Virus record (IMG/VR): IMGVR_UViG_3300017725_000092
Span: 1 to 21,804 of that record
DNA length: 21,804 bases
Origin: a virus
Strand: one strand, 5' to 3'
Within the stretch, counting starts at the first letter, position 1; each line of letters begins with the position of its first letter. A program made the position numbers and the translations under genes. Below the pieces are notes generated by a model. The model had not been told where the DNA came from and did no database searches. It saw only the letters and a program-made list of their open reading frames with translations. Shown piece by piece: positions 1-21,804 of this stretch.

Positions 1-1
1 A

Positions 2-565
2 TGGCAAACAGAAGATTGCAGACGTTGTCATATAGATGTTGTAGATGCTAGAGAGTCTAAAGGTTTATGGATGATGCACGTGTGTATCTTTCCTAATTTG
101 GATAACAATGGTCCTATATATGGCTTTGATGTTATTGCTGGCAAAAACAAAATGACTGGTGCATTTCATGACTTTTCAAAAAGTTCAGGTGGAGAAGATC
201 ACCCGTTAATAGATTGGTTTAAAGAAGCAGTAGAAGAATATGTGCCTAGCAAAAAACGTGAACTACCACAATGGGCATTAAATATTTTTAGCGGTTCAAT
301 GGTTGCGGCAGGTAATGTTAGCAGTGAAGAAGAAAGCAAATCCATTGTAGATATGGCATTATCAAATTTAAAAGTATATTTTGATTCCATTGGTGAATAC
401 AAAAACACAGCAAAAGAAGAAGATACCACAGAAGCACAGAACTATTACTGCCATAATCAACAACAGAATCCGCATACTCCAAGGGTAATGAAGTCATTAG
501 GACTTAAAGAAGAAGATGTTGAAGTGTTCTGTACAGACGCATTATTTCCAAAAATTCAAAAATAA
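2..565 (+). CDS. pcyX: Ferredoxin-dependent bilin reductase, PcyX/PebS-like (5' truncated by window)
   Basis: The frame is open from base 2 to the stop at 563-565, so the gene starts upstream of the window; the ATG codons at 71 and 74 are internal. Visible family features are the CHIDVVDARESKGLWMMHV strand, the YGFDVIAGKNK segment carrying the conserved central Asp of bilin reductases (equivalent to Asp105 of PcyA), GAFHDFSK, and the C-terminal QNYYC...NPHTPRVMKSLG block. The family reduces biliverdin IXalpha with electrons from ferredoxin to phycobilins. Known marine-phage members are PebS (cyanophages) and PcyX (metagenomic phages), both giving phycoerythrobilin. I favour PcyX because the rest of the window looks like a phage of a heterotroph with no photosynthesis genes, but the PcyX/PebS split needs a tree. 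Phage bilin reductases often neighbour a heme oxygenase, which would lie outside the window. The family assignment is secure; the substrate and product are inferred. Confidence 0.9.
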   Translation, partial: WQTEDCRRCHIDVVDARESKGLWMMHVCIFPNLDNNGPIYGFDVIAGKNKMTGAFHDFSKSSGGEDHPLIDWFKEAVEEYVPSKKRELPQWALNIFSGSMVAAGNVSSEEESKSIVDMALSNLKVYFDSIGEYKNTAKEEDTTEAQNYYCHNQQQNPHTPRVMKSLGLKEEDVEVFCTDALFPKIQK

Positions 566-569
566 GTAT

Positions 570-598
570 TTGACATCGACACCTAGTTGTGTTATTAT
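570..598 (+). promoter_or_regulatory. sigma70-type promoter P1
   Basis: TTGACA (570-575), a 17-bp spacer, then TATTAT (593-598) with an extended -10 TG. The inverted pair ACAC (579-582)/GTGT (589-592) lies in the spacer. The expected transcription start, about 7 bp downstream, coincides with the ATG at 605. Confidence 0.75.
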
Positions 599-604
599 TA
601 ACTT

Positions 605-769
605 ATGTTGAAATATCATAATATACAAGACATCAAAGTGAAACTGACTGCCATGAAACAGAAAAGCATGGAAGTAGAAAAAGCAGTTGTTGACAAAAAG
701 CCTGACGAAGAAATTAATTTTCTTGTAGAAGAAATACAACAGATGGCTATGGAAATTGCAAACGCATAA
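605..769 (+). CDS. Small charged helical protein, 54 aa, unknown function
   Basis: This ORF is too short for usual length cut-offs but is supported by position. Its ATG lies 6 bp after the -10 box of promoter P1, and its TAA overlaps the ATG of the next gene (TAATG at 767-771). The protein is highly charged and probably helical, beginning MLKYHNIQDIKVKLTAM, with a Lys/Glu-rich middle and a C-terminal EEIQQMAMEI heptad-like stretch, which suggests a coiled coil. There are no cysteines and no membrane segment. Overlap with the metalloprotease gene suggests translational coupling and perhaps a partner or regulator role. I recognise no family. Confidence 0.6.
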   Translation: MLKYHNIQDIKVKLTAMKQKSMEVEKAVVDKKPDEEINFLVEEIQQMAMEIANA

Positions 770-1233
770 TGATTGTCACAGTTTCGGGCACGAATAGAAA
801 AATCACGGACTTAACTGAAAGTCTTGTGCAATATTGTGCAGACAAATTAAAAATTAAAGATTCGGTTGTGATTGATGTTGAATTTTCAAAATCACTGTAT
901 AAGGAAGATGGTTTATTAGGTGAGGTTGATTTCGACGATTCCAATCATAATCCAAAAGAATTCACTATCACAGTCGACAGCACAGGATCCAGACGCAGAA
1001 TGATGGAGACCATAGCACACGAAATGGTGCACGTGAAACAATATTCTAAAGGTGAACTAGTGGATCTATCCAGATCCAATTCAACCAGATGGCAAAACAA
1101 CATCATCGATAAAAGCACAAATTATTGGGATCTTCCCTGGGAAATAGAAGCACACGGAAAAGAATTAGGACTGTTTATTAGATGGGCTGAGGACAAAGAA
1201 CTGTCCAATCAAGTCTGGACACAAACACAATAA
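769..1233 (+). CDS. Putative zincin-type metalloprotease (HExxH)
   Basis: A 154-aa protein with the zinc-protease signature HEMVH at residues 84-88 in a helix (ETIAHEMVHVKQY), followed about 37 residues later by PWEIEAHGKE (E125/E127 and H129), a plausible site for the third zinc ligand and resembling SprT-like or gluzincin proteins. The N-terminal ~75 residues look like a beta-rich domain. There is no signal peptide, so it should act in the cytoplasm. The start overlaps the preceding small gene (TAATG) and the pair shares promoter P1. Phages of this type often carry such short zincins of unknown target. The next gene is a ClpP-type protease, so two proteases are adjacent although they appear to use different promoters. 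Catalytic class is fairly certain; substrate is unknown. Confidence 0.75.
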   Translation: MIVTVSGTNRKITDLTESLVQYCADKLKIKDSVVIDVEFSKSLYKEDGLLGEVDFDDSNHNPKEFTITVDSTGSRRRMMETIAHEMVHVKQYSKGELVDLSRSNSTRWQNNIIDKSTNYWDLPWEIEAHGKELGLFIRWAEDKELSNQVWTQTQ

Positions 1234-1242
1234 ATTTCATAA

Positions 1243-1287
1243 ACTGCTACTATATTTCGTTTGGAACCAAAAAATATAAATAGCAGT
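1243..1287 (+). repeat. Long imperfect inverted repeat containing the clpP late promoter
   Basis: The arms are ACTGCTA (1243-1249) with TAGCAGT (1281-1287), TATATTT (1251-1257) with AAATATA (1272-1278), and TTTG (1260-1263) with CAAA (1268-1271), separated by small bulges. The TATAAATA late box lies in the 3' arm. In RNA read through from upstream this would form a long hairpin ending 5 nt before the clpP ATG. No U-run follows, so it is not a classical terminator. Confidence 0.6.
1275..1282 (+). promoter_or_regulatory. T4-type late promoter box (TATAAATA)
   Basis: An exact match to the T4 late consensus TATAAATA, 10 bp before the ClpP start at 1293. With T4 spacing, transcription would begin around 1288, leaving about 5 nt of leader and no room for a Shine-Dalgarno sequence. 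Confidence 0.65.
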
Positions 1288-1292
1288 ATATT

Positions 1293-1856
1293 ATGAAGAA
1301 ATACGAAAATTACAGTGCAGACGAACGAGCAGAAGTAAGTCTGTTTGATAATGATGTTCACTATCTCAATGGAGAAATTGAGGCAGAAAATATCAGCAAA
1401 GCAATCAAATGGATCCTGTCTGCAAACCTTTCTAGAAAACCTAAGAGAACTTTGACACTGTACGTCAACACTGTTGGCGGTGATCTGTATGAATCATTCG
1501 CATTGATTGATGTGATGAGAAACAGTTATCATCATGTCTCTACAATTGGGATTGGTGCTGTGATGAGTGCAGGCTTTCTAATATTTGCCAGTGGTAAACA
1601 AGGCGAACGTCACATTGGTAAGAACACAGGTATAATGAATCATCAACACAGTGACAACATGGATGCCAAAATGCATGATATGAAAGCACAGATGAAAGAA
1701 AATAAAAACTGTGAACAAAGATGTATGCAAATTTTGAGAGATGCAACAGGTATGTCTATTCCAGAAGTGAATGCAAAATTTATTAAGAATCCTTCCGATC
1801 AATATTATACAGCCAAACAATTGGTTGATTTAAAAATAGCAGATCACATCTTGTAA
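1293..1856 (+). CDS. clpP: ClpP-family serine protease
   Basis: A 187-aa ClpP-fold protein. The catalytic triad can be placed as Ser92 (GAVMSAGFLIF, matching the ClpP GQAASMGAFL strand), His117 (GIMNHQH, matching MIHQP) and Asp169 (NPSDQYYTA, matching the ClpP D-R-F/Y-x-S/T-A block). The NTVGGDLYES segment matches the oxyanion-hole loop (N-S-P-G-G). Length is close to mature bacterial ClpP. The insert after His117 is Met/Lys-rich (residues 123-139) and probably belongs to the handle region. In phages, ClpP-like proteins act either as head-maturation proteases or as host-type peptidases. The late-type promoter favours a role in assembly, but no capsid gene is in view to settle it. Confidence 0.85.
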   Translation: MKKYENYSADERAEVSLFDNDVHYLNGEIEAENISKAIKWILSANLSRKPKRTLTLYVNTVGGDLYESFALIDVMRNSYHHVSTIGIGAVMSAGFLIFASGKQGERHIGKNTGIMNHQHSDNMDAKMHDMKAQMKENKNCEQRCMQILRDATGMSIPEVNAKFIKNPSDQYYTAKQLVDLKIADHIL

Positions 1857-1886
1857 TAGATGTCTATTTGTTAGTAATCAAAAGTG

Positions 1887-2069
1887 CTATTTATCTGAAT
1901 CTGGTTTAGTCAGATCATCTAGGGTGATTATATGGGATTTTGGAAAAGTTGTTGTGCCGTTTTCCGGTTGTTCAATCACACTTTTTGGTTTACGGCGTGA
2001 CTGATTCTTGATCTGTTTATTGGCTTTTTTCTGCTCTCTTCGAATAACTCTGTCAGACTTTTTAACCAT
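1887..2069 (-). CDS. Small basic protein, 60 aa, unknown function
   Basis: A minus-strand gene starting at 2069. The sequence before the start contains GGAG (TTTGGAGATG) about 10 nt from the ATG, and an ATTAAATA late-like box at 2087-2094 lies upstream. The N-terminal half is very basic (MVKKSDRVIRREQKKANKQ, then QSRRKPK); the C-terminal half is acidic and polar (TLDDLTKPDSDK). This layout suits a nucleic-acid-binding or small virion-associated protein, but I recognise no family. It is divergent from the bS21 operon, and its start is about 30 bp from that operon's -35 box. Its promoter type suggests late expression, opposite to the neighbouring early-type unit. Confidence 0.55.
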   Translation of the reverse strand: MVKKSDRVIRREQKKANKQIKNQSRRKPKSVIEQPENGTTTFPKSHIITLDDLTKPDSDK

Positions 2070-2086
2070 TTTAACATCTCCAAATA

Positions 2087-2094
2087 TATTTAAT
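2087..2094 (-). promoter_or_regulatory. Late-like promoter box ATTAAATA (minus strand)
   Basis: A minus-strand ATTAAATA, 17 bp before the ATG at 2069. Here the leader is long enough to carry a GGAG ribosome-binding site. It lies 7 bp from the plus-strand -35 box at 2101, so the two promoters are back to back. Confidence 0.4.
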
Positions 2095-2100
2095 TACCAG

Positions 2101-2129
2101 TTGACTTTATGCTCATTTAGTGTTATATT
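2101..2129 (+). promoter_or_regulatory. sigma70-type promoter P2 (bS21 operon)
   Basis: TTGACT (2101-2106), a 17-bp spacer, TATATT (2124-2129) with an extended -10 (TGT before it). The predicted transcription start is near 2136, about 43 nt upstream of the bS21 start. Confidence 0.75.
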
Positions 2130-2178
2130 TTAGTTAATTTAGAGTAATCGAAGGTAAAAAATAGAAATAGGAGGCAAA

Positions 2179-2376
2179 TTGAAAATAGAAGTAAGAAACA
2201 ATAATGTAGAAAAAGCATTAAGGTTAATGAAGAAGAAAATGAAAACATCAGGTGTTTTCCAAGAGTTAAAAGATAGACAGTATTATAAAAAGCCTAGCGA
2301 AGTTAAAAGAGAAAAGGCAAAAGAGAGAATGGTCAATCTTAAAAAAGCACAAAAATTAAGAAGAAATTTTTTATAG
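2179..2376 (+). CDS. rpsU: Phage-encoded ribosomal protein bS21
   Basis: A 65-aa protein matching bacterial bS21 across its length: an N-terminal KIEVRNNNVEKALRLMKKK, then GVFQELKDRQYYKKPSEVKR (equivalent to the R-x-x-Y-E-K-P-S/T block of bS21), then a basic tail ending KKAQKLRRNFL. bS21 sits near the anti-Shine-Dalgarno end of 16S rRNA and helps initiation. Phage bS21 genes are known from marine phages, including pelagiphages, and are thought to bias host ribosomes. The start is TTG at 2179, chosen because a perfect AGGAGG (2169-2174) precedes it by 4 nt and no ATG is available. The next gene begins 1 nt after the stop. Identity is confident; the effect on host translation is inference. Confidence 0.88.
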   Translation: MKIEVRNNNVEKALRLMKKKMKTSGVFQELKDRQYYKKPSEVKREKAKERMVNLKKAQKLRRNFL

Positions 2377-2377
2377 T

Positions 2378-2605
2378 ATGGACGGATGGCTGTATTGGTC
2401 GGTTCCGAAAAAAAGAGTTAGCCACTATCTATTTGTTATGTGGATAGCAATTTTTATATTGCCAATTCTTTTTGGATTAAAGTTGACCACACTAGGCTAT
2501 TTGTTGAATGTAGTTTGGCTTGATTTTATATATTATATCGGGTACAAACGGTCACAAGAATTAAAAAACAAACAGAAGGATGATGATGGAAACGACACAT
2601 TTTGA
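2378..2605 (+). CDS. Small two-helix membrane protein, 75 aa
   Basis: The ATG is 1 nt after the bS21 stop, implying coupling. The protein opens with MDGWLYWSVPKKRVS, then has two hydrophobic segments (about residues 18-34, LFVMWIAIFILPILFG, and 37-54, TTLGYLLNVVWLDFIYYI), and ends in a charged tail (KRSQELKNKQKDDDGND). It should be an inner-membrane protein. I recognise no family. Its end overlaps the start of the next gene by about 20 nt, so the three genes from bS21 onward form one operon. Confidence 0.65.
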   Translation: MDGWLYWSVPKKRVSHYLFVMWIAIFILPILFGLKLTTLGYLLNVVWLDFIYYIGYKRSQELKNKQKDDDGNDTF

Positions 2606-2822
2606 TGATAAGGTAACAATAGAGTGTTTGAAGAATGGCAAAATGATAGAAGCAGAAGTGCTATCATTCAGAGAAAATGAATTCCTGACAGCAGTGGTAC
2701 AGAAAACTGCCAAAATTAATATGCAATGGAACTCATCTAAAAATTTATACATCGGTAGACAGGTTGGTTTGGAGTTTGTCACTGAAGGTCCGCAGAAGTT
2801 TGTGAGCAAAAGCGGAAGATAG
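2586..2822 (+). CDS. Small beta-rich protein, 78 aa, unknown function
   Basis: Three ATG codons occur in a row (2580, 2583, 2586). I chose the last because AAGG at 2576-2579 is then at workable spacing. The protein (METTHFDDKVTIECLKNG...) alternates hydrophobic and polar residues with a KIEAEVLSFRENEFLTAVVQKTAKINMQW-like pattern (here starting GKMIEAEVLSF), suggesting a small beta-barrel such as an SH3-like or PilZ-like fold. It carries no catalytic motif. It ends before promoter P3 and is the third gene of the bS21 operon. Confidence 0.65.
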   Translation: METTHFDDKVTIECLKNGKMIEAEVLSFRENEFLTAVVQKTAKINMQWNSSKNLYIGRQVGLEFVTEGPQKFVSKSGR

Positions 2823-2847
2823 ATTACAATTTGGTAAACCTACCTTA

Positions 2848-2876
2848 TTGACTATTTCCTTAAAAGAATGTATATT
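2848..2876 (+). promoter_or_regulatory. sigma70-type promoter P3
   Basis: TTGACT (2848-2853), a 17-bp spacer, TATATT (2871-2876). The predicted start near 2883 lies downstream of the ATG at 2868, which argues against that codon as the start of the following gene and leaves a leader of about 80 nt. Confidence 0.7.
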
Positions 2877-2963
2877 ATTGTTAATATGTTAGACATAATA
2901 AAAAATATGTTTTCAGATGTATCGAATACCGAGCAGTTGAAAGCAAACAAAGGAGTTAGCTCA

Positions 2964-3227
2964 ATGGCTAAGAAAAAAACTATGACTATACAAAAAAGAG
3001 TAGAGACTGCTTTACTTAACGGTGAAGCATTAACATCAAGTGCTATTAAAAATAGATTTGGTGCTGGTAATCCAGGTGCAGTAATTCAAGCATTAAGATT
3101 CAAAGGTTTACCTGTGTTCTTAAACACTAACAAAAGATCAGGTGTTAAAGTATACAGAACAGGTAAAGCATCTAGAATGGTAGTAGGCTTAGGATACAAA
3201 GCATTAGCAAAAGGTGTACAACTATAA
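2964..3227 (+). CDS. Small basic winged-helix-like protein, 87 aa
   Basis: The start at 2964 has a strong AGGAG (2951-2955) at 8 nt. In-frame ATGs at 2868 and 2886 exist, but the first lies upstream of the predicted transcript start; a 113-aa form from 2886 (MLDIIKNMFSDVSN...) cannot be excluded. The protein begins MAKKKTMTIQKRVETAL and has an HTH-like middle (EALTSSAIKNRFGAGNPGAV, then IQALRFKGLPV) and a wing-like hairpin (KRSGVKVYRTG), suggesting DNA binding. Similar small proteins are, from memory, common in T4-like marine phages, without known function. It has its own promoter and a strong terminator, so it is probably a monocistronic, highly expressed early gene and a candidate transcriptional regulator. 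Confidence 0.75.
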   Translation: MAKKKTMTIQKRVETALLNGEALTSSAIKNRFGAGNPGAVIQALRFKGLPVFLNTNKRSGVKVYRTGKASRMVVGLGYKALAKGVQL

Positions 3228-3250
3228 TTGTATAGTTTTTAACTAGATTA

Positions 3251-3276
3251 AAAGGCGGCTTCGGTCGCCTTTTTTT
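3251..3276 (+). terminator. Rho-independent terminator with UUCG tetraloop
   Basis: AAAGGCGGC (3251-3259), loop TTCG (3260-3263), GTCGCCTTT (3264-3272), then further T residues to 3276. The stem is 9 bp with one G-U pair. It ends the winged-helix transcript and isolates it from the next promoter, whose -35 box begins 6 bp later. Confidence 0.9.
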
Positions 3277-3281
3277 ATGAC

Positions 3282-3310
3282 TTGACTTTCAATGTGTTAG
3301 GCACTATAAT
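3282..3310 (+). promoter_or_regulatory. sigma70-type promoter P4
   Basis: TTGACT (3282-3287), 17-bp spacer, perfect TATAAT (3305-3310). The predicted start near 3317 gives a leader of about 16 nt containing AAAAAGGA before the ATG at 3333. Confidence 0.8.
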
Positions 3311-3332
3311 TTAATAAAAAGGATGAAAATCT

Positions 3333-3590
3333 ATGAGTGAGTTTAAACAAGGAATTTTCAATGCTTTACATCTATTAGGTACAAGCAGTTTGGCGTTAGC
3401 CATCATCTACACCTTAGGTCATATTGTGATTGCAATGACAGTAGTCAGTCTAATGACAGGTGCCAGTCTTTTCGAAGCAGGTGTTGTGGCGTTAATCGAA
3501 CCTAGTATAAATGGAGTTTGGTTCTATGTGCTACACAAAGTTTGGCGTAAATTTAGCAAAGATCCAAAAGCAAAAGCATTCGACGATTAA
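3333..3590 (+). CDS. DUF2061-like small membrane protein
   Basis: An 85-aa protein resembling DUF2061: two hydrophobic segments (about residues 17-39, SLALAIIYTLGHIVIAMTVV, and 45-60, SLFEAGVVALIEPSIN), with the family-like GxxxxAxxxxxIE spacing and the terminal WFYVLHKVWRKF that matches the YYxHERxW signature in outline. It should sit in the inner membrane with a basic C-terminal tail. The family has no established function. The gene has its own promoter (P4) and an AAGGA ribosome-binding site; no terminator is obvious before P5. Confidence 0.7.
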   Translation: MSEFKQGIFNALHLLGTSSLALAIIYTLGHIVIAMTVVSLMTGASLFEAGVVALIEPSINGVWFYVLHKVWRKFSKDPKAKAFDD

Positions 3591-3620
3591 AACATACACA
3601 ATCACTGACATTTTTGGCAG

Positions 3621-3648
3621 TTGACATTTTATATTTAGACAGTATAAT
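3621..3648 (+). promoter_or_regulatory. sigma70-type promoter P5 with upstream TTTTTGG box
   Basis: TTGACA (3621-3626), 16-bp spacer, TATAAT (3643-3648). The heptamer TTTTTGG lies just upstream (3611-3617); the same word flanks promoter P6. The leader to the ATG at 3721 is about 65 nt and ends with AGAGGAT as the ribosome-binding site. Confidence 0.75.
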
Positions 3649-3720
3649 ATTAATAAGCGGTCCTAAAAAAACTGCATAAATTAACCTTAGGCTGGATATG
3701 CCGATAACAGAGGATATAAG

Positions 3721-4848
3721 ATGAGTAAACACGCAGATATTGTTAATGAACAATACAATCATAGAGAGAGTAATTTTGTATCTCTACAAACACGAATAAC
3801 AGAAGCATTCAAACTAGCACCAAAATTCGAAGCACAACTTGAAGCAGTTGTAGAAGAATTCAAAAGACGTAATAAAGGCAATTGGTCGTCATTCAGTGAG
3901 ATGGCATTGGTGCAGGCAATTCCTGTAGATTTTAACAAAATACTAATTGACTCAACAATGCAACGTCCGGTGAATATGCGTCATGTGTTAAAGATCCTAA
4001 ACTATTTCAGTCAAACTATGGTAATGCCTATACAGGTTTACAAAGAAGGCGACAACTATATTGCTTGGGACGGACAACACACCAGTATTGCATTGTATCT
4101 TATACTTACAAAAGTGTTTGGTGAACTTCAAGCAAACACAATGATTCCTGTAAACATTTATCCAGTGAAACAAAAACTAGAAATTCGTAGGAACTTCATT
4201 TTACTAAATGGTGATGCTAAAGAAAAGTTAGATTTTATAGATACGTATCGTCAAATGGTTTACGGTGCCATAATTGATAACAGTGATGATCCAATTTGGC
4301 AAGACACTGCTAAAATTAATGACTTGCTGAAAGACGCAGGTCTATTTGCTACACACGAAAAGTTTGGTGACGAAAGAGAGTCAGGTGCATTCACATTGTT
4401 GGCAGATACAATTATGACCAAGAAGTTGGAAAAACGTAAAGACGTTGATGTAACTCGTATGTTTGCCAAGTATTGGGTTTATATAAATGAAGAACGTCCA
4501 GTACAAGCCAAAGAAGCAAGAATGCTTTATGAATACTTTGATGCTTGTTTTAAAGATGGGTTGAAAGTAGATGACAAGTATCTACTAGACTTTGCATTGT
4601 TTTGTAAAGAATACTTTGAAGCCAATTGGAGTGAAACAGGATCGTTCTGGAGCAAAGCAAAACTGTCATATGAAACTTGGTACAAGAAAGCAAATCCAGA
4701 AGAGTTTGAAGAAAATGGTTTAAAAGGATTTACAACAGAACCACGTTTTGGTGTCCCGTTTCTTATTGCACAGATTAAGAAAAGCACGAAACTTAAAACA
4801 CCCAAGTACAAACATCTGTATGCAGTTGACAAAAAGGATCTTTGGTAA
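3721..4848 (+). CDS. ParB/sulfiredoxin-fold protein with DGQH motif
   Basis: A 375-aa protein. Residues ~75-150 form a ParB/Srx-like domain: an RPVNMRHVLKILNYF helix, MPIQVYKEGDNYIAWDGQHT with the nucleotide-site motif DGQH at 117-120, then SIALYLILTKVFGE. This DGQHR-type motif occurs in ParB, in DndB and in many phage ParB-like nucleases. The C-terminal 200 residues are helical with no motif I recognise. The N-terminus (MSKHADIVNEQYNHRES) precedes a long helix. The gene directly abuts the HNH gene (its TAA is followed immediately by ATG), so the two are probably translated together and may work together on DNA. ATPase, nuclease or merely DNA-binding activity cannot be told from sequence. Confidence 0.7.
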   Translation: MSKHADIVNEQYNHRESNFVSLQTRITEAFKLAPKFEAQLEAVVEEFKRRNKGNWSSFSEMALVQAIPVDFNKILIDSTMQRPVNMRHVLKILNYFSQTMVMPIQVYKEGDNYIAWDGQHTSIALYLILTKVFGELQANTMIPVNIYPVKQKLEIRRNFILLNGDAKEKLDFIDTYRQMVYGAIIDNSDDPIWQDTAKINDLLKDAGLFATHEKFGDERESGAFTLLADTIMTKKLEKRKDVDVTRMFAKYWVYINEERPVQAKEARMLYEYFDACFKDGLKVDDKYLLDFALFCKEYFEANWSETGSFWSKAKLSYETWYKKANPEEFEENGLKGFTTEPRFGVPFLIAQIKKSTKLKTPKYKHLYAVDKKDLW

Positions 4849-5307
4849 ATGATTCGCAATCCAGATAAGGACAAGTTTAAGAGTTCTGCAGTATTAACAG
4901 AACAACAACTTAAAGGAAAAACTTGTATGTTGCAAGACTGTGACAATAAGTTGAGTATGTATGAAGGTCCGGGCAGTCAAACTTTGTGTAGAGAACATCA
5001 ATTGGAATGTGTTGAATACGGTGGTATGGGTAAAGCAGAAAGACCGCACACGTTCTACAGAGGTTGGAGTTGTTCTAGTTGTGGTTATGATCCTAGAACA
5101 GACGAATTAAGATTTGGATACATCGATGATGAATATCATAAGTTAAGAGCCATGCGTGGTGTAATGCATGGAGACCATATACACCTTAAAAGTCGAGGAG
5201 GAGATGACTCCAAAAGCAACATTCAAACCCTGTGTGTTCTGTGTCATATGGCAAAAACCTATGGTGAAAAGGACTATTTGGGTTCAAAAAAGTTATCCAC
5301 AGACTAA
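4849..5307 (+). CDS. HNH endonuclease with zinc-binding cysteines
   Basis: A 152-aa protein. An N-terminal cysteine cluster (TCMLQDC at about residues 25-31, then LCREH) could bind one zinc. The HNH core follows: WSCSSCGYDP, HGDHIHLKSRGGDDSKSN with D109-H110 as the catalytic HNH centre and N119, then TLCVLCHMAKT with Cys129/Cys132 completing the structural CxxC pair. HNH enzymes of this form nick or cut DNA with one divalent metal. It could be a packaging or homing nuclease or the effector of a ParB-HNH pair; zero spacing from the ParB-like gene favours the last. No intron or inserted gene is visible next to it, which makes a homing role less likely. No ribosome-binding site of its own is clear. 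Confidence 0.85.
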   Translation: MIRNPDKDKFKSSAVLTEQQLKGKTCMLQDCDNKLSMYEGPGSQTLCREHQLECVEYGGMGKAERPHTFYRGWSCSSCGYDPRTDELRFGYIDDEYHKLRAMRGVMHGDHIHLKSRGGDDSKSNIQTLCVLCHMAKTYGEKDYLGSKKLSTD

Positions 5308-5340
5308 AAACCCGCATAGAATGGGACTTCTTTAATCACA

Positions 5341-5412
5341 TTTTTGGTTGACTTTTTGGTAGTTCAGACTGTATAATAATATTATAACAAGGCAACAAAC
5401 AGAGAGGCACAA
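5341..5412 (+). promoter_or_regulatory. sigma70-type promoter P6 and leader (cassette copy 1)
   Basis: TTTTTGG (5341-5347), TTGACT (5348-5353), TTTTTGG (5353-5359), 18-bp spacer, TATAAT (5372-5377), then the leader AAGGCAACAAAC followed by AGAGAGGCACAA and ATG at 5413. It shares 17 identical bases around the -35 box and the AAGGCAACAAA leader word with the region 6249-6324. Confidence 0.8.
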
Positions 5413-5790
5413 ATGCAAACACAAATAGACACATACATTGAAAACATTAGAAAAGACTATGTTGGTTGGAATAATCCAAAAACAGAAACAGAAAGAACTG
5501 TTAGAGACAATATGGTTAAAGAGTTCTGTGAAAGTATCACAGTTAAACCGGGCAAGAAATACATTAAAGTAATGACTAAGATTGGTACTAGTAATTCAGT
5601 ACATTCATTCATAGCAAGTAAAGACTTTATAACTTCTAAAGGTGTAGAGTTTAAAAAAGGTGATATCTTAAAAGCGGCAAGTTGGGCATTACCGGCTTTG
5701 AATGCTCCAAGAGGTAACATTTTTGGTGAGTACGTTGTTAAGTGGACAGGTGCTTGTTATATGGACGGTCAGAAAAGATTGTTAGTTTAA
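5413..5790 (+). CDS. Conserved-looking phage protein, 125 aa, unknown function
   Basis: The start is supported by GAGAGG in the leader and promoter P6. The N-terminal half is helical and charged (MQTQIDTYIENIRKDYVGW, then KTETERTVRDNMVKEFCES). The C-terminal half is beta-rich (KPGKKYIKVMTKIG, SVHSFIASKDFI, FKKGDILKAASW, GEYVVKWTGACYMDGQKR), reading like a small globular domain that forms a strand hairpin around Lys/Gly turns. It has two cysteines in the second half or near it and no recognisable catalytic motif. Transcribed from the same promoter as the following gene. I do not recognise the family. Confidence 0.7.
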   Translation: MQTQIDTYIENIRKDYVGWNNPKTETERTVRDNMVKEFCESITVKPGKKYIKVMTKIGTSNSVHSFIASKDFITSKGVEFKKGDILKAASWALPALNAPRGNIFGEYVVKWTGACYMDGQKRLLV

Positions 5791-5861
5791 TGAGCGAATT
5801 AATAGAAAAACAATTAAACAAAATGTACAAACACTTTAATAAAATAACAGGAGAAAAAAAG

Positions 5862-6248
5862 ATGATAAAAGAAGATGTAAAACAAGTAGTTAAATTTGTA
5901 AACGCAAAAGTAGAACCAATGAAGATGTGGGGAGTAGCCAAAGAGGCGGCTGTTGATGCCGTGGACACATATATGGAAGGTAAAGAAGAACCTATGTATT
6001 GTGGATTTGCTAATATCTCAATAAGACCTGCACAAGGTAAATTTGTTGGTTGGTTAAAGAAACAAGGTATTGGTAGCAATGGTTATAGAGGTGGTTGGAG
6101 AGTATCCTACTACGATATTATGCCAGAGAATCATCAGTATAGACACTGTCAATCTTTGGACATCAAAGAAGTGGCTTGTGATGCCTTTGCAAAGGTATTA
6201 GAAGAACAGTATGGTTTGAATGTAATGAGCGAAAGTAGAGCAGACTAA
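5862..6248 (+). CDS. Conserved-type marine phage protein, about 128 aa
   Basis: Two starts are possible. ATG 5862 has AGGAG (5849-5853) at 8 nt and a leader (AACAGGAGAAAAAAAG) very like that of the QueD gene. ATG 5790 overlaps the previous stop (TAATG) and would add 24 residues (MSELIEKQLNKMYKHF...). I chose 5862 on ribosome-binding-site strength. The N-terminus is helical (VKQVVKFVNAKVEPMKMW). The C-terminal part (CGFANISIRPAQGKFVGWLKK, GYRGGWRVSYYD, QSLDIKEVACDAFAKVLEEQYG, ending SESRAD) has a pattern I associate with hypothetical proteins of T4-like cyanophages. Its function is unknown. Confidence 0.7.
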   Translation: MIKEDVKQVVKFVNAKVEPMKMWGVAKEAAVDAVDTYMEGKEEPMYCGFANISIRPAQGKFVGWLKKQGIGSNGYRGGWRVSYYDIMPENHQYRHCQSLDIKEVACDAFAKVLEEQYGLNVMSESRAD

Positions 6249-6324
6249 TTGGTTGACTTTTTGGTCATCAGAAACTATAATAATAAAATAAGGCAAATTA
6301 ATTAAGGCAACAAAAAGGGCACAT
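6249..6324 (+). promoter_or_regulatory. sigma70-type promoter P7 and leader (cassette copy 2)
   Basis: TTGACT (6253-6258), 17-bp spacer, TATAAT (6276-6281). The leader carries AAGGCAA twice (around 6290 and 6304), then AAAAAGGGCACAT before ATG 6325. The 17-mer TTGGTTGACTTTTTGGT at 6249-6265 is identical to 5344-5360 upstream of the 5413 gene. Confidence 0.8.
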
Positions 6325-7329
6325 ATGAAAAACACAATATACGTACTAGAAGGCACTTACAGAAAAACTTCAGTAGAAAATAAAACTTTCCAACTTGTAA
6401 AAGGTTATCAACCACATCCACACAAAGAAGGTGGATTCATTACAGTTAAAATAGAAGACCTAGCAAAATATCCAGGTGCTACAAAAAATCAAATTAGAAT
6501 TAATGTAGAGAATGAGAATCAATTAAGAGACTCTGCTCCTGAACAACCTAAAGAAGAATCAGATGCAGAAACTGTTGAAAGAATGAGACAACGATTTGAT
6601 ATTTTAACAGACATGACTAAAGCCACTAAAAAAGGTGACGTGAGAGCAATGATAGTTAGTGGCCCTCCAGGTGTTGGTAAATCATTTGGTGTTGAGCAAG
6701 TGCTTGACAGATATGGAGTTGTGAGTACACTAGGTAACACAAGACCCAAATATGAAGTTGTAAAAGGTGCAATGAGTCCTATAGGATTATATTGTAAATT
6801 GTATAACTTTTCTGATGCTGACAATGTGTTGGTGTTTGATGACTGTGATTCTATATTGTTAGATGATTTAAGTTTAAACATATTGAAGGCGGCATTGGAT
6901 TCTAAAAAAACTAGAAGAATATGTTGGAACACTGATTCGCATATGTTGAGAAGAGAGGGTGTGCCTGATACTTTTGAATTTGCTGGTTCAGTTATTTTTA
7001 TTACAAACATTAAATTCGATAATGTAAAGAGTAAGAAATTAAGAGATCATTTAGAAGCATTAGAAAGCAGATGTCATTATATTGATCTTACAATTGATAC
7101 TATCAGAGAGAAGATATTAAGAATTAAGCAGATTGTCACAGATGGTATGCTTAAAACATATGCACTACCAAAAGATACAGAAGATGGTATTGTATCATTT
7201 GTAGATGAAAACAAAAGACAATTGAGAGAAATCAGTCTTAGAACTGTGCTTAAAATTGCTGATTTGGCAAAAGCCTTTCCAGAAAATTGGAAAGATATGG
7301 CAAAACAAACAGTATTAAAACCAGTATAG
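6325..7329 (+). CDS. AAA+ ATPase
   Basis: A 334-aa protein. Residues 1-95 are a non-ATPase N-terminal part (basic, then acidic EQPKEESDAE). The AAA+ module starts near residue 100: Walker A GPPGVGKS at 113-120 (Lys119), Walker B VLVFDDCDS with Asp172/Asp173, sensor-1 strand SVIFITNIKF, and an Arg after LEALESRCHYIDL that may serve as arginine finger. The C-terminal helical lid (REISLRTVLKIADLAKAFP) carries the sensor-2-like Arg. Homologous AAA proteins are widespread in T4-like marine phages without assigned function; motor, chaperone or clamp-loading roles are all possible. It has its own promoter (P7) and is followed closely by P8. Confidence 0.85.
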   Translation: MKNTIYVLEGTYRKTSVENKTFQLVKGYQPHPHKEGGFITVKIEDLAKYPGATKNQIRINVENENQLRDSAPEQPKEESDAETVERMRQRFDILTDMTKATKKGDVRAMIVSGPPGVGKSFGVEQVLDRYGVVSTLGNTRPKYEVVKGAMSPIGLYCKLYNFSDADNVLVFDDCDSILLDDLSLNILKAALDSKKTRRICWNTDSHMLRREGVPDTFEFAGSVIFITNIKFDNVKSKKLRDHLEALESRCHYIDLTIDTIREKILRIKQIVTDGMLKTYALPKDTEDGIVSFVDENKRQLREISLRTVLKIADLAKAFPENWKDMAKQTVLKPV

Positions 7330-7332
7330 GAG

Positions 7333-7361
7333 TTGACTTTGATGCCAAAAGATAATAAAAT
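7333..7361 (+). promoter_or_regulatory. sigma70-type promoter P8
   Basis: TTGACT (7333-7338), 17-bp spacer, TAAAAT (7356-7361). The expected transcription start (about 7368) meets the ATG at 7369, so the first message of this operon would be leaderless. The -35 box starts 3 bp after the AAA+ stop codon. Confidence 0.7.
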
Positions 7362-7368
7362 TAGTACA

Positions 7369-7500
7369 ATGAAAAAAACAAAAAGAAACAAATTAGAAAG
7401 AAAATTAGACGAGTACAACCACACTATGGAATTGATTAGAACAATCGTTCCATTGGTGGTGTTATGTCTACAAATATACATTTTGGTAAAACTGATATGA
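7369..7500 (+). CDS. 43-aa single-pass membrane peptide
   Basis: A short ORF beginning MKKTKRNKLERKLDEYNHTMELI and continuing with one hydrophobic segment (about residues 24-42, RTIVPLVVLCLQIYILVKL), a typical short inner-membrane peptide with a positive, charged N-terminus. The ATG is 7 bp after the -10 box of P8. Its TGA (7498-7500) overlaps an in-frame ATG of the ligase gene (ATGA at 7497). Between 7464 and 7500 both reading frames could be translated. No family recognised; support comes from composition, promoter and the stop/start overlap. Confidence 0.55.
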   Translation: MKKTKRNKLERKLDEYNHTMELIRTIVPLVVLCLQIYILVKLI

Positions 7501-8831
7501 GAACACAACCACAAGAAGTTATTGCTAAACTAGAAGCAGACAATAGTAGATTAGCAAAAGAAAAAATGTTGTTAGAAGCAATGAATGAAGGATTGGATGA
7601 ATTCTTTGAAGGCTTAAGAATGTGTTTGGACAAACTATACACATTTGGAGTCAAGCAAGTGCCAACCAAAGATGATGTTATTTCTGCACAAGGTTGTAAA
7701 TGGGAAGTGTTTAAAGAACTTGCTGAAAAATTACACGCAAGAGAGTTGACTGGTCACGCGGCTAGAGATGCCATTGAACTTGTAATGAGTTCGGCGACAG
7801 CAGAACAATGGAATGGTTTTTATAGAAGAATATTAATAAAAGATTTAAGATGTGGAGTTTCAGAAAAAACTGTAAACTCTGTGGCTAAAAAGAATAAGTT
7901 TGGCAAGTACATGGTGCCCGTGTTTACTTGCCAACTTGCCCATGACAGTACAAACCATGAAAAGAAGTTGGTGGGTAAGAAGATGTTGGAAGTAAAATTA
8001 GACGGAGTTAGAGTGGTTACTATTGTTTATCCAGATGGTAAAGTGGATATGTTCAGTCGTAATGGAAAAGAGTTTACTAACTTTGGACACATACAAACAC
8101 AAATTAGTGAGGTTGTTAAAACTAGTCCACCACCGTACCCAGTTGTATTGGATGGTGAAGTGATGAGTGAAAACTTTCAAGACTTGATGAAACAGGTACA
8201 CAGAAAAGAAGGCGGTAATGCCAAAGATGCAGTGCTTCATTTATTTGATTTTTTACCATTAGAAGATTTTAAAAAAGGTGCTTGGGACAAAACACAGACA
8301 TTGAGAACCCAAATGTTAAAAGCCTGGTATGAACAACACAAAACCAATTTAGACGCCGTTACAGTGCTGGACCACGAAATTGTGGACTTAGACACACCTG
8401 AAGGTCAAAAGACTTATACAGAGGTGAATAAGAGGGCCGTACAGGGAGGTTATGAAGGTATTATGATTAAAGATATTGATGCTTCGTATCAATGTAAAAG
8501 AAGTCATGCTTGGTTAAAATTAAAGCCATTTATAGAAGTAAGTTTAGAAGTTAAAGCCACAGAAGAAGGTACAGGAAGAAATGTAGGCAAACTAGGTGCA
8601 TTGATTTGCGAAGGTTTAGATGATGGCAAGTTAATTAAAACAAATGTAGGTTCTGGTTTGTCAGATGATAACAGAGATCAGTTTTGGAAAAACAAAGAAC
8701 AATTGATAGGTCAAATCGTAGAAGTGAGAGCAGATGCTGTCACAAAGAATCAGGATAGCGAACAAGAATACTCATTGAGATTTCCAAGATTTATGAGATT
8801 CAGGGGATTTGAAATTGGTGAAAAAATCTAA
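7464..8831 (+). CDS. ATP-dependent DNA ligase (T4 gp30-like)
   Basis: A 455-aa ligase (T4 gp30 is 487). Numbered from 7464, the adenylylation motif I is KLDGVR with nucleophile Lys178. Motif III is SRNGKEF, motif IIIa VVLDGEVM, motif IV EGIMIKD and motif V WLKLKP; an OB-fold domain follows (residues ~370-455). The N-terminal ~150 residues are a helical DNA-binding domain (LIKDLRCGVSEKTVN is typical of gp30 and related ligases). It seals nicks in duplex DNA using ATP, as needed for Okazaki fragment joining and repair. Start: ATG 7464 is preceded by GGTGG, but ATG 7497 overlaps the stop of the 43-aa gene (ATGA), removes 11 residues and is equally likely. Confidence 0.93.
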   Translation: MSTNIHFGKTDMRTQPQEVIAKLEADNSRLAKEKMLLEAMNEGLDEFFEGLRMCLDKLYTFGVKQVPTKDDVISAQGCKWEVFKELAEKLHARELTGHAARDAIELVMSSATAEQWNGFYRRILIKDLRCGVSEKTVNSVAKKNKFGKYMVPVFTCQLAHDSTNHEKKLVGKKMLEVKLDGVRVVTIVYPDGKVDMFSRNGKEFTNFGHIQTQISEVVKTSPPPYPVVLDGEVMSENFQDLMKQVHRKEGGNAKDAVLHLFDFLPLEDFKKGAWDKTQTLRTQMLKAWYEQHKTNLDAVTVLDHEIVDLDTPEGQKTYTEVNKRAVQGGYEGIMIKDIDASYQCKRSHAWLKLKPFIEVSLEVKATEEGTGRNVGKLGALICEGLDDGKLIKTNVGSGLSDDNRDQFWKNKEQLIGQIVEVRADAVTKNQDSEQEYSLRFPRFMRFRGFEIGEKI

Positions 8832-9009
8832 AGTGATTGCAGTAGGATATGAAAATATGAGATTAGAACCTTGGAACGGACCTCCATACATTTACTCTGT
8901 AAAAGTGAATGGCAAATTAAAACGAATGAGTGGGTTTGATGAAGAACATATTCAGAATCAACTGTATCCAAGAAAAGCCACAATGATTAGAAAGATTAAA
9001 GATGTATAA
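8818..9009 (+). CDS. Small basic protein, 63 aa, unknown function
   Basis: The start is most likely GTG 8818, with AGGGGA (8802-8807) 10 nt upstream; TTG codons at 8809 and 8815 are alternatives. It overlaps the end of the ligase gene by 14 nt and the SET gene by 8 nt. The sequence reads VKKSKVIAVGYENMRLEP, then WNGPPYIYSVKVNGKLKRMSG and a basic C-terminus (PRKATMIRKIKDV), a compact beta-then-helix protein. I recognise no family. Position suggests co-translation with the ligase. Confidence 0.6.
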   Translation: MKKSKVIAVGYENMRLEPWNGPPYIYSVKVNGKLKRMSGFDEEHIQNQLYPRKATMIRKIKDV

Positions 9010-9319
9010 ACCATTACCAGACGGCATAACAATTAAGGAGTCAAGTGTACAAGGCTTGGGTTTATTTGCTACAAAAGATTTTGATCAAGACGTGGTGCTT
9101 GGCATTGTGCATATTATGAATAAAAATTTTTCACACGGAGCAATTAGAACTGCCTTAGGTGCATTTTACAATCATTCAGATAAACCTAATTGCAAGAACC
9201 TTGCAGGCTTCTGGCATCAACTGCCAGTAAAATATCTAGTAACAACAACACCTATTAAAGCAGGTGATGAACTGACTGCAAAATACTCTTTGTATAATGA
9301 TTTTAAGGACCAATGGTAA
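9002..9319 (+). CDS. SET-domain protein
   Basis: A 105-aa minimal SET domain: GLGLFATKDFDQDVVLG (AdoMet-binding G-x-G strand, residues ~17-33), the NHSDKPNC motif at 57-64 (SET pseudoknot, N-H-S/C), and KAGDELTAKYSLYNDF with the C-terminal Tyr. SET proteins usually methylate lysines with S-adenosylmethionine; very short free-standing SET proteins also occur in bacteria and large phages. There is no pre-SET domain and no terminal cysteine cluster, so the target could be a phage or host protein. It overlaps the preceding gene by 8 nt. Fold assignment is good; methyltransferase activity is inferred. Confidence 0.8.
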   Translation: MYKPLPDGITIKESSVQGLGLFATKDFDQDVVLGIVHIMNKNFSHGAIRTALGAFYNHSDKPNCKNLAGFWHQLPVKYLVTTTPIKAGDELTAKYSLYNDFKDQW

Positions 9320-9324
9320 TATAG

Positions 9325-9489
9325 ATGACTAAAAAGAAATATAATTCATTCGAGCATATGGCTCAATTAGGTAAGGTGACTGGTTTACTAGAAGCACAGA
9401 CTAAAATTCAAAACCAATTGATTAAAGAACAAAAAAAATTAAAACTATTAGAACAATTAAAATTAGTGAAGAATATAAAAAATGACTAA
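9325..9489 (+). CDS. Small coiled-coil protein, 54 aa
   Basis: ATG 9325 is 5 nt after the SET stop; the TAA at 9487-9489 lies inside the next gene, which starts at 9482 (8-nt overlap). The protein begins MTKKKYNSFEHMAQLGKV and continues with a Leu/Lys/Gln-rich heptad stretch (LLEAQTKIQNQLIKEQ, then KKLKLLEQLKL), a clear coiled-coil pattern. No membrane segment and no cysteines. The next gene also encodes a coiled coil, so the two could form a heteromer. Function unknown. Confidence 0.6.
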   Translation: MTKKKYNSFEHMAQLGKVTGLLEAQTKIQNQLIKEQKKLKLLEQLKLVKNIKND

Positions 9490-9673
9490 AGAAGTAGACA
9501 TAATAAAGAAAGCAATGGCGGACAACAAGAAAGTTTTCTTGAAAGAGATGAAACAACTCAACAATAAGATTGATGATTTGGACAAGCGTCTAACCAAACA
9601 TATTGATTTTATAGAAAGGGTGTATGGACCGTTATCAAACAGTATTGACAAGTTCAAGAAATTTTTTAGATGA
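9482..9673 (+). CDS. Small coiled-coil protein, 63 aa
   Basis: Overlaps the previous coiled-coil gene by 8 nt. The helix runs from about residue 5 to 50 (VDIIKKAMADNKKVFLKEM, then KQLNNKIDDLDKRLTKHIDF) with regular hydrophobic a/d positions, ending in the basic KFKKFFR. It resembles small spanin-like or scaffold-like helices only in a general way, with no signal or membrane anchor. The following gene encodes a membrane protein that starts 2 nt after this stop. Function unknown. Confidence 0.65.
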   Translation: MTKEVDIIKKAMADNKKVFLKEMKQLNNKIDDLDKRLTKHIDFIERVYGPLSNSIDKFKKFFR

Positions 9674-9674
9674 T

Positions 9675-10082
9675 ATGAATTATAGTTCTAGTCAGTGTGG
9701 TTGGTGTAATAGATTGCGTAACTGGGCAATAGATGTTGCCACGGTTCTGTTTAACGATTCTAGAAATGACCTCAGAGCATTGCCTAAAACAGTTAGATTA
9801 CAATTACTCCTTACTTTAAGTTTTATTTGGTCCACTGCCTTTACCATTTACATATGGGGAATGATGAGGGTCGATATATGGTTAGGATGGTTTGGTGGTC
9901 ACATTGCGATAATATTTGCATCATATGTCACATTCAAACAATTCCATGGAGCAAGTAAAAGATATATTGATTATAAATTTGATGGATATCATTCGGGTGG
10001 CAGAGCAAGAGGAGGAATGATTGGCATTGATGGTACAAGAGTTGAATTCGATCCAGATGATCCAGGAGGTGAACATGAATAA
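9675..10082 (+). CDS. Two-helix membrane protein, 135 aa
   Basis: I chose ATG 9675, 2 nt after the previous stop, over ATG 9624, which would overlap by 50 nt. The N-terminus has a CxxC (SQCGWCNRL at residues 7-15). Two hydrophobic segments follow (about residues 43-63, LQLLLTLSFIWSTAFTIYIWG, and 70-90, LGWFGGHIAIIFASYVTF). The C-terminal tail is soluble with Gly-rich and acidic parts (GGRARGGMIG, then EFDPDDPGGEHE). Likely an inner-membrane protein; the CxxC could bind metal or form a disulfide. The end overlaps the next gene, whose AGGAGG ribosome-binding site lies inside this coding region. Confidence 0.65.
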   Translation: MNYSSSQCGWCNRLRNWAIDVATVLFNDSRNDLRALPKTVRLQLLLTLSFIWSTAFTIYIWGMMRVDIWLGWFGGHIAIIFASYVTFKQFHGASKRYIDYKFDGYHSGGRARGGMIGIDGTRVEFDPDDPGGEHE

Positions 10083-10203
10083 GATTATTGATCCAAAGAA
10101 TCCACATACAGTGGGAAAGAGTGCATGGAATTTAGGAAATCATGTATTGATTATTCTATTTGTTTCAGCAATACTTTTTGTGATTAAAGCAAGTTATGGT
10201 TAA
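10075..10203 (+). CDS. 42-aa single-pass membrane protein
   Basis: ATG 10075 is preceded by a near-perfect AGGAGGTGA (10064-10072), the strongest ribosome-binding site in this operon, so this start is preferred over ATG 10021. The protein is MNKIIDPKNPHTVGKSAW followed by a hydrophobic helix (about residues 21-37, HVLIILFVSAILFVIKA). It overlaps the previous gene by 8 nt and the next by 8 nt. No family recognised. The strong ribosome-binding site suggests high expression of this short membrane protein. Confidence 0.65.
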   Translation: MNKIIDPKNPHTVGKSAWNLGNHVLIILFVSAILFVIKASYG

Positions 10204-10411
10204 GAAAGAACTAGATCAATTTGAAATAGAGGCAAAGACTTCCGGTGGGGCAGTCTATGAACTTGGTGTCAAGACATCAAAGAATGCCAAAGCGGTCAGA
10301 AGGATAGCGGAACCATTAATGGCAAAACATTGGAAAGACAGTGTAACAAATCTACACAGAATTTATAGGGTAGCAGAATATCTACACGAAAGAACAAAGA
10401 GATTAAAATGA
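10196..10411 (+). CDS. Small helical protein, 71 aa, unknown function
   Basis: Overlaps neighbours at both ends (8 nt upstream; ATGA with the next gene at 10408). The protein reads MVKKELDQFEIEAKTSGGAV, then KTSKNAKAVRRIAEPLMAKHW and RIYRVAEYLHERTKRLK: mixed charge, mostly helical, basic overall, without cysteine or membrane segment. Possibly nucleic-acid associated because of the basic helices, but no motif supports that specifically. Not recognised. Confidence 0.6.
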   Translation: MVKKELDQFEIEAKTSGGAVYELGVKTSKNAKAVRRIAEPLMAKHWKDSVTNLHRIYRVAEYLHERTKRLK

Positions 10412-11115
10412 ATAAACTAAAAAAGATACCTAAGGTTAGCAGTAAAAAGAAAAAACAATTAGTAAGAGCAATTAAAAATCCTATAAGATATTTTAAATTG
10501 GACTTTACTAGGTATGGTGGTGAAGTGTGCATGGGAACGATAACAAAGGAACAGTTTGAACATTGGTACAACAACGAGGATTTTGAACAGTATATGGTAG
10601 ATGTAGATTTTGATCCCAATGAAGCCAACAAGAACATACCTAAAGAAGCACAGTTTGATACACCGTTTCATGAGCAGGATGATATATGTCACCTATCAGG
10701 ACCTGAGTTAGCAGACGGACAAATAATGACCATAACAGAACTGGACAAAGACGGCAATACTTTATATAATGCCGATGGAACCTCTGTGTTGGACGAGCAG
10801 ATAGACTTTGCAGACTTCAAGAAGAAAGGCATCAAGGTCAAGTGTGTGGCAGAACATAATTCAGGATCCAAGAGTTGTAAGGATGTCTACTATGTTTTTG
10901 GACAATACTTCAACAAAGGTGGCTGGTACACTGAAGATCCAATCAAGACAGGACCAGACGGTATTAACTTTAAAAAGATGAAGATTGATTACGAAGATGC
11001 AGACGGATTCAAAGTGTTCAGTCAAGTGAGTATAGATGATGTAGACTACTACCTACAAGAAGACTCAACAGGTAAAAGCAGTGCATTCTATGTAATGGAA
11101 GGTGATAACTTATAA
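10408..11115 (+). CDS. Phage protein of unknown function, 235 aa
   Basis: The ATG overlaps the previous stop (ATGA). The N-terminal 30 residues are very basic (MNKLKKIPKVSSKKKKQ), followed by DFTRYGGEVCMGTITKEQFEHWY, then an acidic, Asp-rich beta domain with turns such as ELDKDGNTLYNADGTS and the Trp/Tyr-rich FGQYFNKGGWYTEDP. The body looks like two related beta domains that could bind carbohydrate or protein. Cysteines are scattered, with no zinc pattern. Shares its stop with the start of the 2OG oxygenase gene (TAATG), so the two are probably made together; a substrate-partner link is possible but unproven. Confidence 0.65.
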   Translation: MNKLKKIPKVSSKKKKQLVRAIKNPIRYFKLDFTRYGGEVCMGTITKEQFEHWYNNEDFEQYMVDVDFDPNEANKNIPKEAQFDTPFHEQDDICHLSGPELADGQIMTITELDKDGNTLYNADGTSVLDEQIDFADFKKKGIKVKCVAEHNSGSKSCKDVYYVFGQYFNKGGWYTEDPIKTGPDGINFKKMKIDYEDADGFKVFSQVSIDDVDYYLQEDSTGKSSAFYVMEGDNL

Positions 11116-11702
11116 TGAAACGACATGAAATATTTTCTGTACCAGTATGGGAGTTCACATACAGTGAAGCAGAAACATTTAGAGAAAAAATTGTTCCGTT
11201 GTTTAAAAACATTGAAAAGAATAATCCCAATAAAGACATGACGTATACCAAAGAAGGTTACACCAGTTATGGTCCAATCACTAATATACTAGATTATGAT
11301 GAGTGTGCAGAAATGAAAAATTTTATTATGGGCAATATAGTTGACGCAGTAAAAGATTTAGGTTTAGAAGGATATTGTAATATGACTGGCAGTTGGTTTA
11401 ACAACAATAGAAAATACAGCAGTCATGGTCCACACAATCATATTCCAGACACAATAAGCGGAATCTATTATGTACAAGCAGAGGAGAATGATGCAAGAAT
11501 TACTTTTCATGACCAGAACAAAATAAGTAATTGGCCCTGGAAAGCACCAGCAATGATGAGTGATCTCACAAACAGAACACACAGTTTTAAACCCAAAACT
11601 GGCAGACTGTATCTATTTCCAAGTTATGTTGAACATTCTGTTGAACAACAACTATCAGACAATGAAAGGATCAGCATTAGTTTTAATGCTTTCGTAAATT
11701 AA
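11115..11702 (+). CDS. 2OG-Fe(II) oxygenase (first copy)
   Basis: A 195-aa protein of the phage 2-oxoglutarate/Fe(II) oxygenase type. The double-stranded beta-helix core shows GPHNHIPDTISGIYYVQ with the HxH pair His107/His109 and Asp112 as metal-ligand candidates, ARITFHDQN, GRLYLFPSYVEHSVEQQ with the distal His174, and the C-terminal RISISFNAF with the Arg that binds 2-oxoglutarate. It should hydroxylate a protein, nucleic-acid or small-molecule substrate, which cannot be named from sequence. Start TAATG overlaps the upstream gene, and its own stop overlaps a 24-aa ORF. A second relative lies at 16329-16904. Confidence 0.82.
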   Translation: MKRHEIFSVPVWEFTYSEAETFREKIVPLFKNIEKNNPNKDMTYTKEGYTSYGPITNILDYDECAEMKNFIMGNIVDAVKDLGLEGYCNMTGSWFNNNRKYSSHGPHNHIPDTISGIYYVQAEENDARITFHDQNKISNWPWKAPAMMSDLTNRTHSFKPKTGRLYLFPSYVEHSVEQQLSDNERISISFNAFVN

Positions 11703-11776
11703 TGGAGTTAATTGTATTTGCCACAGTGTTCACATTACTAGTTTTATTAACAGGATATATAGGACCAAGAAGATGA
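11702..11776 (+). CDS. 24-aa hydrophobic micro-ORF
   Basis: Starts within the oxygenase stop (TAATG at 11700-11704) and ends within the next start (ATGA at 11773-11776), so it bridges two genes exactly. The peptide is MELIVFATVFTLLVLLTGYI followed by GPRR: a single membrane helix with a basic cytoplasmic end. The exact overlaps on both sides and the typical single-span composition argue it is translated. Function unknown. Confidence 0.5.
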   Translation: MELIVFATVFTLLVLLTGYIGPRR

Positions 11777-12003
11777 AATCATACACTGTAGACATCAAGA
11801 GAGGCGATAAAATAGAAGTTGGAAGATTTAGAAATGTTCTAGCCACAGTGTTAGACATTGAAACAGACGAGCACGGACAGCCTGTAATTGTTACTTCAAA
11901 AGGCAAAAAGAAACTTTTTACTTGTAGAATTACAAAACTTTCTCCAGGTGCAAAGACACCAAAACAAATACTTTTAGAAAGCAAAAGAAAGAAAAAGACT
12001 TGA
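11773..12003 (+). CDS. Small basic beta-rich protein, 76 aa
   Basis: The ATG overlaps the stop of the 24-aa ORF. The protein (MKSYTVDIKRGDKIEVGRF, then NVLATVLDIETDEHGQPVIVT, SKGKKKLFTCRI) has the alternating pattern of a small SH3/KOW-like barrel, with a strongly basic C-terminal tail (ESKRKKKT) suited to nucleic acid binding. The last gene of the long overlapping operon that begins at 7369. No family assigned with confidence. Confidence 0.6.
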   Translation: MKSYTVDIKRGDKIEVGRFRNVLATVLDIETDEHGQPVIVTSKGKKKLFTCRITKLSPGAKTPKQILLESKRKKKT

Positions 12004-12028
12004 TTTTTCTCTGAAGAGACTATATAAG
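12000..12028 (+). promoter_or_regulatory. Promoter-like site before the 12037 gene (class ambiguous)
   Basis: Can be read either as TTGATT (12000-12005), 17-bp spacer, TATAAG (12023-12028), or as a late-like box TATATAAG (12021-12028) 8 bp before the ATG at 12037. In either reading the leader is at most a few nucleotides and has no Shine-Dalgarno. Confidence 0.4.
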
Positions 12029-12036
12029 GTTATAGT
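12019..12036 (+). repeat. Inverted repeat abutting the start codon at 12037
   Basis: Perfect 6-bp arms ACTATA (12019-12024) and TATAGT (12031-12036) with a 6-nt centre TAAGGT. The right arm ends directly at the ATG. Confidence 0.6.
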
Positions 12037-12882
12037 ATGAGTGAAATGCAAGAGATAAAAAAACCTACAATTCAGGAACGAATTCAAAAAAGGGTTCATG
12101 AAATATTGGAACCAATTGAAGTTTGGTTGGATAGATATGTTGTACAACCTGATAAATTTAACCCTGATAAATTTAAATTAGTGGATGTGTTCAAGAAAGA
12201 ACAAGTGGGCGGTGTACACGCAAGAAAGATCATGGAAATGTACGAACCTCAATATCAAGAATACAAAGACTTGTTATCATTAAGAGAAAAAAATTTAAAA
12301 TTTAAAGAAATAACAGATGAAGAAGACAACGATTCTGAGGAAAGACAACTGTTGGAATCATATGAAGATGTTGATAATAACATAATCCAAAAAGGAATCA
12401 AAGCATACGATAATATTTTTGAAGCCTGTGATAGAATGATAGCAATTGCCAATGCTAATCGCAAGCCAAGAAAGAAAAAAGAGAAATCACCTGAGAAATT
12501 AGTATCTAAAATGCAGTTCAAAGTTGAAGAACAGAAATTATCGCTCAAATCAATTGATGCAACAGAAATCATATATGCTGAACAACTTTGGGTATACAAT
12601 ACCAAGACTAGAAAACTAGGTCATTACAAAGCAAAGGTGTTGGATCCAAGAGGATTGAGCCGACCAGGAACAGGCTTAACAGTTAAAGGAACATCCATAA
12701 AAGGTTTTGATGAAGAACACAGTGTTCAAAAAACACTCAGAAAACCCGAACAGCAGTTGAAAGAGTTTGCTGATTCAGGCCCCAAGAAGGTAGTAGAGCT
12801 ATTTGATGCTATTAAAACAATGGGCATTAAACTGAACGGACGTGTGAATTCTGAAGTCATTTTGTTAAGAGCAGTTAGATAA
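12037..12882 (+). CDS. Charged helical protein, 281 aa, unknown function
   Basis: Begins MSEMQEIKKPTIQERIQKRV. Three parts are visible: an N-terminal helical region (~1-95), an acidic-helical middle (EITDEEDNDSEERQLLESYED) followed by a basic linker (NRKPRKKKEKSPEK, ~143-156), and a C-terminal beta-containing domain (~160-281) with IIYAEQLWVYNTKTRKLGHY and GTSIKGFDEEHSVQKTLRK. The last pattern (GFDEEHSxQ...LRKP) recalls hypothetical proteins of T4-like marine phages. No catalytic motif seen. The inverted repeat and short or absent leader at its start match the next late-type gene, and its stop codon lies in that gene's promoter box. A virion or assembly role is possible. Confidence 0.7.
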   Translation: MSEMQEIKKPTIQERIQKRVHEILEPIEVWLDRYVVQPDKFNPDKFKLVDVFKKEQVGGVHARKIMEMYEPQYQEYKDLLSLREKNLKFKEITDEEDNDSEERQLLESYEDVDNNIIQKGIKAYDNIFEACDRMIAIANANRKPRKKKEKSPEKLVSKMQFKVEEQKLSLKSIDATEIIYAEQLWVYNTKTRKLGHYKAKVLDPRGLSRPGTGLTVKGTSIKGFDEEHSVQKTLRKPEQQLKEFADSGPKKVVELFDAIKTMGIKLNGRVNSEVILLRAVR

Positions 12883-12889
12883 ATAACTG
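12872..12889 (+). repeat. Inverted repeat around a late-like promoter box
   Basis: Perfect 6-bp arms CAGTTA (12872-12877) and TAACTG (12884-12889) flank GATAAA. The late-like box GATAAATA (12878-12885) lies in it, and the right arm ends 3 nt before the ATG at 12893. The stop codon of the upstream gene (12880-12882) is also inside. Confidence 0.65.
12878..12885 (+). promoter_or_regulatory. Late-like promoter box GATAAATA
   Basis: One mismatch from TATAAATA, 7 bp before ATG 12893. With T4 geometry the transcript would start within 2-3 nt of the start codon. Confidence 0.5.
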
Positions 12890-12892
12890 TGT

Positions 12893-13774
12893 ATGAGCAT
12901 TAGAGACGACATAATTTCAATTAAAAACGGATTAGTTACATTGGGCGATGCAATAGAAAGCCTAAGTGTACACGCATCTGCTGACGAAACAGTTGTAAAT
13001 TCTAGCAAATCAGTTAATTTTGCTGGTTCAGAAAAAACGCCAATCTATGGCAAAGGATTACAATGGAGCGGATTCGGCAACACAAAGATGTTGAACTTCC
13101 AAGCAAACCCAGATAGATTATGGAGTTCAAACACTTTAGACTTACACAGAGATGCACATTACTCAATTGATAACACAGTTGTTCTTTCATCAGAAGAATT
13201 AGGACCAACAGTTAAAAATTCAAATTTAAGATCAGTTGGTGTATTAAACGGATTAGCAGTAAATGGTGATATGAACCTTGATCAGTTTGTGTTCTGGAAT
13301 TCAGGAATGAACAGATTAGGTGTTGGTATTGAAGCAGGTAATGGACAATTATCTGTTGCTTCTAACTATGTTGAATTTAGAGTTCAACCTAATGAAGTAG
13401 ATGCTGAAGTTGGAACATACACAACACACGATTTAAGAATTCAAACAGATAGTACAGACAGAATACTTGTAAAAGCAAACGGTGATGTTACTATTGGTAC
13501 ACAAGGTGGAACAGATAAAAAAGTCAAGATACACGGAAAACTTGCAGTAGGCATCAACAACATAAGAGATGATGCAGACTTTGAAGTAGCCGGTCCAGTA
13601 AGAATGGAAGGAAAACGTTTCAGTGTTGCAGATGACATACCAACAGTTGGTGTTCATGCTAAAGGTGACATTGTTTGGAATTCTAATCCTGTACCAGGTA
13701 GTGTAGTTGGCTGGATATGTGTTAACACAGGCACTCCAGGCGAATGGAAATCTTTCGGAAATATTTCACAATAA
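12893..13774 (+). CDS. Tail-fibre or other virion structural protein
   Basis: A 293-aa protein with the low-complexity, Gly/Asn/Val-rich beta pattern of phage fibre and adhesin domains. The N-terminus is a short coiled coil (MSIRDDIISIKNGLVTLGDA). The body has repeated short strands such as LGVGIEAGNGQLSVASNYV, DRILVKANGDVTIGTQGG and KVKIHGKLAVGINN, as in triple-stranded fibre shafts. The end (GDIVWNSNPVPGSVVGWICV, GTPGEWKSFG) is a motif frequently found at the C-terminus of marine phage fibre proteins. No signal peptide or transmembrane segment. The late-like promoter immediately upstream fits a virion protein. The exact position in the particle is inferred. Confidence 0.75.
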   Translation: MSIRDDIISIKNGLVTLGDAIESLSVHASADETVVNSSKSVNFAGSEKTPIYGKGLQWSGFGNTKMLNFQANPDRLWSSNTLDLHRDAHYSIDNTVVLSSEELGPTVKNSNLRSVGVLNGLAVNGDMNLDQFVFWNSGMNRLGVGIEAGNGQLSVASNYVEFRVQPNEVDAEVGTYTTHDLRIQTDSTDRILVKANGDVTIGTQGGTDKKVKIHGKLAVGINNIRDDADFEVAGPVRMEGKRFSVADDIPTVGVHAKGDIVWNSNPVPGSVVGWICVNTGTPGEWKSFGNISQ

Positions 13775-14061
13775 AAAGATCAGTAGGCATATGGGAATGG
13801 CTCGGAAGAGTTGCACCATTGACTGCCTTGATGATTCTTTGTATCATACTGGCATTTGATTTTACATCTTGGATCAGTTATCTTGTATCTGCAATAGCAT
13901 TGTTATTTGCCATTACAGCATTCACATGGTGGTGGTGGGTAATTTATGCAGTCAAAGACATATTCAGATTGTTGAACAGTGCGAACAAAAGATTTGCTGA
14001 AGTGTTGGTGGAACTTAAAAATATCAAAAAAGATACAATCAAAAAAAGAAAAAAACGTTAA
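13744..14061 (+). CDS. Two-helix membrane protein, 105 aa
   Basis: Overlaps the fibre gene by 31 nt. The N-terminal MEIFRKYFTIKRSVGIWEW is basic and amphipathic. Two hydrophobic helices follow (about residues 25-42, PLTALMILCIILAFDF, and 45-68, ISYLVSAIALLFAITAFTWW with a WWWWV run). The C-terminus is a basic helix ending IKKDTIKKRKKR. The topology resembles small phage membrane proteins or holin-like proteins, but no specific family signature is seen and no endolysin is adjacent. Its stop overlaps the stop of the convergent minus-strand gene. Confidence 0.65.
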   Translation: MEIFRKYFTIKRSVGIWEWLGRVAPLTALMILCIILAFDFTSWISYLVSAIALLFAITAFTWWWWVIYAVKDIFRLLNSANKRFAEVLVELKNIKKDTIKKRKKR

Positions 14062-14495
14062 TAATCAAACAATTTATTTTTGTATTCTGCAGTCATGTTG
14101 TTGTAGTAACTGCCTTTGGCAAGATTTTTCCTAGCACCATTTAATTTTTTTCTTTGTTGCACTAGTAATAAATTGTGCTTGCCATTACCTGTTAATATGT
14201 TTTTCATTTTAGTTTTGGCTTGTCTATGATCTGGCAAAAACACAAATTCAGGATATTGTTTTTTCAACTTTAATGCATAAGTTTCTAAACCTGACTTACT
14301 AATTTTTTTTGGAAACACAAATATAGTGACTTCTTGATGACATTTGTCAACATCAATGAGCATTTTTTCACACTCAACAATGGACCATGATGCATTTTTG
14401 GCATAAGGACAGATTGAAACTCCATTGAGACTTTTTTGTGGTTTTACAATTTTAGCCATCCACTCGACCACATCTGTGTAAATAGAACTGTTCAT
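14058..14495 (-). CDS. Conserved-type protein, 145 aa (weak DUF1415-like resemblance)
   Basis: Minus-strand gene. I chose the ATG at 14495 (MNSSIYTDVVEWMAKIVKP) because the longer frame to 14588 would run through the start of the divergent gene. The segment GVSICPYAKNASWSIVE recalls the LCPFA motif of DUF1415-type proteins, and EVTIFVFPKKISKSGLETYA and YPEFVFLPDHRQA follow as a strand-helix-strand pattern. The C-terminus is basic (NLLLVQQRKKLNGARKNLAKG). Cysteines at SICPYA and in IVECEKM could bind metal. The resemblance is weak and function unknown. It starts 16 bp from the divergent gene at 14512 and ends on the stop of the convergent gene. Confidence 0.65.
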   Translation of the reverse strand: MNSSIYTDVVEWMAKIVKPQKSLNGVSICPYAKNASWSIVECEKMLIDVDKCHQEVTIFVFPKKISKSGLETYALKLKKQYPEFVFLPDHRQAKTKMKNILTGNGKHNLLLVQQRKKLNGARKNLAKGSYYNNMTAEYKNKLFDY

Positions 14496-14511
14496 TATAA
14501 AAGTATTTAAT
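14496..14511. promoter_or_regulatory. 16-bp divergent intergenic promoter region
   Basis: The entire space between two divergent start codons is 16 bp. Read forward it is TATAAAAG (14496-14503) 8 bp before ATG 14512; read on the minus strand it is ATTAAATA (14504-14511) 8 bp before ATG 14495. Both resemble late boxes. There is no room for -35 boxes outside the opposing genes or for ribosome-binding sites. Confidence 0.5.
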
Positions 14512-15105
14512 ATGTTAGTAATAGGAAATGGCGAGAGTCGAACAGAACTTGATATAGAATCATTCAACTTACCCACAGTTGGTTGCAACGCAGTATTTAG
14601 AGATTTAAAAGTAGATCATTTGGTGTGCTGTGACAGACGTATGGTTCGTGAAGCCATCAATCACACAAACACTCAACAGAGTTGTGTGTACACTAGACAA
14701 GATTGGTATGAAGATTTTGATGTGATGCCTGTTCCTGATTTGCCTTATCATGGTGAACTGAGACAAGATGATCCTTGGCATTGGGGAACGGGGCAGTTTG
14801 CTCTGTTGGTTGCTTTACAGTATGCAGTCACAGAACATATTCATATTGTAGGCTTTGATCTGTTTGGTATTGAAGGATATGTGAACAATGTCTACAAAAA
14901 TACCAAATCCTATGATGTCAGTTCAAAACAACAAGTGGATCCATCGTATTGGATATATCAAAATAAGAAAATATTTGAACATTATCCCAAACAAAAATTT
15001 AATTACTATGTGGAGGAAAATTTTCCATTACCAGAAAGTTGGAAAAATATACCAAATTTAAAAATTATTCCATTGACAGACTTGGAAAAAAATATTATAA
15101 TTTAA
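14512..15105 (+). CDS. Putative Rossmann-type transferase (DUF115/MptE- or GT29-like)
   Basis: A 197-aa protein. The N-terminus LVIGNGESRTELDIESFN followed by TVGCNAVFRDLKVDHLVCCD is the G-x-G-x-S strand-loop seen in DUF115 (MptE-like pterin pyrophosphokinase) and in sialyltransferase-like proteins of phages. The motif DDPWHWGTGQFALLVALQYA, then HIHIVGFDLFG, is also typical of that group. The C-terminus is Tyr/Lys-rich with an F-E-H-Y-P pattern. It could modify a glycan or a pterin; neighbouring genes are a QueD-like pterin enzyme and a glycosyltransferase, which supports either reading. Starts from the 16-bp divergent promoter region, apparently without a ribosome-binding site. Confidence 0.6.
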   Translation: MLVIGNGESRTELDIESFNLPTVGCNAVFRDLKVDHLVCCDRRMVREAINHTNTQQSCVYTRQDWYEDFDVMPVPDLPYHGELRQDDPWHWGTGQFALLVALQYAVTEHIHIVGFDLFGIEGYVNNVYKNTKSYDVSSKQQVDPSYWIYQNKKIFEHYPKQKFNYYVEENFPLPESWKNIPNLKIIPLTDLEKNIII

Positions 15106-15135
15106 ACAATGAGGACTTTAACAACGTCGACCCTC

Positions 15136-15143
15136 TTTAAATA
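15136..15143 (+). promoter_or_regulatory. Late-like promoter box TTTAAATA
   Basis: TTTAAATA at 15136-15143, followed by a leader of about 20 nt to ATG 15170. Unlike the leaderless group, this leader holds a good ribosome-binding site, AGGAG (15159-15163) at 6 nt. Confidence 0.4.
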
Positions 15144-15169
15144 CTCCGCCGTTATAACAGGAGAGAAAT

Positions 15170-15619
15170 ATGAGCAAACATTATAGTACAAAACATTATG
15201 GACACAACATTGGTTTATCAGCAGTGTTCAGACAACCTAACGCAGATCATTCGCATTGTCATTTTTTGCATGGATACAGTCTAGCATTTACATTTACATT
15301 TGGTTGTGATAAATTAGACAACAAAAACTGGGCAGTGGACTTTGGAGGATTGAAACCTCTTAAGGCATGGCTGGCAGATTCATTTGATCACAAACTTTGT
15401 TTAGATGTTAATGATCCACATTTGGAAAAATTTAAAGAACTTGAAGCACTGGACTTGGCAGACATTAGAATGTTCGATGGTGTTGGTGCAGAAAAATTTG
15501 CCGAACACGCCTTTAACTTTGCAGACAAACTTATACGTGAAGCAACAGACAATCGTTGTTATGTGGTGAAAGTTGAATGTGCTGAGCATGGAGCCAACAG
15601 TGCAATCTACGAAGGCTAA
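15170..15619 (+). CDS. queD: 6-pyruvoyl/6-carboxy-tetrahydropterin synthase family protein (QueD-like)
   Basis: A 149-aa PTPS/QueD-fold protein. The region SAVFRQPNADHSHCHFLHGYS carries the catalytic Cys30 and LHG His34. SFDHKLCL supplies the Asp73-His74 pair, and the C-terminal VECAEHGANSAIYEG carries the substrate-anchoring Glu. QueD converts 7,8-dihydroneopterin triphosphate to 6-carboxytetrahydropterin, the second step to queuosine and 7-deazaguanine DNA bases. Compared with E. coli QueD, the first zinc ligand (FEAAH) is Phe20 here and the third (HGH) is Tyr36, so only one classical ligand remains, with extra His at 27, 29 and 31. I recall the same SAVFRQ...HSHC...HGY form in other marine phages and alphaproteobacteria, so it looks like a subfamily. 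No QueC, QueE or FolE is in the window. Confidence 0.82.
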   Translation: MSKHYSTKHYGHNIGLSAVFRQPNADHSHCHFLHGYSLAFTFTFGCDKLDNKNWAVDFGGLKPLKAWLADSFDHKLCLDVNDPHLEKFKELEALDLADIRMFDGVGAEKFAEHAFNFADKLIREATDNRCYVVKVECAEHGANSAIYEG

Positions 15620-16332
15620 TGATCAATTACATTGTTTGTTTAAAATGGGGTAACAAATATGGTCCAGAGTATGTGAATACACTGGAACAAATGGTGCGTA
15701 GGTATTGTACTTTACCATTTGAATTTGTTTGCTTTACAGAAAATCCACAAGGACTAAACAGCACAATTAAGGTGATGCCTATTGCACAAAGTTATGGTTT
15801 AAATGGTTGGTGGCATAAACCTTTGTTGTTCAATCCCAGTTTACCTTTAGAAGATCCACAAGGCACAATTTTGTACATGGATCTTGATGTGATTGTTTTT
15901 AGAAGCATAGACAAACTTTTGACCTACAAGCCTAACGAATTTTGTGTGATTAGAGACTTCAACAGATGTAATAATCCTAAATGGGATAGATTTAACAGCA
16001 GTGTGGTCAGATGGAATATCGGTCAACATCCTCAAATTTATAGAGATTTTATCAGTAACCCTGCCGCACCTGTGCGTAGATTTCATGGAGATCAAGATTG
16101 GTTGTATGCTCAAGTGAAAAATGATTTTAATTTTTGGCCCGACGAGTGGGTAATGAGTTACAAATGGGAGATGCGAGGAAAACCACCTATGGTAAGAAGT
16201 AAAGATGGAACAAAAGATTTTATATCTCCAGGCACACCAAAGATACACCCACAAACATCTATTGCTGTGTTTCACGGAGACCCACAACCTAAAAATTGCC
16301 AGGACCCATGGTGCAAGGAGAATTGGAAATGA
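15619..16332 (+). CDS. Glycosyltransferase (GT8-like, DxD)
   Basis: A 237-aa protein with a GT-A nucleotide-sugar domain: INYIVCLKWGNKYGPEYVN at the N-terminus, FEFVCFTENPQG, WWHKPLLFNP, then the metal-binding DLD at 88-90 (ILYMDLDVIVFRSIDKLL), and HGDQDWLYAQV and IAVFHGDPQP further on (late His for metal). This layout is typical of phage GT8-like or glycogenin-like enzymes. The acceptor could be phage DNA, a virion protein or host surface glycan. Start overlaps the QueD stop (TAATG) and stop overlaps the next start (ATGA), so these three genes are translationally linked. Confidence 0.82.
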   Translation: MINYIVCLKWGNKYGPEYVNTLEQMVRRYCTLPFEFVCFTENPQGLNSTIKVMPIAQSYGLNGWWHKPLLFNPSLPLEDPQGTILYMDLDVIVFRSIDKLLTYKPNEFCVIRDFNRCNNPKWDRFNSSVVRWNIGQHPQIYRDFISNPAAPVRRFHGDQDWLYAQVKNDFNFWPDEWVMSYKWEMRGKPPMVRSKDGTKDFISPGTPKIHPQTSIAVFHGDPQPKNCQDPWCKENWK

Positions 16333-16904
16333 ATTACAATATAGCAAATATGTTCGCAACACCTGTATTAAAATTTGACTTTGCTAATCACAAAGACAAC
16401 ACAAAACTTTTAGAACTGATTGAATCTTGGGAAACAGAATCACACGCATTGGTATCTGGTGCTCAAAGCAGTTATATGAAAAGCGACAAACACATTCTTG
16501 ATCATGAAGATTTAAAAGACTTGAAAGCAGATTTTCAAAAAGCAGTTGATATTTACTGTGACAAAGTAGGACTTGGCAACAATGTAAAAATTAGCATGAG
16601 TTGGTTTAATGTTCTAGAAAAAGGTCAAAGTGTAAATTTACACAGACACGAAGTCAGTGTGTTGAGTGCGGCATATTATGTAAAAGCAGATAAAGACAGT
16701 GCAGGACTAAATTTTAAAAGTCCAATTGATCCTTATAGAATGCACGAGTATTTTGTTAAGAACACAGAGTACAATGTTAAAAATGTTGAAGTGGCTTGTG
16801 AACAAGGCACATTATATCTATTTCCTAGTTGGTTAGAACATTATACCAATCCTAATCAAACAGATAAAAGAATAACTATTTCCTTCAATACAATGTATGT
16901 TTAA
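16329..16904 (+). CDS. 2OG-Fe(II) oxygenase (second copy)
   Basis: A 191-aa relative of the oxygenase at 11115-11702. ATG 16329 has AAGGAG (16315-16320) upstream and overlaps the glycosyltransferase stop. The core is SVNLHRHEVSVLSAAYYVK with His105/His107 and Glu108 as metal-ligand candidates, then GTLYLFPSWLEHYTNPNQ with distal His171, and RITISFNTM with the 2-oxoglutarate Arg. The order and spacing match the first copy, but the first-ligand neighbourhood differs (HRHE against HNHIPD), suggesting different substrates. Located in the glycosyltransferase/QueD block, so it may act in the same modification pathway; that is inference. Confidence 0.8.
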   Translation: MNYNIANMFATPVLKFDFANHKDNTKLLELIESWETESHALVSGAQSSYMKSDKHILDHEDLKDLKADFQKAVDIYCDKVGLGNNVKISMSWFNVLEKGQSVNLHRHEVSVLSAAYYVKADKDSAGLNFKSPIDPYRMHEYFVKNTEYNVKNVEVACEQGTLYLFPSWLEHYTNPNQTDKRITISFNTMYV

Positions 16905-16906
16905 GT

Positions 16907-16935
16907 TTGACACATACCAAAATTTGTGTTATAAT
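16907..16935 (+). promoter_or_regulatory. sigma70-type promoter P9 (uvdE)
   Basis: TTGACA (16907-16912), 17-bp spacer, TATAAT (16930-16935) with an extended -10 TGT. Inverted ACACA (16910-16914)/TGTGT (16925-16929) frames the spacer. The ATG at 16941 lies 5 bp after the -10 box, at the expected transcription start. Confidence 0.8.
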
Positions 16936-16940
16936 AGAGC

Positions 16941-17987
16941 ATGACTAGACGTATTGGATTTTGTTGTCAATGGTTTCACCATGATAGAACTCTTAAAAAG
17001 AAACAATTAGAAGAAATTGAAAGACCAATGAACACACGTTCAACTACTGTGCGTTGGTTGAATGAACACAAAGACGAAGCAGAAGCAAAACTAGATTTTG
17101 TATTCAAACACAACATACAAGGTATTAAAAATTTAATCCTTAAAGTTTCCACACTGCCTAAAAGCAGACGTATGTGTAGAATTTCATCTCCCATATTACC
17201 TGTGGCAACGCAGGCTGATTGGAGATACTATTGGGACAAACCCGAGATAATAAAATATTGTGAAAAACATTTTGCTGAAGCAGGCGACTTGGCAAGATTG
17301 CATGATGTAAAGATCAGTTTCCACCCAGGACAATTTACTGTACTTGCATCTGAGACTCCAGACATTGTGGATCGTAGCATAGATGAATTTGAATATCATG
17401 TGAACATGGCACGTTGGATGGGATTTGGTAAATCATTTCAAGATGGTTGTAAAATTAATGTACACATCTCTGGTAGACAAGGTCCTCCAGGTATTATAAA
17501 AGCATTACCTAGACTGTCGCCTGAAGCAAGAAACTTGATCACCATAGAGAATGACGAAATGGGTTGGGGATTAGAATCCAGTTTGGAACTAGAAAAACAT
17601 TGTGCCTTGGTACTAGACATACATCATCATTGGGTGCGTACAGGAGAATATCTACAAGCCACAGACGACAGAGTGAAAAGAGTTGTGGACTCATGGCGTG
17701 GTGTTAGACCTACCATGCACTATTCTTATTCAAGAGATGAATGGTTAACACCTGCATACAGTGATGTAGATACTATGCACACTGGCTTTCATGACATGGA
17801 AACACTTTTATCTAAAGGTTGTAAGAAACAAAAATTGAGAGCACACAGCGAACGATTACCAAATCGTGCTGTGAATGAATGGGCATTGAGTTTTCTACCG
17901 CAACTAGACATACAAGTTGAAGCCAAGATGAAGAATCAAGCGGCGGAAGATTTACACAATCAGGCTGTTGAGTTGGGTTTAGTATAA
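16941..17987 (+). CDS. uvdE: UV-damage endonuclease (UvdE)
   Basis: A 348-aa TIM-barrel UV endonuclease with clear family motifs: RRIGFCCQ at the N-terminus, RISSPILPVATQ, ISFHPGQFTVLASE with His128, KINVHISGRQG, TIENDEMGWGLE (metal Glu), LVLDIHHHWV (metal Asp and His), MHYSYSRDEW and RAHSERLPN. The enzyme nicks DNA 5' of UV dimers and some other lesions, starting excision repair without host factors. Length is close to bacterial UvdE. In this phage it would take the place of T4 DenV. It has its own sigma70-type promoter with no leader, and its stop codon begins the inverted repeat that holds the promoter of the SOD gene. Confidence 0.92.
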   Translation: MTRRIGFCCQWFHHDRTLKKKQLEEIERPMNTRSTTVRWLNEHKDEAEAKLDFVFKHNIQGIKNLILKVSTLPKSRRMCRISSPILPVATQADWRYYWDKPEIIKYCEKHFAEAGDLARLHDVKISFHPGQFTVLASETPDIVDRSIDEFEYHVNMARWMGFGKSFQDGCKINVHISGRQGPPGIIKALPRLSPEARNLITIENDEMGWGLESSLELEKHCALVLDIHHHWVRTGEYLQATDDRVKRVVDSWRGVRPTMHYSYSRDEWLTPAYSDVDTMHTGFHDMETLLSKGCKKQKLRAHSERLPNRAVNEWALSFLPQLDIQVEAKMKNQAAEDLHNQAVELGLV

Positions 17988-18002
17988 CGATAAATATCGT
18001 TA
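17985..18002 (+). repeat. Inverted repeat spanning the uvdE stop, late-like box and SOD start
   Basis: TAACGATA (17985-17992) and TATCGTTA (17995-18002) are perfect 8-bp arms around AA. It begins with the uvdE stop codon and ends with the A of the SOD start codon. As RNA it could form a 7-bp stem with loop AAAT. Confidence 0.7.
17989..17996 (+). promoter_or_regulatory. Late-like promoter box GATAAATA (SOD)
   Basis: Inside the inverted repeat 17985-18002, 5 bp before ATG 18002; same variant as at 12878. No room for a ribosome-binding site on the resulting transcript. Confidence 0.5.
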
Positions 18003-18556
18003 TGAAACTAGAACAATTTACTGAATCAAAACAAAATAGAGAATCAAAACTAGAAGTGGTGAAACTGCCTTTCAAAATGAAAGAACTATCACCTGTATTA
18101 TCTGAAGCAAATATAGATTATCATTACAATGTATTAACCAAAGCATATGTGAGAAGATACAATGATGGTGAAGGTGATGCAGATTTTAATTACGGTGGAG
18201 CGAAACTTCACAATATGTTTTGGTTACAATTACAAGCACCTCGTCCAGGTAACAAACCAACTGGTGAAATTAAAACTTTAATAGAATCAAAACACGAATC
18301 ATTTGAAGCATTCAAAAAAGAATTAATTAGATCAGCAATGACCATACAAGGTTCAGGCTGGGTGTATGTTGCCAAAAATGGTAATATCAAAACTACACCA
18401 AATCAATCATACAAAACAGACATTCTAATGCCTGTAGATATGTGGGAACATTCATTTTCGGATTATGTTCCTGCTAAAGATGCCAAGAAAAAATACATTG
18501 AAGGTATGATGAGAATAATTAATTGGGAGTCAATAAATTTAAGACTACAATCTTAA
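18002..18556 (+). CDS. sod: Fe/Mn-family superoxide dismutase
   Basis: A 184-aa protein with the Fe/Mn-SOD layout. Metal ligands align as His41 (IDYHYNVLTKAYV), His70 (GGAKLHNMFW), Asp146 and His150 (VDMWEHSF). The gateway Tyr34 equivalent is Tyr49, but the His30 equivalent is Leu45. The GG before the second ligand and the Gln135 in TPNQ match the Mn-type arrangement (Gln from the C-terminal domain) rather than the Fe-type Gln in the N-terminal domain. GSGWVYVAKNG and the final INWESINL are also family features. It would dismutate superoxide to peroxide and oxygen in the infected cell. A short N-terminal extension (~20 residues, EQFTESKQNRESK) is unusual. The rest of the active site looks intact; activity is inferred. 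Confidence 0.85.
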   Translation: MKLEQFTESKQNRESKLEVVKLPFKMKELSPVLSEANIDYHYNVLTKAYVRRYNDGEGDADFNYGGAKLHNMFWLQLQAPRPGNKPTGEIKTLIESKHESFEAFKKELIRSAMTIQGSGWVYVAKNGNIKTTPNQSYKTDILMPVDMWEHSFSDYVPAKDAKKKYIEGMMRIINWESINLRLQS

Positions 18557-18571
18557 AAAAAGGAGACTAAT

Positions 18572-18745
18572 ATGATCAATCAAGTACAAAAATGGATTAA
18601 TGCCAGAATCAAAGAAAGAACAACACTAGATGGTGCTCTTTTGATTGCGGCAGGAATTTGTTTTTTAATATTCAAACCGATCGCTTCGATTGTTGCTTAT
18701 GCGGCAATTGTGTATGGTGGTTGGACTATTTGGAAATCAGAGTAA
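18572..18745 (+). CDS. 57-aa small membrane protein
   Basis: ATG 18572 has AAGGAGA ending 6-8 nt upstream. The protein is MINQVQKWINARIKERTTL followed by a long hydrophobic stretch (about residues 21-52, GALLIAAGICFLIFKPIA and IVAYAAIVYGGWTI) that can form two short membrane helices, and ends WKSE. The gene lies 15 nt after the SOD stop and probably shares its transcript. Its stop codon abuts the stop of the convergent zinc-ribbon gene with no space. No family recognised. Confidence 0.7.
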   Translation: MINQVQKWINARIKERTTLDGALLIAAGICFLIFKPIASIVAYAAIVYGGWTIWKSE

Positions 18746-19033
18746 TCACAATTTACTGATAGGAATGTCACTGGATGCATTCATACCCAAAACCTGTCTT
18801 TGTTTTACACCTTGTTGTTGAGCAAAACGTTTTGGGTCGCATTCAGAACACACGTGTTTATAAAAAGTAGATAGACGCTTTTTTTCAACTTTGCCTTTGG
18901 CTCTTTGAAATTCTTTCTCACACGCATCACATTTAAAGACATGAAACGTTTTAGTGCGTTTGCATTGGTGTTTCACACCTAGTTTGCTCACACGTTCTGT
19001 CTTGGATACTGCAATTTTTTCACCTAAATACAT
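18746..19033 (-). CDS. Small zinc-ribbon protein, 95 aa
   Basis: Minus-strand gene starting at 19033. Two CxxC pairs are visible, FKCDACEKEFQRAKG and HVCSECDPKRF, spaced about 25 residues apart, forming a four-Cys zinc ribbon. The flanks are basic (KTERVSKLGVKHQCKRTK before; QQQGVKQRQVLGM after), suggesting nucleic acid binding. Similar free-standing zinc ribbons occur near HNH nucleases and in T4-like marine phages, but there is no catalytic D-H or H-N-H here. The start lies 5 bp after a TGTAAATA late-like box. Convergent with the small membrane gene and divergent from the IscA-type gene. Confidence 0.72.
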   Translation of the reverse strand: MYLGEKIAVSKTERVSKLGVKHQCKRTKTFHVFKCDACEKEFQRAKGKVEKKRLSTFYKHVCSECDPKRFAQQQGVKQRQVLGMNASSDIPISKL

Positions 19034-19038
19034 ACAGG

Positions 19039-19073
19039 TATTTACATTAGCATTTGTAAAATTTCCATAAATA
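19039..19073. promoter_or_regulatory. Divergent pair of late-like promoter boxes
   Basis: Minus-strand TGTAAATA (19039-19046), 5 bp before the zinc-ribbon ATG at 19033, and plus-strand CATAAATA (19066-19073), 22 bp before the IscA-type ATG at 19096. Extended, the two form a GTATTTA/TAAATAC inverted pair with a 23-bp centre. Confidence 0.5.
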
Positions 19074-19095
19074 CAACAAACGATAACATTGCATT

Positions 19096-19446
19096 ATGGC
19101 TATTTTAACACTGACAAGCACTGCACAGACGCAAATTAAAACACTGTGCGAAAAAAACAGCAAGTATGCTGTTAGATTGGGTATTAAAGGCGGTGGATGT
19201 GCTGGTTTTTCCTATGATTGGAGTTTTGCTGATCAATCACAAATTGAATCAGGAGATGAACTAATCGAAGTTGATGGTGGGAAATTAGTGATAGATACCA
19301 GTAGTGTGATGTTCTTGTTTGGAACTGAGATTGATTACGTTAATGAAGTATTTGGTTCACAGTTTCAAATCAACAATCCAAACACCAAGAGTGCTTGTGG
19401 TTGTGGAGAAAGCATTCAATTTGATATGGATAGAGTAAATGGCTAA
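19096..19446 (+). CDS. IscA/HesB-type iron-sulfur carrier
   Basis: A 116-aa A-type carrier with all three conserved cysteines: Cys35 in KGGGCAGFSYDW and Cys101/Cys103 in SACGCGESIQF, at the usual C-x65-C-x-C spacing. LTSTAQTQIKTL and LVIDTSSVMFLFGTEIDYV are further family segments. A-type carriers hold Fe-S clusters or iron and pass them to apoproteins. HesB-like genes are known auxiliary genes in marine phages. Here a possible client is a phage Fe-S protein outside the window, or host ferredoxin, which would also supply the bilin reductase. No strong ribosome-binding site is seen at the start. The stop overlaps the start of the large fibre gene by 8 nt. Confidence 0.9.
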   Translation: MAILTLTSTAQTQIKTLCEKNSKYAVRLGIKGGGCAGFSYDWSFADQSQIESGDELIEVDGGKLVIDTSSVMFLFGTEIDYVNEVFGSQFQINNPNTKSACGCGESIQFDMDRVNG

Positions 19447-21804
19447 ACAGTTTATTAATATTGGAATAGAAGGGAACGATGGTACTGGTGATAGTATCAG
19501 AGATGCGTTCAATAAATCCAATGAAAACTTTGCAGAGTTATATGCTGTATTTGGACAAGGTGGACAAATAGGTTTCACTTCATTGTCTGATACACCTGAT
19601 CAATTGGGTGCAAACAAAATTCCTGTAACAAACGCGGCTGGTACGGCAATTACAATGAAAGGAATATCTGGTACAGGTATTTCTGTGGACTTTACAGATC
19701 CTAACAATCTTTTACTTACAGTTAATTCAATTGATATCAGCACAGACACTGCACCAGACTTTGGTGGACCATTAAATGCCAATGCTTATGCAATTGGTAA
19801 TGTAGGTATCAGTCAATCAGCAGTAGATGATTTCAACAGCACACACGGAACAAGTATCACTGAAGACGATTTAGTTATCGATAAAGGTTATGCAGATAGA
19901 AGATATCTTAGAAGTTCAGGAGTTGGTGGTGTTGCTGGAGAAGTTAGAATTCGTCCAGAGCCTGCCAATGCAACTGAATACACAAAAACAATTTCTGCCT
20001 ATGTAAGTGGAAATTTAAATATTCCAACACACGGATTCACAACAACATCGAATGGTTTACCTTTTGTTTACAATTCAACTGGAACAGATGCCAACAATGT
20101 TACAAGTGGACAAAATTATTTTATTAGATATATTGATGCTAACACAATTTCTTTACACACATCATCTGCAGAAGCAACCAATGACAATGATGCTACAAGA
20201 ATTAAAATTACAGTATCAGGTGGTACTGGCACACAAACAATAACTGACGGAGCATACAACAGTTCACTTTCAGGAAATTATCTTTCAACTGAAGCAATAC
20301 AAAGAACATCAGCAGTAAGACGTCAAGGTGACACAATGACTGGTGCTCTTTATTTGAATGATCACCCAGGAGATTTAGCAGGAACAGGAACTCCAAATGG
20401 TGCTGACGATTTACAAGCGGCTTCAAAATTTTATGTTGACACAACATCATATGCTTCTACAACAAATTTATTTGTAAGCCAAGATGGTGATGACACAATG
20501 TCAGGAGTACCTGCTGACAAATATGGTAGATCATTGGCATATGCTTACAAAACTCTTTCTAAAGCGGCTCAAAGAGCAGAACAAATTATTGAAACATCTC
20601 CATTTGAAGCAGGACCGTACACGCAAATAATAACTTACGGTAGTGGTTCAGGAAATTCTGTAGTAGCAACACAAGGTATAACTTCACCATCAGGACAAAC
20701 GCAATTAGAATTTTTAATGGCGGCAAACAGACAGTTTATTATTAAAGAAACAATTGCTTACGTAAATGCCACATATCCAAATTTTTCATATGATACAGCA
20801 TTGTGTGAAAGAGATTTAGGATTAATTGCAGATTCTGTGGTTATTGATGTACTGAGTGGTTTAACAGCAAACTTACAATCTATTCAAGCAGGAAAAAGAT
20901 ATTACTCCAGCAACAGTGGATTAAAAGCAATCAATCAACAATCTACTGAAACATTAGGAGCAATTGTATTTGCTCAAAGTTTAGTGGTTAACTTTGTTTT
21001 AACTAACACTGCACCTGGTACTTTATACCAATCTAATGTTACACAAACAATTGATATCACTAAAGTAGTTCCTCAATCAGGAAAAGATTCTGCCAATGCT
21101 AAATTTGAAATTATAAAAGGAATTATCCAAAATTACAATTATATTGTTACAGCAGTAGATGGTAGCACTTACACATTAACAATTTCAAACGGTAACACAG
21201 GTTATGTAGATCAAAACCAACCAACCAACAAAGATTTAGTTCCAGGTAAAATTATAATAGGTAAAACTTCTGGAGCAAAAGGTGAAATAGTTTCTGTAAC
21301 AGCAGGCGGATCAAACGACACTGTTGTGATGTTCTTAAGAGAACCAATTCTATTTTCAGTTGGTGAAGAAATGGAATTTGGTAACAAAGTTAAAAATAAA
21401 CAAATTACAATTAGAGTTGAATCAGGAATTTACAATGAACACTTGCCTATTAAAGTTCCTGCAAACGTATCAATCAAAGGAGATGAATTTAGAAGAACAA
21501 TTATCAGACCACTAGATGCAATTTCACAATCCCCGTGGGCAAATATATATTTCTTTAGAAACACAACTTTCGATGGATTAACTATTGGTACTCAAGAGTA
21601 TGGTTATCACTATGCAAATGATGTAACAAAACCAATTAACACTTCAGTACCTTCAAACGATCCAGCATACAACACAGCCATTAACAACAAAGAAATGGAT
21701 GTGTTCTTAATGAACGATGCTTCTGTGATTAGAAATATTACATTCCAAGCACATGGTGGTTTTGCTGAAGTATTAGATCCAAATGGACAAGTGCTTACAA
21801 AATC
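19439..21804 (+). CDS. Very large tail-fibre/virion structural protein (3' truncated by window)
   Basis: The frame is open from ATG 19439 to the window end (788 codons), so the gene is incomplete. The N-terminus (MAKQFINIGIEGNDGTGDSI followed by RDAFNKSNENFAELY) is the conserved particle-attachment motif of many T4-like phage tail proteins. Then come DLVIDKGYADRRYLRSSG and RRQGDTMTGALYL, tail-fibre repeat motifs, and a DLQAASKFYVDTT segment. Residues ~345-380 (LFVSQDGDDTMSGVPADKYG, then RSLAYAYKTLSKAAQRAEQII) open a pectate-lyase-like right-handed beta-helix domain (ITIRVESGIYNEHLPIKVPA, SIKGDEFRRTIIRP) suited to binding or cutting polysaccharide. It likely contacts the host surface. Overlap with the IscA-type gene implies transcriptional linkage. 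Confidence 0.88.
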   Translation, partial: MAKQFINIGIEGNDGTGDSIRDAFNKSNENFAELYAVFGQGGQIGFTSLSDTPDQLGANKIPVTNAAGTAITMKGISGTGISVDFTDPNNLLLTVNSIDISTDTAPDFGGPLNANAYAIGNVGISQSAVDDFNSTHGTSITEDDLVIDKGYADRRYLRSSGVGGVAGEVRIRPEPANATEYTKTISAYVSGNLNIPTHGFTTTSNGLPFVYNSTGTDANNVTSGQNYFIRYIDANTISLHTSSAEATNDNDATRIKITVSGGTGTQTITDGAYNSSLSGNYLSTEAIQRTSAVRRQGDTMTGALYLNDHPGDLAGTGTPNGADDLQAASKFYVDTTSYASTTNLFVSQDGDDTMSGVPADKYGRSLAYAYKTLSKAAQRAEQIIETSPFEAGPYTQIITYGSGSGNSVVATQGITSPSGQTQLEFLMAANRQFIIKETIAYVNATYPNFSYDTALCERDLGLIADSVVIDVLSGLTANLQSIQAGKRYYSSNSGLKAINQQSTETLGAIVFAQSLVVNFVLTNTAPGTLYQSNVTQTIDITKVVPQSGKDSANAKFEIIKGIIQNYNYIVTAVDGSTYTLTISNGNTGYVDQNQPTNKDLVPGKIIIGKTSGAKGEIVSVTAGGSNDTVVMFLREPILFSVGEEMEFGNKVKNKQITIRVESGIYNEHLPIKVPANVSIKGDEFRRTIIRPLDAISQSPWANIYFFRNTTFDGLTIGTQEYGYHYANDVTKPINTSVPSNDPAYNTAINNKEMDVFLMNDASVIRNITFQAHGGFAEVLDPNGQVLTK

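Follow-up and report, generated by a model that had tools for sequence, protein, structure and literature searches.

Gene content of the locus

The stretch of DNA analysed here (the window; 21,804 bases, the complete virus contig of an IMG/VR record) starts inside a reading frame that extends from the contig edge to a TAA stop (Table 1). The frame matches PF05996 with 60.9 bits (Pfam cut-off 31) and PHROG 7278 ('ferredoxin oxidoreductase', E 3.5e-20); its closest solved structure is PcyX_EBK42635 (5owg, E 3.9e-71), followed by PcyA (1.5e-12). The protein contains the motif YGFDVIAG, the Asp of which aligns with the conserved Asp of ferredoxin-dependent bilin reductases (FDBRs), presumably Asp105 of PcyA. 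A first-pass annotation, made from the letters alone, had proposed a truncated bilin reductase with its central Asp in this motif. The Pfam match, the match to 5owg and the aligned Asp bear this out, and by homology the frame encodes an FDBR.

Since the record comprises the entire contig, the upstream side of the gene cannot be read there: the window holds the 3' 187 codons of pcyX, the 5' end being lost at the contig edge. Among the relatives in viral contigs (best 80 of 256 kept), a protein of 232 amino acids (L003, on the 51.6-kb contig G001) is identical to the window PcyX over the common part, and the N-terminus of about 45 residues lacking from the window was read from it. At the DNA level, G001 and the window are 95.3–98.9% identical in five aligned blocks spanning most of the window; alignment is lacking for about 0.7 kb near 10.4–11.1 kb and for three shorter stretches. 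Upstream of pcyX in G001, and on the same strand, we found genes for Hsp20 (PF00011), ClpS (PF02617) and a heme oxygenase (HemO; PF01126, E 5.3e-25), in the order Hsp20-ClpS-HemO-(small ORF)-PcyX. The upstream heme oxygenase gene that the first-pass annotation had advised looking for is thus present in the near-identical contig.

Table 1. Features of the window and their relatives in Pelagibacter phage Mosig, Pseudomonas phage PA5oct and other phages
Feature	Position	Strand	Matches and occurrence
PcyX-type bilin reductase, 3' part	2..565	+	187 aa
54-aa ORF	605..769	+	directly 3' of pcyX; no Pfam or NCBIfam match; relatives there in 51/82 loci (in the gene call used, an overlapping ORF takes the place of the window's own copy)
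154-aa protein, HExxH motif (HEMVH, by eye)	769..1233	+	PHROG 10499 (function unknown); family in 63/82 loci
ClpP-family protease	1293..1856	+	PF00574; ORF family in 44/82 loci
bS21-like small ORF	2179..2376	+	relatives in Mosig (52%) and PA5oct (45%)
AAA ATPase-like protein	6325..7329	+	PHROG 1250; best phage matches in the PA5oct group (47%)
ATP-dependent DNA ligase	7464..8831	+	27% to PA5oct ligase; 69% to 335-kb phage contig
281-aa protein	12037..12882	+	PA5oct homologue (31%); no Mosig match
6-pyruvoyl-tetrahydropterin synthase (PTPS)/QueD-like protein	15170..15619	+	PA5oct homologue adjoins PA5oct Hsp20-ClpS
Superoxide-dismutase (SOD)-like protein	18002..18556	+	below NCBIfam cut-offs; homologue of PA5oct gp223
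IscA-like Fe-S biogenesis protein	19096..19446	+	PF01521

The bS21-like ORF has kin in both Mosig and PA5oct and is therefore uninformative on lineage. For the ligase, the top-ranked phage matches overall are mostly phages of Gram-positive hosts.

Position within the PcyX family

The family tree, a quick search without bootstrap, contained 64 rows: 38 thinned from 165 PcyX loci, the window, five cyanophage PcyA, one PebS, 15 cyanobacterial FDBRs and four FDBRs of Acetobacteraceae. All PcyX rows fell into one group with the window inside (SH-aLRT 98). This group stands apart from cyanobacterial and cyanophage PcyA, and seven PebA/PebB/PebS-like rows (the labels PebA and PebB are our own reading of the grouping) are separated from it by a branch of support 100. 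The Acetobacteraceae FDBRs adjoin the PcyX group (support 99), an adjacency that matches the AX clade described in PMC10151467 and is not new. The tree program gave warnings on two points: long-branch joins that connect some PcyA/PebS rows with others, and odd composition of the Acetobacteraceae rows and some others. The window did not group with PebS or PebA. A branch of 7.43 makes the position of the only PebS row unsure, but nothing draws the window toward it. The first-pass annotation had assigned the gene to the PcyX type and named a tree as the means to tell it from cyanophage PebS. The position inside the PcyX clade, apart from PebS and cyanophage PcyA, agrees with this assignment, as does a marker residue, the PcyX-specific Asp55, which takes the place of PcyA Glu76 (PMC11480375). 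The Asp55 equivalent, the central Asp and both His are kept in 166 of 166 sequences, the window counted, with Asp55 assigned to its column by our own alignment.

The AF2 model (mean pLDDT 92.1) gave 5owg first and PcyA second in a fold search of the PDB. PcyX_EBK42635 is thus the top match by sequence and by fold, of the same family and with the same marker Asp and His. It differs from the window protein in belonging nearer to the Mosig-type clade (463 bits against full-length Mosig PcyX vs 279 bits against full-length L003 PcyX). Judged by these scores, the sole solved PcyX that we found is nearer the Mosig type; a solved structure for a jumbo-type PcyX (defined below) was not among the structure matches. 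Cyanophage bilin reductases are 24–28% identical to the window PcyX.

The hemO-pcyX neighbourhood

To describe the gene context we used 165 PcyX loci, consisting of the best 80 of 256 and the best 80 of 194 relatives of two queries, four loci from metagenome-assembled genomes (MAGs) and Mosig. Loci with ClpS upstream were by rule named jumbo type, and those followed downstream by T4 neck or gp3 genes were called Mosig type. This gave 81 jumbo-type and 74 Mosig-type loci, none with both flanks and 10 assigned to neither; as the loci were drawn from the best-ranked relatives, these proportions are no census. The linkage of ClpS to PcyX is partly definitional, since ClpS served to name the jumbo type. 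HemO lies at most 3 kb upstream in every locus with at least 800 bases of upstream sequence (81/81 jumbo-type, 54/54 Mosig-type and 7/7 of neither type). Its proximal His is present in 148 of 157 aligned HemO sequences of all types, the remaining nine having gaps; no NCBIfam model matched HemO, while the scores of ClpA and ClpP stayed below the NCBIfam cut-offs. In the 48 jumbo-type loci with 7 kb downstream, ClpP was seen in 17 and the HExxH gene in 39 (best hit only), so these two genes are only partly linked to HemO-PcyX. In a careful tree with a distant outgroup, the jumbo rows did not form one clade and the Mosig type was nested within the jumbo type; unity of the jumbo type was not rejected (p-AU 0.275), with a very long outgroup branch.

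The gap between hemO and pcyX varies in content. Of the 81 jumbo-type loci, 35 have a conserved ORF of about 60 amino acids there (e.g. L003:9678-9869, approximate coordinates), which in the majority runs into the start of pcyX or adjoins it. Mosig-type loci mostly have hemO overlapping pcyX, so that such an ORF would not fit. Single loci have other insertions: a tryptophan halogenase (L065:8376-9869), a carbon-nitrogen hydrolase with a second heme oxygenase and a 2OG-Fe(II) oxygenase (L067:1707-3923), two ORFs without Pfam match (L054:7956-9861) and, by reading, similar hydrolase-like ORFs (L206:3916-4971 and L207:4108-4971).

Kinship with phage PA5oct

The first-pass annotation had read the window as part of a T4-like marine phage. 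The 20 long contigs of the window's PcyX group do not support this: none matches the Mosig terminase, and none matches the terminase family PF03237, for which only Mosig itself was positive. PA5oct TerL gave no match in the six of these contigs that were tried. A clamp loader of the PA5oct type (53–57%; Mosig clamp loader 37%) is present in 8 of the 20; of the 12 contigs without it, 11 are shorter than 60 kb and one measures 82 kb. In the 148-kb contig G002, the PcyX of which is 94% identical to that of the window, the clamp loader is 56% identical to that of PA5oct.

When G002 was compared with whole PA5oct (leaving out 150001-154999) and Mosig, 81 of its 216 ORFs were matched, 47 best by PA5oct and 34 best by Mosig. 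The PA5oct-best set is the core, with its order largely kept (DNA polymerase 45%, clamp loader as above, exonuclease 54%, PhoH 50%, ClpA 42%). The Mosig-best set is mostly accessory (NrdA 71%, NrdB 65%, Hsp20 71%, ThyX 60%, PcyX 56%, HemO 44%). Best-hit totals (Mosig/PA5oct) favour Mosig in the window (8/6 of 14), G001 (19/11 of 30) and G011 (37/27 of 64), and PA5oct in G002 (34/47), G006 (21/25 of 46) and a 335-kb contig (50/90 of 140). Because the surroundings of pcyX abound in genes that Mosig also has, we read the lineage from core genes and longer relatives, not from the totals. The PA5oct-type replication core is present in the 148-kb contig and lies outside the window itself; the window's own species is known only as the 51.6-kb contig and its 94% relative as 148 kb, both without a terminase.

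The longest relative came from a scan of a species-genome collection, in which the best 80 of 148 FDBR relatives were kept; four of these 80 are PcyX (60–69%), the other 76 reaching at most 33%. One PcyX (L206; 60% identical) is located on the 335,231-base contig PBPT01000016.1 (L290-L306), filed in a Neomarinimicrobiota MAG, in a locus made up of HemO, a hydrolase-like ORF and PcyX. This contig, of whose 414 ORFs 140 match PA5oct or Mosig, resembles PA5oct in TerL (54%; Mosig 32%), major head protein (66%; 33%), portal (49%; 30%), UvsX (64%) and DnaB (51%). With these virion and replication genes it represents all or the greater part of a jumbo phage genome, and it combines a PA5oct-type TerL and capsid with a size above 200 kb. 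The order PcyX, ligase, ORF12037, PTPS, UvdE, IscA is kept on it, and 20 of the 38 window ORFs have homologues there (median identity 47%). Together with the clamp loaders, the TerL, head protein, portal and UvsX of this relative oppose the T4-like reading.

An equal-scoring terminase match came from another contig (C77) of this MAG. MAG binning was dropped as host evidence because the four PcyX MAG contigs are filed under four unlike groups. Contamination probably accounts for a relative of the bilin reductases (L268, 29% to PcyX) in a contig assigned to a MAG of Bifidobacterium breve.

PA5oct (Arenbergviridae, Wroclawvirus according to its record) shares with the jumbo contigs the largely kept order of core genes, the Hsp20-ClpS pair, ClpA, DNA polymerase and clamp loader, to which the 335-kb contig adds TerL and the head protein. 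It differs in that HemO and PcyX were not found by tblastn, and the SOD-like gp223 comes after ClpS instead. Having the size and place of HemO, gp223 was examined as a candidate relative of it and proved to be none; it matches the SOD-like protein of the window.

Pelagibacter phage Mosig (EXVC030M), an isolate on HTCC1062 (PMC7892664), has hemO and pcyX side by side on the same strand. A PcyX-bearing phage of a non-photosynthetic host is therefore not new, and the statement of the first-pass annotation that PcyX-type enzymes were found in metagenomic phage DNA is incomplete. Mosig resembles the jumbo contigs further in lacking PF00124 and in its permuted alphaproteobacterial-type tmRNA. In contrast, it is T4-like, has hemO-pcyX next to neck genes and 2OG oxygenases, encodes a 2Fe-2S ferredoxin of its own and an annotated ferrochelatase, and its PcyX and HemO are distant from those of the 148-kb contig (see above).

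Taken together, we consider it probable (about 0.8), from comparison of sequences, that the phage carrying this PcyX-type bilin reductase is a marine jumbo phage with replication and virion genes akin to those of Pseudomonas phage PA5oct, and not a T4-like pelagiphage. The accessory genes in common with Mosig may explain the earlier T4-like reading, and they fit gene exchange between jumbo and Mosig-type phages.

Several further genes were observed in these contigs. The 148-kb contig has genes for ClpA, for ClpS and for two proteins resembling ClpP (at L087:1058-3307, L089:12053-12616, L089:14927-15232 and L086:2-490), as well as, by reading, GroEL-like and DnaK-like ORFs. The phage matches (8 records) of the ORF at L091:1621-3552 are pelagi- and methylophages and Acinetobacter phage MD-2021a; with 34.5% identity to an HTVC008M protein annotated as adenylate/guanylyl cyclase, it is another accessory gene shared with SAR11 phages.

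Host and photosynthesis genes

In line with what the first-pass annotation had noted for the window, no photosynthesis genes were found in the records searched: the photosystem reaction-centre family PF00124 was found in none of 21 records, Mosig among them, and tblastn with psbA of P-SSM2 was negative for the window, for four contigs and for the 335-kb contig. The phycobilisome family PF00502 was found in none of 22 records. GAF domains had no match in the 20 viral contigs, Mosig and the 335-kb contig; two matches lie on other contigs of that MAG.

ARAGORN detected one permuted tmRNA in each of the four jumbo contigs scanned. All four match the Rfam family alpha_tmRNA, like that of Mosig; the tmRNA of the 335-kb contig was called by ARAGORN alone. 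A permuted tmRNA of alphaproteobacterial type points to an alphaproteobacterial host. The type is weak host evidence, since phage Melnitz of OM43 carries an alphaproteobacterial-type tmRNA and two-piece tmRNAs also occur in some Gammaproteobacteria and Cyanobacteria (PMC9004378).

AlaS was found in 4 of the 20 contigs and in the 335-kb contig (E < 1e-40), with none seen in the other 16. It is the Shemin enzyme, and the phage protein scored 543.6 bits against TIGR01821 (cut-off 338.55). The valaS-hemO-pcyA/X cassettes of aquatic phages described in PMC11480375 are similar in that AlaS occurs with HemO and PcyX in one contig; they differ in that the marine contigs of that study were assigned to pelagiphages by gp13. 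In one jumbo contig we also noticed a glutamine riboswitch (RF01739, 49.3 bits; L102:4460-4512).

Possible role of the HemO-PcyX pair

From what is known of the two families, HemO would open heme to biliverdin IXalpha, Fe(II) and CO, and PcyX would carry out a four-electron reduction of the biliverdin at the expense of reduced ferredoxin, giving phycoerythrobilin. The plant-type ferredoxin family PF00111, the only one searched, was found in Mosig alone (1 of 21) and in none of the jumbo contigs, so jumbo members probably use host ferredoxin. The pair may serve heme turnover in an infected alphaproteobacterial heterotroph, in which iron would be freed, biliverdin removed and, in some members, heme synthesis sustained by AlaS; we tentatively propose this as the most likely role, at somewhat less than even odds. 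For the marine hemO-pcyX-alaS cassettes, treated as of pelagiphage origin, PMC11480375 calls the purpose enigmatic and mentions iron supply as one idea.

It is possible, if rather unlikely, that phycoerythrobilin itself is what matters: it might act inside infected cells as a chromophore, an antioxidant, a photoprotectant or a signal, with iron release as a by-product. PcyX yields a defined product and does not merely remove biliverdin, and bilin-binding globins are found in other bacterial bilin-reductase clusters (PMC10151467). On the other hand, the lack of PF00502 and GAF matches (see above) speaks against this use; a bilin acceptor might conceivably be supplied by the host.

The heme turnover proposed above could be extended to protein breakdown, as the Hsp20 and ClpS neighbours, with ClpA and ClpP elsewhere in long contigs, suggest such a link. 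Phage ClpS (with ClpA and ClpP in the long contigs) would degrade selected host proteins, HemO would open the heme set free, PcyX would make phycoerythrobilin from the biliverdin, and AlaS would refill the heme pool, so that iron would flow to phage iron enzymes. A heme-protein salvage module of this kind in marine jumbo phages of alphaproteobacterial heterotrophs, with HemO-PcyX moved between the jumbo lineage and the unlike T4-like SAR11 phages, is doubtful. The idea is weakened because PA5oct has Hsp20-ClpS without HemO, so that the HemO-ClpS link may be only one of place, and because 31 records of other phages, most of them large, also have ClpS-like genes.

That enzymes of the jumbo clade make phycocyanobilin or dihydrobiliverdin appears improbable. 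The enzyme of freshwater phage CB_2 proved to be a true PcyA (PMC11480375), and the solved 5owg is, by the bit scores given above, far closer to the Mosig PcyX than to the L003 protein. CB_2, however, is without the PcyX-specific Asp55 (PMC11480375), which in the jumbo clade is invariant along with both His and the central Asp.

Still less probable is that the window gene belongs to a T4-like pelagimyophage, the source inferred in the 2024 cassette paper for its own marine contigs. Mosig does carry HemO-PcyX, it is close in NrdA, Hsp20 and ThyX, and the best-hit counts tilt to it in the window, G001 and G011; yet the replication and virion core genes are of the PA5oct type, the Mosig terminase is absent from all 20 contigs, the two flank types never meet in the 165 PcyX loci, and the 335-kb contig and the clamp loaders contradict this origin unless they are chimeric. 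A cyanophage pigment gene (PebS or cyanophage PcyA) serving the antenna of a cyanobacterial host can be rejected as the least probable of all, in view of the tree, identities of only 24–28%, the lack of PF00124 and PF00502 matches and the alphaproteobacterial-type tmRNA, even though many cyanophages have bilin reductases and a 2026 paper (PMC13197396) still places PcyX with phages of cyanobacteria.

Implications

In the literature searched, to which subscription papers mostly did not belong, nothing joined PcyX to jumbo phages, ClpS and Hsp20 to heme oxygenase in phages, or heme oxygenase to jumbo phages of SAR11, and the combination of jumbo phage and phycoerythrobilin returned one cyanophage review only; the main text of PMC11480375 does not contain 'jumbo' or 'huge phage'. 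PcyX has so far been explained as a pelagiphage gene. HemO-PcyX in a second, PA5oct-related phage lineage is most likely a known family in a new phage setting. The different backbone and neighbourhood of this lineage suggest that the pair is portable and selected in its own right. A pathway usually tied to photosynthesis would thus be common to two unlike groups of phages of probably non-photosynthetic bacteria. What a phage gains by taking heme breakdown past biliverdin in a non-photosynthetic host can now be asked in two gene settings, and the jumbo-type PcyX form an enzyme group for assay.
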